Assembly (NCBI RefSeq): GCF_024345975.1
Contig: NZ_JAGQCD010000005.1
Location: 97,279-161,278 of the forward strand
Direction: 5' to 3'
Length of the DNA stretch: 64,000 bases
Source: Cyanobium sp. Cruz-8D1
Lineage (GTDB): Bacteria > Cyanobacteriota > Cyanobacteriia > PCC-6307 > Cyanobiaceae
The notes beneath the pieces were generated by a model. It saw nothing but the letters and a program-made list of their open reading frames with translations, had not been told where the DNA came from and ran no database searches. Made by a program: the position numbers and the translations under genes. Below, one piece after another: positions 1 through 64,000 of this stretch; the first letter of the stretch is position 1, and each line of letters opens with the position of its first letter.

Positions 1-853
1 AGAAGGAGAAAGCCGGGTTGGGCTGATCGGTGAGGGCCAGGTTGGCCTCGTAGAACGCCCCGATCGTGCCGATGTCTTCCCAGTAGTCGTCGAAGAGGAA
101 GGTCTGGAGATGGTCCCCTTCCCGCAGGGAGGTGGGGATGATCTCCTTGCCGAAATCCGTGGACTCCGGATTGCTGGCCAGCAGGTTGAACAGGGTGTTG
201 CGGTTGAAGACGTAGATCCCCATCGACGCCAGGAAGGGCCGCTTCACCGCTTCTTCGGCGGACAGGCCCAGGCTCTCGGTGTTGACCCGCATCGCCTCAA
301 GAGCGGCGCCCTTGGGCTTCTCGCTGAACTCCAGGATGCGGCCGTCGGAGGAGGTGCGCATCAGGCCGAAGCCCTCGGCCTGGGCCCCATCCACCGGCAG
401 GGCACCCACGGTGAGGTCAGCGCCGCAATCAATGTGGTGCTGCACGAACTTGCTGTAGTCCATCCGGTAGAGCTGGTCACCGGAGAGGATCAGGTAGTGG
501 TCGACGTCCCACTCCTGGAACAGCCACTGGTACTTGCGCACCGCATCAGCGGTGCCCTCGAACCAGCTGGGGCTGTCGGGGGTCTGCTGGGCGGCGAGCA
601 CCTCCACGAACCCCTGGCCGAAACCGGCGGAGAGGTTGTAGCTCATCGTCAGGTGACGGTTGAGCGAGGCGCTGTTGAACTGGGTCAACACGTAGATCTT
701 GTTGATCTCCGAGTTGATGCAGTTGCTGATGGGAATATCGATCAGGCGGTACTTGCCTGCGAGGGGCACGGCGGGCTTGGCCCGCATCTTGGTGAGGGGG
801 TAGAGGCGCGTTCCCGCCCCGCCTCCCAGAATGATGGCCAGAACGCGTTTCAT
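1..853 (-). CDS. glgC: Glucose-1-phosphate adenylyltransferase (ADP-glucose pyrophosphorylase), 3' end cut by window
   Basis: Makes ADP-glucose from ATP and glucose-1-phosphate, the committed step of glycogen synthesis in the cytosol. The reading frame starts at ATG 853 with [20 protein letters not shown], carrying the nucleotidyltransferase GGGAGTRL nucleotide-binding loop, and continues through [20 protein letters not shown] and the [10 protein letters not shown] segment. About 284 residues of the usual 430 or so are visible; the C-terminal beta-helix lies beyond base 1. An AGGA Shine-Dalgarno-like element sits about ten bases upstream. It lies 137 bases downstream of hemA on the same strand, the order glpX-hemA-glgC familiar from picocyanobacteria. 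Confidence 0.96.
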
Positions 854-990
854 GAGCCCAGTCCTCGGTCCTTGGCTGGCCAGACCGTACTGGAGCGTGG
901 TGACGCGGAGCGCGGCGCGGCGGCAACTCGGTTCATGTTCCGTTGCAGTGGTGGATGGGGCTGGGGCCGGGTGATCCCGGGGACGGGGGC

Positions 991-2301
991 TCAGGCCTCC
1001 GTTGGGTCGTCGTGAAGCTCGAAGAGGTCGCGCAGGACCCCCATGGAGGCCAGTCGCTGCTGGCGGGGCTGGGGGGACCGCAGCTTGGTGACCGGGGTGT
1101 GCAGGATCTTGTTGATGATCCCCTTGCTCAGGGCTTCAACCACCTTCCGCTCCCGGGCGGAGAGGTCGGGGCCCATGCGACTCAGGGCCTTCTGGAGCTC
1201 CTGCTCCCGGATGTCCTCCAGCTGCAGGCGCAACCGGTTGACCAGGGGCACCGCCTCGAGGCCGTCCCACCATTCCAGGAACAGGCGCGATTCCTCGGCC
1301 AGCAGCCCCTCGGCCTCGGCGGCCATCTCCCGGCGGGCCTCCTGGTTGCGGGCCACCACCTCCTGGAGATCGTCGACATCGAAACTGTCGACACCCGGCA
1401 GCTCGGCCGCATCCGCACTGATGTTGCGGGGCACACCGATATCGATGAGCATCAGGCTGGAACGGCGGTTCAGCCCCTCCAGCCGGCGGGCCGTGATGAT
1501 CGGCTCCTCGGCGCCGGTGCTGGTGAACACCAGCGAGCAGGTGCTCAGGCAGTGGTCGAGGTCGTCCAGGGGTCGGCACTGGACGGGGAGGGTGGGGAAG
1601 TCGGCCGCGAGGGCTTCGGCACGGGCGACGGTGCGGTTGAGCACCACCACGCCCCGGCAGCCCTTGGCCTGGAGGTGCTGCAGCAGCAGACGGGCCATGC
1701 GGCCCGCCCCCACCACCGCCACCTGTTCCTGGTCGAGGGGCACCAGTTCGTCGCGCCCGCGGGCCTGGCCCACCTTGAGCTGGGCCAGCTCCACGGCCGC
1801 TGAGCTGATCGAGACCGCCCCGGTGCCCAGGTTGGTCTCGGTGCGCACCCGCTTACCGGTGCTCACCGCCTGGTTGAGCAGGCGGTTGAGAATCGGCCCC
1901 ACGGAGCGGTGCTCCTGGCCCAGGCGCACCATCTTCTTCACCTGGGAAAGGATCTGACCCTCCCCGAGCACCAGGCTGTCGAGGCCGGCGGCCACCCGTA
2001 GCAGGTGGCCCACCGCCGCCTCGTGGTGGTACGTGAACAGATGGGGACGCAGCTCCTCCACCGCCAGCCCGGACTGCTGGCTGAGGAAGTCGCCGACGGC
2101 GCTGATGCCCCGTTCGGGATGGCGCAGGAGGGTGTAGATCTCCAGCCGGTTGCAGGTGCTCAGGATCGAGGCCTCGATCACCTGCTCATCCGACCGCAGC
2201 CGCTGGAGGGAATCCTCCATGGTCTGCTCGGGGATGCTCAGGCGCTCGCGGATTTCCACTGGAGCCGTGCGATGGCTCAGACCGACGACGGCGATGTGCA
2301 T
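991..2301 (-). CDS. hemA: Glutamyl-tRNA reductase
   Basis: Reduces glutamyl-tRNA(Glu) to glutamate-1-semialdehyde, the first committed step of haem, bilin and chlorophyll synthesis. The protein has 436 residues, the normal length. It opens with [20 protein letters not shown] and shows the catalytic cysteine motif STCNRLEIY, the NADPH-binding segment [17 protein letters not shown] and a C-terminal helical dimerisation region. The start is ATG 2301. It is 34 bases downstream of glpX and probably cotranscribed with it. Pathway partners elsewhere in the window are gun4, chlP and pcyA. Confidence 0.97.
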
Positions 2302-2335
2302 GCAGGCGGGCTCCGAGGTCCGGGCTCTGGGGGAT

Positions 2336-3340
2336 TCAGCGCAGGGCGATGCTCTTGGCGCCCTCCTTGATGTGCACCGTATCGGTGAAGCGGGCGCTGC
2401 GGTCGAGGGAGCTGATGATCAGGCTGCTGGTGCGGGTGCAGTCAGGCTCGAACTCGACACCTTTGAACAGCAGGCCGGGGGTGATGCCACTGCCGGCGAA
2501 GACGACGTTCTCGCCGGAAGCCAGCTCCTCGGCCTCATAGACCTTGTCGACGTCGGTGATGCCCATCTCATTGAGGCGGGCGATGTTGCCCTCCTTGGTG
2601 TAGTCGGCCCACTCGCTGGTCTGGGCGACGGCGGGGTCATACACCAGCTGGCCCTGGAAGTGGCCGCCAAGGCAACGCAGGGCGGCGGCGGAGATCACAC
2701 CCTCGGGGGCGGCGCCGATGCCCATCAGGCAATGGGTGCCGGTGCCGGCGAAGCCGCAGGCGATCGCGGCCTGCACGTCACCGTCACTGATCGGCTTGAC
2801 CCGGGCGCCGGTGGCGCGGATTTCGGCGATCAGGCCCTTGTGGCGGGCGCGGTCCATGACCACGATCACCAGGTCGCTGGCGGGCATGCCCAGGCACTCG
2901 CTCAGGATGGCGATGTTCTCGGTGGCACTTTTGCGGATGTCCACCTTGCCCTTGGCGGCCGGCGGCGCCGCCAGCTTCTTCATGTAGAAGTCGGGCGCAT
3001 AGAAAAGTCCACCGCGGTCGCTGGCGGCCAGCACGGCCATCGAGCCGTCCTGGGCGTTGGCGCAGAGGTTGGTGCCTTCGCAGGGATCCACGGCGAAATC
3101 GACGCCGGGACCGGTGCCGCTGCCCACTTCCTCGCCGATGTAGAGCATCGGGGCTTCATCCCGCTCGCCCTCACCGATGACGATGCGGCCCTGCATGGCG
3201 ATGCTGCCCATGCGGGTGCGCATCGCCTCAACGGCAGCGGCATCGGCTTCGTCCTTCTTGCCGAGCCCTGTCAGGCGGGCAGAGGCGATGGCGGCCTGCT
3301 CGACGACTTCGAGCAGTTCCTGGATGAGAGTGCGATCCAC
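2336..3340 (-). CDS. glpX: Class II fructose-1,6-/sedoheptulose-1,7-bisphosphatase
   Basis: Bifunctional Calvin-cycle phosphatase of cyanobacteria, removing the C1 phosphate of fructose-1,6- and sedoheptulose-1,7-bisphosphate. It is 334 residues long, the family length. Metal and substrate motifs include [26 protein letters not shown] and [15 protein letters not shown]. The start is a GTG at 3340 followed by [16 protein letters not shown], which matches the N-terminus I know for this family. It is divergent from rpe, another Calvin-cycle/pentose-phosphate gene, with about 200 bases between them. Confidence 0.96.
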
Positions 3341-3543
3341 AACGGTCCGGCGGGGGGGAGGGCCTCAACGAGGGGCCGGTACGCCGGAGGCGGACCGCAG
3401 GCAAAGCGGGGGAAGATCCAGCCGCTGCAAGGCCTCTCGGAGTCGAAGCGGGGCCATCGTATCAGCGCGCCCGGGAGCCCCTCGGAAGCCCCAGGTGGGC
3501 CGCTCCTTACAATCCCTCCATTCTTCCGCTGCGGTGGCCGTCC

Positions 3544-4227
3544 ATGAGCACCAAGCCCCTGGTGATCTCCCCGTCGATCCTCTCCGCCGACTTCTCCCGC
3601 CTCGGTGACGACGTCCGCGCCGTGGACGCCGCCGGTGCCGACTGGATCCATGTGGACGTGATGGACGGCCGCTTCGTGCCGAACATCACCATCGGCCCAC
3701 TGATTGTCGAGGCGCTGCGGCCCGTCACCACCAAGCCCCTGGACGTTCATCTGATGATCGTCGAGCCCGAACGCTATGTGGCTGATTTCGCCACGGCCGG
3801 CGCCGACATCATCAGTGTCCAGGTGGAGGCCTGCCCCCACCTGCATCGCAACCTGAGCCAGATCAAGGACCTCGGCAAGATGGCCGGTGCCGTGCTCAAC
3901 CCCAGCACCCCCCTCGACACCCTCGAGTACTGCCTGGAGCTCTGTGATCTGGTGCTGATCATGAGCGTCAACCCCGGTTTCGGTGGCCAGAGCTTCATTC
4001 CCTCCCAGGTGGAGAAGATCCGCCAGCTGCGTCGCCTCTGCGACGAGCGCGGCCTCGATCCCTGGATCGAAGTGGACGGCGGAGTCAAGGGCAGCAACGC
4101 CTGGCAGGTGATCGAGGCCGGCGCCAACGCGATCGTCAGCGGCTCGGGGGTTTTCGGCCACGCCGACTACGCCGAGGCCATCACCGGCATCCGCAACAGC
4201 CGCCGTCCCGAACCTGCCCTGGTCTGA
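3544..4227 (+). CDS. rpe: Ribulose-phosphate 3-epimerase
   Basis: Interconverts ribulose-5-phosphate and xylulose-5-phosphate in the Calvin cycle and pentose phosphate pathway. The 227-residue TIM barrel shows the family signatures [46 protein letters not shown] and the phosphate-binding end [10 protein letters not shown]...SGSGVFG. A TACAAT hexamer at 3508-3513 is a plausible -10 box thirty bases before the ATG; I see no convincing -35 or Shine-Dalgarno. It converges with the GT39 gene, whose stop is 30 bases away. Confidence 0.97.
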
Positions 4228-4257
4228 AGTCGCCAGCTTGGCAACGGGGCCCATGCC

Positions 4258-5823
4258 TCAGGGCGAGGGCCTCACCAAGGCGCTCGGTCCATAAAAGCGA
4301 GGCAACGGGTAGGGAAGGGGTCCGAAGCGGGAGAAGGCCAGCCGCAGCGCCGGTCGTCCGGCGCGATGGATTTCAACGATGCCCAGGGACTTGACGGGCC
4401 CCATCCAGGGCCCCCAGGAGGTTGGAACCACAGGCTGACCTGGCTCCTCAATCCCGAAGACCACGCCGCTGGTTCCCTGGAAGCCGTTGGCAGGCTGCCA
4501 CCAGGCAAACCCTCGGGCATCGGGGTTGAAGGTGGTGAACGCCACCCTGTGCCCGCGGCCCAAGGCCAGGGACAGGAAGCCCGGCAGGTCGTAGCGGTTG
4601 GCGGCAATCAGCGGGGCCTCCTGGAGCGCCTTCCATAGGGCGGGGTGGCGTTTCAGACCCTGCCGCAGGCTGTCAGGCGGCATCAGCTGCGTCGACGTGT
4701 CCAGCCCGGCAGGCAGCCAGTGGTCGAACACCCCCCAGCGCACCTGGGTCGCCAGGGTGAGCAGCAACGGCGGCAGGACCAGGGCCGTGCCCCAGGCCCC
4801 CGCCATGAGCCAAGGCCGCAGCCTGGGCCGTTTCAGCCCAGCGAGCCAGTCAGCGGCGAGGGGCAGCAGCAGCCACCAGGCGGGCACCAGCCAGCTCGCG
4901 AGCACATGCATCCGCCCGGTCAGGGCCACGAACACCACCAATTGGGGCAGCACCAGCCAGCGCAGCAGCTGCCTGGAACCGGCGGCATCGTCCCGGCCCG
5001 ATCGGGGCAGCAGGGCCAGCAACAGGACGACGCCGAGTGTGGGGAAGAGCAGCACCAACTGGGACAGAAGGAACAGGGGGGGAGAGGCCAGCGAATAACC
5101 GACCCCGGCATCGATCCGGCCGCCCTGGAAGAGAAAGGAAACCCAGCCTTGATTCACGTTCCAGAGCCACAGAGGCGCCGACACGATCAGCCAGACCAGC
5201 CATCCCAGTGCTGGCCAGGGACTTCGGTAGAAGCTGCGCCGATGGGGAGAGCCCAGACACCAGCCCAGCAGCGACAGAAGCACCAGAAAGGAGTGGTACT
5301 TCCCCAGGGTGACGAGGCCCAGAAGGATCCCAAGCCCCACGGCTTCGCCCGCTGTGCCCGGAATCACCTTCGGGTGTCGGGACAGCCACCAGAGGAGTGC
5401 GGCCAGGGCCAGCAGCAAGGGGCTGTCCGGCAGCAGCAGGACGCCTCCACACAGCAGAAGCACCGGACAGAGACTGCCCAGGAGGGCACTCAGCAGAGCC
5501 GCGCGCTGGCCGAACCAGCGTTGTGTCGCCCCGGCCAGCAAGGCGAGCGCGACGGTATAGCTCAGCAGGGATGGCACCCTCAGGGCGAGGATCGATCCCC
5601 CCAGCCGCTGGCCGGCCCAGGCCCAGAGCCCCACAGCGGCGGGATGGTCGAAGTAGCTCAGGGCAGGATGCTGCCCATAAAAGCTGTAGTAGGCCTCGTC
5701 GTAGCCCGGCGGCAGGATGGCGGAGAGTGCCAGCCTGAACACCAGCCCTGCCAGGAGAACCAGGGGCATGCGCAACCGTGGTGCAAGGAGCCCTCGACAC
5801 CAGGCAGGCAGCGTCCTAGTCAC
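4258..5823 (-). CDS. GT39-type (PMT/ArnT-like) membrane glycosyltransferase
   Basis: A 521-residue polytopic membrane protein with a dozen or so hydrophobic segments. Near the N-terminus it has [17 protein letters not shown] followed by LSYFDHPA, the acidic first loop (catalytic Asp-Glu) and second-loop signature of PMT_2 glycosyltransferases that use polyprenyl-phosphate sugars. By family it should transfer a sugar to lipid, polysaccharide or protein on the outer face of the cytoplasmic membrane; the acceptor cannot be read from the sequence. Its start overlaps the ccsA stop by 8 bases, so it is the last gene of the leftward typA-lpt-ccsA string. The neighbouring Lpt genes make an envelope-glycan role reasonable, as inference. 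Confidence 0.85.
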
Positions 5824-6727
5824 CGAGGAACCAGCCGTAACTGTGCAGGCCGATGCCGAGCAAGTTGACTCCGATGTAGCAGACGGCGATCACCACCAGG
5901 CCTGCGGAGGCCACGATCGCTGGCCGCCGGCCCTGCCAGCCGCGGATCAGCCGGGTGTGCAGGTAGGCCGCATAGACCAGCCAGCAGATCAGGGCCCAGG
6001 TCTCCTTGGGATCCCAGCTCCACCAGCTGCCCCAGGCCTCGTTCGCCCAGACCGCACCGCTGACCAGACCCACCGACAACAGCAGGAAGCCCACCGTGAT
6101 CGTGCGGTAGCTGAGGCTGTCGAGCTGTTCGCTGATGCGGAAGCTGCTGCTGCTCAGGGCCATCGCGCCAGGTCCGTCGCTGGCCAGCTGGGCCTGGCGG
6201 AAACCGCCGCTGCCGATCGAGCTGCCGCGCAACTCCAGATCCTGGTTGCGGTCAACGAACAACACAGCCACCGACAACAGGGAACCCACCAGCAGGGCGG
6301 CATAGCTGACCATGATCACGCTGACGTGCATCACCAGCCAGCTGGAGCGCAACGCCGGCACCAGGGGAGAGGCCTCCTGGAGGCGATCGGGGAGGGCGAA
6401 GCTGGCGAAGGCCACGCAACCCAGTCCCATGGGGGTCGCCGCCGCCGCCACCAGGGGGTTGGGCCAGCTGCGTTCCACCAACAGCTGGGTGAGGGTGCAG
6501 GCCCAGGCCAGGAAACAGAGCGACTCGTAGAGGTTGCTGATCGGGAAGTGGCCTGACTCCCACCAGCGCAGCACCAACTGGGCCGTCAGGCAGAGGTTGG
6601 CAGAGGCCACCAGCATCCTCACCACCGGGTTGCTGCGGCCGCCGCTGACGGACCAGAAGGCGATGGGCAACACCAGCAGCAGCAGGGCGAAGGCCGCCAG
6701 ACCAAGACCGATGACCGGATCGTTCAC
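5816..6727 (-). CDS. ccsA: Cytochrome c biogenesis protein CcsA (System II haem export)
   Basis: Thylakoid/cytoplasmic membrane haem-handling protein of the CcsAB (System II) complex that delivers haem to apocytochromes c such as cytochrome f and c6. It has 303 residues and multiple membrane segments. The haem-handling WWD domain is visible as [18 protein letters not shown], and conserved flanking histidines are present (for example AAYLHTR). The gene lies 54 bases downstream of the lptF/G-type gene and overlaps the next gene by 8 bases. CcsB is not in this window. Confidence 0.94.
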
Positions 6728-6781
6728 CAGGGTGCTGTTCGAAACCGATCCACTCTGCCGTGTCGTCCGGCGGGTGGGGCC

Positions 6782-8002
6782 TCAGCGGCTGGCCTGGCGC
6801 AGCAACCAGAGACCGCCGCCCAGCCCGATGAACACCGGCAGCCAGGCCGCCATGAAGGGCATCAAGGTGCCTGTGACCCCCAGGGAGCTGAAGATGAAGG
6901 ACATCAGGTAGTAACCGAAGATCAGCAGCACGCTGATGCCGAAACCCTGGCTGCGGCTCGTGCGGGAGTTGGGCCGGACCCCCAGGCTGCTGCCGATCAA
7001 GCCGAACACAAGACAGATGGCCGGGAACGCGAACTTCTCCTGGATGCGCACGCGCAAGCGTCGCGCCTCCTTGGTGTTATTGGCCTCCAACAGGAGCCGT
7101 TCCGCCGTGAGCGCCTGGCCGACGGTCATGGTGCTGGCATCGGTGGGCAGCTGGGCCACCTCAATCGGATCCCGGGTGAAGGGATAGAGGTAGCGGTCGA
7201 AGCTGGCGGAGGTGGTGGTGCCAGTGGCGACATCGATGTTGGTGATCCGGCCGTTGGTGAACTCCCACATCCCCTTGTCTTCATTCCATTTGCCAATCAG
7301 TGCCGTCAGCATCTGGCGATACCCTTCACGACTGAAGTCCAGCAACGTCACATCAAACATCACACCCTTGATGAATTTCCGGGCGAAAAAGATGTGGCTC
7401 AGAACTTTGACCGAGTCGCCATTCGGCAACTTGGCATCGCTGAAGCGGGAGTAGAGGGCGTTGTCGCTCTGCTCGGTGGCGATGGCCTTGCCAAGGGCCC
7501 GCTCCAGGCTGTTGGTGGCCTCAAGATTGGCCCGCGGCACAACCGCGTCGTTGAAGACGAACGTGAGCAGGGACATCACCAGGGCCAGGGCCATGGCCGG
7601 CAGCACCATGCGCCGGGTGCTCACCCCCACACTGCGCAGGGCGGTCAGTTCGCTGCTGCCTGACAGGCGGCTGTAGGCCAGCAGGGTGGCCATCAGGGTG
7701 GCCATCGGGAAGGACAGCACCAGAAAGGAGGGCAGCCGCAGCAGCAGCACCTTGACGGCCGCCAGCACCGGCAGGCCGGACTCAGCGACCCGTCGCACCA
7801 GCTCGAACACGGCCCCCACCGAAAGGGACACAGCCGTGAAGGCGGCGATGCCGAACAGCAGGGGGCCCAATTGCTCCTGCAGCAGCCAGCGATCCAGCAG
7901 GGGAAGATCGCGCCAGCGCGGGGTTCGCTTCCAGTCCCGCAGCCGTTCACGGCTAGGTAACTGCAGCCAGGTGGGGCGCTTCTCCAGCAGGGCTGGCTTC
8001 AA
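6782..8002 (-). CDS. LptF/LptG-family permease (YjgP/YjgQ)
   Basis: Inner-membrane subunit of the lipopolysaccharide export ABC transporter, which extracts LPS and passes it to LptA. The 406-residue protein has a cytoplasmic N-terminal coupling stretch (LPLLDRWLLQEQLGPLLFG), three transmembrane helices, a central periplasmic beta-jellyroll region (roughly residues 130-290) and three C-terminal helices, the LptF/G plan. Cyanobacteria commonly carry one such gene, so LptF versus LptG cannot be decided. It overlaps lptB by 4 bases, implying translational coupling within lptA-lptB-lptF/G. Confidence 0.92.
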   Translation of the reverse strand: MKPALLEKRPTWLQLPSRERLRDWKRTPRWRDLPLLDRWLLQEQLGPLLFGIAAFTAVSLSVGAVFELVRRVAESGLPVLAAVKVLLLRLPSFLVLSFPMATLMATLLAYSRLSGSSELTALRSVGVSTRRMVLPAMALALVMSLLTFVFNDAVVPRANLEATNSLERALGKAIATEQSDNALYSRFSDAKLPNGDSVKVLSHIFFARKFIKGVMFDVTLLDFSREGYRQMLTALIGKWNEDKGMWEFTNGRITNIDVATGTTTSASFDRYLYPFTRDPIEVAQLPTDASTMTVGQALTAERLLLEANNTKEARRLRVRIQEKFAFPAICLVFGLIGSSLGVRPNSRTSRSQGFGISVLLIFGYYLMSFIFSSLGVTGTLMPFMAAWLPVFIGLGGGLWLLRQASR

Positions 8003-8727
8003 AGCTGAAAGCCCTCACCGAGGTAGTGACGCCGCACCAGGGGATCGTTGGCCACCGAGAGGGAAGAACCAGAAGCGAGGATCCTGCCATCGGCCAAGAT
8101 GTAGGCCCGGTCGGTGATCGCCAGGGTCTCCCGCACGTTGTGGTCAGTGATCAGCACTCCCATCTGACGGTGGCGCAGGCTGTCGATCAGGGTCTGGAGG
8201 TCGGCCACAGCCATGGGATCCACTCCGGCGAAGGGTTCATCAAGCAGCAGGTAGCGGGGACCGTGGTTTCCGACCGCCAGGGCCCTGGCCACTTCGCAAC
8301 GGCGCCGTTCCCCGCCGGAGAGCTGGTAGCCGCGGCGGTGCTGAAAGCTGACCAGATGGAAGTCGTTGATCAGCTGCTCGAGGCGTTGGCGACGTCCAGC
8401 CGGGTCCGAGCCGCTCTCCTGCAGGGCCAACAGCAGGTTGTCTCGCACACTCAGCTGGCGGAACACGCTCGCCTCCTGGGGGAGGTAGCCGATGCCCAGC
8501 CTGGCGCGGCTGGGCATCGGCAGATGGGCGACGGAGTCCCCATCCAGCAGCACCTCGCCGCAGTCGGGCCTGAGCAGCCCGGTGATCAGGTTGAAGGTGG
8601 TCGTCTTGCCGGCCCCGTTCGGCCCCAGGAGCCCCACCACTTCTCCCGGGTGAAGATCCAGGCTCACATCGGTGACCAGGGGTCGGCCTGCGAGGGTGAT
8701 CGCCACCCTCTCCAATACCAGGCTCAC
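7999..8727 (-). CDS. lptB: LPS export ABC transporter ATP-binding protein LptB
   Basis: Cytoplasmic ATPase that powers LPS extraction by the LptF/G permease. The 242-residue protein has Walker A GPNGAGKTTTF, a Q-loop (YLPQEASVFRQL), the signature YQLSGGERRRCEVARAL and Walker B YLLLDEPFAGVDP followed by the switch histidine in LITDHNVRETL. The LPQEASVFR stretch and DEPFAGVDP are characteristic of LptB rather than other small ABC ATPases. It overlaps lptA (upstream) and lptF/G (downstream) by 4 bases each. Confidence 0.95.
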   Translation of the reverse strand: MSLVLERVAITLAGRPLVTDVSLDLHPGEVVGLLGPNGAGKTTTFNLITGLLRPDCGEVLLDGDSVAHLPMPSRARLGIGYLPQEASVFRQLSVRDNLLLALQESGSDPAGRRQRLEQLINDFHLVSFQHRRGYQLSGGERRRCEVARALAVGNHGPRYLLLDEPFAGVDPMAVADLQTLIDSLRHRQMGVLITDHNVRETLAITDRAYILADGRILASGSSLSVANDPLVRRHYLGEGFQL

Positions 8728-9224
8728 GGCTTGATGGTCGCAGGCTTGGCGGTGGACGGCTTGGGGCTGCCCTGCTGCTGCAGGCGGAACTTGCTGAACA
8801 CCTGCTTGCCGGCCGGTGGCTCCGCCACCATGCGCTCACTGTCCAACAGGTAAACCAGGCGCTCCGCCCGCAGGCGTTGGCCATCCGTGTCGATCACATC
8901 GACGTCGCCGGTGAGCACCAGACGCCCTTCGTTGCTGAAGTACTGGGCCTGGCGCGACGTCGCCGTCATGCCGCGATCGGCGTAGACAATGCGCACATTC
9001 CCCGTGGCGGTGACGATGCCGTTCTGATTGTCGGCCTGCTGACGATCGGACTCGATCGTGACCATGCCCGTGACGGGAGCTTTCGCCCTGGGGGCCTGGG
9101 CAGCGACGGGACGGGACGGCAGCAGCAGCAAGGCGGCGGCAGCGAGCCCGGCGGCAAGCACGAACAACAGCGGGCGTTGGGGCAGGGCCAAGGTGGAAAT
9201 CGTTGAGGCCTTGAGTGTGCTCAA
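8724..9224 (-). CDS. lptA: LptA/OstA-like periplasmic LPS-transport protein
   Basis: A 166-residue exported protein. A hydrophobic signal region (LLFVLAAGLAAAALLLLP, ending near PVAAQA) is followed by a beta-rich OstA-like domain with paired strands such as VTATGNVRIVY, SRQAQYFSNEGRLVLTGDVDV and RAERLVYLLDSERM. This is the periplasmic bridge that ferries LPS from LptB/F/G toward the outer membrane. The C-terminal 25 residues are low-complexity and rich in Pro, Lys, Ser and Thr. It is tightly coupled to lptB (4-base overlap), which supports the assignment. Confidence 0.88.
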   Translation of the reverse strand: MSTLKASTISTLALPQRPLLFVLAAGLAAAALLLLPSRPVAAQAPRAKAPVTGMVTIESDRQQADNQNGIVTATGNVRIVYADRGMTATSRQAQYFSNEGRLVLTGDVDVIDTDGQRLRAERLVYLLDSERMVAEPPAGKQVFSKFRLQQQGSPKPSTAKPATIKP

Positions 9225-9637
9225 TGTACCGGCGACGTGCCCGAAGCTCGCGCCAGTTCCAGGTACGGCAGGGGCAGGGAGTCGAGATCACCCAGTTGCT
9301 GCAGGGCGTTGAGGCGCTCGGCGGCCAGCAGACGCAGGGGGGCCAGCGCCAGGCCAAGGGCTTCATCGTCGCAACGGCGCAGCCGCCCCAGGCCCTCGCC
9401 CATCAGCACCGTGGCGCCGTGACGGTTGTCCCGCTCCAGATGAAGTTCCGCCACGGCGATCTGCAGCAGGCCCTGCAGGACAGGACGCATGGGTCCCTGG
9501 GTCTCCTGCCACAGCGCCTCAAAGCCGTCGTGGCAGGCATACCAGTCGGCGTTGTTGAAATCCGCCACCGCCTGCCGCAGGCGTGGGTCAGCCTGCAGCA
9601 GGGTTTCCTCATCGGCGAGCGGGGAGCCGTCGCTCAA
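9221..9637 (-). CDS. DUF309 protein
   Basis: A 138-residue soluble, helical protein with the DUF309 core FNNADWYACHDGFEALWQ followed by LQGLLQIAVAELHLERDN; the conserved H-x-x-x-E-x-x-W arrangement is visible. The biochemical role of this family is not established to my knowledge. It is sandwiched by 4-base overlaps between typA and lptA, so it is translated as part of that operon in this genome. Confidence 0.85.
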   Translation of the reverse strand: MSDGSPLADEETLLQADPRLRQAVADFNNADWYACHDGFEALWQETQGPMRPVLQGLLQIAVAELHLERDNRHGATVLMGEGLGRLRRCDDEALGLALAPLRLLAAERLNALQQLGDLDSLPLPYLELARASGTSPVH

Positions 9638-11442
9638 CGCTTGGCGGGCTTTTTCACCGGCATCTTGCGCAGCCGGATCGACTCGGGCGTGACCTCCAGC
9701 ATCTCGTCGGGGCCGATGTACTCCAGGGCCCGCTCCAGGGTCATCTGCACGGGGGACTGAAGGGTATCGAGCACCTCAGCGCCGGCGGAACGGATGTTGG
9801 TGACCTGTTTGGCCTTGCAGACATTGAGTTCGAGATCAGGCGGGCGGTTGTGCTCCCCCACAATCATCCCCTTGTACACCTTGGTACCGGGGGTGATGAA
9901 GAACTGGCCGCGATCTTCGGCACCCTTGAGGGCATAGAAGGTGGCGGTGCCTTCCTCAAAGGCAATCAGCACGCCGTTGCGGCGGGCGTCGAAGTCCCCC
10001 TGCATCGGCCGGTAGTCGAGGAAGGAGTGGCTCATGATGCCTTCACCGCGGCTGGCGCGGATGAACTCACCACGGAAGCCGATCAGGCCCCGGGAGGGCA
10101 CCACAAACTCCAGCTGGGTGCGCCCATCACTGGTGGCCTCCATGTTCTGCATTTCGCCTTTGCGCATGCCCAGCTTCTCGATGCAGCTGCCCACCGCTTC
10201 CTCGGGCACATCCATCACCAGGGTTTCGAAGGGCTCGTGGGGCGTGCCATCGATGGTGCGGAAGATCACCTGGGGCTGGGAGACCTGAAACTCGAAGCCT
10301 TCGCGGCGCATCGTCTCGATCAGGATGCCCAGGTGAAGCTCGCCCCGTCCGCAGACGGAGAAACGGTCGGGGGAGTCCGTGTCCTCCACCCGCAGCGCCA
10401 CGTTGGTAAGCAGCTCACGCTGCAGGCGATCCCGCAACTGACGGCTGGTGACGAACTTGCCCTCCTTGCCGGCGAACGGCGAGTCGTTGACCACGAAGGT
10501 CATCTGCAGGGTGGGTTCATCCACCTTGATCAACGGCAGGGCCTCGGGATGGTCGGGACAAGCGATGGTTTCGCCGATGTTGACCTCATCGAAACCGGCC
10601 ACGGCCACCAGATCTCCGGCTCGGGCCTCAGGAATCTCGACCCGCTGCAGACCCTGGAAGCCGAGCAGCTTGCTGATCCGTCCCCGCTTGATGCTGCCGT
10701 CGTCGCGGATCAGGGCGACACTCTGGCCGCCGACAATGGTGCCGTTGTGCACCCGACCGATCATGATCCGGCCCAGGAAATCGGAATAATCGAGGGTGGT
10801 GACCTGCAGCTGCAGGGGCTTGGCGGGATCACCAACCGGCGGCGGAACATGCCGCAGAATGGCATCGAACAGCGGTTTCATATTGTCGCTTTCGGTCGCC
10901 ATGTCGGGCTTGGCATACCCGGCCATGCCGCTGCCGAAGAGGTAGGTGAAATCGCACTGGTCGTCGTCAGCGCCGAGTTCCAGGAACAGATCCAGCACCT
11001 TGTCGACGGCCTGCTCGGGATCAACGCGGGCCCGGTCAATCTTGTTGACGAAGACAATCGGCCGCAACCCCTTCTCCAGGGCCTTCTTGAGCACGAAGCG
11101 GGTCTGGGGCATGGGGCCTTCGTTGGCGTCCACGATCAACAGACAGCCATCGACCATGCCAAGCACCCGCTCCACTTCACCACCGAAATCAGAGTGACCG
11201 GGGGTGTCAACAATATTGATGCGAATGCCGTTGTAATCCACGGCCGTGTTCTTGGAGAGAATCGTGATCCCCCTCTCCCGCTCCAGATCGTTGGAATCCA
11301 TCACGCACGTGGGCACCGCTTCGCCCTCGCGGAAGATGCCGGATTGCTCGAGCAGGGCATCCACCAAGGTGGTCTTGCCGTGGTCGACGTGGGCAATGAT
11401 CGCGATATTGCGTATCGGGGCGCCTTTGATCTCGCCGCTCAT
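9634..11442 (-). CDS. typA: Ribosome-associated GTPase TypA/BipA
   Basis: Translational GTPase of the EF-G/LepA class that binds ribosomes and supports growth under stress and 50S assembly. I choose ATG 11442 ([16 protein letters not shown]) because it gives 602 residues, the family length, and an AGGA lies about nine bases upstream; an open frame reaches back to 11724 but the extra residues are not family-like. G1 [12 protein letters not shown]2 ERGITI, G3 [16 protein letters not shown] and G4 VNKIDR are all present, followed by domains II, III, V and the BipA-specific C-terminus ending in VKKPAKR. First gene of the string typA-DUF309-lptA-lptB. Confidence 0.97.
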
Positions 11443-11751
11443 GGGGATGTCGTCCTGAAAAGTAAGGGGAAAGGATTCAACGGAATCGAATCGACGCTGG
11501 TCGTTTCCAGGGAAACGAGACGTTGATGGCGAGACGAAGAAGGCATGTCGCTGCCAACGAGCCTGAAAGAGGGGCCGCTGAAAACGGGCCGCTGATGATG
11601 GGGCCAACCGGCGCTCTGACGCTTCGTCAGGGTTTTCGATGAAACCCTGCCGCGCCGGCCCGAATGGACAAGTGGCGAACGTTGAAGCGAATCTTGATCC
11701 TACTCCCACCCCCTCCAGGAACACAGGCGGCGGGTCTCCGCACCCACCGGA
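11443..11751 (-). promoter_or_regulatory. Gene-free 309-base leader upstream of typA with three perfect inverted repeats
   Basis: No gene is supported here. It lies between the vanY-like stop and the typA start on the same strand, so it should hold the typA promoter and 5' leader. Three perfect inverted repeats are visible: 11501-11508 with 11511-11518 (TCGTTTCC/GGAAACGA), 11616-11621 with 11625-11630 (CTGACG/CGTCAG) and 11628-11635 with 11642-11649 (CAGGGTTT/AAACCCTG). None is followed by a clear U-run, so they are not standard terminators. A regulatory role is inference. Confidence 0.45.
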
Positions 11752-12474
11752 TCATCGGCCCAGGCGCTGGGCCGGCTCGAACATCTCCAGGGCGTCGGTG
11801 GATCCCTCGAAGCGCCAGTGCCAGGGTTCGTAGATCACCCCCTGGCGGTTGCCCTTCGGGAAAGAGCGCACGAAGTGAAAGCGGGCGGCGTGGCGATCCA
11901 ACCAGCGGTAGGCGTCGGTGTTTTCGAAGCTCTCCATCAGATTGGTGGCGGGCAAGCGGCCATCGCCCAAGTCGACCGCGTAGCCGGTGCTGTGCTCGGA
12001 GAAGCCGGGTGGGGCGCTGACCCGGGCCCGGTCGGCGGAGGTCTGGTTGCGCTCGGCCTTGACATCAAAGAACAACTGCTTCTGCAAACCATGGCTGCGG
12101 TAGGCACTCAGAACGGTCAAAACAATGCCGTCAGCCTCAGCGGCGGCCCGCATCGCCTCCAACGCCCCGGCGGCCTGTGGCTGCAACAGCAGGCCCGGGG
12201 CAATCGCCACCAGCTCCTCCGGGTTGGCCTCGGGGTAGGGGAAATGACCCAGCAACCGCCCATCCGGCCCGAGACGGGCCGCCAGTCCCGGCACCGGCGT
12301 GGGGGTGATCAGGCTGCGAAATGGGCCGATCAGCAGCAGCACCGCACCACCGGCCAGCAGGGCACTGGTGAGCAGGACCTGAATCAGGCGCCTGGGAAGG
12401 GAAGCCTGGCGTCGGGGACGGGGCGTGCTGCGCCTGGCCAGCGGAATGTCGTCACCGAACCCTGGGGCGGACAC
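11752..12474 (-). CDS. M15 family D-alanyl-D-alanine carboxypeptidase (VanY-like), membrane-anchored
   Basis: Zinc peptidase predicted to trim the terminal D-alanine from peptidoglycan stem peptides in the periplasm. The 240-residue protein starts at GTG 12474, has an arginine-rich N-terminus and one hydrophobic anchor (LIQVLLTSALLAGGAVLLLIG), then the M15B core: VLSAYRSHGLQKQLF, the first zinc ligands in SEHSTGYAVDLGD and the last His/Glu region in EPWHWRFEG. A GAGG element lies just upstream of the GTG. The gene is divergent from chlP. No vancomycin-resistance partners are near, so housekeeping wall trimming is likely. Confidence 0.9.
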   Translation of the reverse strand: MSAPGFGDDIPLARRSTPRPRRQASLPRRLIQVLLTSALLAGGAVLLLIGPFRSLITPTPVPGLAARLGPDGRLLGHFPYPEANPEELVAIAPGLLLQPQAAGALEAMRAAAEADGIVLTVLSAYRSHGLQKQLFFDVKAERNQTSADRARVSAPPGFSEHSTGYAVDLGDGRLPATNLMESFENTDAYRWLDRHAARFHFVRSFPKGNRQGVIYEPWHWRFEGSTDALEMFEPAQRLGR

Positions 12475-12599
12475 TCCCTCAACGGCAAGCCAACGCTGAT
12501 CTTAGGTGGGGGCTCATTTCAGTGGTTTTTCTACAGGACGGATGCCTGCCCGGCGGTGTTAGCTTCACGCCACATCCCAATGGCGGAGCAGGTTTCAAG

Positions 12600-13991
12600 A
12601 TGTTGCGAGTGGCAGTCGTGGGCGGCGGCCCCAGCGGTTCCTGTGCTGCAGAAGTTCTCGCCAAGGCAGGCCTCCAGACCTGGCTGTTCGAGCGCAAGCT
12701 GGACAACGCCAAGCCCTGTGGCGGCGCGATCCCCCTCTGCATGGTGGAAGAGTTCGACCTGCCGGACTCCATCATCGACCGCAAAGTGCGGAACATGCGG
12801 ATGATCTCCCCCTCCAACAGGGAAGTGGACATCCACCTGGAGAACAGCAACGAATACATCGGCATGTGCCGTCGGGAAGTTCTCGACGGTTTCCTGCGCA
12901 ACCGGGCCGCCGAGCTGGGGGCCCAGCTGGTCAACGGGCTGGTGCAGAGCATCGACACCGGCAACCAGCGTCAGGGCCCGTACACCCTCCACTACGCCGA
13001 CTACTCGTCCGGCGGCCCCACCGGCGAGCTGAAAACCCTCGAGGTGGACCTGATCGTCGGGGCCGACGGCGCCAACAGCCGCGTGGCCAAGGCCATGGAT
13101 GCGGGCGACTACAACGTGGCGATCGCCTTCCAGGAGCGGATTCGCCTGCCCGCCGAGGAGATGGCCTACTACGAGGATCTGGCGGAGATGTACGTCGGCA
13201 CCGATGTGTCGCCTGATTTCTACGCCTGGGTCTTCCCCAAGTACGACCATGTGGCGGTGGGCACGGGCACGATGCAGGCCAACCAGTCGCTGATCAAGGG
13301 GCTCCAGAAAGGCATCCGCGCCCGGGCCAGCCGGCGCCTGCTGCGCGGCGAGGTGATCAAGGTGGAAGCCCACCCGATTCCCGAGCATCCCCGCCCCCGG
13401 CGGGTGGTGGGCCGCATGGCCCTGGTGGGGGACGCGGCCGGTTACGTCACCAAGAGCTCCGGTGAAGGCATCTACTTCGCCGCCAAGAGTGGCCGCATGT
13501 GTGCCGAGGAGATTGTGGCTTCCAGCGCCTCCGGCAGCCGCATTCCCACCGACAAAGACCTCAAGGTCTACATCCGCAAGTGGGACCGCAAGTACGGCGC
13601 CACCTACAAGGTGCTGGAGCTCCTGCAGAACATCTTCTACAGCAACGATCCCGCCCGTGAGGCGTTTGTGGAGATGTGCGATGACAAGGACGTGCAGCGC
13701 CTCACCTTCGACAGCTACCTCTACAAGCGGGTGGTTGCGATGAACCCCTGGCAGCAGATCAAGCTGACCGTGCTCACCCTGGCTGCGGTTTTGCGGGGTC
13801 AGGCCCTGGCCCCGGCTGGCTACAAGCCGGTACCCAGTGCCGTGCGCTCGGCCGAGGAGGCGGAAGCGATCTTCCTGGCCGCCGAGCCCCGCTCCTCGAT
13901 GAAGCCTGCGGGCGTTCACGCCGCCACCCCGCCCGTGGATCCCCAGGCCGGAACCGATTCCACCAAGGAAGCGGAGCTGGTGGCCAAGTGA
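12600..13991 (+). CDS. chlP: Geranylgeranyl reductase
   Basis: Reduces geranylgeranyl diphosphate or geranylgeranyl-chlorophyllide to the phytyl form for chlorophyll and tocopherol. I choose ATG 12600 (MLRVAVVGGGPSGSCAAEVL), giving 463 residues; the frame stays open upstream but the FAD-binding GGGPSG motif normally begins near residue 8. Other marks are FERKLDNAKPCGGAIPLCMV, DLIVGADGANSRVAKAM and MALVGDAAGYVTKSSGEGIYFAAKSG. The final forty residues are low-complexity. It is the last step partner of the hemA/gun4 chlorophyll pathway and should sit at the thylakoid membrane. Confidence 0.96.
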   Translation: MLRVAVVGGGPSGSCAAEVLAKAGLQTWLFERKLDNAKPCGGAIPLCMVEEFDLPDSIIDRKVRNMRMISPSNREVDIHLENSNEYIGMCRREVLDGFLRNRAAELGAQLVNGLVQSIDTGNQRQGPYTLHYADYSSGGPTGELKTLEVDLIVGADGANSRVAKAMDAGDYNVAIAFQERIRLPAEEMAYYEDLAEMYVGTDVSPDFYAWVFPKYDHVAVGTGTMQANQSLIKGLQKGIRARASRRLLRGEVIKVEAHPIPEHPRPRRVVGRMALVGDAAGYVTKSSGEGIYFAAKSGRMCAEEIVASSASGSRIPTDKDLKVYIRKWDRKYGATYKVLELLQNIFYSNDPAREAFVEMCDDKDVQRLTFDSYLYKRVVAMNPWQQIKLTVLTLAAVLRGQALAPAGYKPVPSAVRSAEEAEAIFLAAEPRSSMKPAGVHAATPPVDPQAGTDSTKEAELVAK

Positions 13992-13999
13992 GAAAGCCT

Positions 14000-15319
14000 T
14001 CAGACCGGCCCCTCGGCCTCGTCTGAGGTCTTAGCGGAGCGGCTCACCAGGAGTTTGTCGACCCTATTGCCATCCATGTCCACCACCTCGATGCGAAGGT
14101 CTTCCCATTCGAAGGCTTCGCCGGCGCTGGGAATGTGCTCGAGATGGTGCATCACGAATCCACCCAGGGTCTGGTAACCCCCACGGACTTCTTCCGGCAG
14201 GTTTTCCTTCTGGACCAGGTCCTTGAAGTCAGCAATGTCGAGGATGCCATCGAGCAGCCAGGATCCATCCTGGCGAACGATGATCATCGGATCCTCCTTG
14301 TCTCTGGCGGAGGAAAGATCACCCACGATCGCCTCCATCACGTCGTTGAGGGTCACCAGTCCTTCGATACCGCCGAATTCATCGGTGACCAGGGCAATGT
14401 GAACCCCGCTGGTTCTGAATTGTTCGATCAGCTTCAGGGCCCTGGTGCTCTCGCCCACGTACAGCGGCGGTTGCAGCAACGCCTCGATCTCCCGGGGGCC
14501 ATCGGAGAGCTGGGCTGCCAGGATGGCGCGGCCGCGGACCACGCCGACACAGGCGTCGAGGCTGTCGCGTGCCACCGGAAACAGGGAATGATTCACCCGC
14601 ATCACCCGCTCGAGGTGGGACTGGGGGGATTCGGAGAGATCCAGCCAGCAGATTTCGGTGCGGGGCGTCATGATCGCCTTGACAGGTCGATCGGCCAGGC
14701 GAAACACCCGCTCCACCATGGCGTGTTCCGCCACTTCAAACAAGCCTGATTCCGTGCCCCTACGCAGCAGAGTCCTGATCTCGTCTTCGGTGATCTCAGG
14801 CTCACCACTCTCGCCAATGCCCATCAGGCTGAGCAGCCGATCGGTGGAGGAGCCGAGCAGATGGGCCACGGGGGCCATCCAGCGCGACAGGGCCCGCATC
14901 GGGGGCGCCACGAGGCAGGCGAAGCGCTCCGGATCACTGAGGGCGATGCGCTTCGGCACCAGTTCGCCCAGCACCAGGGAGAGAAAGGTGATGAGCGTCA
15001 CCACGATGCCCAGGGCGAGGGGTTCGGACCAGGGGCGCAATGGGGGCACCGTCTGCAGCAGCAGCCGCAACGACTCGGCCGCCCGCGAGCCGCCCAGAGC
15101 GCCACTGAGGATGCCGATCAAAGTGATGCCGATCTGCACCGTCGAGAGGAAATCGTTGGGGGAACGGATTAGTTTCAGAGCCACTTCCGCCTTCGGGTCC
15201 CCAGCCTCCGCCTGGTGTTCGAGGCGCAGTCTCCGAGCCGACATCATGGCCAACTCCGAACCCGAAAAGATGCCGTTGATCAGTATCAACACGACAATCA
15301 GTAAACCGTCGAAAAGCAT
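14000..15319 (-). CDS. CNNM/CorC-type membrane protein with DUF21 and CBS domains
   Basis: A 439-residue protein from ATG 15319 (MLFDGLLIVVLILINGIFSG); the frame extends upstream to 15367 but DUF21 proteins usually start directly at the first helix. It has an N-terminal DUF21 membrane domain with FSGSELAMMSARRLRLEHQA and VLGELVPKRIAL, two central CBS segments (IMTPRTEICWLDLSESPQ and LVTDEFGGIEGLVTLNDVME) and a C-terminal CorC_HlyC/transporter-associated domain (LDGILDIADF...GYQTLGGFVMHHLEHIPSAGE). By family it may transport or regulate Mg2+ or other divalent cations; the older label hemolysin is misleading. It converges with chlP and diverges from the polyketide cassette. Confidence 0.9.
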   Translation of the reverse strand: MLFDGLLIVVLILINGIFSGSELAMMSARRLRLEHQAEAGDPKAEVALKLIRSPNDFLSTVQIGITLIGILSGALGGSRAAESLRLLLQTVPPLRPWSEPLALGIVVTLITFLSLVLGELVPKRIALSDPERFACLVAPPMRALSRWMAPVAHLLGSSTDRLLSLMGIGESGEPEITEDEIRTLLRRGTESGLFEVAEHAMVERVFRLADRPVKAIMTPRTEICWLDLSESPQSHLERVMRVNHSLFPVARDSLDACVGVVRGRAILAAQLSDGPREIEALLQPPLYVGESTRALKLIEQFRTSGVHIALVTDEFGGIEGLVTLNDVMEAIVGDLSSARDKEDPMIIVRQDGSWLLDGILDIADFKDLVQKENLPEEVRGGYQTLGGFVMHHLEHIPSAGEAFEWEDLRIEVVDMDGNRVDKLLVSRSAKTSDEAEGPV

Positions 15320-15429
15320 CGGCAAATCCAGTGATGGCCCATCCGCCTGCGAACGGATGGCAAGCACAAGTTAATTGACGATGACGTAGCTCCAGGCCAT
15401 GAACCCCATGTCTGGAGGCTGCCACGCCG

Positions 15430-15461
15430 TTGCCTGGAACGGATTAGCGTCCCATAGCTAT
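15430..15461 (+). promoter_or_regulatory. Candidate promoter for the polyketide cassette
   Basis: In the 207-base divergent gap between the CNNM-type gene and the methyltransferase I see TTGCCT at 15430-15435 and a TAGCTAT-like element at 15455-15461, with about 19 bases between. The match to a sigma-70 promoter is moderate and the spacer is one to two bases long. Confidence 0.25.
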
Positions 15462-15526
15462 CACGTCAGCCTGCGCGCAGAGCACTCCCGTCTGACCAGC
15501 CGCCCCACCCCCAGCCACCTTCCCCG

Positions 15527-16264
15527 ATGCATTGGCAGCCACTGGCCGAGCGGAACCGGCAACCAGAGTGGATGGATCAGGTCGGCATCGATGCCGCCGC
15601 GCACGACCAAGCCTTGCAAGGCCTGCGCCGGATCAATGCCTTGAGCGGTGCTGTGGGGTCCCTGTTCACTGAGATCAAGGCCCTGACCGCTGAACAGGCG
15701 CACAACCGCCCCCTGCGAATTCTGGATGTGGCCTGCGGCGGCGGTGATAACAGCATCGCCCTGGCGGAACGCTGCCGAAGCCATGGTCTGGCCGTGCAGG
15801 TCGACGGCTGCGATCTGAGCCAGCAGGCGGTGGCCATCGCCTGCCGTCATGCCGCTGATAAGGATGTGCAGGCCACGTTCTTCCAGGCCGACGCCTTGAG
15901 GGATCCCCTGCCGCTGGATTACGACGTCGTGGTCTGCAGTCTGTTTCTGCATCATCTCGATGAGACCAGCGCCGTCGAACTGCTGCGCCGCATGGGCCAG
16001 TGCTGCCGCCAGCTGCTACTGGTGAACGACCTGATCCGCAGTCCCCTCGGGTATGGGCTGGCGTGGGTGGGCTGTCGCCTGCTGAGTCGCTCCCCGATTG
16101 TGCATTTTGATGGTCCCGTTTCGGTGCAAGGGGCTTTCCGGATGGACGAGGCCCTGGATCTGACGGTCCAGGCTGGCCTTGGGGGGGCCCGCGTCCGGCG
16201 CAGCTGGCCCGAGCGCTTCCTGCTCAGCTGGCGACGACCCGCCCTGGTCCTTCAGGCCCCATGA
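15527..16264 (+). CDS. Class I SAM-dependent methyltransferase of the type III PKS cassette
   Basis: A 245-residue Rossmann-fold methyltransferase. The SAM-binding motif I is LRILDVACGGGDNSIAL (about residues 65-80), an acidic strand-2 end follows (VDGCDLSQQAV), and motif IV-like VVVCSLFLHHLDE is near the middle. The substrate cannot be read from the sequence; because the gene overlaps the FAD oxidoreductase by 4 bases and is followed by a type III polyketide synthase, methylation of a polyketide-derived (probably phenolic or pyrone) product is the reasonable inference. Starts at ATG 15527 with MHWQPLAERNRQPEWMDQVG. Confidence 0.87.
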   Translation: MHWQPLAERNRQPEWMDQVGIDAAAHDQALQGLRRINALSGAVGSLFTEIKALTAEQAHNRPLRILDVACGGGDNSIALAERCRSHGLAVQVDGCDLSQQAVAIACRHAADKDVQATFFQADALRDPLPLDYDVVVCSLFLHHLDETSAVELLRRMGQCCRQLLLVNDLIRSPLGYGLAWVGCRLLSRSPIVHFDGPVSVQGAFRMDEALDLTVQAGLGGARVRRSWPERFLLSWRRPALVLQAP

Positions 16265-17415
16265 GCGCTCCGGAGTGGGATGTGATCGTGCTCGGGGCAG
16301 GGCCCGCTGGCGCCCTGGCGGCCCACCAGCTCTCCAGGCAGCGGCTGCGGGTGCTGCTGGTGGAGAAGCGGGCCTTTCCCCGCTGGAAGGTCTGCGGCAC
16401 CTGCCTCAACGGGGTGGCCCTCGGGGCGCTGGCCCAGGCCGGCCTCCCGGGCCTGGTGGAACAGCTCGGCGGTGTGCCCCTCGTGCGGCTACGCCTCGGC
16501 CTGCAGGAGCATCAGGCGGATCTGGCGCTTCCCCTGGGCCGATCCCTCTCCCGGGGCAGCCTCGACCTGGCCCTCTGCGATGCCGCGGTGGCCGAAGGAA
16601 CGGTGTTGCGGATGAACACCGAGGCCACGGTGGCGGGCCCCTGCCCAGGCGGCCGGCAGGTGCGGCTGAACAGCGGAGCCACGCCTGAAACCACCAGCGC
16701 CCGTGTGGTGCTGCTGGCGACCGGGCTGGGCAGCTCAGGGCTGAACCCTGCCAGCCCGATCCGGACTCGGGTCCAGGTCCACTCCAGAGTGGGTGCCGGC
16801 TGCCGGGTGGACGCCAGCGCCAGCAGGTATGGCCGGGGCACGATCCATATGGCGATCGGACGGCACGGCTACGTCGGGCTGGTGCGCACCGAAGCCGGTG
16901 ATCTCAACCTGGCGGCGGCCTTCGACCGTGCCCATCTGATCCAGGCGGGCGGAGCGGCGCTCGCCGCCGCCGGCGTGCTGGCGGAGGCCGGATTCGATCC
17001 CGTCCCCCAAGCGTCCGCCGCCAGCTGGCTGGCCACCCCGGCCCTGACCGTTCGCCGTTGGCCGTTGGCGTCCGAGCGGCTGCTGTTGCTGGGGGACGCT
17101 GCCGGGTACGTCGAACCCTTCACGGGAGAGGGCATGGGCTGGGCCCTGGTGGGGGCTCTGGCGGCGGTGCCGCTGGTGCTGCAGGGCCAACACCAATGGA
17201 GCAGGGAGCTCGAACGGCAATGGGGCCACCGCCACCGGCAGCTGATCGGATCTCGCCAACGCCACTGCCGTGGACTGGCCTTCGCCCTGCGGCGTCCTGG
17301 CCTCAGCCGCGCTCTCCTGGCAGCGGTGGAGCGCTGGCCGATCCTGGCTGCCCCCTTCCTGCATTCCATCGATGGCGCCAGCTTGACCCCGCTTGCCTCC
17401 AGGCCATGTCCCTGA
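16261..17415 (+). CDS. FAD-dependent oxidoreductase (geranylgeranyl reductase superfamily) of the type III PKS cassette
   Basis: A 384-residue flavoprotein. The N-terminal dinucleotide motif VIVLGAGPAGALAAHQLS is followed by VEKRAFPRWKVCGTCLNG, the pattern of the geranylgeranyl reductase/halogenase-like group, and by LLLLGDAAGYVEPFTGEGMGWAL, the second FAD-contact motif. It shares the fold of chlP at 12.6 kb but is clearly a distinct paralogue. It overlaps the methyltransferase by 4 bases and the PKS by 10 bases, so the three are translated as a unit. Likely role: redox tailoring (hydroxylation or reduction) of the PKS product; substrate unknown. Confidence 0.88.
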   Translation: MSAPEWDVIVLGAGPAGALAAHQLSRQRLRVLLVEKRAFPRWKVCGTCLNGVALGALAQAGLPGLVEQLGGVPLVRLRLGLQEHQADLALPLGRSLSRGSLDLALCDAAVAEGTVLRMNTEATVAGPCPGGRQVRLNSGATPETTSARVVLLATGLGSSGLNPASPIRTRVQVHSRVGAGCRVDASASRYGRGTIHMAIGRHGYVGLVRTEAGDLNLAAAFDRAHLIQAGGAALAAAGVLAEAGFDPVPQASAASWLATPALTVRRWPLASERLLLLGDAAGYVEPFTGEGMGWALVGALAAVPLVLQGQHQWSRELERQWGHRHRQLIGSRQRHCRGLAFALRRPGLSRALLAAVERWPILAAPFLHSIDGASLTPLASRPCP

Positions 17416-18503
17416 CCATTCAGGGCCTGGGAACGGCCCTGCCACCTCAGCGCATCGCCCAAGGCGATGCCGCCGCCATCGCGGCCCAGGTGGCCCTGCC
17501 CAACCAGGTCCCTTCTCCAGGCCAGCGTCGGCTGCTGGATACCCTGCATCGCCGCTCAGGCGTCGCCACGCGCCACAGCGTGCTGCTCGATCCCCCCGGC
17601 AGCGACCCCCGACAAACCTTCTTTGGAGCCACCAGCCCCGGCACCGGGGAGCGGATGCGCCGCTATGCACGGGAGGCCCCCCCCCTGGCCCTGCGTGCCG
17701 TCGAGGCAGCCCTCGCGCAGGCCCAGCTGTCCCCGGAACGGATCACCCATCTGATCACGGTCTCCTGCAGCGGCTTCGCGGCCCCCGGCGTCGATCTCGC
17801 TTTGATGGCCGCCCTGCCGCTGGACGCTGGTCTGGCGCGCACCCATGTGGGATTCATGGGCTGCCACGGGGCCCTCAATGGTCTGCGGGTGGCCGCCGGA
17901 TTCACCGGTGTTGAGCCGGAGGCCTGTGTGCTGCTCTGTGCCGTCGAGCTCTGCAGCCTCCATCTCCAGTACGGCTGGGATGCTGAGCGCATCGTGGCCA
18001 ATGCCCTGTTCGCCGACGGGGCCGCCGCCCTGGTGGCCACCGGAAGGACCGGGGCAGAGAGGGCCCCAGCAGCGGCGCGCCTGGCCCAGCTGATCGCCAG
18101 CGGCTCCCTGCTGGTGCCAGCCAGTGCCGACGCCATGTCCTGGGAGATCGGTGACCACGGCTTCGCCATGGGCCTGTCTCCGCAGGTTCCTGACCTGATC
18201 AGCGAGCATCTGCGTCCCTGGCTGGAGCGGTGGCTGGCCGCCCACCAGCTGACGTTCGCCGCCATCGGCTCCTGGGCCGTGCATCCAGGCGGGCCCCGCA
18301 TCCTCTCGGCTGTCACGAAGGGCCTGGAGCTCGATCCCCGACTGATCGAACCCTCACGGTCGGTGCTGCGGGATTACGGCAACATGTCGTCCCCGACGCT
18401 GCTGTTCATCCTTGAGCGGCTGCGGCGCAGCGGTGCCCCAGGGCCCTGCCTGGCCATGGCCTTCGGCCCCGGCCTGTGCATCGAAGTGGCCCTGCTGGCG
18501 TGA
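17406..18503 (+). CDS. Type III polyketide synthase (chalcone synthase-like)
   Basis: Homodimeric ketosynthase that extends a starter acyl-CoA with malonyl-CoA and cyclises the product. From ATG 17406 (MSLTIQGLGTALPPQRIAQG) it has 365 residues, the normal length. The catalytic triad is readable: Cys153 in GFMGCHGALNGLR, His293 in SWAVHPGGPRIL and Asn326 in DYGNMSSPTLLF, with the family C-terminal loop MAFGPGLCIEVALL. The frame is open back to 17058 but that part is antisense-like sequence inside the FAD gene. Its TGA is immediately followed by the reverse-complement stop of glyS (TGATCA). Starter unit and product are unknown. Confidence 0.94.
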   Translation: MSLTIQGLGTALPPQRIAQGDAAAIAAQVALPNQVPSPGQRRLLDTLHRRSGVATRHSVLLDPPGSDPRQTFFGATSPGTGERMRRYAREAPPLALRAVEAALAQAQLSPERITHLITVSCSGFAAPGVDLALMAALPLDAGLARTHVGFMGCHGALNGLRVAAGFTGVEPEACVLLCAVELCSLHLQYGWDAERIVANALFADGAAALVATGRTGAERAPAAARLAQLIASGSLLVPASADAMSWEIGDHGFAMGLSPQVPDLISEHLRPWLERWLAAHQLTFAAIGSWAVHPGGPRILSAVTKGLELDPRLIEPSRSVLRDYGNMSSPTLLFILERLRRSGAPGPCLAMAFGPGLCIEVALLA

Positions 18504-20669
18504 TCACGCCCCCAGGCGGGCGAAGTCGGCGAGCACGGCGGCCTGGTTGCGCAGCACGGCCAGGAGCCGCAACCGGTTGCGGCGCACCTCCGGTTCCTCA
18601 CACATCACCATGACGCTGTCGTCGCCATCGAAGAAGGCGGCCAGGGTGGCGCCGCTCTCCCCCAGCAAACGGGCGAGGGGCTCGTAGCGGGCGGTTCCGG
18701 TGGCGGCGGCATGCAGGGCCAATCGCTGCAGCACCGCCAGCACGGCCGCCTCACTGGGGGAACCGAAGAGCTTCGGGTCCACCACGCCAGCCGGGCTGAG
18801 CACGTCAGCGGCCAGATCGGCGTGTTCGGCCAGGCGGGAGGCCCGTTGCACCACCGCCTGCACCAGGGGCAAGCGCTCCTCCAGGCGCAGGCGCCGCAAC
18901 AGGTCCACCCGGGCCCTGGCATCGGCCGGATCCCGCAACAGCCGCTCAAGCGAAACGCCCTCACCGGCCACGGCCTGCACCAGATCGGCGCTGAAGCCCT
19001 CCTCCTCCAGCAGGCTGGCGAGGCGCTGACGCAGGAAGTCGAGCAGGTCGGACGCCAAGACCAGTGGCTCGACCGCCAGGGCGGGCAGCAGGCCCTGCCA
19101 ATGGGCCGTCGCTTCGGCCATCACAGCCACCAGATCGAGCGACCAGCACCGTTCCCAGAGGATCTGCAGCACGCCGTTACCGGCACGGCGCAGGGCATAG
19201 GGGTCGGAGGAGCCGCTGGGCCTCTCCCCCCTGGCGAAGATGCTGAGTAGCAGCTCCAGTCGCTCGGCCAGGGCCAGCAGGGCGCCCGCCTCCGAACTCG
19301 GCAGAGCATCGCCGGCCCCACGGGGCTGGTAGTGCTCCAGCACCGCCAGGGCCACGGCGCGAGTTTCCCCCTCCGCCAGCAGGTATTTGGCCCCCATGAT
19401 CCCCTGCAACTCCGGGAATTCCCCCACCATCTGGCTGACCAGGTCGTGCTTGCAAAGGGGAGCGGCCCGGCGGGCGGCGCTGGCCGCCTCCTCGCCGATC
19501 GGCAGGTGGCGGCCAAGCTGACCGGCCAGCCAGGCGAGACGCCGGCTGCGGTCGGCCAGACTTCCCAGCCCTTCGGCAAAGGTGACCCGGTCGAGGGCTT
19601 CCACCCGCTCGGCACTGCTCTGACGGCGATCCGCCGCCAGGAAGAAAGCCGCGTCCGCCAGCCGCGCCCGCAGCACCCGCTCGTTGCCGCGGCGGATCGT
19701 CTCGGCGGCGGCGTCCAGACCATTGGAGATGCACAGGAAGCGCGGCAGCAGCACCGACTCCGCCACCAGGGCGAGGGGATCGCCCGTGGCCCCCGAGAAC
19801 CGCAGGGGCACATAGCGCTGGTGGGAACGCATCACCGTGCTGAGCACCTCCGGAGGCAGAGCCAGATAGGCGCTGTCGATACGGCCCTCGATCAAGCGGG
19901 GGGATTCCACCAGGTCGACCAGTTCGTCGAACAGCGCCTCGGGCAGATCCAGTTCGGCCCCGACCCGCTCGGCGGCCGCCTCCAGCTCAAGGCGAATCCT
20001 CTGTCCCCTGGCCTCCCGGTCGACCTGTACGTCGGCGGCCTCCAGGGTGGCGGCGTAGGCCCCGGCGGAGGGGATCGACACGGCTCCTTGATGCAGACGA
20101 TGGCCACGGCTGAGGCGGCCGCTGCTCAGGGGCGGATCCACATCAGTGAGCTGCAGCGGAACCACCGCCCCATCCAGCAGCGCCACCAGCCAGCGCAGGG
20201 GCCGGCTGAAGCGGCCGTCGCCATCGCCCCAGCGCATGAAGCGCCGTCCCTGCAGGGAGCGGATCCAGCCGGGGATGCAGCCGGCCAGCACCGCCTCGGC
20301 GGAGCGGCCGGCCTCAGTGGTACGGGCGAACACGAAGGGACCCTTGTCGGTGTCGCGGATCTCCAGCTGCTCCGGCCCGCAGCCGCAACGGCGGGCGAAG
20401 CCCAGAGCGGCCTGGGTGGGCTGGCCATCACGGAACGCCTGCTGGGCCGGCGGACCCTTACGGTCCTCGACCAGATCCTGCTGGCGGTCGGGCAAACCGG
20501 CGATGGTCACCGCCAACCGACGGGGGGTGCCGCTGGCTCTGAGGCTGTCCCAGGACAGGCGGGCCTCCTGCAGATCCCTGGCCACGATCGCCTCCAGCTG
20601 GGGCTGGGCCAGGCGAACGAAATCGGCCGGTAGTTCCTCGGTTCCGATCTCCAGAAGAAAGGTGGCCAT
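18504..20669 (-). CDS. glyS: Glycyl-tRNA synthetase beta subunit
   Basis: Beta chain of the alpha2beta2 bacterial-type glycyl-tRNA synthetase, needed for tRNA recognition. I place the start at ATG 20669 (MATFLLEIGTEELPADFVRL), giving 721 residues; the frame is open to 20822 but the family always begins with this LLEIGTEELP strand. The segment PEVLSTVMRSHQRYVPLRF and the HD-domain region with LGSLADRSRRLAWLAGQLG are typical, and the C-terminal part resembles the anticodon-binding domain. It is divergent from sir (107-base gap). The glyQ alpha subunit is not in this window. Confidence 0.96.
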   Translation of the reverse strand: MATFLLEIGTEELPADFVRLAQPQLEAIVARDLQEARLSWDSLRASGTPRRLAVTIAGLPDRQQDLVEDRKGPPAQQAFRDGQPTQAALGFARRCGCGPEQLEIRDTDKGPFVFARTTEAGRSAEAVLAGCIPGWIRSLQGRRFMRWGDGDGRFSRPLRWLVALLDGAVVPLQLTDVDPPLSSGRLSRGHRLHQGAVSIPSAGAYAATLEAADVQVDREARGQRIRLELEAAAERVGAELDLPEALFDELVDLVESPRLIEGRIDSAYLALPPEVLSTVMRSHQRYVPLRFSGATGDPLALVAESVLLPRFLCISNGLDAAAETIRRGNERVLRARLADAAFFLAADRRQSSAERVEALDRVTFAEGLGSLADRSRRLAWLAGQLGRHLPIGEEAASAARRAAPLCKHDLVSQMVGEFPELQGIMGAKYLLAEGETRAVALAVLEHYQPRGAGDALPSSEAGALLALAERLELLLSIFARGERPSGSSDPYALRRAGNGVLQILWERCWSLDLVAVMAEATAHWQGLLPALAVEPLVLASDLLDFLRQRLASLLEEEGFSADLVQAVAGEGVSLERLLRDPADARARVDLLRRLRLEERLPLVQAVVQRASRLAEHADLAADVLSPAGVVDPKLFGSPSEAAVLAVLQRLALHAAATGTARYEPLARLLGESGATLAAFFDGDDSVMVMCEEPEVRRNRLRLLAVLRNQAAVLADFARLGA

Positions 20670-20776
20670 GCGGGGGGGCGGGCAGGACGCGACTGTATGC
20701 AAAGGAGGGAGATGGCGATCAGCGCCAGCGAACCGATCCATCCCGTTCGCTAGTTTCGTTCGACCAACCCTTCTGC

Positions 20777-22552
20777 ATGCCGATGTCCTCGACGACGGTC
20801 GCCGACAGCACGTCGCTCCCATCGGCCTCCCCCGCTACCCCCCCCACCAAACAGGAGGCGCTCAAAGCCGGCAGTGGCCATCTGCATGATCCCCTGGCCG
20901 CCGAGCTTGGCAATGCGCTGCCCAGCTTCACCGATCCCGCCGTCCAGATCCTCAAGTTCCACGGCAGTTACCAGCAGGACGACCGGGACAACCGTCGCAA
21001 GGGGGTCGAGAAGGACTGGCAGATGATGCTGCGGCTTCGGAATCCCGGCGGGCGCATTCCCACCTCTCTGTATCTGGCCCTTGATTGCCTCGCCGATCGG
21101 CTGGGCAACGGCACCCTGCGCATCACCACCCGCCAGGCCTTCCAGATGCACGGCGTTCAGAAGACCGACCTCAAGGAAGTGATCGGCGGCATCGTGCGGG
21201 CCCTTGGCTCGACGCTTTCGGCCTGTGGAGATATCAATCGCAACGTGATGGCCCCGGCCGCTCCCTTCGAGCGGGATGGCTACCCGGAGGCCCGTCTGCT
21301 GGCGGATCAGATCGCCGACCTGCTGGCGCCCCAGGCGGCCGAGGGGTCCTATCTGGACCTCTGGGTGGACGGTGACCTGAGCTACCGCATCAAGCCCAAA
21401 GGGCCCGTGAAGAAGGCGCGACGCCTGCAGGAGAGCGGTGCTGTGTTCAGTGGCGATGCGGCCGAACCGCTCTACGGCGCCACCTACCTGCCCCGCAAGT
21501 TCAAGGTCGCCGTCACCGTTCCCGGTGACAACTCCGTCGATCTGCTGACCCAGGACATCGGCCTGGTGCTGTTCAGTGATCCCTCCGGCCGGCCGCTGGG
21601 TTGCAACGTCTACGTCGGTGGGGGCATGGGGCGGACCCACAACAAGGAGGAAACCTTCGCCCGCACGGCCGATCCCCTCGGTTATGTGGCCGCCGGCCAT
21701 GCACTGGAACTGGTGCAGGCGATCGTGGCCCTGCAGCGCGACCACGGCGACCGCGAACAGCGCCGCCATGCCCGGATGAAGTATCTGATCCACGACCGTG
21801 GTGTGGACTGGTTCAAAACCGAACTGGGTCGTTACTTTCCCCATCCGATCAAGGGGATGCGCCGCGAACCGACCGCCGTCCTCACCGACTACCTGGGTTG
21901 GCACCGCCAGTCCCCGGGCCTGTGGTTCGTGGGTCTGCCCGTGCTCTGCGGACGCCTGCAGGGGGACCTCAAGACCGGCCTGCGCCGGTTGATCGAGACC
22001 TACCAGCTGGAGGTGCGGCTCACCCCCAACCAGGACCTGCTGCTCTGCAACATCGGCAGCGCCCAGCGGGTGTCGGTGCGGCAGGCCCTGGCGGAGCTTG
22101 GCCTCACCAGCCCTGAGGCCCCGCCCCCCCTGGCGCGTCACGCCCTGGCCTGCCCGGCCCTGCCCCTCTGCGGCCTGGCCGTCACCGAGGCCGAGCGGGT
22201 CCTCCCCGATGTGCTCGCCCGCCTCGACGCCCTGCTGGAGCGCCTGGCGATCAGCAAGCCGCTCCTGGTGCGCATGACGGGCTGTCCCAACGGCTGCGCC
22301 CGCCCCTACATGGCCGAGATCGGCTTGGTCGGGAGCGCTGTGGACACCTACCAGCTATGGCTCGGTGGTAGCCATGGCCTCACGCGTCTGGCCAGGCCCT
22401 ACCTGGAGAAAATGCCCCTGGAGAAGCTGGAAGCGACCCTGGAGCCCCTGCTGACGGCCTGGCGCGACGAGGGCGGCCCCCGTAGTCGCTTCGGCGACTT
22501 CACTGACCGGCTCGGTGACCAACGGGTCAGCGAGCTGCTCTCCCCTGCCTGA
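20777..22552 (+). CDS. sir: Ferredoxin-sulfite reductase
   Basis: Six-electron reduction of sulfite to sulfide in assimilatory sulfur metabolism, with electrons from ferredoxin. The protein has 591 residues, with a variable Ser/Pro/Thr-rich N-terminus of about 30 residues, duplicated nitrite/sulfite reductase half-domains (GRIPTSLYLALDCLADRLG; LRITTRQAFQMHGVQK) and the siroheme-[4Fe-4S] cysteines as C-x5-C in ACPALPLCGLA and C-x3-C in TGCPNGCARPYMAEIGLVG. Sulfite rather than nitrite reductase is suggested by MHGVQK and by the absence of nitrate genes. Start ATG 20777. Confidence 0.94.
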   Translation: MPMSSTTVADSTSLPSASPATPPTKQEALKAGSGHLHDPLAAELGNALPSFTDPAVQILKFHGSYQQDDRDNRRKGVEKDWQMMLRLRNPGGRIPTSLYLALDCLADRLGNGTLRITTRQAFQMHGVQKTDLKEVIGGIVRALGSTLSACGDINRNVMAPAAPFERDGYPEARLLADQIADLLAPQAAEGSYLDLWVDGDLSYRIKPKGPVKKARRLQESGAVFSGDAAEPLYGATYLPRKFKVAVTVPGDNSVDLLTQDIGLVLFSDPSGRPLGCNVYVGGGMGRTHNKEETFARTADPLGYVAAGHALELVQAIVALQRDHGDREQRRHARMKYLIHDRGVDWFKTELGRYFPHPIKGMRREPTAVLTDYLGWHRQSPGLWFVGLPVLCGRLQGDLKTGLRRLIETYQLEVRLTPNQDLLLCNIGSAQRVSVRQALAELGLTSPEAPPPLARHALACPALPLCGLAVTEAERVLPDVLARLDALLERLAISKPLLVRMTGCPNGCARPYMAEIGLVGSAVDTYQLWLGGSHGLTRLARPYLEKMPLEKLEATLEPLLTAWRDEGGPRSRFGDFTDRLGDQRVSELLSPA

Positions 22553-22597
22553 TCCCGGCCGATCGGTTCTTCGGACCGACCCGGGAGACCGCTTACG

Positions 22598-23053
22598 GTG
22601 AGGTCTTTCAGAATTGCGCGCATGCGGAGCTCTGTGGCCGCTGCCCTTCAGCCCCTGCTCCGCCCCCTCCTCTGCGGGGTGTTGCTTGGTCTGCTGCCTG
22701 GGGCTGGCGGGGCCAACGAGGCGGCAGAGCGACCCAACCCACCGCAGTCGCCTGTCAGGTACTTCGATTCAGACCCCCAGGCCTGCAATCCGGAGGCGAT
22801 CAGCGCCTCCTACAAGAGCCAGCTGCTGCCCTTCGCCGACCAGAGCCCCGAAGTGCTGGCCAAATTGCGCCGGGTGCAGGACGACATGACCCTGGCCAGC
22901 CTCAAACGCTGCGTTCAGAAAGGTCTGCTGACCCGTCCCCAGGCCAGCGTTCTGTTCCGGGAACTGGGCCTGACCCTGCCTGGCACGGTCATCCCCGTGG
23001 CCGGCGGCGCTGCACCCCCCACCCGTCAACCCTCCCCGGCGACGGCGCCGTAA
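22598..23053 (+). CDS. Secreted hypothetical protein
   Basis: I do not recognise a family. The protein has 151 residues from GTG 22598 (a GGGAG sits about 11 bases before) or 143 from ATG 22622. It opens with a basic region and a hydrophobic stretch (LLRPLLCGVLLGLLPGAGG), consistent with a signal peptide cleaved near GANE. The mature part is helical, contains two cysteines (DPQACNPEAISASYKSQLLP and LASLKRCVQKGLLTRPQ) that could form a disulfide, and ends in a Pro/Ala/Thr tail. It overlaps the convergent VanX-like gene by 28 bases. Confidence 0.7.
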   Translation: MRSFRIARMRSSVAAALQPLLRPLLCGVLLGLLPGAGGANEAAERPNPPQSPVRYFDSDPQACNPEAISASYKSQLLPFADQSPEVLAKLRRVQDDMTLASLKRCVQKGLLTRPQASVLFRELGLTLPGTVIPVAGGAAPPTRQPSPATAP

Positions 23054-23733
23054 AGAGCCAGCGGCTCCTGGCTTCGCCAGGCCCAGAGCTGGTCGCCGTG
23101 GCTGAAATGCCACCATTCATTCGGGTGCTGGGCAAAGCCCGCCGCTCCCATCACCGCCGCCAAAAGGCGCCGGCGAGCGTGCCAGTCGGCGGCCTCGCTG
23201 CCCGGCGAGGCCGCGGCGTAGTGGTCGGGATGGGAGATCATCCCGATCGCGTCAATCTCCCCGCCCATCGCCAAGGGCCGGCCGTCGGCCTCGGCCAGGG
23301 TGAGATCCACCGCAGCACCGGTGCTGTGGGGTGGAGGAGTGGCCGGATCGCTGCTCGGCGGTGCCCAGAAACGATCCACTTCTGCCGCTACGGCCGCCTG
23401 GGCGTCCCCGCCGGCATCGGGATCGAGGCCCCGCTCCCGGCAGGCCGCACGGAACGCGTGGCGGACCATGAACGCCTGGACCGCGATGGGGCGCCAGGCA
23501 TCAAAGATGGCCAGCCGCCATTGGGGTTGTTGCTGCTGGAGCAGGGCCTGGGCCGTCTCCAGCCGGGTGATCACCGCGCGGCGCAGCCGGAACGGACTGG
23601 CGCCAGCGCCATAGGGCGCCCCCAGCACCTGATAGGGATGGGGTTCCAGGCGCCACAGCGCCGCCGGCAGGTCGCCCAGGGGCTCGCCAGCGTCGTCGAT
23701 GGGGATCGGACTCCAGGGGCGCAGGGGGGGCAT
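23026..23733 (-). CDS. D-alanyl-D-alanine dipeptidase (VanX/DdpX-like, M15D)
   Basis: Zinc dipeptidase predicted to hydrolyse free D-Ala-D-Ala, recycling peptidoglycan precursors. The 235-residue protein has the M15D zinc site in HSTGAAVDLTLAEADG (His and Asp ligands) and EWWHFSHGDQLWAW (Glu base and His ligand), plus the substrate-contact arginine region LAIFDAWRPIAVQAFM. No signal peptide is apparent, suggesting cytosolic action. It is 34 bases downstream of recG on the same strand, so it ends the rpsB-tsf-recG string. No VanA/VanH partners occur, so a resistance role is unlikely. Confidence 0.92.
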   Translation of the reverse strand: MPPLRPWSPIPIDDAGEPLGDLPAALWRLEPHPYQVLGAPYGAGASPFRLRRAVITRLETAQALLQQQQPQWRLAIFDAWRPIAVQAFMVRHAFRAACRERGLDPDAGGDAQAAVAAEVDRFWAPPSSDPATPPPHSTGAAVDLTLAEADGRPLAMGGEIDAIGMISHPDHYAAASPGSEAADWHARRRLLAAVMGAAGFAQHPNEWWHFSHGDQLWAWRSQEPLALYGAVAGEG

Positions 23734-23767
23734 GGCTGGGGAGACCGCCTCGGTTCGCTGTCCTGGC

Positions 23768-26251
23768 TCAATTCAACTGGGCCGCCTCCACTGAACGGCG
23801 GCGCTGGGCTTCCAGGGCCTCGCGCAGCTGGGGGTGGCGTTCCAGGGCCGGATCCACCGCCAGGAACCGCTGCGCCGCCGACCGGGCCTCCTCCAGCACG
23901 GCACCGTCGTCACTGAGGCTGGCCAGGGCCAGGTCCGGCAATCCCGACTGGCGGGTGCCGAGCACCTGGCCGGGACCACGCAGCCGCAGGTCCATCTCGG
24001 CGATCTCGAAGCCGTCGCCACTGCGGGCCAGCAACTCCAGCCGTTGGCGGGCCATGGCGTTGTCGCCTTCGTGCAGCAGCAGGCAATGGGAGGCGGCGGC
24101 GCCCCGGCCGACCCGGCCGCGCAGCTGGTGCAGCTGGGCCAGACCGAAGCGCTCAGCATGCTCGATCACCATCACACTCGCCTCCGGCACGTCCACCCCC
24201 ACTTCCACCACCGTGGTGGACACCAGCACCTGGGAGCGCCCCTCCTGGAAGGCGCTGATGGCCCGCTGCTTCTCCTCGCCGGTCATGCGTCCGTGCAGCA
24301 GGCCCACCGTGAGCATGGGAAACACCTCCTCGTCGAGGTGGCGGTGCACCTCCACGGCGGAGCGCAGGTCGAGCTTCTCGGATTCCTCCACCAGGGGCAG
24401 CACCACGTAGGCCCGCTGGCCCTTGGCCACCTCCTGGCGCACGAGCTCCCAGGCGCCGGGGCGCTCCGAACCCCGCAGCAGGCGGGTGCGGATCGGGGTG
24501 CGACCCGGCGGCAGTTCATCGATCTGGCTGATGTCCAGATCGCCGTGGATCGAGAGGGCCAGGGTGCGGGGGATCGGGGTGGCGGTCATGGTGAGCAGGT
24601 GGGGCTGCAGCCCCTTGGCCAGGAGCCGATTGCGCTGACGCACACCGAAGCGGTGCTGCTCGTCCACCACCACCAGGCCGAGGCGATCGAACTGGACCGG
24701 ATCCTCGAGCAGGGCGTGGGTGCCCACCAGCAGGTTCACCTGCCCGTTGGCCAGGTCCTGCAGCAGCTGGCGGCGACGGCGGGCTGGGGTGGAGCCGGTG
24801 AGCAGCTCAAGGCTGACGTTGAGCTGGGGCAGCCAGCCGGCCAGCTTGTGAAAGTGCTGAGCCGCGAGCACCTCGGTGGGCGCCATCAGGACCCCCTGGC
24901 AACCCGCCTGGATGGCACCCAGCAGGGCCGCCAGGGCCACCACCGTCTTGCCACTGCCCACGTCCCCCTGGACCAGCCGGGCCATGGGCTGGGGCCGCTC
25001 CATGTCGGCGCGGATCTCGGCCAGCACCCGGTTCTGGGCCCCGGTGAGCGGAAAGGGCAGCAGGGCGAGGAACCGGCTCACCAGGTCCTCGCCGCCACTG
25101 GGCAGCAGCAGCGGCAAGGCCGGTGAGCGACACAGGCGCTCACGCCGCTGGCCCAGGGCCAGCTGCAGCAGCAGGAACTCGTCGAACACCAGGCGGCGGC
25201 GACAGCGCTGCAGCTCCTCGCGGTCGGCGGGGCGATGCAGGCCCAGCAGGGCTTCGCCACGGCGCACCAGGCCCAGCTCCTGGCGCAGGGGCTCCGGCAG
25301 GGGATCGGGCCAGCGGCTCGCCGCCGGCAGCACCGCCGCGATGGCCCGGGCGAGGCGCTCGCCGCTGAGGCCCTCGGTGAGGGCATAGACGGGTACGAAG
25401 CGGCCGATCTGCTCCGATCGCAGCGGCGCCCCGGGGGTCTCCAGCACCTCCAGCAGGGGATCGGCAAAGCTGGGGCCGTAGGGACTCTCCTTCACCAGGC
25501 CGCTTACGGCCACCGTGGCCCCCAATGGGTAGAGCCGCTGCTGGGCTTTCAACCAGCCGGGGCTGCTGAAGCGGCGACCCGCAAAGAAGCGTGTCACCTT
25601 GAGGCGACCCGTGACGTCCTGGAGGTGCAGCTCCAGGATCGCCAGATTGGGGTTGCGGGGGCTGCCGAAGGCATGGCAGCGGCGCACCGTGGCCACGATG
25701 GTGGCGGTCCGCCCCGGCTCGAGGTCGGTGATCCGCACGAGATGGGCGTAATCGAGATAGTCGCGGGGGTAGTGGTGCACCAGGTCGCGCACCACCAGCA
25801 GGCCCAGGGCGGCGAGCCGGGTGGCGGTCTTCGGCCCGATGCCGGCCACCTCCGAAAGGGGGGTCTGGGCTGTGAGCCGGACGGCTCTACCCGTGCCTGC
25901 CCGCTCCGCCGCGGTGGGCGGCACCAACCGCAAGCGGGGGGGTGCCACCGGCAACACCTCCCGGCGGCGGCAACGCAGCTCGTGCAGGGCCTGCCGCAGC
26001 CGTCGCACCAGTGACTGGCGGGCCACCAGGCCAAGCTCTCCATAGGCGCCGAAGTCGCGGGCCAAGGCGGCCAGCCGCTGGCGCTCAGCGGCCTCCAGCC
26101 CCGCCACCGGAGCGGCGAGGCTGGCGACGACAAAGCCGCTGAAGCGGTCCCGCCGTCCCTGGAGATCGCCAAAGCCGGTATCGGCCTCGAGGCGACAGGC
26201 GAGCTGCAAGGGCGTGCACCAGGCGTCGACCGCCGAAGGGGAGGACGCCAT
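23768..26251 (-). CDS. recG: ATP-dependent DNA helicase RecG
   Basis: Branch-migrating helicase that remodels stalled replication forks and recombination intermediates. From ATG 26251 (MASSPSAVDAWCTPLQLACR) it has 827 residues; the frame runs open to 26743 but that part is antisense-like to the upstream gene. A cyanobacterial N-terminal extension of about 130 residues precedes the wedge/OB domain (VAGIGPKTATRLAALGL; LVHHYPRDYLDY). Helicase motifs follow: Walker A LVQGDVGSGKTVVALAALL, the DEQH box VVVDEQHRFGVRQR, motif III TMTATPIPRTLALS and motif VI HQLRGRVGRGAAASHC. It follows the acidic-linker protein gene by 26 bases. Confidence 0.96.
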   Translation of the reverse strand: MASSPSAVDAWCTPLQLACRLEADTGFGDLQGRRDRFSGFVVASLAAPVAGLEAAERQRLAALARDFGAYGELGLVARQSLVRRLRQALHELRCRRREVLPVAPPRLRLVPPTAAERAGTGRAVRLTAQTPLSEVAGIGPKTATRLAALGLLVVRDLVHHYPRDYLDYAHLVRITDLEPGRTATIVATVRRCHAFGSPRNPNLAILELHLQDVTGRLKVTRFFAGRRFSSPGWLKAQQRLYPLGATVAVSGLVKESPYGPSFADPLLEVLETPGAPLRSEQIGRFVPVYALTEGLSGERLARAIAAVLPAASRWPDPLPEPLRQELGLVRRGEALLGLHRPADREELQRCRRRLVFDEFLLLQLALGQRRERLCRSPALPLLLPSGGEDLVSRFLALLPFPLTGAQNRVLAEIRADMERPQPMARLVQGDVGSGKTVVALAALLGAIQAGCQGVLMAPTEVLAAQHFHKLAGWLPQLNVSLELLTGSTPARRRRQLLQDLANGQVNLLVGTHALLEDPVQFDRLGLVVVDEQHRFGVRQRNRLLAKGLQPHLLTMTATPIPRTLALSIHGDLDISQIDELPPGRTPIRTRLLRGSERPGAWELVRQEVAKGQRAYVVLPLVEESEKLDLRSAVEVHRHLDEEVFPMLTVGLLHGRMTGEEKQRAISAFQEGRSQVLVSTTVVEVGVDVPEASVMVIEHAERFGLAQLHQLRGRVGRGAAASHCLLLHEGDNAMARQRLELLARSGDGFEIAEMDLRLRGPGQVLGTRQSGLPDLALASLSDDGAVLEEARSAAQRFLAVDPALERHPQLREALEAQRRRSVEAAQLN

Positions 26252-26277
26252 CCCCCCCTGGCCGGCAGAGGGCCCGG

Positions 26278-27366
26278 TCAGTCGCTCGGGATCGATGGGG
26301 GGCGGATGTCCTGCAGCCAAAGCTGTTCGGCCTGATGGATCCGCGACCTCCGTTGAAGGCGGCGGAACTGCTGGGCCATTCTGCGAACCTCCTGGCGATG
26401 CTGCTGCAGACGCCGCCGGCACGTCCGCAGGCGGGGTTCCTCCAGTTCCAGCTCCACAGCCCGCAGCAACACCGCCATGGTCTGGGTCTGGGAGGAGCGG
26501 CTGGGGCCGAATGGCAGGGGCAGCCGCATCAGGTTGGCGGGGGCGGCCATGGTCTCCAGCTGGCCGTCCAGGAACGCATCCAGCAGGCTCACCGGCAGCA
26601 GGCTGCTGCTGACACCGCACCGCAGCAACTCCACATTGATGGCATGGGACAGGTTGCGGAGCCGCCGGCCCAGGGCCAGTTCCATGCCGTCCATCCAGCG
26701 GAGCACCTGCTCGGGATCCTCCGGCAGCCGGCCGGCCTGCCACAGGGAGCGATCGTCTGTCGACGCAGGCTCGTCATCGTCATCGTCGTCCTCGTCCTGC
26801 TCCAGCGCCTGGTCCTCGGGCTGTGCGTCCCCATCGGCGTCCTCGTCGGCCGCATCCTCGTCTTCGGAAGAGGTGTCAGCCCCACGGCCCAACGCCCCCA
26901 ACAGAAAGGAGGCTCCGGTCAGGGGTGGCGCCATGGCGATCTGAACCGACCCTGGCGGCAGAGAGCCTGGGTCCGGGGAGCGATCGCTGGTCTCTCCATT
27001 CCAGGACAGCTCCTCCAGGAGCTGCTGCCGGTCGTGACGCTCGCGTCGCTCCTGCTCACGGGAGATCTGGGCGGCGAGGATCACCAGCTGCTCCACCGTC
27101 AGCAAACTGGAGCAGCGACTCACAAGCTCCCCGATCTGGTCAAGCAGCAGGCGACGGCGTTCGACAGGCAGCGCGACGTAGCGCTGGGGGTGAACCTGGG
27201 TGGCGAGATGGAAGCAGGCCTGCTGCACCCGCTGGGGCAGCACCTGACGCAGCACCTGGAGGTACAGGGCCACATGGCGATAGAGCTCCGGGTTCGACTG
27301 CGTCAGCTGCCGGATCAGCTGACGCAGCTGACCCGGCAGATCGATGGCGTCGGACGGTTCGCTCAA
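26278..27366 (-). CDS. Conserved hypothetical protein with long acidic linker
   Basis: No functional family recognised; a gene of this kind sits between tsf and recG in picocyanobacteria. The frame is open to 27519, inside tsf, so I prefer the TTG at 27366, ten bases after the tsf stop (MSEPSDAIDLPGQLRQLIRQ), giving 362 residues. The N-terminal half is helical (LRQVLPQRVQQACFHLATQV; LVILAAQISREQERRE). Around the middle (minus-strand coding of about 26765-26880) lies a strongly acidic low-complexity linker with a run of six aspartates. A second helical, arginine-rich domain follows (LGRRLRNLSHAINVELLR; C-terminal RRRLQQHRQEVRRMAQQFRR). Confidence 0.75.
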   Translation of the reverse strand: MSEPSDAIDLPGQLRQLIRQLTQSNPELYRHVALYLQVLRQVLPQRVQQACFHLATQVHPQRYVALPVERRRLLLDQIGELVSRCSSLLTVEQLVILAAQISREQERRERHDRQQLLEELSWNGETSDRSPDPGSLPPGSVQIAMAPPLTGASFLLGALGRGADTSSEDEDAADEDADGDAQPEDQALEQDEDDDDDDEPASTDDRSLWQAGRLPEDPEQVLRWMDGMELALGRRLRNLSHAINVELLRCGVSSSLLPVSLLDAFLDGQLETMAAPANLMRLPLPFGPSRSSQTQTMAVLLRAVELELEEPRLRTCRRRLQQHRQEVRRMAQQFRRLQRRSRIHQAEQLWLQDIRPPSIPSD

Positions 27367-27376
27367 CGACTCAGGA

Positions 27377-28036
27377 TCAGGCGGCCGAGCCCATCGCCGC
27401 CACTTCCGCGGCGAAGTCGGACTGCTCGACCTCGATGCCCTCGCCGAGGGTGTAACGGGTGAAGCGGCGCACGCGGATGTTTTCGCCGGTCTTGCCGGCG
27501 GCCGACTTGACCATCTCACCCACCGTCTGGGTGTTGTCGCGGATGAAAGGCTGGTCCATCAGGGCCAGTTCCTTGAGGCGCTTGCCGATGCGCCCGGCCA
27601 CGATCTTGACCTTCATCTCCTCCTTCTTGCCGGCGAGGTCGTCGCGTCCCATCTCGATGGACTTCTCGCGCTCCGCCACTTCGGGAGGGATATCGTCGGT
27701 GGAGACGTACTCCACGTTGGGGCAGGCGGCGATCTGCATGGCCACGTTACGCACCAGCTCCTGGAAGAGCTCACCGCGGGCGACGAAATCGGTCTCGCAG
27801 TTCACCTCCACCAGCACCCCGACACGGGCACCGGTGTGGATGTAGCTGCCGACGGCCCCTTCGGCCGCCGTGCGGCCGGCCTTCTTCTCGGCGGTGGCGA
27901 TGCCCTTCTGGCGCAGCCATTCGGCGGCCTTGGTGGCATCCCCACCGGACTCGGTGAGGGCCTTCTTGCAGTCCATCATGCCCGCGCCGGTCTTGTCGCG
28001 CAGTTCCTTGACGAGCTTCGCTGTGATCTCAGCCAT
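27377..28036 (-). CDS. tsf: Translation elongation factor Ts
   Basis: Guanine-nucleotide exchange factor for EF-Tu. The 219-residue length is the short cyanobacterial/plastid form. The N-terminal UBA-like domain [20 protein letters not shown] and the EF-Ts signature [18 protein letters not shown] (seen here as [20 protein letters not shown]) are clear. Starts at ATG 28036. It is 39 bases downstream of rpsB, the universal rpsB-tsf arrangement. Confidence 0.98.
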
Positions 28037-28075
28037 GGGTTGGGGAGGGAGGGAGGTCGGGAGGGAGAGAAGGGC

Positions 28076-28792
28076 TCAGGCGTCGTCGTCGCCGCTGCGC
28101 TGATCCTGGGCTCCATGGCGGCCTTCATTGATGGCATCCGCGAGGCGGCCCAGCACCAGTTGCACGGAACGCACGGCGTCGTCATTGCAGGGAATGGGGA
28201 CGTCGCAGAGATCCGGATCGCAGTTGGTGTCGAGCATCGACACGAGCGGGATGTCGAGTTTGCGGCACTCGAGCACGGCGTTGGTCTCGCGACGCTGATC
28301 CACCAGCACCACCACATCGGGCAGACGGCGCATGTTCTTCAGACCGCCGAGATACTTCTGCAGACGGTCGAGTTCGCGACGCAGAACGGCCGCTTCCTTC
28401 TTGGGCCGCATGGCGATGGCACCGGAGGACTCCATCCGCTCGAGGTCCTTGAGGCGGTCGATGCGGGCGCGCATCGTGCTCCAGTTGGTGAGCATGCCGC
28501 CCAGCCAGCGCTGGTTGACGTAAGAAGCTCCACAGCGGGCGGCTTCCAGGGCGATCACTTCGGAGGCCTGCTTCTTGGTGCCGACGAACAGAAAGCGCTT
28601 GCCGCTGCGGGCGGCACTGCGGGTCCATTTGTAGGCGTTGTTCATGCAGACGGCGGTCTGCACGAGATCGATGATGTGGACTCCGTTGCGCGCGCAATAG
28701 ATGTAGCGCGACATCTTGGGATTCCAGCGACGGGTCTGGTGTCCGAAGTGGGCACCAGCTTCCATCATCTCGGTGAGAGTGACGACAGCCAT
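28076..28792 (-). CDS. rpsB: 30S ribosomal protein S2
   Basis: Small-subunit protein located at the 30S head-body junction. It has 238 residues with the S2 hallmarks [52 protein letters not shown] and [20 protein letters not shown]. Starts at ATG 28792 with no obvious Shine-Dalgarno. Heads rpsB-tsf; the 111-base gap upstream to the GT2 gene should contain its promoter. Confidence 0.98.
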
Positions 28793-28903
28793 TTGGGTTG
28801 TAGGGAGGTTTCGGGTTGGCCTCCACCTGCCAGGGATGCCGCGCCGTAGGGAAGGCAGCGGATCACCCGAAACGTGCAGGTGTGCGGTGTTGGGGGTACC
28901 TGG

Positions 28904-29842
28904 TCAACCTACCAAATGGCCCTGCTGGCGGGCTTCGGCATGGAGGGCCCGCACCCCGAAGCGGTTGAGGGGCAGCCGCAACAGCTCCATCGCCAGACCC
29001 GCCTGGCCGTGGCGGATCAGCCAGGCCAGTAAGGGCCGCAGGCTGCGTTCATTGATCAGGCCGCCCAGGGTGAGCAGCTCCCACAGCGCCAGGTGCAGCC
29101 AGGTGTACTGGATGATGAATCGCACCCGCCAGGTGGGGTGCTTGCGGTAGAAAACCAGGCCCATGCGGGCCCGTTCCCGTTCCACCCGCACCAGATCCGG
29201 GATCTGCTCCAGGCTCAGGGGCGGATGCCAGTGGTAGCCAACGGCTTCAGGGCAGCGCACCAGCCGCACGCCCATGCGGCGCAGCCGTTCCCCCAGCTCC
29301 AGGTCCTCCCAGCCGTAGAGACGGAAGCCCGTGTCGAACAGACCCGACTGCTCCAGTACCCGGCGATCGATCGCCACGTTGCCGGTGGCGAAGTAGGCCC
29401 AGGACAGATCGCTGAGCTTGTGGGGCTCCGCCGTGGGCGCCTCGAAATTGTGGGTGTTGATCACCGCGCCGTAGGTGAAACAGAGCCGGTCGCCGCTCTC
29501 GGTCCAGGCGCGCTGCAGGGCCGTGGCGTGGTGCAGCAGGAAGGGTTCCGTCACCACCAGATCACTGTCGATGAAGACGATCACATCGCCGCGGGCCTCG
29601 TCCACACCCCGGTTGCGCCCTTCGGCCGGGCCGCCGTGGTCCTGGCGGATCAAGCGCAGATGGGGGAAGCCGGTGGCATGGGCATCCAGCCAGCGCACCG
29701 TGTCGTCGGTGGAGCCGTCATCCACCAGCACCACCTCATAGGCCTCGAGGGGACCGCCCAACTCCTGCCGCTCAAGCGCCTGCAGGCACTGGCGCAGGAT
29801 CGGCAGCCGGTTGTAGGTGGGGATGACGACGCTGATGAACAT
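28904..29842 (-). CDS. Family 2 glycosyltransferase
   Basis: Inverting GT-A fold glycosyltransferase. From ATG 29842 (MFISVVIPTYNRLPILRQCL) it has 312 residues; the frame is open to 29938 but GT2 domains start at this beta-strand. The nucleotide-sugar elements are EVVLVDDGSTDDTVRWL, the DxD-like FIDSDLVV and GWEDLELGERLRRMG, where the ED acts as catalytic base region. No transmembrane anchor is obvious. Sugar and acceptor are unknown. It lies upstream of rpsB and downstream of a terminator that closes the devA/small-protein unit. Confidence 0.88.
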   Translation of the reverse strand: MFISVVIPTYNRLPILRQCLQALERQELGGPLEAYEVVLVDDGSTDDTVRWLDAHATGFPHLRLIRQDHGGPAEGRNRGVDEARGDVIVFIDSDLVVTEPFLLHHATALQRAWTESGDRLCFTYGAVINTHNFEAPTAEPHKLSDLSWAYFATGNVAIDRRVLEQSGLFDTGFRLYGWEDLELGERLRRMGVRLVRCPEAVGYHWHPPLSLEQIPDLVRVERERARMGLVFYRKHPTWRVRFIIQYTWLHLALWELLTLGGLINERSLRPLLAWLIRHGQAGLAMELLRLPLNRFGVRALHAEARQQGHLVG

Positions 29843-29897
29843 CGGGGTTCTGGGCGTGGCAGGGCCGCAGGCAGGAGAGACGGAGATTGGTGGCCAT

Positions 29898-29927
29898 AAA
29901 AAAGGGGGGATCCCAAGCGAATCCCCC
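29898..29927 (-). terminator. Rho-independent terminator
   Basis: A perfect 7-base stem (GGGGGAT at 29905-29911 against ATCCCCC at 29921-29927) with a 9-base loop is bordered on the left by six adenines (29898-29903), i.e. a U-run after the hairpin on the minus strand. It lies 28 bases past the stop of the 51-residue basic protein and 56 bases before the GT2 start, separating the two transcripts. Confidence 0.75.
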
Positions 29928-29954
29928 GGTGCCGCCATGACCGGACTGGCGGCA

Positions 29955-30110
29955 TCAGTCAGCGGCGCCGCCGTTGTTGGCCGTGCCGGTCACGCCGTTG
30001 CCAGCGCCTTCACCGCGGCCGTCGTTGCGCAGCTTGCGCTTCTTGAACTTGCGGGCGTAGGCCCTGTTGCGCTCCTGCTTTTCCTTCTTGAGGTTCCTGC
30101 GTTTCGACAT
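29955..30110 (-). CDS. Small basic conserved protein (51 residues)
   Basis: Begins MSKRRNLKKEKQERNRAYAR and continues with a further Lys/Arg-rich stretch (KFKKRKLRN), then a Gly/Asn/Ala-rich tail ending GGAAD. The first 28 residues contain over a dozen lysines and arginines, suggesting a nucleic-acid or ribosome contact; this is inference. It starts at ATG 30110, 71 bases downstream of devA, and is followed by a good terminator, which supports it as a real gene. I recall similar short basic proteins at this place in related genomes but know no assigned function. Confidence 0.7.
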   Translation of the reverse strand: MSKRRNLKKEKQERNRAYARKFKKRKLRNDGRGEGAGNGVTGTANNGGAAD

Positions 30111-30181
30111 AGGGCTTCAGCGCTTCGAAAAGTCTTTGAGATTCCACCCTACTCAACCGGCCCGGATCAACCCGCCCCCTA

Positions 30182-30925
30182 TCAACCGAGGCTGGCCTCA
30201 CTGGCCCAGAGCCGGCCATCCTCCATCCGCACCAAACGGTCGGCCACATCAAGGATGCGCGGGTCGTGGGTCACCATCAGCACCGCACAGCCCTCATCCC
30301 GGGCCAGCCGTTTGAGCAGGTCCACCACCTCCCGGCCGGTGCGGCTGTCGAGGGCGGCGGTGGGTTCATCGGCCAGCAGCAGGCGGGGATGGGCGGCCAG
30401 GGCCCGGGCGATCGCCACCCGTTGCTTCTGGCCGCCGGAGAGGTCGTGGGGGAGCTTGCTGAGGTGGTCGGACAGACCCACGGCCCGCAGCCACTCCCGG
30501 GAAAGGTCGCGGCGGGCGCGGTAGCCCAGATCCGGCAGCAGGTCGGCCCCCATCTGCACGTTCTGCTCGGCGGTGAGGCAGCGCAGCAGGTTGTGGCCCT
30601 GGAAGATCATGCCGACGCTGCGGCGCAGCAGCTGGCGCTCGTGGCGGCTGGAATCCTTCAACTCGCAACCCAGCACCCGCACCGATCCCTCCATCACCTG
30701 ACGCAGGGCCCCCACCAGGGTCAGCAGGGTGGTCTTGCCGCAGCCGGAGGGGCCCGTGAGCAGCACCACCTCGCCGGGATGGATCTCCAGGTCGATGCTC
30801 TGCAGCACCTGGCGCTCCATGGAGCCGGTGCCGTACCAGTGGCTGAGTCCCCTCACCGTCACCGTGGCGAGGCCATCGCCCGCGCTGGCGACAGGGGGGG
30901 CGGTACCGGGGTGGAGGGTGGTCAT
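30182..30925 (-). CDS. devA: DevA-type ABC transporter ATP-binding protein
   Basis: ATPase of a DevBCA (MacB/LolD-like) exporter. The 247-residue protein has Walker A GPSGCGKTTLLTLVG, signature LSGGQKQRVAIARAL, Walker B LLLADEPTAALD and switch His in LMVTHDPRILDVADR. In heterocyst formers DevBCA exports glycolipids with a TolC-like outer-membrane protein; in a unicellular cyanobacterium the cargo is unknown. Lies 18 bases downstream of devC. Confidence 0.92.
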   Translation of the reverse strand: MTTLHPGTAPPVASAGDGLATVTVRGLSHWYGTGSMERQVLQSIDLEIHPGEVVLLTGPSGCGKTTLLTLVGALRQVMEGSVRVLGCELKDSSRHERQLLRRSVGMIFQGHNLLRCLTAEQNVQMGADLLPDLGYRARRDLSREWLRAVGLSDHLSKLPHDLSGGQKQRVAIARALAAHPRLLLADEPTAALDSRTGREVVDLLKRLARDEGCAVLMVTHDPRILDVADRLVRMEDGRLWASEASLG

Positions 30926-30943
30926 TGGCTCGGAAGGATCGAC

Positions 30944-32110
30944 TCAGAAGATGTCCGCTGGATCGGCGTCGCCCAGCTTGCGCATTGCCATCGCCGCCGA
31001 CCCCATGCACATCACCAGGATCATCAGAAAGACGGTGATGGCCCGATCACTGGCCATGGCCACCGGCAGCTTGGTGGCGGCATGGATGACGGCGTACAAC
31101 ACCTGGCCGGCGGCGTAGGCGGGCAGGTAGCCGAAGATCGCCAGCAGCAGGCCCTCGCGGGCCACCACGCCGAGCAGGGTCAGCAGGCTGTAGCCCATGG
31201 CCATGAGCGTGGCGTACTCCGGCAGGTGGTCGCTGACATCGGAATAGAGGATCTGATACACGATCACGCATCCCACCACGAAACCCATGGCGGCACCCAG
31301 GGTGAAGATGAAGCCGATGGCGGTGCTGCTGCGCCAGTAGTCCATCTCCAGATCAAGGAAGCCCTGCTTGGTGAGGACGCTGACGTCCTGCGGCAGCAGG
31401 CCTTGCAGCCGTTCCACCACCCGGGCGGCATCGGCCCCGGGGCGCAGCCGGATCAGGCCCAGTTCGATGCTGCCGGGGGGGGTGTTGGGCAGCAGGCTGA
31501 GGAAGGTTTCCCGGCTGGTGAGGAGGTTGCCGTCGGCGCCGAAGGAGGCTCCGGCGCTGAACAGGCCCGCCACCCGCAGCCGTTTGCCGGCCACTTCGCT
31601 CTCCACGGTGCGTCCCTGGCGGAACCATTGGGCCACCGGTCCGAATTCATCGCGGGACTGGTCGTCGAAGAGCACCCTGCCCTTCTGGGTGAGACGGGGT
31701 GCCAGGGCGGTGACGGCCGGATCAATGAACAGGGGGTCGCGGGGCTCGAACCCGAGGGCCAGGATCGAACGGGTGCCCTTGGTCTTGGGGTTGCGCCACA
31801 ACAGCAGGTTCCAATGCACCGGCGTGATGCCGGCCACATCCGGATCAGCCATGGCCTGCACCAGCCGTCGCTGGGGGAAGCCGGTCATGCTGATCGAGCT
31901 CTTGGTGCGCGGGCTTAGCAGCACCAGATCGGTGTCGAACAGCTTGTGCACCGTGATGCTGGAATCGAACAGGGCATCACGGAAGCCCAGCTGCATGAAC
32001 ATCAGGATCCCGGCGAAGGTGATCCCGGCCAGGGCCACGGCCAGGCGCATGGGCTGGCGGGTCAGCAGCAGCCAGGCCAGGGGGATCCGGCGTCCCTGCC
32101 AGAACGTCAT
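30944..32110 (-). CDS. devC: DevC-type ABC transporter permease
   Basis: A 388-residue permease with the DevC plan: an N-terminal membrane helix (RLAVALAGITFAGILMFMQLGFRDALFDSS), a large periplasmic domain of about 200 residues, then three C-terminal helices of the FtsX type (AIGFIFTLGAAMGFVVGCVIVYQIL; YATLMAMGYSLLTLLGVVAREGLLLAIFGYLPAYAAG). DevC together with DevB forms the mechanotransmission exporter. Overlaps devB by 4 bases. N-terminus [20 protein letters not shown] matches the family start. Confidence 0.92.
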   Translation of the reverse strand: MTFWQGRRIPLAWLLLTRQPMRLAVALAGITFAGILMFMQLGFRDALFDSSITVHKLFDTDLVLLSPRTKSSISMTGFPQRRLVQAMADPDVAGITPVHWNLLLWRNPKTKGTRSILALGFEPRDPLFIDPAVTALAPRLTQKGRVLFDDQSRDEFGPVAQWFRQGRTVESEVAGKRLRVAGLFSAGASFGADGNLLTSRETFLSLLPNTPPGSIELGLIRLRPGADAARVVERLQGLLPQDVSVLTKQGFLDLEMDYWRSSTAIGFIFTLGAAMGFVVGCVIVYQILYSDVSDHLPEYATLMAMGYSLLTLLGVVAREGLLLAIFGYLPAYAAGQVLYAVIHAATKLPVAMASDRAITVFLMILVMCMGSAAMAMRKLGDADPADIF

Positions 32111-33051
32111 GGCTGCAGGCGGGCGATCACCTTGAGGCCGGTGAGGGAGGCGACCCGGGCCCCATCGCTGGGATCGAGGCGCACCCGCACTTCCACCACG
32201 CGGGCATCGGCATCACCGGTGGGATCGGTGGAGAGCACCTCCCGCTGGCGGACCTGGGGACTGATGCGTCGCACCGTGCCCTTGAGGCTGCCATCGAAAC
32301 CACCGTTTTCGCTGGTGAGGGTGACGGCCTGGCCGAGCCGTACCCGGTCGATGTCGCTCTCATAGACCTCGACGGAGGCTTCCATGCGGTCACTGGCCCC
32401 CAGTTCGAGGATGCCCTTGTCGCCAGGGCGTTCGCCGACGCGGGACTGGATGCGCAGCACCGTGCCGTCGATCGGTGCCCTCAGTTCGGTATTGACCAGA
32501 TCCGTGCTCGCCTTGACCAATGCGGCCCTGGCTTCCTGCAGCTCGCCCTGGAGCTCCAGGGTGCGCTGCTCAAGACCATCGAGATCGGCGGCCGCATAGG
32601 CCCCGTCGCTGGCCAGTTTGCGGTAGCGCGCCAGGTCGCGGCTCTGGATCGTGAGCCGGCGGCCGAGGTTGGCGATGCGGGTGCGGATCAGTGCCAGCTC
32701 CGCCCTCTGCAGCGGCTGGTTGTCGAAGCGGGCCAGCAGCTGTCCGGCCTGCACCTTGTCGCCCTCGGCCACCAGCAGTTCGGTGATGCGGGGGCTGCCA
32801 CCGATGCCGGTGATCGGAGCCGCCAGGACGCGCACATCACCATCGGGCTCCAGCTGGCCCAGGGCCGCCACCGCCTCCACCGGGGCTGGTGGGCGGGCCA
32901 CGGCGGCCACCGGGGCCTTGGCGGGCTGCAGGCGCTGATACAGAACGACACCCCCCACCACCAGGCCTGCCACACCGGCGACGATCAGGCCGTTGCGCCA
33001 GGGGCCGGTGGGTCGTCGAAGAGCAGGTCTTCGATGTAGCGATCCGCCCAC
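32107..33051 (-). CDS. devB: DevB-type periplasmic adaptor (HlyD/membrane fusion protein)
   Basis: Adaptor that links the DevCA inner-membrane pump to an outer-membrane channel. It has one N-terminal membrane helix ([20 protein letters not shown]), a lipoyl-like strand pair ([39 protein letters not shown]), a coiled-coil hairpin ([16 protein letters not shown]...[17 protein letters not shown]) and a beta-barrel end. Start uncertain: GTG 33051, preceded by GGAGAAGG, gives 314 residues and overlaps pcyA by 67 bases; ATG 33135 would give 342 residues. I prefer the GTG. Coupled to devC by a 4-base overlap. Confidence 0.88.
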
Positions 33052-33737
33052 TGGGGGTTGAACGCCTTCTCCAGAACCCTGCGGGTCTTGTCGTTTTGTT
33101 TCTGTTGCTTGCAATACCTCAGCTGCCCTTGCCATCGGGCAACCGTAGCCGGGTCGTCATGGGCTTGGGAAGGGCTCACCTTGGCGGCTTCGGCGAGCAC
33201 GCCCAGGAACGCGGCGACCTCCTCGACGAACCCCTGTTCCTCCGCCTCCGATACCGGACGAACGAACAACACATGGGGGGAGAAGATCGAGCCCCAGGGC
33301 GGTAACTCCCGCACCTGCTCGAAAGCCGGGCGGGGGCAGGCGGCCAGGGCCTCGCTGATGGCCGCCGGCAGGGCCTCCCCGACCGGCGAGAGGTCGACGA
33401 TGGCGGCGCTCACCCCAGCCTTGCCGGCCACGATGTCGGCGCCGAACACCGGCAGATCGTGGCGGGGATCGGGGAAAAAGACGCAGTGGAGGATCTGCAG
33501 TCCGGCGCCGAGGCGCGCTGTCTCCAGGTGCAGTTTGCGCAGGCCGCGGCAGCGATGCACCTCGTTACGGATGAAGAGCGCATCGCCATCGAGGCTGCCG
33601 CTGATCGCCTCCAGATCGGGGTCGATCGCCAGGGGGGCCAGATCCGGCAGATCGTTGCGACAGAGCCGGATCCTCTCGGCCAGAGCATCCACCAGCGGAT
33701 GGAGGCCACCGTCTCCGGTCCCAGCGACCTCACCCAT
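32985..33737 (-). CDS. pcyA: Phycocyanobilin:ferredoxin oxidoreductase
   Basis: Reduces biliverdin IXalpha by four electrons to phycocyanobilin, the phycobilisome and phytochrome chromophore, using ferredoxin. ATG 33737 ([20 protein letters not shown]) gives 250 residues. The catalytic set known in PcyA (Glu76, His88, Asp105 of the Synechocystis enzyme) appears as Glu72 in LHLETARLG, His84 in ILHCVFFP and Asp101 in [20 protein letters not shown], with matching spacings. The C-terminus [20 protein letters not shown] is diagnostic. The frame is open to 34703 but that is antisense to the M16 gene. Leads the pcyA-devBCA string and is divergent from the M16 pair with 42 bases between. Confidence 0.95.
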
Positions 33738-33779
33738 CGACACGTCGTGACAGCAGAATGCGGATCCTGCCATGCGTGC

Positions 33780-35054
33780 GTGAGTGTGTCCCTGGGTTGT
33801 TGCGGGTCCTTGCTGCCCGGGCTGGCCGCCCCCATCAGCCACACCCTCGCCAATGGCGTCGAGCTGGTCCAGCTCGAACTGGAGGACGCCCCCCTGGTCT
33901 GCCTCGACTTCTGGTGCCGGGCCGGCAGCGCCTTCGAGCATCCAGCGGAAAGCGGCATGGCCCATTTCCTTGAACACATGGTGTTCAAGGGCAGTGACGG
34001 GCTGGCGGCCGGCGAGTTCGATCGCCGCATCGAGGCGCTGGGCGGCAGCAGCAATGCCGCCACCGGCTTCGATGACGTCCACTTCCACACCCTGATGCCG
34101 CCGGAGGGGGCCGCCGAAGCCCTGGATCTGCTGCTGGATCTGGTGCTGCAGCCCCGCCTCGAGGCCGACAGCTTCGCCATGGAACGGCAGGTGGTGCTGG
34201 AGGAACTGGCCCAGAGCGAGGATCAACCCGAGGAAGTGGCCCTGCAGCACCTGCTCTCCCTGGCTTGCCCCGATCACCCCTACGGCCTGCCGATCCTCGG
34301 ACGGCGCCAGGCCCTGGTGGCCCACGACCCGGCCGCCATGGCTGCCTTCCACCAGCGCCAGTACGCCGCCGGGCGCTGTGTGCTGGCCCTCAGCGGCGCC
34401 GTAGCCGATGGCGATCTGATGCGGCGGGCGGCCGAGGGTCCCCTCGCCGCCCTGGCACCGACCACTGCGGCGATGGGCCCAGCGACGCTGCAGGTCATCC
34501 CGGGCGAGCACCGGCTCGCCGTGCCGCGGCTGGAGGCCGCCCGGCTGCTGATGCTGTGGTGGCTGCCGGCCGCCAGCGATGTCGAGGGGCTGGTGGGGGC
34601 GGATCTGGGCACCACCGTGCTGGCGGAGGGACGCCGCAGCCGTCTGGTCGACCGCCTGCGCGAACAGCTGCAGATCGTCGAGAGCATCGACCTGGACCTG
34701 CATGCGATGGAGGGTGGCAGCTTCGCCCTGCTGGAGGCCGTCTGCGACGAGGAGGACCTGGCCGCGGTGCGTGGGGCCATCAGCCAGGTGTGGCAGGAAC
34801 TGCGCCAGGAGCGCCTCGGCGAGCAGGAATGGTGGCGGGCCCGCCGCCTGGTCGCCAACGGCTATCGCTTTTCCCTGGAATCCCCCGGCGGCGTGGCCTC
34901 CCTGCTCGGCAGCAGCCGCCTCTGGGGACGGCGTCAGCCCCTCGACCAGCCCCTGGCGCTGCTGGACCGGTGGTCGCCAGATCGACTGCAGGAGCAGACG
35001 CTGGCCCTGCTGGATCCGGCCCGGGCCTGCCTGCTCGAGGCGGTGCCGGCATGA
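33780..35054 (+). CDS. M16 zinc peptidase, catalytic (HxxEH) half of a split pair
   Basis: Insulinase-type peptidase of about 424 residues. The inverted zinc motif HFLEH is at residues 62-66 and the third ligand glutamate lies near residue 142 ([15 protein letters not shown]). The substrate-binding Arg/Tyr motif of the second M16 domain is absent here: the aligned stretch [11 protein letters not shown] has no Tyr. The start is uncertain: GTG 33780 and TTG 33810 are the candidates after the divergent pcyA start; no ATG in frame fits. It overlaps the next M16 gene by 4 bases (ATGA), so the two presumably form one heterodimer. Confidence 0.88.
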
Positions 35055-36367
35055 GCCCTGCCCCTCCTGCCACCTCCGAAGACCACCGCACCCTGGACGG
35101 GGGCCTGCCCCTGCGGATCCTGCACCGGCCCGGGCCGGCGATCCTGGCGGCCCGCCTGGCCATTCCAGGCGGCAGCGGCCGGGACCCGGCCGGCCGCCGG
35201 GGTGCCCACCAGCTGCTGGCCGGCAGCATGACCCGGGGCTGCGGCGACCTGGATGCCGAGGCCCTGGCCGATTGCGTCGAGGGGGCCGGCGCCGCCCTGC
35301 GGGCGGAGGCCCATGAGGACGGCCTGGTGCTGGCCCTCAAATGTGCCGCCGACGACGCCCCCACCCTGGTGCCCCTGCTGCTGGCGATGGCCCGGCGGCC
35401 GCGGCTGGAGCCCGAGCAGGTGGCGATCGAACGGCAGCTCAACCTGCAGATGCTGCAGCGCCAGAAGGAGGACCCCTTCCAACTGGCCCACGACCAGCTG
35501 CGCCGCCTGCTCTACGGCGATGGCCCCTACGGCCATGACCCCCTCGGGATCGAGGCGGAGCTGGACGGTCTCGGACCTGAGGACCTGCGCCCACTCGTGG
35601 AGCGCCTCGGGGCTGACGGGGCCGTCCTGGTGCTCTGTGGCGACGCCCCTTCGGCCCTGGAGGCAGCCCTGGATCGGGAACTGGCTGTGTCCCCCTGGAG
35701 CACCCACGCCCCCCGGCCCCAGGCCTTCTCCGGTCCACCGCTGGCCACGGGTCACTTTGGCCGGCAGGTGCAGGACACCGAGCAGGTCGTGCTGATGCTG
35801 GGGGCCGCGACTGTTCCCCTGGCCCATCCCGACGCCCTGGCCCTGCGGTTGCTGCAGGCCCACCTGGGCCTCGGCATGTCCAGTCGACTGTTCATCACGA
35901 TGCGGGAGGAGCGGGGGCTGGCCTACGACGTCGGCGTCCACCTGCCGGCCCATGCCGGTGCCCCTCCGTTCGTCATGCACCTGTCCACCTCGGCCGAGCG
36001 GGCGGCGGAAGCCACCGCCTGCCTGCTGGACGAGTGGCAGCGGCTCCTGGAGGAGCCCCTGGACGAGGGCTCACGCCTGCTGGCCCTGGCCAAATTCCAG
36101 GGGCAGGACGCCATGGGACGCCAGACCTGCTCCCAGATCGCCGAGCGCCAGGCCCTGGTGCTCAGCCATGGCCTGCCCGCCGACCATGTGCGTCAGGTGA
36201 TGGAGCGCGCCCCCGGACTGGGGGCCGAAGATCTGTGCGCGGCGGCCCGCCGCTGGCTGCAGTCCCCCAGCCTGAGCCTGGTGGGCCCGGACCCGGCCCT
36301 GGATCAGGCGCACCAGGCCTGGCTGAACCATGGGCTCAATCGGCCAGTTCCAGATCGGAAAGGTTGA
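35051..36367 (+). CDS. M16 peptidase-like, non-catalytic (Arg/Tyr) half of a split pair
   Basis: A 438-residue M16 homologue. The zinc motif region is degenerate ([11 protein letters not shown] instead of HxxEH), so it cannot bind zinc in the usual way. The C-terminal half keeps the substrate-positioning motif as Arg285 and Tyr292 in [16 protein letters not shown], the spacing seen in M16 proteases. Combined with the upstream gene, which has the reverse pattern, this is the complementary arrangement of heterodimeric M16B peptidases. Substrate unknown. Its 3' end overlaps the convergent SipA/CRR42-like gene by 32 bases. Confidence 0.88.
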
Positions 36368-36620
36368 TCAGGAAGGTGCCGCGGCGGAAACGGATGGCCC
36401 TCAGCTCCAGGGCCCGGATCTCCACCACCCGGCCCACTTCGCCTGGATCCAGCAGGTCCGGGGGACGCAGCATCGGCATCGGGTCGGCGGTCTTGAGATA
36501 GCGCGGGGGCTGGCGCAGGCGCACGGCATCGCCCAGATGGATCGCCACCTCCGCGACCTGCGGCGAGTCCGCCGGTGTTGTCGGAGGTAGCGCGGGATCG
36601 GCGGGGGTGAGATCCGGCAT
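36336..36620 (-). CDS. Small DUF3148-type protein (SipA / CRR42-like)
   Basis: A 94-residue protein with a Pro/Thr-rich N-terminus and a small beta-barrel-like core: HLGDAVRLRQPPRYLKTAD, PMPMLRPPDLLDPGEVGRV and [17 protein letters not shown]. The KTADPMPMLRPP motif is the hallmark I associate with the cyanobacterial family that includes SipA, a partner of the NblS/Hik33 histidine kinase, and the plastid NDH-assembly protein CRR42. Which of these roles applies cannot be told from the sequence. It overlaps the convergent M16 gene and is divergent from bioY by about 60 bases. Confidence 0.72.
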   Translation of the reverse strand: MPDLTPADPALPPTTPADSPQVAEVAIHLGDAVRLRQPPRYLKTADPMPMLRPPDLLDPGEVGRVVEIRALELRAIRFRRGTFLINLSDLELAD

Positions 36621-36681
36621 TGGTACGGCGCTCCAGCGGGCTGTGGGCCCTTCTCAGCCGAACCTAGCTGGAGCAGGATGG

Positions 36682-37272
36682 GTGCCAGCCACGAACGGTT
36701 CATTGCGGGCCCTTGCCACCTGGAGCGGAGCGATCGCCGGCCTCCTGCTCATCCTTGTCGGCGGTCTGGTGCCGGCGGCCTTTCCGGTCCACGAGGCGGG
36801 TGGCTGGGCGGTGCGGCCGCTCGGCATCACCCTGCAGGTGCCCGCCCTGCTGCTGTGCGCCCTGGTCTGCGGCCCCCGCAGTGCCACCCTGGCGGCGGTG
36901 GCCTATCTCAGCGTCGGTCTGTTTCAGTTGCCGGTCTTCCACGAGGGTGGGGGGGTCGGCTATCTGCTGGATCCGGGCTTCGGCTACCTGGCGGGCTTCC
37001 TGCCAGCCGCCTGGATCACCGGCAAGCTGGCGCGCCAGCCGGGCATGGACGATCCCCTCACCCTCGCCGGGGCCGCCGCCATCGGACTGCTGGTGCTGCA
37101 TCTCTGCGGCCTCACCAATCTGCTGCTGGGCAGCCTGGCCGGACGCTGGGGGGGTGACACCCTGACCCTGGTGGTGGGCTACAGCCTGGCCCTGCTGCCC
37201 CAGCTGTTGCTCTGCTGCGCCGCCGGCGTGTTGGGCTGGTTGCTGCGCCGGCTGCTGCTGGTGCCTTCGTGA
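36682..37272 (+). CDS. bioY: Biotin transporter BioY
   Basis: Membrane S-component that binds biotin for ECF-type or stand-alone uptake. From GTG 36682, with GGAG eight bases upstream, it has 196 residues and about six hydrophobic helices. Family motifs include ITLQVPALLLCALVCGPRSA and the long loop YLSVGLFQLPVFHEGGG...GYLLDPGFGYLAGFLPAAW. No bioM/bioN ATPase or permease is adjacent, so a solitary BioY is likely. Its stop overlaps the lspA start (TGATG), and it heads bioY-lspA-PBP-GTPase. Confidence 0.92.
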   Translation: MPATNGSLRALATWSGAIAGLLLILVGGLVPAAFPVHEAGGWAVRPLGITLQVPALLLCALVCGPRSATLAAVAYLSVGLFQLPVFHEGGGVGYLLDPGFGYLAGFLPAAWITGKLARQPGMDDPLTLAGAAAIGLLVLHLCGLTNLLLGSLAGRWGGDTLTLVVGYSLALLPQLLLCCAAGVLGWLLRRLLLVPS

Positions 37273-37748
37273 TGGCGCGTCCGCTGCGCCGGCGGCTGGG
37301 AATGCTGCTGCTGGCGGCCCTCATCCTGCTGCTGGATCAGGTCAGCAAGGCCTGGGCCCTCGACCACCTGGCCAGCGGCAACATCCGGCCGCTGCTGCCT
37401 GGTCTGCTGCAGTTGCAGCGGGTCAGCAACACCGGGGCCGCCTTCAGCCTGTTCAGCGGAGCATCGATCCAGCTCGGTGTGATCAGCGCCCTGGTGAGCC
37501 TCGGCCTGCTGGTCTGGATCCTCTGGCGCCCTCCCGTCGGCCTGTGGAACGGCCTGGCCCTGGGACTGCTGCTCGGGGGCGCCCTGGGGAACGGCATCGA
37601 CCGCTGGCGCTACGGCGCGGTGGTGGACTTCCTGGAGTTCCTCCCGATTCACTTCCCGATCTTCAATCTCGCCGACGTGGCCATCAACCTGGCCGTGGCG
37701 TGCTTCTTCATCGATCTGCTGCGACCCCATGCCGACCGCCATCCTTGA
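37272..37748 (+). CDS. lspA: Lipoprotein signal peptidase (signal peptidase II)
   Basis: Cleaves signal peptides of diacylglyceryl-modified prolipoproteins in the cytoplasmic membrane. ATG 37272 gives 158 residues with four membrane helices. The conserved blocks are LLLDQVSKAWAL, VSNTGAAFSLFSG, GNGIDRWRYGAVVDFLEF and FNLADVAINLAV; the two catalytic aspartates are in the last two blocks. It overlaps bioY by one base and the penicillin-binding protein by 20 bases. Confidence 0.95.
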   Translation: MARPLRRRLGMLLLAALILLLDQVSKAWALDHLASGNIRPLLPGLLQLQRVSNTGAAFSLFSGASIQLGVISALVSLGLLVWILWRPPVGLWNGLALGLLLGGALGNGIDRWRYGAVVDFLEFLPIHFPIFNLADVAINLAVACFFIDLLRPHADRHP

Positions 37749-39921
37749 GGGGTTGGAGCGGCGGCTGCGGCCACGCTCCCCCACCACAGGCCCCCAACTC
37801 AAGCTGCTGCGTCCCGGACTGCCGGAGCAGAGCCACCCGCTGCACGGCAGCCCCTACCGGATCGGGCGCGCGAGCGACAACAGCATCGTCATCGACCACA
37901 CGGCCGTGAGCCGCCACCACGCCCTGCTGGAAAACCACGGCGGCCACTGGCTGCTGAGCGACGCCGGCTCCACCAACGGACTCTGGTGGCAGGGCCGCCG
38001 GGTGCGGCAGCTGGTGCTTCGCCAGGGGGATCTGGTGCGTTTCGGACCCGCCGATCAGGACGATCTGCCCACGCTGCTGTTCGCGCCTGAAGGGGGCCTG
38101 CGCCGGGCCTGGCTGGGGCGCTGGGGGGCTCGGGGTGCGTTGGCCGTGGCCGGCGCCGGCGCCCTGCTCCTGGCCCTGTCCCTGCTGCAGGTACCTACCC
38201 GGGGCAGCCTGGCGACGGTGCGGGGACCGCTGCTCCTCTACGACCGCAGCAACCGGCCGGTGGCGTCCGTGGCCGATCGCAAGCGCCGCGAACTCCCCGA
38301 CCTGGACGCCTATCCCCCTGTCCTGATCGATGCGCTGCTGGCCAGTGAGGACAATCGCTTCTGGTGGCACCCGGGCGTGGACCCGATCGGCACCGCCCGT
38401 GCCCTGCTGACCAACCTGCTCGGCGGCCGGGTGCTGGAGGGCGGCAGCACCCTGACCCAGCAGATGGCCCGCAGCCTTTACCCGCAGCAGGTGGGACAGG
38501 GCGAGACGCTGGGTCGCAAATGGCGGGAACTGCTGGTGGCCCTGCAGCTGGAGGCCCGCTTCAGCAAGCAGGACCTGCTGTTGAGCTACCTCAACCGGGC
38601 CTATCTCGGCGCCGTCTGGGGCTTCGAGGATGCCTCCAGGCGCTTCTTCGGCCGGCCGGCAGCGGCCCTGAAGCTCGAGGAGGCCGCCCTGCTGGTGGGC
38701 CTGCTGCCCTCCCCGAACGGCTACGACCCCTGCGTCGATCCCTCGGCAGCCCTGGCCTCCCGCAACCAGGTGCTCGACAAGATGGCGGCCGCCAACCGGA
38801 TCAGCGCCGATCAGGCCCGTCGGGCCCGGCGCCAACCGATCCGGCTGGCCGCGGACGCCTGCCGCTCCGCCCAGCAGCGGGGGGCCCCCTTCTACACCGA
38901 CCAGGTGCGCCGCGATCTGGAAAACCTGGTGGGCAAGGAGGTGGCCGCCGAAGGCAACTTCCTGATCGACACCCACCTCGATCCGCTGCTGCAGGAGCGG
39001 GTGGAGCTGGTGCTGCGGCAGCGCATCGACGCCAGCCGCTCCCTGGGGGTGAGCCAGGGGGCCGTGGTGGTGATCGACAGCCGCACGGGGGGGATCCGCG
39101 CCATCGCCGGCGGTCGGGACTACCTGCAGAGCCAGTTCAACCGGGCCTCGATGGCCCTGCGCCAGCCCGGCAGCACGTTCAAACTCGTGCCCTACGTGGT
39201 GGCCCTCGAGCGGGGCGCCCGGCCCGGCGACCGGATCAGCTGCGGACCGCTGGACTGGGGCGGCCAGCACTTCAGCAGCGGCTGTGGCGGCAGCCTCAGC
39301 CTGCGCCAGGCCCTGGCGATCAGCAGCAACACCGCCGCCCTGCGCCTGGCGCGCAAGGGTGGCCTCGACGCCGTCGTCAGCAAGGGCCGGGATCTCGGTT
39401 TCACCAGCCCCCTGGCCCCGGTGCCGGGCCTGGCCCTGGGCCAGAGCGAGGTGACCCTGCTGGAGCTCACGGCCGCCTATGCCAGCGTCGCCGCCGATGG
39501 GCTCTGGCGGACGCCGACAACGATCCGTCGGCTCACGGATGCCGAAGCCTGCGGCGCCTCCCAGGCGGCGGGGGAGCGGGGGGGAGCCGATTGCCGGGCC
39601 TCCGCCGGCAGCGCAAGGGCCGTCACCAGCCCCGGCCGCCGGGTGATGAGCCCCGCCACCGCCAAAGCGATGCGGACCCTGCTGGAGGCGGTGGTCAGTG
39701 GCGGCACCGGCAGCGCCGCTGACGTGGGGGCAGGCAGCTGGGGCAAGACCGGCACCACCAACGAGGGCCGGGATCTGCTGTTCGTGGGCTATGCCCCCAG
39801 GCGCCAGTGGGTGATCGGCATCTGGCTGGGCAACGATGACAACAGCCCCACCGCCGCCAGCAGCGCCCTGGCGGCCTCGTTGTTCGGCGAGATCGTGCGC
39901 TCCGCCCCGCCGGGGTCATGA
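37729..39921 (+). CDS. Class A penicillin-binding protein with N-terminal FHA domain
   Basis: Bifunctional peptidoglycan glycosyltransferase/transpeptidase of 730 residues. Domain order: an FHA phosphothreonine-recognition domain (about 20-110: YRIGRASDNSIVIDHTAVSR and STNGLWWQG); one transmembrane helix (about 135-160); GT51 (LASEDNRFWWHPGVD with the catalytic Glu, GGSTLTQQMARSLYP); transpeptidase with SxxK in QPGSTFKL, SxN in SSNTAALRL and KTG in WGKTGTTNEGRD. The FHA domain would be cytoplasmic and the enzymatic domains periplasmic. The fusion suggests control of wall synthesis by Ser/Thr phosphorylation, as inference. Overlaps lspA by 20 bases and the GTPase by 4. Confidence 0.93.
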   Translation: MPTAILEGLERRLRPRSPTTGPQLKLLRPGLPEQSHPLHGSPYRIGRASDNSIVIDHTAVSRHHALLENHGGHWLLSDAGSTNGLWWQGRRVRQLVLRQGDLVRFGPADQDDLPTLLFAPEGGLRRAWLGRWGARGALAVAGAGALLLALSLLQVPTRGSLATVRGPLLLYDRSNRPVASVADRKRRELPDLDAYPPVLIDALLASEDNRFWWHPGVDPIGTARALLTNLLGGRVLEGGSTLTQQMARSLYPQQVGQGETLGRKWRELLVALQLEARFSKQDLLLSYLNRAYLGAVWGFEDASRRFFGRPAAALKLEEAALLVGLLPSPNGYDPCVDPSAALASRNQVLDKMAAANRISADQARRARRQPIRLAADACRSAQQRGAPFYTDQVRRDLENLVGKEVAAEGNFLIDTHLDPLLQERVELVLRQRIDASRSLGVSQGAVVVIDSRTGGIRAIAGGRDYLQSQFNRASMALRQPGSTFKLVPYVVALERGARPGDRISCGPLDWGGQHFSSGCGGSLSLRQALAISSNTAALRLARKGGLDAVVSKGRDLGFTSPLAPVPGLALGQSEVTLLELTAAYASVAADGLWRTPTTIRRLTDAEACGASQAAGERGGADCRASAGSARAVTSPGRRVMSPATAKAMRTLLEAVVSGGTGSAADVGAGSWGKTGTTNEGRDLLFVGYAPRRQWVIGIWLGNDDNSPTAASSALAASLFGEIVRSAPPGS

Positions 39922-41513
39922 AGCTGCCCCAACGCCTCTGGATCTGGATCCTCCTGGGTCTGCTGGCGCTGGTGGTGCTGGGAATGGTGCTGCAGGCGGT
40001 CCAGCAGCTGCAGTGGACGCTGAGCACCTGGCTTCCCTACTGGATGGTGGGGCCGCTGATGCTGATCGTGCTGGTGGCGTTGCTGCTGGCCCTGGCCCAG
40101 GTCGGCTGGCCCTGGCTGCAGAGGCTGCGCAGGCCTGGCCCATCGGGGGCCGGCAAAACGCCCACGGCGACGGTGCCCTCCAGCCGCCGCGAGGCGGCCC
40201 AGCGCAACCTGGGCGCCATCGACCGCACCCTGGAAAAGGTGCGCGATGCGGTGGAGCGGGAGGCCCTGCATCAGGAACGCCAGCGAATGGAGGCAGAACT
40301 GGAACGGGGCGACCTGGTGATCGTCGTGTTCGGCACCGGTTCGGCTGGCAAAACCTCGCTGATCCGTGCCCTGCTGCAGCAGGTCGTGGGCGAAGTGGGC
40401 GCACCCATGGGCTCGACCACCACCGCCAGCCGCTACCGGCTGCGGTTGCGGGATCTGCCCCGCGCCGTGATCCTGGAGGACACCCCAGGCATTCTCGAAG
40501 CGGGCCGCCAGGGGCGGGAACGGGAGCGGCTGGCCAGGGGACTGGCCGCCCGCGCCGACCTGCTGTTGCTGGTACTGGATGGCGACCTGCGTGCCAGTGA
40601 GTTGGAGGTGTTCGACGCCCTGGCGGGGCTGGGCAAGAGGCGGCTGCTGGTGCTCAACAAGTGCGACCTGCGCGGCGAAGAGGAGGAACGGCGCCTGCTG
40701 GCCCTGCTGCGGCAACGCTGCGCTGGCCGTCTCGCCCCCGACGATGTGGTCCCCGCCAGCGCGGCCCCCCAGAGCGTGCCGATGCCGGGCGGCCGGCCGC
40801 TGCAGCCGGCGCCGGAGGTGGAGGCCCTGCTGCGCCGGATCGCCAGCGTTCTGCATGCCGATGGGGAGGAGCTGATCGCCGACAACCTGCTGCTGCAGTG
40901 CCGCCGCCTCAGCCAGGCCAGCCAGGACCTGCTGGACCGGCAACGGCACAGCGACGCCAGCACCATCGTCGATCGGTACATGTGGATCGGCGCCGGGGTG
41001 GTGATGGTGACCCCGCTGCCGGGCATCGACCTGCTCGCCACCGCCGCGGTCAACGCCCAGATGGTGGTGGAGATCGGCCGCGTTTACGGCGTCAGCCTCA
41101 GCCGCGACACCGCCCAGGATCTGGCCCTTTCCGTGGGCCGGACCCTGGCGGGGCTGGGGCTGGTCAAGGGAGGCGTGGGTCTGCTCACGTCGGCCCTCAG
41201 CCTCAGTCTCCCTGCCCTGGTTGTCAGCCGGGCGATTCAGGCGGTCAGCGCGGCCTGGCTCACCCGGGTGGCGGGGCGCAGCTTCATCACCTACTTCCGC
41301 CAGAACCAGGACTGGGGGGATGGCGGCCTGCAGGAAGTGCTGCAGCGCGAATATGACCTCAACAAACGGGAGGGGATGCTGCGCAGCTTCCTGGAAACCG
41401 CCCTCAACCGGGTGGTGGAGCCTCCGCAGCAACGCCAGAGACGGCGGCTGCCGCCCCGCCCAGGGCCTCGGGGGGGGGCGGCAGAAGGGGACCGCGGGAA
41501 TCCAGCACCGTGA
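39918..41513 (+). CDS. Membrane GTPase with C-terminal DUF697 domain
   Basis: A 531-residue protein. Two N-terminal membrane helices (WIWILLGLLALVVLGMVLQAV; MVGPLMLIVLVALLLALAQV) precede a Ras-like G domain: G1 VVFGTGSAGKTSLIRALL, G3 LEDTPGILE, G4 VLNKCDLRG. The C-terminal region (IVDRYMWIGAGVVMVTPLPG and VNAQMVVEIGRVYGVSLS) is DUF697, found in YcjF-like proteins. Function is not established; coupling to the FHA-PBP (4-base overlap) hints at an envelope role. Its last 110 bases are overlapped by a convergent small membrane-protein gene. Confidence 0.87.
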   Translation: MKLPQRLWIWILLGLLALVVLGMVLQAVQQLQWTLSTWLPYWMVGPLMLIVLVALLLALAQVGWPWLQRLRRPGPSGAGKTPTATVPSSRREAAQRNLGAIDRTLEKVRDAVEREALHQERQRMEAELERGDLVIVVFGTGSAGKTSLIRALLQQVVGEVGAPMGSTTTASRYRLRLRDLPRAVILEDTPGILEAGRQGRERERLARGLAARADLLLLVLDGDLRASELEVFDALAGLGKRRLLVLNKCDLRGEEEERRLLALLRQRCAGRLAPDDVVPASAAPQSVPMPGGRPLQPAPEVEALLRRIASVLHADGEELIADNLLLQCRRLSQASQDLLDRQRHSDASTIVDRYMWIGAGVVMVTPLPGIDLLATAAVNAQMVVEIGRVYGVSLSRDTAQDLALSVGRTLAGLGLVKGGVGLLTSALSLSLPALVVSRAIQAVSAAWLTRVAGRSFITYFRQNQDWGDGGLQEVLQREYDLNKREGMLRSFLETALNRVVEPPQQRQRRRLPPRPGPRGGAAEGDRGNPAP

Positions 41514-41637
41514 TCAGCACCAGGTAGGCCACCCCGATCAGGATCGAGAGGGCACCGGTGAGGATCGCCACCCACTTGCCGCGGCGATCGCTCTGGGGGG
41601 GCTTCGGCGGGATCAGATCCGGAAGCGGTTCAACCAT
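41404..41637 (-). CDS. Small single-helix membrane protein
   Basis: A 77-residue protein with a polar, Pro-rich N-terminus (MVEPLPDLIPPKPPQSDRRG), one hydrophobic helix (WVAILTGALSILIGVAYLVLI) and a Pro/Ala/Gly-rich tail. No function recognised. It is translated from an ATG that overlaps the stop of the upstream decarboxylase by 8 bases, and its last 110 bases are antisense to the DUF697 GTPase. The coupling supports a real gene; part of the tail may simply be constrained by the opposite strand. Confidence 0.6.
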   Translation of the reverse strand: MVEPLPDLIPPKPPQSDRRGKWVAILTGALSILIGVAYLVLITVLDSRGPLLPPPPEALGGAAAAVSGVAAEAPPPG

Positions 41638-43087
41638 GGTTGGGCCCCGTCAGGCTTTGCTGCACAACGAAGCTCAGCCGCTCCAGGTGATCAGGGAGCG
41701 TGTGCGGGTTGCCCAGCACCGCCTTGAGATGGTGGTGGCCCCGGTACACCGGCCGCGAAAGCATCAGCTGCTCTGCCAGCAGGGCGGCCCGGGTATCGGC
41801 GCTCCAGCGTTCCGCCTTCTGCCCTTCGCAGCCTTCGGGCCGGAAGGCGAGCAGATGGAGGGGGCCGCTGCAGAGGGTCAGACCGCCGATTCCCCGCAGC
41901 CGCTGCTCCAGGTCCGTGCGGCGTTGAACGGCCGCGTCGATGAGGGCGGCCACGCCATCGAGGCCGAGCTGGCGCAAACCCAGCCAGAGCTTGAGGATCT
42001 CCCCGGGCCTGGTGCCCTGCAACCCCGCCTCTCCCTGGTGGCCGCCGCCCCAGCTGGGCTCCATGTAGGGCAGTCCGGTGCCGAAAGCCCGCTGCAGGTG
42101 GCGCGGATCCGCCAACAGCAGCAGGGAGGAGGTCTTGGTGATGCCGAGCAGCTTCTGGGGGTTGACCGTGATCGAATCGGCCAAGGCCAGGCCGGCGAGC
42201 CGGGAACGGAATCGTTCGCTGAAGGCGAAGATCGCCCCGATGGCCCCATCCACGTGCAACCAGTGGCCATAACGGCGGCACAGGGACGCGATGGGCTCGA
42301 GGGGATCAAGGGCTCCGCGCACGGTCGTACCGGAGGTGGCCACCACGGCGATCACCGGCGTACCGGCCCGGTCGAGCCGCGCCAGCCGCTCCTCCAGGGC
42401 CTGCGGCTCCAGGCCACCGGCAGCGGTGACGGGGAGCTGCACCAGGGCCTCGGCCGGCAGGCCCATCACGGCGGCGGCCTTGATCAGCGAGACGTGGGCC
42501 TCCTCGCTGCACAGCACCACCGCCTCGCCCCGGCAGGCCAGACCACGATGATGGCGGGCTGTGACCAGGGCCATCAGGTTGCTGAGGCTGCCGCCGCTGG
42601 CGGCCACCCCCCCGGCGCCGTCCGGCAGCCCAAGCCGTCCGGCCATCCAGGCACACAGGGCCCGCTCCAGCCGGCTGAGGCTGGGGGAGAGCTCTTCGGC
42701 CAGCAGGTTGTTATTCAGACCGGCGCAGATCAGGTCCGCCACGATCGAGGCTGACAGGGGCGGCGGATCGAGATGGGCCAGGGCACCCGGGTGGTTGGGG
42801 TTGTAGGCCCCTTCCATCACCAGCTGCAGATCGGCCAGCAACCGGTCGCTGCCGAGCCCCGCCGCCTCAGGTTCCACCACCGGCAGGACGCTCAGTCCGG
42901 GAAGGGGCGTGCCATGGCCAGCCTGGCCCAGCCAACGGCAGAGGAGTCCGGAGGCCTGCTGCAGGAGGTCCTCCAGGGCCGGGTCCAGCTGAAAAGGATC
43001 GGCGAAGCAGCTGAACTCCTGGGGGGGCGGCGAAGGCCGGTGGGCGGGGGGGACGCTGGCCAACGGCGACTGTGGGGGTCTCGGCAT
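41630..43087 (-). CDS. PLP-dependent group II decarboxylase
   Basis: A 485-residue fold-type I amino acid decarboxylase of the aspartate/glutamate/diaminobutyrate decarboxylase group. The cofactor lysine is in SITVNPQKLLGITKTSS, the ring-stacking/aspartate region in HWLHVDGAIGAIFAF, and phosphate contacts in ASGGSLSNLMALV. The N-terminal ANYNPNHPGALAHLDPPPL-like segment (seen as AYNPNHPGALAHLDPPPLSA) is typical. The exact substrate (aspartate, diaminobutyrate or an aromatic amino acid) cannot be fixed by eye. Divergent from tadA by 41 bases. Confidence 0.87.
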   Translation of the reverse strand: MPRPPQSPLASVPPAHRPSPPPQEFSCFADPFQLDPALEDLLQQASGLLCRWLGQAGHGTPLPGLSVLPVVEPEAAGLGSDRLLADLQLVMEGAYNPNHPGALAHLDPPPLSASIVADLICAGLNNNLLAEELSPSLSRLERALCAWMAGRLGLPDGAGGVAASGGSLSNLMALVTARHHRGLACRGEAVVLCSEEAHVSLIKAAAVMGLPAEALVQLPVTAAGGLEPQALEERLARLDRAGTPVIAVVATSGTTVRGALDPLEPIASLCRRYGHWLHVDGAIGAIFAFSERFRSRLAGLALADSITVNPQKLLGITKTSSLLLLADPRHLQRAFGTGLPYMEPSWGGGHQGEAGLQGTRPGEILKLWLGLRQLGLDGVAALIDAAVQRRTDLEQRLRGIGGLTLCSGPLHLLAFRPEGCEGQKAERWSADTRAALLAEQLMLSRPVYRGHHHLKAVLGNPHTLPDHLERLSFVVQQSLTGPNHG

Positions 43088-43128
43088 TCTGGCGGGTGCC
43101 CTGGCGGAGAGCTGGCTAGAAGAAGGCG

Positions 43129-43626
43129 ATGCTGAGTGACACCGACAGCCTGCTGTGGATGGACCGGCTCCTGCGGCTCTCCGAGGCGGCCGGGGCGCGG
43201 GGAGAGATCCCTGTGGCGGCGGCGTTGCTGGATGAGTCAGGCCACTGCGTGGGCTGGGGCAGCAACCGGCGCCACCGGCGGGCGGATCCCCTGGGGCACG
43301 CCGAACTGCTGGCCCTGCGCCGGGCCGCCGCCGCCCGGGGCGACTGGCGCTTCAACGGCTGCACGCTGCTGGTCACCCTCGAGCCTTGTCCGATGTGCGC
43401 CGGTGCCCTGATCCAGGCGCGGGTGGGCACCGTGATCTACGCCGCCGGCGATCCCAAGCGCGGCGCCCTCGGCGGCAGCCTCGATCTCTCCAGCCACCCC
43501 AGCGCCCACCACCACATGGCCGTGAGGGGCGGGGTGCACGGCGAGCGAGCCGCTCAGCAACTGGAGCAGTGGTTCCGCCAACGGCGCCTGGCCCCCCAGA
43601 GGAACGGCGCAACGGCGGCGGGCTGA
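43129..43626 (+). CDS. tadA: tRNA-specific adenosine deaminase
   Basis: Converts A34 to inosine at the wobble position of tRNA(Arg)ACG. The 165-residue protein has the zinc/proton-shuttle motif HAELLALRRAA and the second zinc motif LEPCPMCAGALIQARVG. AGAAGG lies just upstream of ATG 43129. About ten C-terminal residues are low-complexity. It converges with the class V aminotransferase, with one base between the stops. Confidence 0.95.
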   Translation: MLSDTDSLLWMDRLLRLSEAAGARGEIPVAAALLDESGHCVGWGSNRRHRRADPLGHAELLALRRAAAARGDWRFNGCTLLVTLEPCPMCAGALIQARVGTVIYAAGDPKRGALGGSLDLSSHPSAHHHMAVRGGVHGERAAQQLEQWFRQRRLAPQRNGATAAG

Positions 43627-43627
43627 C

Positions 43628-44806
43628 TCAGGCGATGGCGGCAGCCACGGCCGCAGCGGGCCGGAAGGCGGGCAGCTCGCTGGCGAAGATGTCGAGCAAG
43701 CGATCGACATTTTCCGGGGTGCTGTTGTAGCCCATCAGGCCGATACGCCACACCTTGCCGGCGAGATCCCCAAGCCCACCGCCCACCTCGATGCCGAAAC
43801 GGTCGAGAAGATGGCGGCTGAAGGCCTTGCCGTCGACCCCCTCGGGGATGCGGACGGTGGTCAGGGTGGCCAGACGCAGGGGCTCGCTAACATGCAGCTC
43901 CAGGCCTAACCGCTCCAGGCCCGCCCAGAGCCGTTCAGCGTTGCTGCGGTGGCGCGCCCAGGCGACCTCCAGTCCCTCTTCGGCCAGGAGCCGCAGGGCT
44001 TCGCGCATGCCGAAGTTCATGTTGACCGGAGCGGTGTGGTGATACACCCGGTCGCTGCCCCAGTACTTGTTGAGCAGGGACACATCGAGGTACCAGTTGG
44101 GCACCTTGCCGGAGCGGGCGGCCAGCTTGGCCTCGGCCCGCGGACCCATGGTGAAGGGGCCCAGGCCAGGGGGGCAGCTGAGACCCTTCTGACTGCAGCT
44201 GTAGGCCAGATCCACCTTCCAGGCATCGATGTGCAGCGGCACCGCCCCAAGGGACGTGACCGTATCGAGCAGCAGCAGGCAATCATGCTGGCGGCAGAGG
44301 TCGCCGATCCCCTCCATCGGCTGGCACACGCCAGTGGAGGTTTCGGCATGCACCATCGCCAGGATGGCGGGCTTGTGGGCGATCAGGGCCGCTTCGAGTT
44401 CGGCCAGGTCAAAGGCCTCTCCCCAGGGCCGCTCAATCGTGACGACGTCGGCCCGGTAGCGGCCGGCCATATCCACCAAGCGCTGGCCGAAGTAGCCCAT
44501 CACCGCCACCAGCACCTTGTCGCCGGGCTCGATCGTGTTGGCCAGGGTCGCTTCCATGGCGGCACTGCCGGTGCCGCTCATCGGGATGGTCAGCCGGTTG
44601 TCGGTCTGCCAGGTGTAGCGGAGCAGTTCCTGCACCTCACCCATCAGCTCGATGTAGAGGGGATCCAGGTGGCCGATGGGCATCCGGGCCAGGGCCTGCA
44701 GCACCGTGGGATGGGCATTGGAGGGGCCAGGACCCAGAAGCAGTCGCTCCGGGGTGGCGATGGGATCCAGAGCGAGCCTGTGGGTGCTGCTGACGGTGGG
44801 AGGCAC
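43628..44806 (-). CDS. Class V aminotransferase (serine/alanine-glyoxylate type)
   Basis: PLP enzyme likely transaminating glyoxylate with alanine or serine in photorespiration. It shows LLLGPGPSNAHPTVLQALAR at the N-terminus, SGTGSAAMEATLANTIEPGD, LLLDTVTSLGAVPLHIDAW and the cofactor lysine in YSCSQKGLSCPPGLG. The frame is open to 44956 but that lies inside apcF, so I choose GTG 44806 (392 residues); TTG 44821 is an alternative. Neither has a good ribosome-binding site. It lies downstream of apcF by 61 bases on the same strand. Confidence 0.88.
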   Translation of the reverse strand: MPPTVSSTHRLALDPIATPERLLLGPGPSNAHPTVLQALARMPIGHLDPLYIELMGEVQELLRYTWQTDNRLTIPMSGTGSAAMEATLANTIEPGDKVLVAVMGYFGQRLVDMAGRYRADVVTIERPWGEAFDLAELEAALIAHKPAILAMVHAETSTGVCQPMEGIGDLCRQHDCLLLLDTVTSLGAVPLHIDAWKVDLAYSCSQKGLSCPPGLGPFTMGPRAEAKLAARSGKVPNWYLDVSLLNKYWGSDRVYHHTAPVNMNFGMREALRLLAEEGLEVAWARHRSNAERLWAGLERLGLELHVSEPLRLATLTTVRIPEGVDGKAFSRHLLDRFGIEVGGGLGDLAGKVWRIGLMGYNSTPENVDRLLDIFASELPAFRPAAAVAAAIA

Positions 44807-44867
44807 TGGGAGGAGAGGCAAGACCTGGCGGAGCGGCAGAAGTAATCTGAGACTAGGGAATAGCCGC

Positions 44868-45386
44868 TCAGCGAGCGCGGACGTTGCTGGAGGAGAGGCC
44901 ACGGCAGAGGTGCTCAAAGGGGGCCCGCACAAGGCCGGTGTCCACCAGGCCGGCATCAGCCAGCATCTCGGCGATCACGTCACCGAGCAGGGCGATGCTG
45001 CGCACGGTGGGACCGGTGGGAACGCCCAGGCTCTTGTAGGTGTCATCCAGGCCGTTGAGAACGCGCTCGTCGAGGATGGTGAAGTCGTCGGCCACCAGGG
45101 CATAGCTGGCGTAGCGCAGGAAGTAGTCCATGTCGCGCAGGCAGGCCGACAGACGCCTGGTGGTGTAAGCGTTGCCACCGGGGAGGAGCAGCTCGGGGTC
45201 TTCGAGCCAGAGGCGTTGCGCCGCCTCGCGCACAATGACGGCCGCTTCCCGGTTGATCAGTTCGACGGCGGCGAGCCGCAACGCCGCCTGGCCGTAGTAG
45301 GCATCAATCCGATCGATCGCGGAGCGATCGAAGTAGCGGCCCAGCTGGTCGTAGCGACCGATCAGACCGGTGATGGCATCTCGCAT
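44868..45386 (-). CDS. apcF: Allophycocyanin beta-18 subunit
   Basis: Core phycobiliprotein that pairs with the ApcE (LCM) domain in the phycobilisome terminal emitter region. ATG 45386 (MRDAITGLIGRYDQLGRYFD) gives 172 residues. The bilin site is the Cys in RLSACLRDMDYFLRYASYAL, with the following arginine and aspartate; the C-terminal part GVPTGPTVRSIALLGDVIAE is typical of beta-type chains, and divergence from ApcB plus its isolation from apcAB supports ApcF. Divergent from the glutamine synthetase-like gene by 163 bases. Chromophore supply would come from pcyA. Confidence 0.88.
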   Translation of the reverse strand: MRDAITGLIGRYDQLGRYFDRSAIDRIDAYYGQAALRLAAVELINREAAVIVREAAQRLWLEDPELLLPGGNAYTTRRLSACLRDMDYFLRYASYALVADDFTILDERVLNGLDDTYKSLGVPTGPTVRSIALLGDVIAEMLADAGLVDTGLVRAPFEHLCRGLSSSNVRAR

Positions 45387-45549
45387 GGACGAAACGGATC
45401 GACGCACCTGCAGCGGAAGGTAGCACTCGCAATCCGCCAGATTCCTGTGCTGCGGCTGGTTCTGGGGAATCTGACAGAAACGGTTACGCGGCCACCGGCC
45501 CGCCGGGGGGGCACCATCGTGGCGGCAGCCTTCCGATCCCCCTCCCGCC

Positions 45550-46875
45550 ATGGCCACCTCCGCCCAGGACGTCCTGCGCCGCCTCGGGGAGGACGGCATC
45601 GAGCGCATCGACCTCAAGGTGAGTGACCTGGAGGGACGCTGGCATTCGATCGGCCTGGAGGTCCACCAGTTCGGCCAGCTCGGTGACGGGGCCTTCCAAC
45701 GGGGTCTTCCCCTCGACAGCCTCGGCGTCGAGCCCAGGGGACTGATCCTGCATCCGGACCCCAGCACCGCCTGGATTGACCCCTTCCTCTCCCCCAGGAG
45801 CCTCAGCCTGATGGCGGCGTTCGAGGCGCCGGCGGCGGCGGCGGTGAGCTTCCGCCACTGCCCCCGCTCCCTGGCCAGCCGCGCCCTGGCCCTGCTGGCC
45901 GGCAGCGGTCTGGCCGATGACGCCCGTTTCGGCGTCAAGCAGCAGTTCTTCCTGTTCAAGGAGCTGGTCAGCCACTGCGACGCCCTGGGCAGCGGCTGCC
46001 GGGTCGCCATCGGCTCGGAGCGACCGGAGGCGATCGTCAGTGAGCTGCTGCTCACCCTGACGGCCCTGGGCCTGCGGGCCCGTCTGTCCCAGCCGGCAGC
46101 GCCCGGCCCCCTGCAGCAGCTGACCCTGGGCAGCGCCGATCCGCTGCGGGCTGCCGATGCCCTGATGGTCAGCCGCTACGTGCTGGGCCACGTGGCCCGG
46201 CGCCACGGCTGGAGTGCCACCGTTCTGCCGAGGCCCACCCTGGAGAAGAGCTGCGCCGGCCTGGAGGTGCACCAGAGCCTGTGGAGGGCCGGCCAGCCCC
46301 TGTTCTGCGGTGAGGGTACCTACGGCGACCTGTCCCAGACCGCCCGCTGGTACCTGGGGGGGCTTCTGCACCACGGCCCCTCCCTGGCCGCCTTCACCAA
46401 CCCCGGCACCAACAGCTATCGGCGGCTGAGGAGCGGCCCCGAGGCCCCGACGCGGCTGACCTACGCCAGGAACGACCCTTCCACCGTGGTCGGCGTGCCC
46501 GACACCGGCAGCGATCCGGCCAAGCGGCGGCTGCTGCTGCGACAGGCGGACGGGCTGGCCAATCCCTATCTGGCCTTGGCGGCGATGCTGATGGCCGGGC
46601 TCGATGGCGTTCGGCGCCAGTGCGATCCCGGCCCCCCCAGCGATCGGGAGCCCGCCGCCGCCGCTACCCCAGGGGATGCCCCTCCAGGCGCCAGCCTGCC
46701 CACCGACCTGGGCAGAGCCCTGGCCGCCCTGGCTGGCGACCATGACTACCTCCTGGCCGGTGGGGTCTTCAGCCAGGAACTGCTGGAGGACTGGATGGCC
46801 CTGAAGCGCCGGGAGGTGGAGGAGCTGGAGCACAGGCCCCATCCCCACGAGTTCGCCAGCGACCCGATCGCCTGA
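45550..46875 (+). CDS. Glutamine synthetase-like protein lacking all active-site ligands (pseudoenzyme)
   Basis: A 441-residue protein that aligns with type I GlnA throughout: DVLRRLGEDGIERIDLKVSD, TAWIDPFLSP, FFLFKELVSH, YVLGHVARRHGWSATVLPRP, EVHQSLWRAGQPLF, HHGPSLAAFTNPGTNSYRRL, NPYLALAAMLMAGLDGV, LLAGGVFSQELLEDW and PHPHEF. Against Salmonella GlnA all six Mn/Mg ligands are replaced: E129 by Lys130, E131 by Gln132, E212 by Gln181, E220 by Gln189, H269 by Glu239, E357 by Leu329. The R339/R344 arginines fall in ARNDPSTVVGVP and are gone, and the adenylylation loop is not recognisable. The flap Glu298 remains. No glutamine synthesis is expected; a binding, scaffold or regulatory role is inference. 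Divergent from apcF. Confidence 0.85.
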   Translation: MATSAQDVLRRLGEDGIERIDLKVSDLEGRWHSIGLEVHQFGQLGDGAFQRGLPLDSLGVEPRGLILHPDPSTAWIDPFLSPRSLSLMAAFEAPAAAAVSFRHCPRSLASRALALLAGSGLADDARFGVKQQFFLFKELVSHCDALGSGCRVAIGSERPEAIVSELLLTLTALGLRARLSQPAAPGPLQQLTLGSADPLRAADALMVSRYVLGHVARRHGWSATVLPRPTLEKSCAGLEVHQSLWRAGQPLFCGEGTYGDLSQTARWYLGGLLHHGPSLAAFTNPGTNSYRRLRSGPEAPTRLTYARNDPSTVVGVPDTGSDPAKRRLLLRQADGLANPYLALAAMLMAGLDGVRRQCDPGPPSDREPAAAATPGDAPPGASLPTDLGRALAALAGDHDYLLAGGVFSQELLEDWMALKRREVEELEHRPHPHEFASDPIA

Positions 46876-46876
46876 C

Positions 46877-47146
46877 TCAGGGCCGCAACAGCCAGGCCAG
46901 CAGAAGCCCCAGGCCCCCCCAGCGCAGTGCCGTCCAGAAGCGATCACCGTGCCGGGTGCTGGGCAGCAGGGCAGTGGGGAGGGGATCCAGCAGCCGCTGG
47001 GCCAGCTCCAGCTTTTGGCGCCGCCGCCGCAGGCTCACGCCCGTGGGGGGCACGGCCCCCGGGCGACCGGCGAGGCTCAGCACCGCCGCCAGATGGTGCA
47101 GCAGTCCGGGTGACGGCGGGCGACGGGGGCGCTGGAGTCGGCTCAT
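46877..47146 (-). CDS. Small hypothetical protein with C-terminal membrane helix
   Basis: An 89-residue protein from ATG 47146 (MSRLQRPRRPPSPGLLHHLA). It has a basic, Pro-rich N-terminus, a helical middle (GVSLRRRRQKLELAQRLLDP) and a C-terminal hydrophobic helix (TALRWGGLGLLLAWLLRP). No family recognised. Its stop lies 1 base from the stop of the convergent glutamine synthetase-like gene, and it is divergent from the next gene by 38 bases. Confidence 0.6.
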   Translation of the reverse strand: MSRLQRPRRPPSPGLLHHLAAVLSLAGRPGAVPPTGVSLRRRRQKLELAQRLLDPLPTALLPSTRHGDRFWTALRWGGLGLLLAWLLRP

Positions 47147-47184
47147 GGCGGCGCGATCGACAGGGCGAGGCCTGGAACGACAGG

Positions 47185-47547
47185 ATGGGTCCACTGCGGT
47201 CCGATCGTCCAGTGGAAGCCACCAGCGCTCCAGCCGAAGCCTCTTCCTCCGTCGGCGCCTCGGTCCCGTCCCACCGGTCGTGGCCTCCTGAGGCCCTGCC
47301 CCTGGCCGAACGCCTGCATCGCCAGCTCAGTATCGGCGACCGGGACTGGCACGCCCTCAAGCACCAGCGCTCCCGTCGGGCAGCTGAACAGGTGGCAGCC
47401 GCCCTGGTGCAACTCCTGGCCGCTGATGAGCCTGCCGCCAGCGCGTGCAGCGAAGGTCGGTGCAACGCCATCGCCCTGCTGGAGAACGCCCAGGCCTGGC
47501 TGCGGGCCGAGATCAGCGATCCGGGCTGTCCGGCCCACGGACGCTGA
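47185..47547 (+). CDS. Small cyanobacterial protein, DUF6439-like
   Basis: From ATG 47185 it has 120 residues. A Ser/Ala-rich N-terminus of about 35 residues is followed by a helical domain: LAERLHRQLSIGDRDWHALK, RSRRAAEQVAAALVQLL and ENAQAWLRAEISDPGCPAHG. I associate the DWHxLKxxRxRRAAEQ and DPGCPxHG pattern with a cyanobacterial family catalogued as DUF6439, of unknown function; this naming is from memory. The open frame reaches back to 46927, but that part is antisense-like to the upstream gene. The last 35 bases overlap the convergent ATPase gene. Confidence 0.65.
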   Translation: MGPLRSDRPVEATSAPAEASSSVGASVPSHRSWPPEALPLAERLHRQLSIGDRDWHALKHQRSRRAAEQVAAALVQLLAADEPAASACSEGRCNAIALLENAQAWLRAEISDPGCPAHGR

Positions 47548-47938
47548 CCGCGGCCCGCCGTGCCGCCAGCTGCAGCCGGTTGCCCCGGCTGCTCCAGCGC
47601 ACGTCATCGAAGCAGTGATGGATCAGAAACAGGCCACGACCGGAAAGGGCGTCCGGCTCGCAGGGCAGAGCGCTCCGGCGGGCATGGGGCGGCAGCCCGG
47701 GGCCTTCGTCCTGGACCTGCCAGACCACCCAGCGGGGGGTGACGATCCGGCGGACCCTCAGGCACTTGCCGGGATCACAGCCGTTGCCATGTCGCACGGC
47801 ATTGACCAGGGCCTCCTGCAGACCGAGCTGCAACTCCGCCTGGCGGAGCGCGCAGCCGATGGGTTCAAGAAGCAACTCCACCAGCGGGGCCAGCTGCAGG
47901 GTGGAGGGGGTGATGTAGTCGGCCCAGCGGAGCTGCAT
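47513..47938 (-). CDS. GHKL (HATPase_c) protein, RsbW/anti-sigma-like
   Basis: A 141-residue single-domain ATPase of the anti-sigma/serine kinase type. The N-box is LQEALVNAVRHGNGCDPG, the G1 box QVQDEGPGLPP, and a G2-like GRGLFLIHHCFDDV follows. There is no sensor or phospho-acceptor domain. Such proteins bind sigma factors or phosphorylate an STAS antagonist; no sigma factor or STAS gene is in the window. From ATG 47938 (MQLRWADYITPSTLQLAPLV). Lies 32 bases downstream of gun4 on the same strand. Confidence 0.8.
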   Translation of the reverse strand: MQLRWADYITPSTLQLAPLVELLLEPIGCALRQAELQLGLQEALVNAVRHGNGCDPGKCLRVRRIVTPRWVVWQVQDEGPGLPPHARRSALPCEPDALSGRGLFLIHHCFDDVRWSSRGNRLQLAARRAAVSVRGPDSPDR

Positions 47939-47970
47939 GAAGCAGGAATTCCCATTCGCCTCACGGAAAC

Positions 47971-48717
47971 CTAACGTGCGCGACCAACCGGCGCCTCCCC
48001 CAGGCGAGCCTGTATGGCGGGATGTTGCAAAAGCGCGTCCATCAACCGCACGCCGCGCAGCTGGTTGATCAAGGGCATGTGGCCTTCCGGCGCCTCCTGC
48101 GACCACTGGAAGGAGCCCGGATAGCGGGTCCAGGTGCCGTCGCTCTTCCAGCCGAGCCGGGGCCAGAGCCGATCCCACTGGCCCTGACACACCTGCAGCA
48201 GCCGGGCCTGGACCGAAAAGCCGAAGCGCCCCTGGGAATAGCAGCACCAGAGACGGTCGAGACTGGTGAGGTCGGTGTCGGGCATCGCCGCGACTTCGCT
48301 GAAATAGACATAGCCGCGTCGGACGGCCGCCTCGCCGGCCAGCTGGCGCAAGTGCTCGCTGGTGAGGCGATCGGCCGCTTCGAAGGCTTGCCGCATCAAC
48401 TGCTGTTGCAGCGGCGCGTAGTCGAAGCCTGCGACGCTGGCGACGGCGAGCCATCCCTCGGGGTGGCGGGCCAGCCAGGCCTCTTGCCGGTCCGGGGCAG
48501 CGGAGGCCAGCAACAGTTGGATCAGATGGCCGGCGGCCCAATCGTCGCCGGTGGCATCCAGTCGGTCGAGCCGATCCGGGATTCGATCCAGGAGGTCGGG
48601 GCCGGCCTGCTCGAGCGGGGCCAGAAGGCTCCGGCGCTGACGGGCCGACCCTGCGAGGAAACGCTCCAGCAGCTGTTCGGCATCGACGGTGCTGGTAACC
48701 GGTGGACCGGAGAGCAT
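47971..48717 (-). CDS. gun4: GUN4 domain protein
   Basis: Binds Mg-protoporphyrin IX and protoporphyrin IX and activates Mg-chelatase for chlorophyll synthesis. The 248-residue protein has the all-helical N-terminal bundle and the C-terminal GUN4 core: [32 protein letters not shown] and [18 protein letters not shown] followed by [14 protein letters not shown]. Complements hemA and chlP elsewhere in the window. Divergent from psb28 by 126 bases. The ATPase gene follows, probably on the same transcript. Confidence 0.95.
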
Positions 48718-48843
48718 GGGCAGACGACCAGCCGAAAAGGCAGCATGGTGGGATCCACTATGTCAGGGCCGATGGGCACTGGCGGAATGGGGAGCGGAGA
48801 GGGGGTTCAAGCCTTGCCTAAAGTCCCATTTTCAGAGAATGCC

Positions 48844-49227
48844 ATGGCCGCCGCCATTCAGTTCTTCCGCGGGGTAGACGAGACGGTCGTGCCCGACATC
48901 CGAATGACCCGTTCACGGGATGGCCGCACCGGCCAGGCCACCTTCGTGTTCGAGGAGCCCCAGGCCCTGGCCCCCCAGGCGGTGGGCGACATCACCGGCA
49001 TGTTCATGCTCGATGAAGAGGGCGAGATGGTGACCCGTGAGGTGAAGGCCCGTTTCGTCAACGGCAAGGCCAGCGCCCTGGAAGCCACCTACACCTGGAA
49101 GAGCACCACCGATTTCGAGCGCTTCATGCGCTTCGCCCAGCGCTACGCCGATGGCCACGGTCTCGGGTTTGCCGGCCAGGGCGAGGAGCCGGCCGAGGAG
49201 GGCCAGGAGGGCCAGGAGGAGGCTTGA
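48844..49227 (+). CDS. psb28: Photosystem II assembly protein Psb28
   Basis: Assembly factor that binds RC47 intermediates of photosystem II on the stromal side. ATG 48844 ([20 protein letters not shown]) gives 127 residues. The core matches Psb28 ([58 protein letters not shown]). Usual Psb28 is about 110 residues; here the last 15 residues form a Glu/Gln/Gly-rich tail. Its TGA overlaps the TTG start of the next gene (TTGA). Confidence 0.96.
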
Positions 49228-50297
49228 AATTCGGCCAGTGGCTGGGTCTGATCGCCCTGCTGGCGGCGCTCCTTCTGCTGTGGAGCCTGCGTGACGCCCT
49301 GATTCTGCTGTTCGCCGCCGTGGTGCTCGCCATGGCCCTCTGCACCCTGGTGGGCGCCATCCGCGAACGCATCGGCGTCTCCAGGCCCATGGCCCTGCTG
49401 CTGGCTCTGCTACTGGTGACGCTGCTGGTGCTGATCGTCGCCACGGTGGTGATCCCCCCGTTCATCGCCGAGTTCCGCGTGTTGCTGCAGCAGGTGCCGC
49501 GGGCCTGGACGGAGTTGTTGACACTGCTGCGCCAGTCGCTTGAGGGCGCGTCCCAGATGCTCTACGGCCGCCGGGAGGCCAGCCTGGACTGGCTGAAATC
49601 CAGCCTCTCGATTCCCACCACCCTGCCCCCCGATCTCTTAGGCAGGCTCGGCGGTGGAGCGATCGGCCTGGTGGGCGTGGCCGGGAATCTCGGAGCTGGC
49701 CTGCTCCAGACCCTCTTCGTGGTGGTCGTCTCCCTGATGGTCGCCGCCCAGCCCAGCGGCTACCGGGAGGCCCTGCTGCTGCTGGCGCCCTCCTTCTACC
49801 GGCGGCGGCTGCGCCAGGTGCTGGTGGCCTGCGGCACTGCTCTCAGCAGCTGGATGGTCGGGGTGCTGATCAGCTCCCTCTGCGTCGGCCTTTTGGCGGC
49901 CATTGGTCTATCCCTGCTGGGGGTGAAGCTGGTGGCGGCCAACGCCCTGCTGGCCGGACTGCTCAACATCATCCCCAACGTGGGACCGACGCTGAGCACA
50001 ATCTTCCCGATGTCGGTGGCCCTTCTGGATGCTCCCTGGAAGGCCCTGGCCGTGTTGCTCGTCTACGTCCTGATCCAGAATCTCGAGAGCTATGTCATCA
50101 CCCCCTCGGTGATGCACCATCAGCTGCAACTGCTGCCGGGCCTCACCCTCACGGCCCAGCTCCTGTTCACGCTGCTGTTCGGCCCCCTCGGTCTGTTGCT
50201 GGCCCTGCCCCTGGCGGTGTGTCTGCAGGTGCTGCTGCGGGACGTGCTGATCCATGACATTCTCGACCCCTGGAAGCGGGAGCGGCGGCAGACATGA
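49224..50297 (+). CDS. AI-2E family (PerM-type) membrane protein, copy 1
   Basis: A 357-residue polytopic protein of the AI-2E/PerM family. It starts at TTG 49224, overlapping the psb28 stop. Two N-terminal helices ([38 protein letters not shown]), a central amphipathic segment ([20 protein letters not shown]) and five C-terminal helices with [20 protein letters not shown], the family motif. Members range from proton-coupled exporters to uncharacterised permeases; the name AI-2 exporter should not be taken literally. Overlaps copy 2 by 4 bases. Confidence 0.88.
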
Positions 50298-51301
50298 AGG
50301 CACGCACCCTGCTCGGGGCCCTCGCCCTTGTGGCGCTGTTCCTGCTGCTCTGGGAACTGCGCTTGGTGCTGCTGATCCTCTTCGGTGCGGTGGTGTTGGC
50401 GGTGGCGCTGGATGTGCCCACCAGCCTGCTGCGGCGCCTGACTCGCTTGAATCGGGGGGCGGCCCTGTCGCTGGTGCTGCTGGCGTTGCTCGTGATCGGC
50501 TGGGTCCTGGGCCAACTGCTGCTGCCGGAAGTGATCGACCAGATCCGCCAGTTCAGCCAGCTGGTACCCCAGCTGATCCAGCGGCTCGGCGACGTGGTGC
50601 CCAAGACCCCCCTGCTGCGCGATCTGGAGCGGCAGCTGGCCGATGGCAGCGTCTTGGATCGGCTCCAGCCTTTGGGCGGGCAGCTGCTCGGTGTGGCCGG
50701 TGGCGCCGCCAACAGCACGATTCAACTGCTGCTGCTGCTGCTGCTGGCAATCCTGATGGCGCTTGATCCAGTCAGCCATCAACGCCTGGTGATCGCCGCC
50801 ACGCCCCGCTTCTACCGCCAGCGCATGGAACAGTTGCTGCGCGAATGCCGCGAGGCCCTGGGTGGCTGGTTGGCGGGCATGACCATCTCCGGCACGGTGG
50901 TCTTCCTCACCACCTGGGCGGGACTGGCCGTGCTGCAGGTGCCCCTGGCCCTGCTGAGCGGCCTGGTCTGCGGTCTGCTCACCTTCGTGCCCACCATCGG
51001 TCCGACCGCCGCCACCCTGCTGCCCCTGGCCGTCGCCCTGCTGATCTCCCCGGCGAAGGTGATCCAGGTGCTCGTGCTGCGGTTGCTGCTTCAGAACGGC
51101 GAAGCCTTCCTACTCACCCCCCTGCTGCTGAGCCGCACCGTCAACCTGTTGCCCACGGTGGCCCTGATGGCCCAGCTGAGTCTGGGGGCCCTGCTGGGAT
51201 TGCCCGGACTGCTGCTGGCCCTGCCCCTGGTGGTGGTGCTGCAGGTGATCTGCGAAGAGGTGCTCGTCCGTGATGTGATGGACCGCTGGGATCAGGTCTG
51301 A
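50294..51301 (+). CDS. AI-2E family (PerM-type) membrane protein, copy 2
   Basis: A 335-residue paralogue of the preceding gene with the same plan: N-terminal helices (LGALALVALFLLLWELRLVLL), the motif region GLLTFVPTIGPTAATLLPLA and a terminal helix pair. Sequence identity with copy 1 looks modest, so this is an old tandem duplication. It begins at ATG 50294 with a 4-base overlap. Confidence 0.88.
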   Translation: MKARTLLGALALVALFLLLWELRLVLLILFGAVVLAVALDVPTSLLRRLTRLNRGAALSLVLLALLVIGWVLGQLLLPEVIDQIRQFSQLVPQLIQRLGDVVPKTPLLRDLERQLADGSVLDRLQPLGGQLLGVAGGAANSTIQLLLLLLLAILMALDPVSHQRLVIAATPRFYRQRMEQLLRECREALGGWLAGMTISGTVVFLTTWAGLAVLQVPLALLSGLVCGLLTFVPTIGPTAATLLPLAVALLISPAKVIQVLVLRLLLQNGEAFLLTPLLLSRTVNLLPTVALMAQLSLGALLGLPGLLLALPLVVVLQVICEEVLVRDVMDRWDQV

Positions 51302-51331
51302 TTCCGCGACAGGCCCGGCGGGTGGTTCGCC

Positions 51332-51556
51332 TCAGCAGCGGGAGCGGCGGTAGTGGTGCCAGAGGGACGGCTGGCTGAGCAGCACCACCACGGCCAGCAG
51401 ATGGGACCGCACCGCGGCGGTGACGGCCGTCAGGGTGAAGTGATCCCGGAGCAGGATCAACTCCACCCGCAGATCGATCAGGGCCAGCACCAGCAGCACC
51501 AAGGGGAGCAGCGGCCAGCCACGCCTGACCGCTTCGACGCGATCGGAGCGGCTCAT
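51332..51556 (-). CDS. Small membrane protein after secF
   Basis: A 74-residue protein with one or two hydrophobic stretches (GWPLLPLVLLVLALIDLRVE; HLLAVVVLLSQPSLW) and a basic tail ending RRSRC. No family recognised. It overlaps the secF stop by 4 bases, so it is probably the last gene of pdhB-secD-secF. The LRVELILLRDHFTLTAVTAA stretch between the helices looks conserved in style (charged, amphipathic), but I cannot verify homologues. Confidence 0.6.
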   Translation of the reverse strand: MSRSDRVEAVRRGWPLLPLVLLVLALIDLRVELILLRDHFTLTAVTAAVRSHLLAVVVLLSQPSLWHHYRRSRC

Positions 51557-52515
51557 CGCTTCGAGAACACCGGTAGAAGGGTGGGGGCCAGGCCGATGCT
51601 TGACCAGCTGCCGACGGCAATGCCGAGGGTGAGCGCCACCGCGAACCAGAACAGGGTGCTGCCCCCGAAGAAGATCAGGGCGACCAGGGGCAACAGGGTG
51701 GTGAAGGAGGTGTAAAGCGACCTGGTGAGGGTGGCATCCACGGCCACATCCACCTGGTCGATCAGGGGAAGTTCGCCCAGGGTGCGGCGCTGCTCACGGA
51801 TCCGGTCGTAGACCACCACCGTGTCGTTGACGGAATAGCCGGCGATGGTGATCAGGGAGACGGCGAAGAGGGAATCCACTTCGATGCCCTGCAGCAGTCC
51901 GAGCCAGGCGAACAGGCCACAGGTGATCAGAATGTCGTGGGCCAGACACAGCAGGGCCAGGACGGCGAAGATGCCGCTGTAGCGGAAGGAGATATACACC
52001 GAGATCCCCACGAAGCTGACCAGCAGGGAGAGGAGGCTGCCCTGCAGGAGGCGTGAGCCCAGGGTGGGGCCGATCGTGTTCACCGAAGTGCCGCTCTTGA
52101 TCAGCGGGCCGAATCTGGCGGCGAGGTCGTCGATCAGGGCCGTGCTCTGGTCGGCCCCCAGGGCCGGCAGGCGCAGCAGCAGGGAACGGCCCCCATCGAG
52201 CACCTGGACGGAGGCACTGCTCAGATTCGGGGCTCGCTCCCCTTCGACTGAGGGCAGGTTGAGGCTGCTGAGGCCCTGGCGGATCTCGGTGGCGCTGACC
52301 GCTTTGCAAGGGGCACAGTCGCGCTCCACCTGCACCTGGGTGCCACCGGTGAAATCGAGGCCGGGCCTCAGTGGAGCGTGGATCGCCGGGTTCAGCCAGC
52401 AGAGCGCCAGGCCCAGCAGGCTCAGGCCGCAGGCCAGGGCCGATCCCAGCCAGGCCAGGCGCCGGTGGCGGCTGATGCGAAAGCGGGGGGAGGGGACGGG
52501 AGTCATGGCAGTCAT
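51553..52515 (-). CDS. secF: Protein translocase subunit SecF
   Basis: RND-type partner of SecD that uses the proton or ion gradient to pull exported proteins through SecYEG. The 320-residue protein has the N-terminal helix, the family motif LRPGLDFTGGTQVQVE, and the cluster of C-terminal helices with GYSVNDTVVVYDRIRE and SLYTSFTTLLPLVALIFFGG. Its start (ATG 52515, or ATG 52506) abuts the secD stop. Confidence 0.96.
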   Translation of the reverse strand: MTAMTPVPSPRFRISRHRRLAWLGSALACGLSLLGLALCWLNPAIHAPLRPGLDFTGGTQVQVERDCAPCKAVSATEIRQGLSSLNLPSVEGERAPNLSSASVQVLDGGRSLLLRLPALGADQSTALIDDLAARFGPLIKSGTSVNTIGPTLGSRLLQGSLLSLLVSFVGISVYISFRYSGIFAVLALLCLAHDILITCGLFAWLGLLQGIEVDSLFAVSLITIAGYSVNDTVVVYDRIREQRRTLGELPLIDQVDVAVDATLTRSLYTSFTTLLPLVALIFFGGSTLFWFAVALTLGIAVGSWSSIGLAPTLLPVFSKR

Positions 52516-54042
52516 TCAGGCCGGACCCGCCTGGGCGGCTGCGGGCTTGGCGGGGGGAAGCTGGCGGGCCGGCAGGAAATAGGTGGGGCGCCGCAGGGCC
52601 GGATAGCTCATCAACAGACGCAGCAGAGTACGGGTACAGGTAAGGGCCGTGAACAGGCTCAGCAGCAACCCGATCGCCAGGGTCACGGCGAAGCCCTTCA
52701 CCAGGCCGGTGCCGAGGAAAAACAGGGCCGCGCAGCTGATCAGGCCGGTGGCGTGGCCATCGAAGATCGAAGAAAAGGCCAGGGAGAAGCCCGTGTCGAT
52801 GGAGCGGATCAAGGTGTTGCCGCCTCGCAGCTCCTCCTTGATGCGCTCGAAGATCAGCACGTTGGCATCCACGGCAATCCCCACCGAGAGGATGAAGCCG
52901 GCGATGCCCGGAAGCGTCAGGGTGACGGGAATGAGAGCGTAGATCGCCAGGTTGAACAGGGCATAGAGACTCAGGGCCACCACCGCCACGATCCCCGGCA
53001 GGCGATAGACCACCACCATGAACACGGCCACCAGGACCAGGCCCGACAGACCAGCCACCAGGCTGGAGCGGATGTTCTCGGCCCCGAGCGAGGGGCCGAC
53101 CGTGCGCACCTCGACGATCTTCACCGGCAGGGGCAGGGAGCCACCGCGCAACTGGACCTCCAGGTCGCGGGCCTCTTCGGGGCTGAAATTGCCCGTGATC
53201 GAGGCGGATCCTCCGGTGATGCCGGCCACCTTGAACTGCTCGCCGACGCTGGCCTCGCTGATCGATCGGCCATCGAGGACGATTCCCAGCACCCGGCCTG
53301 TGCCGGCGATCGACTGGGTCAGGGAGGCGAACTTCTCGCCCCCTTCCCGGTTGAAGCCGAGGGTCACCTCCCAGCCGGTACCGGTGGCCTGCTGCTGGCG
53401 ACCGGCGCTGGTGAGATCCTTGCCGGTGATCAGCGGCGGCCCGTAGAGGCCGAGGATGCGGCGGTTGGTCTCCCGCAGCAACAGTTCGATCTGATCCACC
53501 TCACGGCTGCCGGCGGGAACCTGGATGCCAAGGGAGGTGAGCGCCTTGCTGAGATCCTCAGACGAAAGGGGCGGTGTTTCCGGCGGGGGGGGTGCCGTGG
53601 GGGCATCGCTGGGGGAGGGGGGGCGCTTGGCCCGCAGCACGGACTCGGCCTGGCGCTTGAGGCCGAGCAGACCGCGCATCTCCTCCTCGGTGCCGGGCTT
53701 CTGGGCGCGGAAGTCGAGCAGGGCCGTGCTGCCGAGCACCCGGGCCGCCTGGCTGGGATCCTGCTCGCCGGGAAGCTGCAGCACCAGCTGGTCGTTGCCC
53801 ACCGCCTGGAGGGTGGATTCGGCCACCCCGAGCCCGTTGATGCGCCGTTCGAGCACCTCTTTGACGGCCTCCAGCTGTTCGGTGTCCACCCGGGTGATGG
53901 CACCGGCGGGCATCACCTGGAGGGTGAGCTGGCTGCCGCCGCGGAGGTCCAGACCCAGCTGCAGGCCGTAGTTGGCCAGCAGGGCAGCGGAAGCGATGGT
54001 GAGGGCAAGGATGAGGGCAAACCAGCCCTGTTGGCGTCCCAT
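52516..54042 (-). CDS. secD: Protein translocase subunit SecD
   Basis: Membrane subunit with a large periplasmic P1 domain that assists Sec-dependent export. The 508-residue protein shows GLDLRGGSQLTLQV after the first helix, a P1 domain with GLGVAESTLQAVGNDQLVLQ, a Pro-rich insert (about residues 140-160), and the membrane core with TVGPSLGAENIRSSLVAGL and GIAVDANVLIFERIKEEL. Lies 1 base downstream of the pdhB stop. Confidence 0.96.
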   Translation of the reverse strand: MGRQQGWFALILALTIASAALLANYGLQLGLDLRGGSQLTLQVMPAGAITRVDTEQLEAVKEVLERRINGLGVAESTLQAVGNDQLVLQLPGEQDPSQAARVLGSTALLDFRAQKPGTEEEMRGLLGLKRQAESVLRAKRPPSPSDAPTAPPPPETPPLSSEDLSKALTSLGIQVPAGSREVDQIELLLRETNRRILGLYGPPLITGKDLTSAGRQQQATGTGWEVTLGFNREGGEKFASLTQSIAGTGRVLGIVLDGRSISEASVGEQFKVAGITGGSASITGNFSPEEARDLEVQLRGGSLPLPVKIVEVRTVGPSLGAENIRSSLVAGLSGLVLVAVFMVVVYRLPGIVAVVALSLYALFNLAIYALIPVTLTLPGIAGFILSVGIAVDANVLIFERIKEELRGGNTLIRSIDTGFSLAFSSIFDGHATGLISCAALFFLGTGLVKGFAVTLAIGLLLSLFTALTCTRTLLRLLMSYPALRRPTYFLPARQLPPAKPAAAQAGPA

Positions 54043-54043
54043 C

Positions 54044-55027
54044 TCAGCGACGGCCCGCTTTCAGGTCGAGCGCCGCCGCGACGATCTGGTGCGGCTGAAT
54101 GATGGTGAGGTTCTCGAGATTGCCGTTGTAGGGCGTGGGAATGTCCTGGGAGGAAAGGCGCAAGGGCCGGGCATCGAGATCGTCGAAGCAGTGCTCCGTG
54201 ACCAGGGCGATCAGCTCGGCACCGATGCCACCGGTCTTCATACACTCCTCCACCACGATCACCTTGTGGGTCTTGCGGATCGAGCGGGCGATGGTCTCCA
54301 TGTCGAAAGGCTTGAGGCTGACCAGGTCGATCAGCTCGACATCGACACCCTCCTGCTCCAGCTGCTCCACCGCCTTGAGGCAGTGGTGACGCATGCGGGA
54401 GTAGGTGAGGATGGTGACGTCGCTGCCTTCCCGCACCACTTCGGCCTGGTCGAGGGCGCAGATGTAATCCCCTTCGGGGATGTCCTCGCTGAGGTTGTAA
54501 AGCAGAACGTGCTCGAAGAAGAGCACGGGGTTGTTATCGCGAATCGCCGCCTTCATCAGGCCCTTGGCGTTGGTGGGGGTGCTGACCGCCACGATCTTGA
54601 TGCCTGGAACGGCGTGGAAGTAGGCCTCGAGACGCTGGCTGTGCTCGGCACCGAGCTGACGACCGACGCCGCCGGGACCGCGCACCACGGCCGGGATGGT
54701 GTAGTTGCCGCCGCTGGTGTAACGCAGCATCCCCATGTTGTTGGAGATCTGGTTGAAGGCGAGCAGCAGGAAGCCCATGTTCATCCCCTCCACGATCGGC
54801 CTCAGGCCGGTCATGGCGGCGCCGACGGCCATGCCGGTGAAGCTGTTCTCGGCGATGGGGGTATCCAGCACCCGCAGTTCGCCGTACTTCTCGCAGAGGT
54901 CCTTGGTGACCTTGTAGGAGCCGCCGTAATGGCCCACGTCCTCGCCCATGACACAGACATGGGGATCGCGCGCCATCTCCTCGTCGATGGCTTCGCGCAG
55001 GGCGTTGAACAGGAGAGTTTCAGCCAC
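54044..55027 (-). CDS. pdhB: Pyruvate dehydrogenase E1 component, beta subunit
   Basis: With PdhA forms the thiamine-diphosphate E1 of the pyruvate dehydrogenase complex. The 327-residue protein starts [20 protein letters not shown] and shows [39 protein letters not shown] and the C-terminal [20 protein letters not shown], all typical. PdhA is not in the window. Same strand as secD-secF; only one base separates it from secD. Confidence 0.95.
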
Positions 55028-55058
55028 GGAGCGGGGGCCTTTGCGCGGCCAACCTATC

Positions 55059-55154
55059 TCAGCCGCCGGCGGCGAAGGTGCTGAGCAGCAGGACCGACAG
55101 GAGCATCCCCGGCAGCAGCAGGACCACCAGCAGACCCAGGTCGTGGGGAGTCAT
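55059..55154 (-). CDS. Putative 31-residue single-helix membrane peptide
   Basis: Begins [20 protein letters not shown] and consists almost entirely of one hydrophobic helix ending in FAAGG. It sits between DUF3082 and pdhB on the same strand, 28 bases after the DUF3082 stop and 31 bases before pdhB. Length and composition resemble small photosystem or cytochrome b6f subunits, but the sequence does not match any I can name. Could be chance in a GC-rich spacer. Confidence 0.35.
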
Positions 55155-55182
55155 CGGGGCGAAGGACGGCGGCAGCGGCAGC

Positions 55183-55485
55183 TTAGGAAGGAGATTCCGC
55201 TTCGGCCGGCAACAGGCTGCGGATGAACACCAGGAACAGCCCCAGGCCGATGAAGGCGAAGCTGAAGGTGGCCAGGAAGCACATCCCCACCATCAGGGTC
55301 TTCATCGCCGTGGCGATGCTCTGGGCGAAGGCCGAATCGAAGTGGGGCGGATGGGTCACGTACCAGCCCACCACCCGCTGGCTGACGCCCAGGCTCAGCC
55401 AGGCCAGCAGGCCACTGGTGAGGGCGCCGGACAGGAAGCTCAGCGGTCCCTTGCGCGGCGGCGGTGTGGGTTGTTCGTCCGTCAT
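55183..55485 (-). CDS. DUF3082 membrane protein
   Basis: From ATG 55485 ([20 protein letters not shown]) it has 100 residues with two hydrophobic helices ([40 protein letters not shown]) separated by [21 protein letters not shown] recognise this as the cyanobacterial/plastid DUF3082 family; function unknown. Overlaps the ispE stop by 4 bases, the usual picocyanobacterial order ksgA-ispE-DUF3082-pdhB. Confidence 0.82.
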
Positions 55486-56432
55486 GGTGGGGGTCCATCC
55501 GTCACCAGGCTGACACCGGACCCGCCGCAACGGCAGCACCACGAGGCGAAACCCAGGGCATCGAGCTCCTCCGCCAGGGCGGCCTGGGCCGCCTGGGCCG
55601 CCGGCAGGTCGGGATAGAGCGCGTAGAGGCTCGGTCCGGAACCGCTCATCGCCACGGCCAGGGCCTGCGGGCCGCGGCGCAGCAGATCGAGGCCCGAGCG
55701 GACGCTCTCCACCTCCGGCGCCACCACCGACTGGAGGTCATTGCGCAGCGGTGGCAGGGGGCCGGAGTCGGCCAGGGCGGCCAGCAGGGGGCCGTGGCGC
55801 AGGGCCTGGCGCCGCTGTTCGAAGTCCGCCTCGCTCTCCAGGTAGAAGTCGCTGCGCAGGTCCCGGCAACGGCCGTAGGCCCAGGGCGTGGAGACGCTGG
55901 CCTGCGGGTGCTTGAGCAGCAGCACCGCCCGCTTCGCCACCTGCTGCTGCGGCACCGGCTCCAGCCGCTCCCCGCGGCCGAAGCAGAGCTGGGTGCCCCC
56001 CTCCAGACAGAAGGGCATGTCGGATCCCAGTTCGGCCGCCAGGCCATGCAGCCGTTCGCTGCCCAGAGATAAACCCCAGAGGGCATCAAGACCCACCAGG
56101 GCGGCGGCCCCATCGCTGGAGCCGCCCGCCAGGCCAGCGCCGATGGGGATGCGCTTGTGCAATGTGATCTCCACCCCCAGCTCCGGCAGGCCCACGCGGG
56201 AACGCAACAGCTCCGCCGCCTTGACGATCAGGTTGCTGCCGTCGGTGGGCAGGTCCGCATCGTCACAGCGCAGCCGGATCGTGGCATCGGCACTGGCACG
56301 CAGCACCAGGGTGTCGGCCAGGTCGATGCTCTGCATCACCATCGCCAGCTCGTGGTAGCCGTCGGGCCGCAGGCCCAGCACCTCGAGCTGCAGGTTGATC
56401 TTGGCGGGGGCCCGCACCGTCACATCTGCCAT
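55482..56432 (-). CDS. ispE: 4-diphosphocytidyl-2-C-methyl-D-erythritol kinase
   Basis: GHMP-family kinase of the non-mevalonate (MEP) isoprenoid pathway. From ATG 56432 ([20 protein letters not shown]) it has 316 residues; the frame is open to 56498 but the family begins here. ATP-binding motif [20 protein letters not shown] and the third motif [17 protein letters not shown] are clear. Supplies precursors for the phytyl and carotenoid chains that ChlP and others use. Five bases after the ksgA stop. Confidence 0.95.
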
Positions 56433-56437
56433 CGGGC

Positions 56438-57283
56438 TCACGCTCCGCCGGGGTCGGCGCTGGAGGACCGATTCAAGCCGGTGGCGAGCGCGAGCCACTG
56501 GGCGGGCGCCAGCTCCTGGGGCCGCTGCTGCAGGTCCACACCGGCGCCGACGGCCAGCTCCAGCAGCTCCGGCGCCGGCAGCAGGCCCGCCAGGCTGGTG
56601 CGCAGCATCTTGCGCCGTCCGGCGAAGCAGCGCCGCAGCAGGCTCTCCACCGCCAGGGCCTGGTCCAGCGGTGGCAGGTCCGCCGCCGCCACAGGTTCGA
56701 TCACGATCACCTCCGAGGTGACCTTCGGCGGGGGCGAGAAGCAGCGGGGCGGCACTGTGCAGACGCTGCTGCAGCGGGCCAGTACCTGCATCCGCACGCT
56801 GAGGGCTGAGAAGGCGCTGCTGCCCGGCCGGGCCCGGATGCGCTGGCCCACCTCCTGCTGCACCAGCAGCACCAACCGCTCGAAGCGGCAGGGGGCCGGG
56901 CGGCCGAGGCGGCCCACCAGCACCTCCAACAGCGGACCCGTGATGTTGTACGGGATGTTGGCGACCACCTTGGTGGGACGGGGCCGGTCGGGGCAGGGCA
57001 GCGCCAGTTCAAGCACGTCCCCCTCGATCAGGCTGAAGCGCCCGTCGCCGCCGAAGCGCTGCCGCAGGCCCACCACCAGGTCCCGGTCCAGCTCCACGGC
57101 CAGCAGGGACGCCGCCGGGGACGCCAGCAACCGTTCGGTCAGGGCGCCCCGCCCCGGGCCCACCTCCAGGACATGGTCGGCGCCGTGCAGATCGGCGGCG
57201 GCCACGATGCGATCAAGGATCTGGGGGTCGCTGAGCCAGTGCTGGCCGAAGCGCTTGCGGGCCCGGTGGCCGCTGAAGGTCAT
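56438..57283 (-). CDS. ksgA: 16S rRNA dimethyladenosine transferase
   Basis: Dimethylates A1518 and A1519 of 16S rRNA late in 30S assembly. The 281-residue protein starts [20 protein letters not shown] and shows [16 protein letters not shown] (SAM site), the catalytic motif [14 protein letters not shown] and [13 protein letters not shown]. Also called rsmA. Upstream of ispE, coupled by a 5-base gap. Confidence 0.96.
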
Positions 57284-57360
57284 GGAGGCGCCGGCAGGTC
57301 TCCCCAGATTGCAGGGCCGTCAGGACTGGCTAGAGCAGGAAGAGTGATCCCCCCTCTGCC

Positions 57361-57648
57361 ATGGCCCATGGTTTCCGCCTGACCGTCGCCCTGCTGGCCG
57401 GCGGTCTTGCCCTGCTGGCCGGCGCCGCCCACGCCGGCAGCGTCACCGCCGAATCGATCTTCGACCGTGAGGCCACCCGCCAGCAGGCCAAGAGCCAGGT
57501 GCCCAAAGGCGCCACGGTGACCCGCACGGTCTGCGAAGACCTGGAAGTGGGCATGGGCAACACCCGTTACCGCTGCACGGTCTTCTACACAACAACCCCG
57601 GCCAGCCCAGCCCCAGCCACGGCCGCTCCGGCCTCCAGCCAGCCCTGA
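57361..57648 (+). CDS. Small secreted hypothetical protein
   Basis: A 95-residue protein with a signal peptide (MAHGFRLTVALLAGGLALLA, cleavage probably after AHA). The mature part contains two cysteines in VCEDLEVGMGNTRYRCTVFY that could form a disulfide, and an Ala/Pro/Thr/Ser tail. No family recognised. It is divergent from ksgA and converges with yraN. Confidence 0.65.
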   Translation: MAHGFRLTVALLAGGLALLAGAAHAGSVTAESIFDREATRQQAKSQVPKGATVTRTVCEDLEVGMGNTRYRCTVFYTTTPASPAPATAAPASSQP

Positions 57649-57672
57649 GCCGGCTCGCCGGCCCGGAAGCGT

Positions 57673-58038
57673 TCAATCACCCAGCCGGATCCAGCGCACC
57701 GGCGCCCGCGAGGGCGGCAGTGGCACCAGGGCCGCCACCTGCTCCACCGGCGTCCGCTCCCAGTCGGGGTGGGCCGCCAGCCAGCAGTTCCAGGCCCGCT
57801 CCAGGCGTTGCCGCTTCGGCCAGCGCAGCGCGGCGGTGCCCGAGCCATCGAGACCCGAGCGCCGGCGCCCCTTCACTTCCACCAGCAGCAGACGCCCCGG
57901 CTTGTGGAGCACCAGGTCGAGTTCCCCCCAAGGGCAGCGCCAGTTGCGCTCCAGCAACTGCCAGCCCTGGAGCCGCAACAGCCGCAGCACCCGCTGCTCC
58001 GCCCAGGCTCCCTGACGCTGGGCGGGGCTGGGGGGCAT
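57673..58038 (-). CDS. YraN/UPF0102 family endonuclease-like protein
   Basis: A 121-residue protein of the UPF0102 group: QGAWAEQRVLRLLRLQGWQL, LERNWRCPWGELDLVLHKPG and LLLVEVKGRR. The Glu-x-Asp-Leu...Glu-Val-Lys arrangement is a restriction-endonuclease-like fold active site. Its role (proposed DNA repair or uptake) is not settled. Converges with the small secreted protein. Confidence 0.88.
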   Translation of the reverse strand: MPPSPAQRQGAWAEQRVLRLLRLQGWQLLERNWRCPWGELDLVLHKPGRLLLVEVKGRRRSGLDGSGTAALRWPKRQRLERAWNCWLAAHPDWERTPVEQVAALVPLPPSRAPVRWIRLGD

Positions 58039-58099
58039 GGGGAGGGCTCATCTACTCCAGGGTTCCCCGCGACCGGCACTCCCGCAACCGGCGTGGGTC

Positions 58100-58321
58100 T
58101 CAGTAGTACCGGCGCGGGTTCTGGCTGATGGCCAGCTGCACCTCCAGCAGGAACAACAGCAGGCCGACGATCATGGTGCCCATGGCCGCCACGAACAGGG
58201 GCACCACGATGGCCGTCACGTCCAGGGCCGCCACGGCACTCTGGATCGCCTTGGAGAGGCCGGCCACGGAGCGCCCATCGCCCACATCCACGGACAGCAG
58301 CAGCGGGACAATCCAGTGCAT
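58100..58321 (-). CDS. Short membrane protein resembling an internally deleted DUF2721 protein
   Basis: From ATG 58321 (MHWIVPLLLSVDVGDGRSVA) it has 73 residues. AGLSKAIQSAVAALD resembles the beginning of DUF2721 proteins and VPLFVAAMGTMIVGLLLFLL followed by EVQLAI resembles their final helix, while the middle (normally about 60-80 residues with an Arg-rich loop) is missing. Family members are usually around 130-160 residues. It lies 14 bases downstream of the EAL gene. The assignment is from pattern memory and is tentative. Confidence 0.5.
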   Translation of the reverse strand: MHWIVPLLLSVDVGDGRSVAGLSKAIQSAVAALDVTAIVVPLFVAAMGTMIVGLLLFLLEVQLAISQNPRRYY

Positions 58322-58335
58322 GCGGCCGGGACCGT

Positions 58336-59988
58336 TCAGGCCGCTGGGGTGATCTGACTCTGGAGCAGGGCCTCCAACTCCAGATCCGAAAGGGGCGCCG
58401 ACAGCTGGTAGCCCTGGCCGTGGCGACAACCGAGGCTGAGCAACATCTGCCGCTGGCGGGAGCGTTCCACCCCTTCCACCACCACCATGATCCCGGTGGC
58501 GTCGCTGAGCCGGATCACCGCACTGAGCATGGCCTGCTGCAGCTGGTCGTAGTCGATGGCGGAGATGAGGCTCCTGTCGATCTTGACCTCACTGAACGGC
58601 AGTTCGGTGAGCCGCTGCAAGCCGGAATAACCGGTGCCGAAATCATCCATGGCCAGCTCGAATCCCTGCCGCCGCAAGTCCCGCAGCTGGTTGACGACGT
58701 GGCTCGACATCTCCAGGATGCTGCCTTCGGTGAGCTCCAGGACGATGCGACCGGGGGTCAAGTGGTGACGTTCCAGGGCCATCAGCAGGTCGCTGCTCCA
58801 AGTGGGGTCCTGCACCTGGAGGGGCGAGACGTTGACGCAGATCTTGCCCAGCTGCAGCCCGGCCCCATCCCAGCGGTGCAGGGCCTCAAACGCCCGCTCC
58901 ATCACCCAGCGCCCCAGGGACGAGATCTGGGCCGTGGCCTCGGCCACGTCGATGAAATCGGCGGGGGACTGGCGGCCCAGCACCGGATCATCCCAGCGAC
59001 AGAGCACCTCGGCGGCGATCACCCGGCCGGATTCCAGCTCGATGATCGGCTGATAGGCCAGCTCCAGCTGCTCCTGCTCGATCGCCAGGGCCAGGGGACG
59101 GGCCAGCAGTTCCTGCAGCTGGACGGACCGTTCCACCGGCGAGGCGATGCTGCAACTGGGGAACGGCTGGCGATGGGTTTCCTCCAGCGCCCGCGTGGCG
59201 GCCTCCAGCAGCACGGCGAACTCCTTGCCATCGTCCGGGGCGCGGCTGATCCCCACGTTCAGTGAGGGCTCGATGACATGCTCCAGCACCGTGGTGGGTG
59301 CCTCCAGGCAGGCGAGCAGCGCGCCGGCCATGTCCCGCACCGTGTCGATGCCCATGGCTCCCGGCAGCAGGGCCAGCAGGCGGTCACCCCCCTGGCGGGA
59401 GAAGAAGCCATCGGCCGGAAGGGCCGCTTCCAGCCGGTGGGCGATCTCCTCGATCAGGGCCTCGCAGGCGGCGATGCCCAGCCGGCCACGCACCAGGTCG
59501 AGCTGCAGCACCTGCAGGTGCAGCAGCACGGCGCCATCCGCGTAGCGGGCCGTGACCAGGTCATCGAGGTCAGCCAGCGTCACCCGCTGGTTGAGCAGCT
59601 CCAGCAGGCACCAGATGCCCTCCGTTGCGCTACTGGCCGGCAGGCGGGTAAGGGATAGGGGAATCACCCCATCGGCCACCGGGGAACCGGCCAGTTCGCT
59701 GCTCAGGGTGGCCACGGCACCCCGCAGCAGCGGTGCCACGTCAGCGGCGCAGAGCTCCTGCAGGCCCCGCTGGCGCAACGCTTCCACGTCCAGTCCCGAA
59801 CGCCGGCAGAACGCCCGATTCGCTGCCAGGATCGTCCCCTGGCCATCCGCCAGGGCCGCCGGCCTGTCGATCCGCTCCAACAGGCCCTCGATCGCTCCGG
59901 TCCCTGATCGCTGGACATCCCCTGGCCGGACGTCCCCTGGCTCGACATCCTTGGGTTGAAAGTCCTTGGGTTGGAGGTCCTGGGCCAT
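58336..59988 (-). CDS. PAS-degenerate GGDEF-EAL protein, probable cyclic-di-GMP phosphodiesterase
   Basis: A 550-residue cytosolic signalling protein. Order: a 5-residue tandem repeat (residues 6-25), a PAS-like domain (about 30-110, PAALADGQGTILAANRAFC), a degenerate GGDEF domain (about 140-280; the signature reads RQGGDRLLALL, so no cyclase activity is expected) and an EAL domain (about 300-540). The EAL residues look intact: Glu in IAAEVLCRW, Asn in CVNVSPLQ, Glu in LELTEGS, Asp-Asp in AMDDFGTGYSGL, Lys in VKIDRSL, Glu in VVEGVE and Gln in GQGYQL. Activity on c-di-GMP is likely. No other c-di-GMP gene is nearby. Confidence 0.9.
   Translation of the reverse strand: MAQDLQPKDFQPKDVEPGDVRPGDVQRSGTGAIEGLLERIDRPAALADGQGTILAANRAFCRRSGLDVEALRQRGLQELCAADVAPLLRGAVATLSSELAGSPVADGVIPLSLTRLPASSATEGIWCLLELLNQRVTLADLDDLVTARYADGAVLLHLQVLQLDLVRGRLGIAACEALIEEIAHRLEAALPADGFFSRQGGDRLLALLPGAMGIDTVRDMAGALLACLEAPTTVLEHVIEPSLNVGISRAPDDGKEFAVLLEAATRALEETHRQPFPSCSIASPVERSVQLQELLARPLALAIEQEQLELAYQPIIELESGRVIAAEVLCRWDDPVLGRQSPADFIDVAEATAQISSLGRWVMERAFEALHRWDGAGLQLGKICVNVSPLQVQDPTWSSDLLMALERHHLTPGRIVLELTEGSILEMSSHVVNQLRDLRRQGFELAMDDFGTGYSGLQRLTELPFSEVKIDRSLISAIDYDQLQQAMLSAVIRLSDATGIMVVVEGVERSRQRQMLLSLGCRHGQGYQLSAPLSDLELEALLQSQITPAA
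59914..59973 (-). repeat. 15-base tandem repeat, 4 units, in the EAL gene
   Basis: Four consecutive 15-base units at 59973-59959, 59958-59944, 59943-59929 and 59928-59914 encode QPKDF, QPKDV, EPGDV and RPGDV. Units 1-2 and 3-4 are nearly identical pairs at the DNA level. A repeat in phase with codons at the extreme N-terminus can expand or contract without frameshift. Confidence 0.85.
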
Positions 59989-60126
59989 CCACGGATTCGG
60001 AGATCGAACGGGCCGGACAACCGGACCCGTGCCACGCTAGTCGCCCTGTCCCCATCGGCATCGCTCCGCGGGCCACGGAGTGGTGCGGCCCCCTTGCCTA
60101 GGCTGAAGTCCTTCGCTCCATCCTCG

Positions 60127-60642
60127 ATGGCGAGCCCGCTCTTCCTGCCGCTCTCCCTGCCCCGGCCCCTGACCCTCCTGCTGTCCCTGTGTCTGGGCGG
60201 CCTCCTGCTGCTGGCCGGCCCCCTGCCGGTGGCGGCGGCGATGGATTACGCCAAGCAGGTGCTGATCGGAGCCGATTTCCATGGCGCCGATCTACGCGGC
60301 GTCACCTTCAACCTCACCAACCTGCGCGACGCCGATCTCTCCGGGGCCGACCTGCGCGGCGCCAGCCTGTTCGGCGCCAAGCTCCAGGACGCTGATCTGA
60401 GCGGCAGCGATCTGCGGGACGCGACCCTGGATTCGGCCGTGTTTGAGGGCACCGACCTGCGCAACGCCCGCCTCGACGACGCCTTCGCCTTCAACACCAA
60501 ATTCCGCGGGGTGCTCATCGACGGCGCCGACTTCACCAACGTGCCCCTGCGCGGCGATGCCCTCACCAGCCTCTGCGCCGCCGCCAGCGGCACCAATCCC
60601 GTCAGCGGTCGGCTCACCCGCGACACACTGAACTGCAGCTGA
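60127..60642 (+). CDS. Thylakoid-lumenal pentapeptide repeat protein
   Basis: A 171-residue exported protein from ATG 60127 (MASPLFLPLSLPRPLTLLLS) with a signal peptide ending near VAAAMDY. The mature part is a right-handed beta-helix of A(D/N)LxX repeats (for example GADFHGADLRGVTF; DADLSGADLRGASLFGAKLQ; DADLSGSDLRDATL), about 18 units. The C-terminal end SLCAAASGTNPVSGRLTRD with a later Cys (TLNC) is the capping pattern of cyanobacterial and plastid lumenal pentapeptide proteins, probably a disulfide. Function unknown. Divergent from the EAL gene. Confidence 0.85.
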   Translation: MASPLFLPLSLPRPLTLLLSLCLGGLLLLAGPLPVAAAMDYAKQVLIGADFHGADLRGVTFNLTNLRDADLSGADLRGASLFGAKLQDADLSGSDLRDATLDSAVFEGTDLRNARLDDAFAFNTKFRGVLIDGADFTNVPLRGDALTSLCAAASGTNPVSGRLTRDTLNCS

Positions 60643-60652
60643 GCCCGCCCCG

Positions 60653-61099
60653 ATGAGCTTCGATGCCCGCAGCCGCGAACGGCTGGAGGCCCTCGGCCGC
60701 CAGCTGCCCAGCAAGCTTCCGGCTCCGCCACCGCCCACCCCGGTGGCTGGCGATGCGACCCCCGGCAGCCGGGCGGTCGACCGTCGCCATCCCGTCGAAA
60801 CCGAGCAGGACCCCCAGAAGCTGTTCCGCGGCCTGATGGACGTCAGCGCTGACGGCAGCGTGCCGCCCCACCTGCTGGAGCGGCTGCGGCAACTGGAGGC
60901 GCCTGCTCCGATGAACCCCACCGCCAGCGGCGGCAGCACCGGCAGCGACCTGAGCGGCAACGGCCAGCGTCCCGCCTCCCCTGGCCGCCGCCGGAGCCAG
61001 ACCCCCCGGACCGGCAGGAGTTCCCGCCCCTCGGCCGGCGACCCCGACCAGGACCTCTACACCGCCTTCCAGCAACTGCTGCTGGAGGACGACGACTGA
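60653..61099 (+). CDS. Hypothetical protein with disordered centre
   Basis: A 148-residue protein of unknown function. A helical N-terminus (MSFDARSRERLEALGRQLPS), a Pro-rich linker, a second helical block (DPQKLFRGLMDVSADGSVPP; HLLERLRQLE), a Ser/Gly/Arg-rich stretch and an acidic C-terminal helix (DQDLYTAFQQLLLEDDD). It begins 10 bases after the pentapeptide gene on the same strand and ends just before the umuDC operator. Confidence 0.6.
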   Translation: MSFDARSRERLEALGRQLPSKLPAPPPPTPVAGDATPGSRAVDRRHPVETEQDPQKLFRGLMDVSADGSVPPHLLERLRQLEAPAPMNPTASGGSTGSDLSGNGQRPASPGRRRSQTPRTGRSSRPSAGDPDQDLYTAFQQLLLEDDD

Positions 61100-61101
61100 T
61101 C

Positions 61102-61115
61102 AGTACATTCGTACT
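61102..61115 (+). promoter_or_regulatory. LexA-like operator of umuDC
   Basis: A perfect palindrome AGTAC-N4-GTACT lies 28 bases before the umuD start. It fits the cyanobacterial LexA consensus RGTACNNNDGTWCB except at one position (C instead of A, G or T). Its position directly before a umuDC pair supports SOS control, as inference. Confidence 0.7.
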
Positions 61116-61143
61116 AAGCTGAAGGCCGTCGCCCGGGACCGGG

Positions 61144-61470
61144 ATGGGGGTCGACCTCAACGAACAGCTGAACCTCCACCCCGGCCGCACCCTGCTGCTG
61201 CGCGTCTGCGGCGACTCGATGCTCGGTGCCGGCATCCGCCACGGCGACCTGCTCGTCGTGGACCGGGAGGCCACGCCCCGATCGGGCCGCATCGTGGTAG
61301 CCCTGCTGGAGGGGGGATTCACCCTCAAGCGCCTGGTGCGCCGGGGGGCGCACTGGTGGCTGGAGCCGGCCAACCCCGCCTACCCGCCCCTCGCCCTCGG
61401 TGGCCGCGACGACGACCGCCTCTGGGGCGTGGCCGTGCACGTGATCCGTTCGCTGCCGGGGGGGCGATGA
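61144..61470 (+). CDS. umuD: UmuD-like S24 peptidase lacking the N-terminal arm (encodes the UmuD' form)
   Basis: Accessory subunit of translesion DNA polymerase V. The 108-residue protein begins MGVDLNEQLNLHPGRTLLLR, corresponding to about residue 36 of E. coli UmuD, i.e. past the self-cleavage site at 24/25. Catalytic Ser25 (CGDSMLGAGI) and Lys62 (FTLKRLV) have the same 37-residue spacing as UmuD Ser60/Lys97. An in-frame TGA at 61120-61122 and no alternative start between it and ATG 61144 show that a longer form is not encoded. Overlaps umuC by 4 bases. Confidence 0.88.
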   Translation: MGVDLNEQLNLHPGRTLLLRVCGDSMLGAGIRHGDLLVVDREATPRSGRIVVALLEGGFTLKRLVRRGAHWWLEPANPAYPPLALGGRDDDRLWGVAVHVIRSLPGGR

Positions 61471-62747
61471 GCCAGGCCACCGTGCTGGTCGACGGCAACA
61501 ACTTCTACGCCTCCTGCGAAGCGGCCCTCGACCCCTCCGTGATCGGCAAGCCCCTGGTGGTGCTCTCCAATAACGACGGTTGCATCGTCTCCCGCAGCGC
61601 CGAGGCCCGCGCCATGGGCATTCCCATGGGCGCCCCCTGGTTTCAGGTGCGCCACGACCTGGAGCGCCGCGGCGTGATCGTGCGCAGTTCCAACTACGGC
61701 CTCTACGCCGACATGAGCCAGCGGCTGATGGCCAGCCTCGAAGCCTGGGTGGAGGAGCTGGAGGTCTATTCCATCGACGAGGCCTTCGGCCGTCTGCACC
61801 GCCCCCCCGGCGACGGCGACCTCACCGTCTGGGGAAAAGACCTGCGCCGGCAGCTGCGCCGCCAGCTGGGCCTGCCGGTGGCGGTGGGCATCGCCCCCAC
61901 CAAGGTGCTGGCCAAGATCGCCAACCGCATCGCCAAACGCGACCTCTCCCATGGCGGCGTCTTCGATCTGGGCCAGGTCGGGGATCCGGGCCCCTGGCTG
62001 GAGGCGATCGCCATCGAGGACGTCTGGGGCATCGGCCGCAAGCTGTCCCGCTGGTGCCGGTTGCGGGGCATCAGCCAGGCCCGGGCCCTGCGCGACATGC
62101 CGAGCGGCGAACTGCGGCACCGCTGTGGCGTCGTCGGGGTGCGCCTGCAGCAGGAACTGCGCGGCCACAGCTGCCTGCCCCTGGTGGCCGTGCCGCCGGC
62201 GAAGCAGGAAACCTGCGTCAGCCGCAGTTTCAGCGAACCGGTCACCAGCCTCGAGGACCTGCGGCAGGCGATCGCCACCTACCTCAGCCGGGCTTGCGAA
62301 AAGCTGCGCCGCCAGGGGCAGCGGGCGAGCAGCGTCACGGTGTTCGTGCGCAGCAGCCCCTTCAACGGCACCCGCTTCTATGCCAATGCCGCCACCGTCG
62401 CCCTGCCGCTGCCAAGCAACGACACCGCCGTGCTGCTCGCCGCCGCCCTGCCCCTGGCCGAGCGGCTGTTCCGGCCCCACAAGCCGCTGCAGAAGGCGGG
62501 CGTGCTGCTGCAGGATCTGCAGCCGGTGGGGCTGCTGCAGCACCACCTGCTGGCCCCGCTGCCACCGGAACAACAGCAGCGGCGCGAGGCCCTGATGGCC
62601 GCCGTCGACGGCCTCAACCGCCGCTACGGCAGCGGCACGGTGCAGTGGGCCGCCTGCGGCCTGCGGCCCCGCTGGACGATGCGCCGCTCGCGCCTGTCGA
62701 GGGCCGCCACCACCCGGCTGAGCGATGTCCCGGTGGTGCGGGCCTAG
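61467..62747 (+). CDS. umuC: Translesion DNA polymerase V catalytic subunit
   Basis: Y-family polymerase that bypasses DNA lesions, acting with UmuD'. ATG 61467 gives 426 residues. Palm motifs are VDGNNFYASCEAALDPSVIG and YSIDEAFGRL (catalytic Asp/Glu), with the fingers SNNDGCIVSRSAEARAMGI and the helix-hairpin-helix region GIAPTKVLAKIANRIAKRD. The C-terminal little-finger and UmuC extension (VSRSFSEPVTSLEDLRQAIA) are complete. Converges with the HpsJ-like gene. Confidence 0.95.
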   Translation: MSQATVLVDGNNFYASCEAALDPSVIGKPLVVLSNNDGCIVSRSAEARAMGIPMGAPWFQVRHDLERRGVIVRSSNYGLYADMSQRLMASLEAWVEELEVYSIDEAFGRLHRPPGDGDLTVWGKDLRRQLRRQLGLPVAVGIAPTKVLAKIANRIAKRDLSHGGVFDLGQVGDPGPWLEAIAIEDVWGIGRKLSRWCRLRGISQARALRDMPSGELRHRCGVVGVRLQQELRGHSCLPLVAVPPAKQETCVSRSFSEPVTSLEDLRQAIATYLSRACEKLRRQGQRASSVTVFVRSSPFNGTRFYANAATVALPLPSNDTAVLLAAALPLAERLFRPHKPLQKAGVLLQDLQPVGLLQHHLLAPLPPEQQQRREALMAAVDGLNRRYGSGTVQWAACGLRPRWTMRRSRLSRAATTRLSDVPVVRA

Positions 62748-62756
62748 ATCGGGCCT

Positions 62757-63614
62757 TCAGGGGCGCTTCACAGGGGGGGGCTGGCCTGCCCCTGGCGAGG
62801 CTGGGTCCTCCCCATCGTCTTGAAGCGATGCAAGCCAGGCCGCATCCACCGGCTGCCGGGAACGTCGGCCCAGGCCTTGACGAAAACGCAGGACGTCCGG
62901 CAGATGAAGGACGTGGAGCAGCAGGCTGGAGCCTCCACGCTTGAGCTGACCAATGGCCGCGAAGCAGACAGCCAGGGCGAGGGCCGCCAGGCCATCGGTG
63001 ATCCAGCCCAGCAATCCCCCCTGCAGGCGCAGCTTGCGCAGCTCTGCCAGGCGGTAGTCGGCGCGCTGAATCTGGGGCTGGAGTTGATCAAGCACCACGG
63101 CCCGCACCTGGTCGAGGGGCTTGGTGAACGCGCCCTGGATCTGGGCGGGAGCGCCGGGCAGTTGGCTGATTGCCCGTTTCAGGGCCGCTTCACTCTTGGC
63201 GAAGCGGATCTCCTCAGCCACCTGCTTCACCTGGCGCATGGCGCGCAGTTCCACGCTGTTGCCGTCACCGAGCAGCTTCAGCCCCGCATGGGTTTGCAAA
63301 GGGATCAGCAACAGAAAGCCGATGGCGGCGAAAAAGGCGAGCCGCCGCATCCACTGCACCTGGTCGGCCAGGCGGGTGGACTGGGAGCGCAAGAGCTGGG
63401 CCAGCAGCAGCAGCACCGCCCCCAGCAAGGGAAACAGTGCCGTGGTGCGCAGGGCATTGGCCAGTTTCAACTGCCAGGCGGGCTGCAGCAACGCCACCGG
63501 CAGCACCAGCTTGAGCAGGAAGGCGACAAACAGGCCAAACAGCCCGTAGCCGATGTACTGAAGCACCAGAGAAAGCTCGCGACGGGCTTCGCTATCGGAG
63601 AAGGACGTTCTCAT
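62757..63614 (-). CDS. HpsJ-like membrane protein
   Basis: A 285-residue protein with three N-terminal helices (LVLQYIGYGLFGLFVAFLLK; ALFPLLGAVLLLLAQLL; LAFFAAIGFLLLIPLQTHAG), a long helical soluble region (residues about 115-210, possible coiled coil) and a fourth helix (GLAALALAVCFAAIG). The QPAWQLKLANALRTTALFPL segment and topology resemble the cyanobacterial HpsJ family linked to hormogonium polysaccharide, though this organism is unicellular so a polysaccharide role is only inferred. ATG 63614. Confidence 0.55.
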   Translation of the reverse strand: MRTSFSDSEARRELSLVLQYIGYGLFGLFVAFLLKLVLPVALLQPAWQLKLANALRTTALFPLLGAVLLLLAQLLRSQSTRLADQVQWMRRLAFFAAIGFLLLIPLQTHAGLKLLGDGNSVELRAMRQVKQVAEEIRFAKSEAALKRAISQLPGAPAQIQGAFTKPLDQVRAVVLDQLQPQIQRADYRLAELRKLRLQGGLLGWITDGLAALALAVCFAAIGQLKRGGSSLLLHVLHLPDVLRFRQGLGRRSRQPVDAAWLASLQDDGEDPASPGAGQPPPVKRP

Positions 63615-63685
63615 AGGCAGACGATGAACAAAATCAAGGCGAACGCCACACGGGATAAAGGGGTGAAACGGCAGACAACGTAGAA

Positions 63686-63708
63686 AAACCCTGAAGGAGC
63701 AAGGGTTT
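63686..63708 (-). terminator. Hairpin with minus-strand U-run, possible orphan terminator
   Basis: A perfect 7-base stem (AAACCCT at 63686-63692 against AGGGTTT at 63702-63708) with a 9-base loop. On the minus strand the stem is followed by a five-T run, the form of a terminator for leftward transcripts, but the only sequence to its right is the insertion sequence. It sits upstream of the HpsJ-like gene. Confidence 0.4.
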
Positions 63709-63760
63709 CAGCCACGGATGTGGACCGTTCTGATCATCAGCTCCTGCGGCTACATGCCCC

Positions 63761-64000
63761 TAAGAGTTTGCTGAAAAACCCGGCCACCTCTGCGAGAATG
63801 CATCAACTGCCCATTCGTTGATGCGAGGCCAACAGGAGCGCAGCGGCTCCCTGTTCTCCTACGTCTCGATCGAGGAGCGGATCCCGAGCAGCCATCCGCT
63901 CAGGCGGATTCGCAAGCTGGCGGATCAGGCGCTTGATCGGCTCAATCCCACTTTCTGCAGGCTGTACGCCTCAGAGGGACGACCATCGGTTCCACCGGAG
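63761..64000 (+). mobile_element. Insertion sequence, left end, cut by the window
   Basis: The region from about 63761 (GAGTTTGCTGAAAAACC, a possible terminal inverted repeat) to the window edge carries the start of a transposase gene. The exact boundary and target duplication cannot be seen without the right end. Confidence 0.6.
63821..64000 (+). CDS. DDE transposase with DUF772 N-terminal domain (IS5/IS1182-like), 5' part only
   Basis: Sixty codons from ATG 63821 to the window end: MRGQQERSGSLFSYVSIEER, then IPSSHPLRRIRKLADQALDR and YASEGRPSVPPE. The pattern LFSYVxxExRIPxxHPLRxIR followed by GRPSxPPE is the N-terminal (DUF772) region of transposases of the IS5/IS1182 type. The catalytic DDE residues lie beyond the window, so activity cannot be judged. 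Confidence 0.85.
   Translation, partial: MRGQQERSGSLFSYVSIEERIPSSHPLRRIRKLADQALDRLNPTFCRLYASEGRPSVPPE

Follow-up and report, generated by a model that had tools for sequence, protein, structure and literature searches.

In one clade of Cyanobium, the glnA gene has lost its metal site in place and now encodes a protein that is predicted to be inactive, is maintained by purifying selection and probably serves a non-catalytic role. The narrower part of this reading, that a dead but selected orthologue occupies the original glnA position, is very well supported, its inactivity being predicted. By the textbook account, ammonium enters metabolism through GlnA; this clade, to which a Cyanobium gracile genome belongs, lacks any recognisable working GSI and yet keeps the protein under selection. 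Its members carry database names such as 'type I glutamate--ammonia ligase' and 'glutamine synthetase family protein'; since several are named glutamate-ammonia ligase, models of nitrogen use in these strains may include an enzyme which the cells probably lack.

The gene, here called pseudo-glnA, lies at 45550..46875 on the plus strand of the window (the whole stretch of 64,000 nucleotides that was analysed) as one uninterrupted ORF, which codes for a type I glutamine synthetase-fold protein of 441 aa that lacks the metal site. Profile searches matched it to Gln-synt_C (E 1.6e-71) and, below the cut-off, to beta-Grasp (E 2.3e-06; 27.6 vs 33.4 bits), and it missed the cut-off of NCBIfam TIGR00653 (280.2 bits vs 429.15). 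The glutamine synthetase catalytic domain and the fold, the latter by structure prediction, are present, in agreement with the earlier note on this DNA, which had described a full-length GS-I fold free of frameshifts and stops; a structure prediction with a pLDDT of 48 was set aside and no result was drawn from it. The GSIII_N domain PF12437 had no match at this locus, and in the search of the window's own genome it matched G000:C1 alone.

Alignment with live GlnA of the same genus placed K130 and Q132 (codons at 45937..45945) at the E129 and E131 positions, P182 and Q190 (46093..46119) at E212 and E220, E239 (46264..46266) at H269 and L329 (46534..46536) at E357, with residue names in Salmonella numbering. 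None of the six metal ligands is left (0/6), and P310 and G315 (46477..46494) stand at the positions of R339 and R344. Additionally, an in-frame deletion of about 30 residues, with its approximate junction at 46021..46026, removed live residues 155-184, a loop with EGGNLAYK..KEGYFPV; all of these features are on the plus strand. In group A, as the clade's 17 genomes are called here, the loop is missing in 17/17, as are E212, E220, H269, E357, R339, R344, N264 and Y179, four of the six ligands among them. E129 is kept in 9/17 and E131 in 2/17, so the earlier claim that all six ligands are replaced holds for the window protein and not for the whole clade, and the claimed loss of both arginines holds throughout. 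The Q181 and Q189 of that account were off by one (P182 and Q190) in a poorly alignable stretch, with no Glu under either numbering. Because E212, E220, H269, E357, R339 and R344 are gone in 17/17, the loss of the metal site is neither chance nor sequencing error, and recent decay was likewise ruled out by the same losses across 17 genomes together with omega (dN/dS) far below 1. No orthologue retaining the full metal site was found among the members examined, and E220, H269, E357 and R339 are missing in 41/41 database clusters (P0003-P0043, where P0003 is the window's own protein). All six ligands are present in 21/21 live GlnA tabled for the same genus, which represent 21 of its 22 live genomes (G030 is not in the table). 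Compared with the type I GlnA of cyanobacteria (3ng0, Synechocystis), the window protein lacks the metal site, the 155-184 loop and the phosphate-binding arginines, and its gene has lost the NtcA site.

By its position, the window ORF is the ancestral glnA, altered in place and head-to-head with apcF. Amongst 36 same-genus genomes, pseudo-GlnA was found in 14 (61-94% identity) and a live GlnA in the other 22 (46-49% identity over residues 160-436), with both together in none; three same-genus genomes with live-like matches (G289, G382 and G391) were left out of the tables, and two further clade members (G169 and G341) came from the family-wide search. The divergent neighbour at 44868..45386 on the minus strand is an ORF of 172 aa for an allophycocyanin beta-18-type subunit, presumably apcF, as it is named in the earlier note. 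It lies immediately upstream of pseudo-glnA in 17/17 genomes and of live glnA in 19/20, the twentieth being G031, whose contig ends there. Further out, gene order agreed in each of the 13 live loci (of 20) among the matches listed, which covered about 11 of the 14 pseudo loci, and a class-V-type aminotransferase (43628..44956, minus strand; no NCBIfam cut-off reached) is conserved beside apcF whether glnA is live or dead. Genome searches of the pseudo genomes found no second, live GlnA; what they did find were GlnN, an enzyme of the GSIII type, and paralogues with about 35% identity, and one of the clade genomes without live GlnA, G023, is a single contig. Since pseudo-glnA occupies the same position as live glnA and no other GlnA was found, it is best read as the orthologue changed in place. 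The apcF neighbourhood that had been described is thus confirmed, with a spacer of 163 bp and conservation throughout the clade; the proposed link to the phycobilisome draws solely on this neighbourhood, which live glnA has too. A tree of eight neighbour proteins from 35 genomes places the pseudo genomes as one clade among live ones (SH-aLRT 100).

The promoter has changed along with the protein. NtcA sites (consensus GTA-N8-TAC; at most one mismatch, within 300 bp) were found at live glnA in 18/19 genomes, 16 of them perfect, in a count that omits G032 (short extracted start), G017 and G030; by the same limits, none was found upstream of pseudo-glnA in the 17 clade genomes (0/15 and 0/2). A move of NtcA control to glnN was considered and rejected, as no gain was seen: perfect sites upstream of glnN occurred in 0/14 pseudo genomes (a set without G014) and 2/16 live ones, and those 14 genomes contained one one-mismatch site, at -300; that control did not visibly pass to glnN counts against the main reading. 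The spacer between apcF and pseudo-glnA (45387..45549), which contains no NtcA site, is 161-163 bp long in 17/17 clade genomes, against a median of 261 bp in live relatives. Across the 17 genomes its glnA side is 52% invariant and its apcF side 89%, vs 24% of fourfold sites (23/96). A 20-nt leader, GGCACCATCGTGGCGGCAGC (45510..45529, plus strand), is identical in 13/17 clade genomes, as counted by eye in the alignment.

Comparable in-place changes of glnA were found in two other genera of Cyanobiaceae; a third has a frameshifted pseudogene, and in four more the gene is absent from some of the genomes. The family search comprised 400 genomes, of which 31 without a match, many of them incomplete, were set aside, as was G263; G293 and G296 were searched and then excluded as fragmentary. 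Group B (G081 and G126; loci L264 and L265; proteins P0048 and P0050) has E129Q, E212A, E220A/R, H269P and E327A at the glnA locus and retains E131, R339, R344 and E357. Group C (G095, G134 and G159; loci L259, L260 and L261) has lost all six ligands and is strongly diverged, with intact ORFs and an omega of 0.213 (codon model). The five genomes of groups B and C have no perfect NtcA site, and one-mismatch sites occur in 1/2 and 1/3, respectively. Beside apcF in G109, glnA is a pseudogene with frameshifts and stops (L262, G109:C2, about 6257-7665); this genome has glnN, G141 of the same genus code has a full GlnA match, and the G109 gene appears to be a recent loss caught in the act. In eight genomes of four genera (g55, g67, g68 and g71) apcF is present and glnA was not found; for one of them, G131, only 338 bp of contig follow apcF, and the absence relies on searching the genome in an assembly that is 76% complete. 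Full GlnA matches do occur elsewhere in g67, g68 and g71.

A wider tree of 60 rows requires 6 live/dead changes, 5 of them forced by well-supported branches, and the GlnA protein tree unites groups A and C (SH-aLRT 99); both trees carry long-branch warnings and midpoint rooting only. Groups A and C may not be independent, since they are joined in this tree and a transfer between them, which would give a common history, is possible; vertical placement of group C was not rejected (AU p 0.125). Of the 86 positions changed in both A and C, 26 carry the same replacement (permutations gave a mean of 17.8, p 0.001), a weak indication of convergence given GC bias and the possible shared history.

The residues that groups A and C both retain cluster around a single segment. 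Of 366 positions invariant in live GlnA, group A retains 137 (in at least 16 of 17 genomes) and group C 124, with 91 shared (odds ratio 11.7, p 3e-24), and the excess persists when only the 130 positions that vary in a set of 16 distant cyanobacterial GlnA are counted, 30 of which A and C share (odds ratio 14.6). Live residues 281-300 are the best kept (A 0.90, B 1.00, C 0.88), and by conservation counts the best-retained segment of the window protein, of which all three groups preserve the greater part, is QPLFCGEGTYGDLSQTARWYLGGLL (residues 249-273; 46294..46368, plus strand). From this shared retention we infer a surface or packing element with a non-catalytic use, although fold constraint alone may produce the same pattern.

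The sequence of events that we propose is as follows. GSIII (GlnN) would have rendered GlnA catalysis dispensable by supplying the cell's glutamine in place of GlnA; nitrogen control and the metal site would then have been lost, in either order; and selection would now protect a surface that live GlnA already used outside catalysis, most likely for the binding of a partner protein. The best candidate for the protected surface would be the segment QPLFxGEGTYxDLSQTARWYxGGLL, with the catalytic cleft free to change. Such a second role does not seem to be generally needed, since glnA is absent in some genomes of four glnN-bearing genera and frameshifted in G109.

We infer a non-catalytic, partner-binding role in preference to a ligand sensor or a slow relic. 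A neofunctionalised sensor, whose non-catalytic cleft would have kept its binding of glutamate, glutamine or a nucleotide so as to report the nitrogen state, is an unlikely reading, even though G267, H271, R321 and R359 are retained in 17/17 genomes of group A and S273 and R355 in 16. With H271, S273, R321, R355 and R359 kept in at least 16/17, a ligand pocket may survive, which counts against the partner-binding reading. New residues are also fixed in the loop replacing the phosphate-binding arginines, where live N334, S338, Q339 and N341 have become R, A, R and D in 17/17. However, the cleft set of group A is kept no better than the rest (mean 0.37 vs 0.48 elsewhere), its preferential loss not being significant (p 0.25); cleft residues in group C are retained less than others (2/22 vs 83/214, p 0.005); and the NtcA site is gone.

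Constraint on pseudo-glnA is relaxed yet strong. Under a codon model, omega over the 17 clade genomes is 0.178 (lnL -10070.97 vs -10602.23 with omega fixed at 1), with 0.173 and 0.137 in two subclades, each far from 1; values for close pairs were 0.10-0.19. These values, far below 1 across orthologues, bear out the selection on the fold that the earlier note had argued for. The tightest quarter of the gene is codons 201-300 (0.092) and the loosest codons 101-200 (0.286). Omega is 0.026 for live glnA (19 genomes), and the approximately sevenfold higher value here implies that much constraint has been released, against the reading of a retained function. A slowly decaying relic, dispensable and still unbroken without a present role, would also agree with an omega that exceeds those of eight tested neighbour genes in pseudo genomes (0.010-0.110) and with the decay or loss of glnA in G109 and some genomes of four genera. 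It is nevertheless strongly disfavoured, as fixing omega at 1 costs 531 lnL units for the whole clade and 155 and 142 for shallow subclades, the ORF is intact in 17/17 genomes, the spacer length is constant and the leader is conserved.

The proposed replacement by GlnN is consistent with its distribution. PF12437 was found in all 31 genomes whose glnA is dead or absent (A 17, B 2, C 3, D 1, absent 8), in 21/22 same-genus live genomes and in 18/36 other live genomes, hand-picked from the 400 and called live by match strength rather than by residues; these counts are not phylogenetically independent. Among the genomes examined, GlnA is dead only where GlnN is present. The window genome (3.97 Mb, 108 contigs) encodes five PF00120 proteins: pseudo-GlnA, GlnN, two that pass the TIGR03105 cut-off and one more distant; by eye, all four besides pseudo-GlnA have their metal motifs in place. 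The two TIGR03105 members of the three further paralogues could supply glutamine too, against the proposed reliance on GlnN.

That the dead protein co-assembles with an active paralogue, GlnN or another GS-like enzyme, and tunes it is very improbable. In its favour, GlnN is present in 17/17 clade genomes, the fold prediction resembles GS, and group A has preserved most of the C-terminal RPHPHEF-type segment; however, GSIII is far from GS-I in sequence, the same segment is lost in group C, and glnN occurs in many genomes with live GlnA or without any GlnA. The earlier suggestion of a dead paralogue that joins or inhibits the dodecamer of a true, coexisting GlnA has only the GS-I fold match in its favour. 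It can be dismissed with near certainty unless assembly gaps hide a glnA, as the gene sits at the locus of live glnA and the searches of the clade genomes, of which G023 is a single contig, found no live GlnA.

A surface role and a loss of GSI each have parallels. Passages of two papers (PMC6316151, PMC4923085) describe Pseudanabaena PCC 6903 and Synechococcus RS9917 as GSIII-only cyanobacteria; like these, the present clade has GlnN without a working GSI, but glnA is reported there as missing and is kept under selection here. According to another paper, picocyanobacteria carry glnA in all but freshwater SC5.3 strains (PMC9361551). Our literature search, with most subscription papers outside its reach, found no paper on a dead cyanobacterial GlnA. 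Lengsin, a vertebrate lens relative of glutamine synthetase that is said to be inactive, keeps a GS-I-like fold without catalysis; unlike Lengsin, pseudo-GlnA is bacterial and an orthologue that was altered where glnA has always stood, and its own family offers comparable cases. Judging by their entry titles, GS-GlnR (7tfa), GS-TnrA (4s0r) and GS-GlnK (8tge) indicate that GS-I surfaces bind regulatory proteins, although those synthetases are active and pseudo-GlnA is predicted to be inactive.

More tentatively, and with the balance somewhat against it, the surface of picocyanobacterial GlnA might serve a second function that does not depend on catalysis, and lineages with GlnN might repeatedly have stripped catalysis, kept that function and freed it from nitrogen control, giving a series of live, partly dead, dead but selected, pseudogene and gone at one locus. 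A graded series of this kind would allow a role of GlnA beyond catalysis to be tested, and would show, in a testable form, how a central enzyme passes to a distant isozyme.

Several minor observations concern the locus and its relatives. No credible RNA element was found at pseudo-glnA (3 Rfam matches, all below the gathering score), and a pattern scan of 45300-47100 found no Sigma-70 or terminator pattern. An antisense ORF of 487 aa (45484-46947, minus strand) over pseudo-glnA is probably a high-GC artefact. The apcF side of the spacer, 45387-45480, at about 89% invariant far above fourfold sites, is likely the control region of apcF. P0057, from a Synechococcaceae MAG and beside the live P0060, has E129V and E131D as its sole changes among the tabled residues together with an overlapping loop deletion; it may show another loss at its beginning, or else a fault in the assembly. 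Lastly, the three further GS-like genes of the window genome (L001, L002 and L004; G000:C1 and C21) keep their metal motifs, and two of them lie within about 17 kb of glnN.
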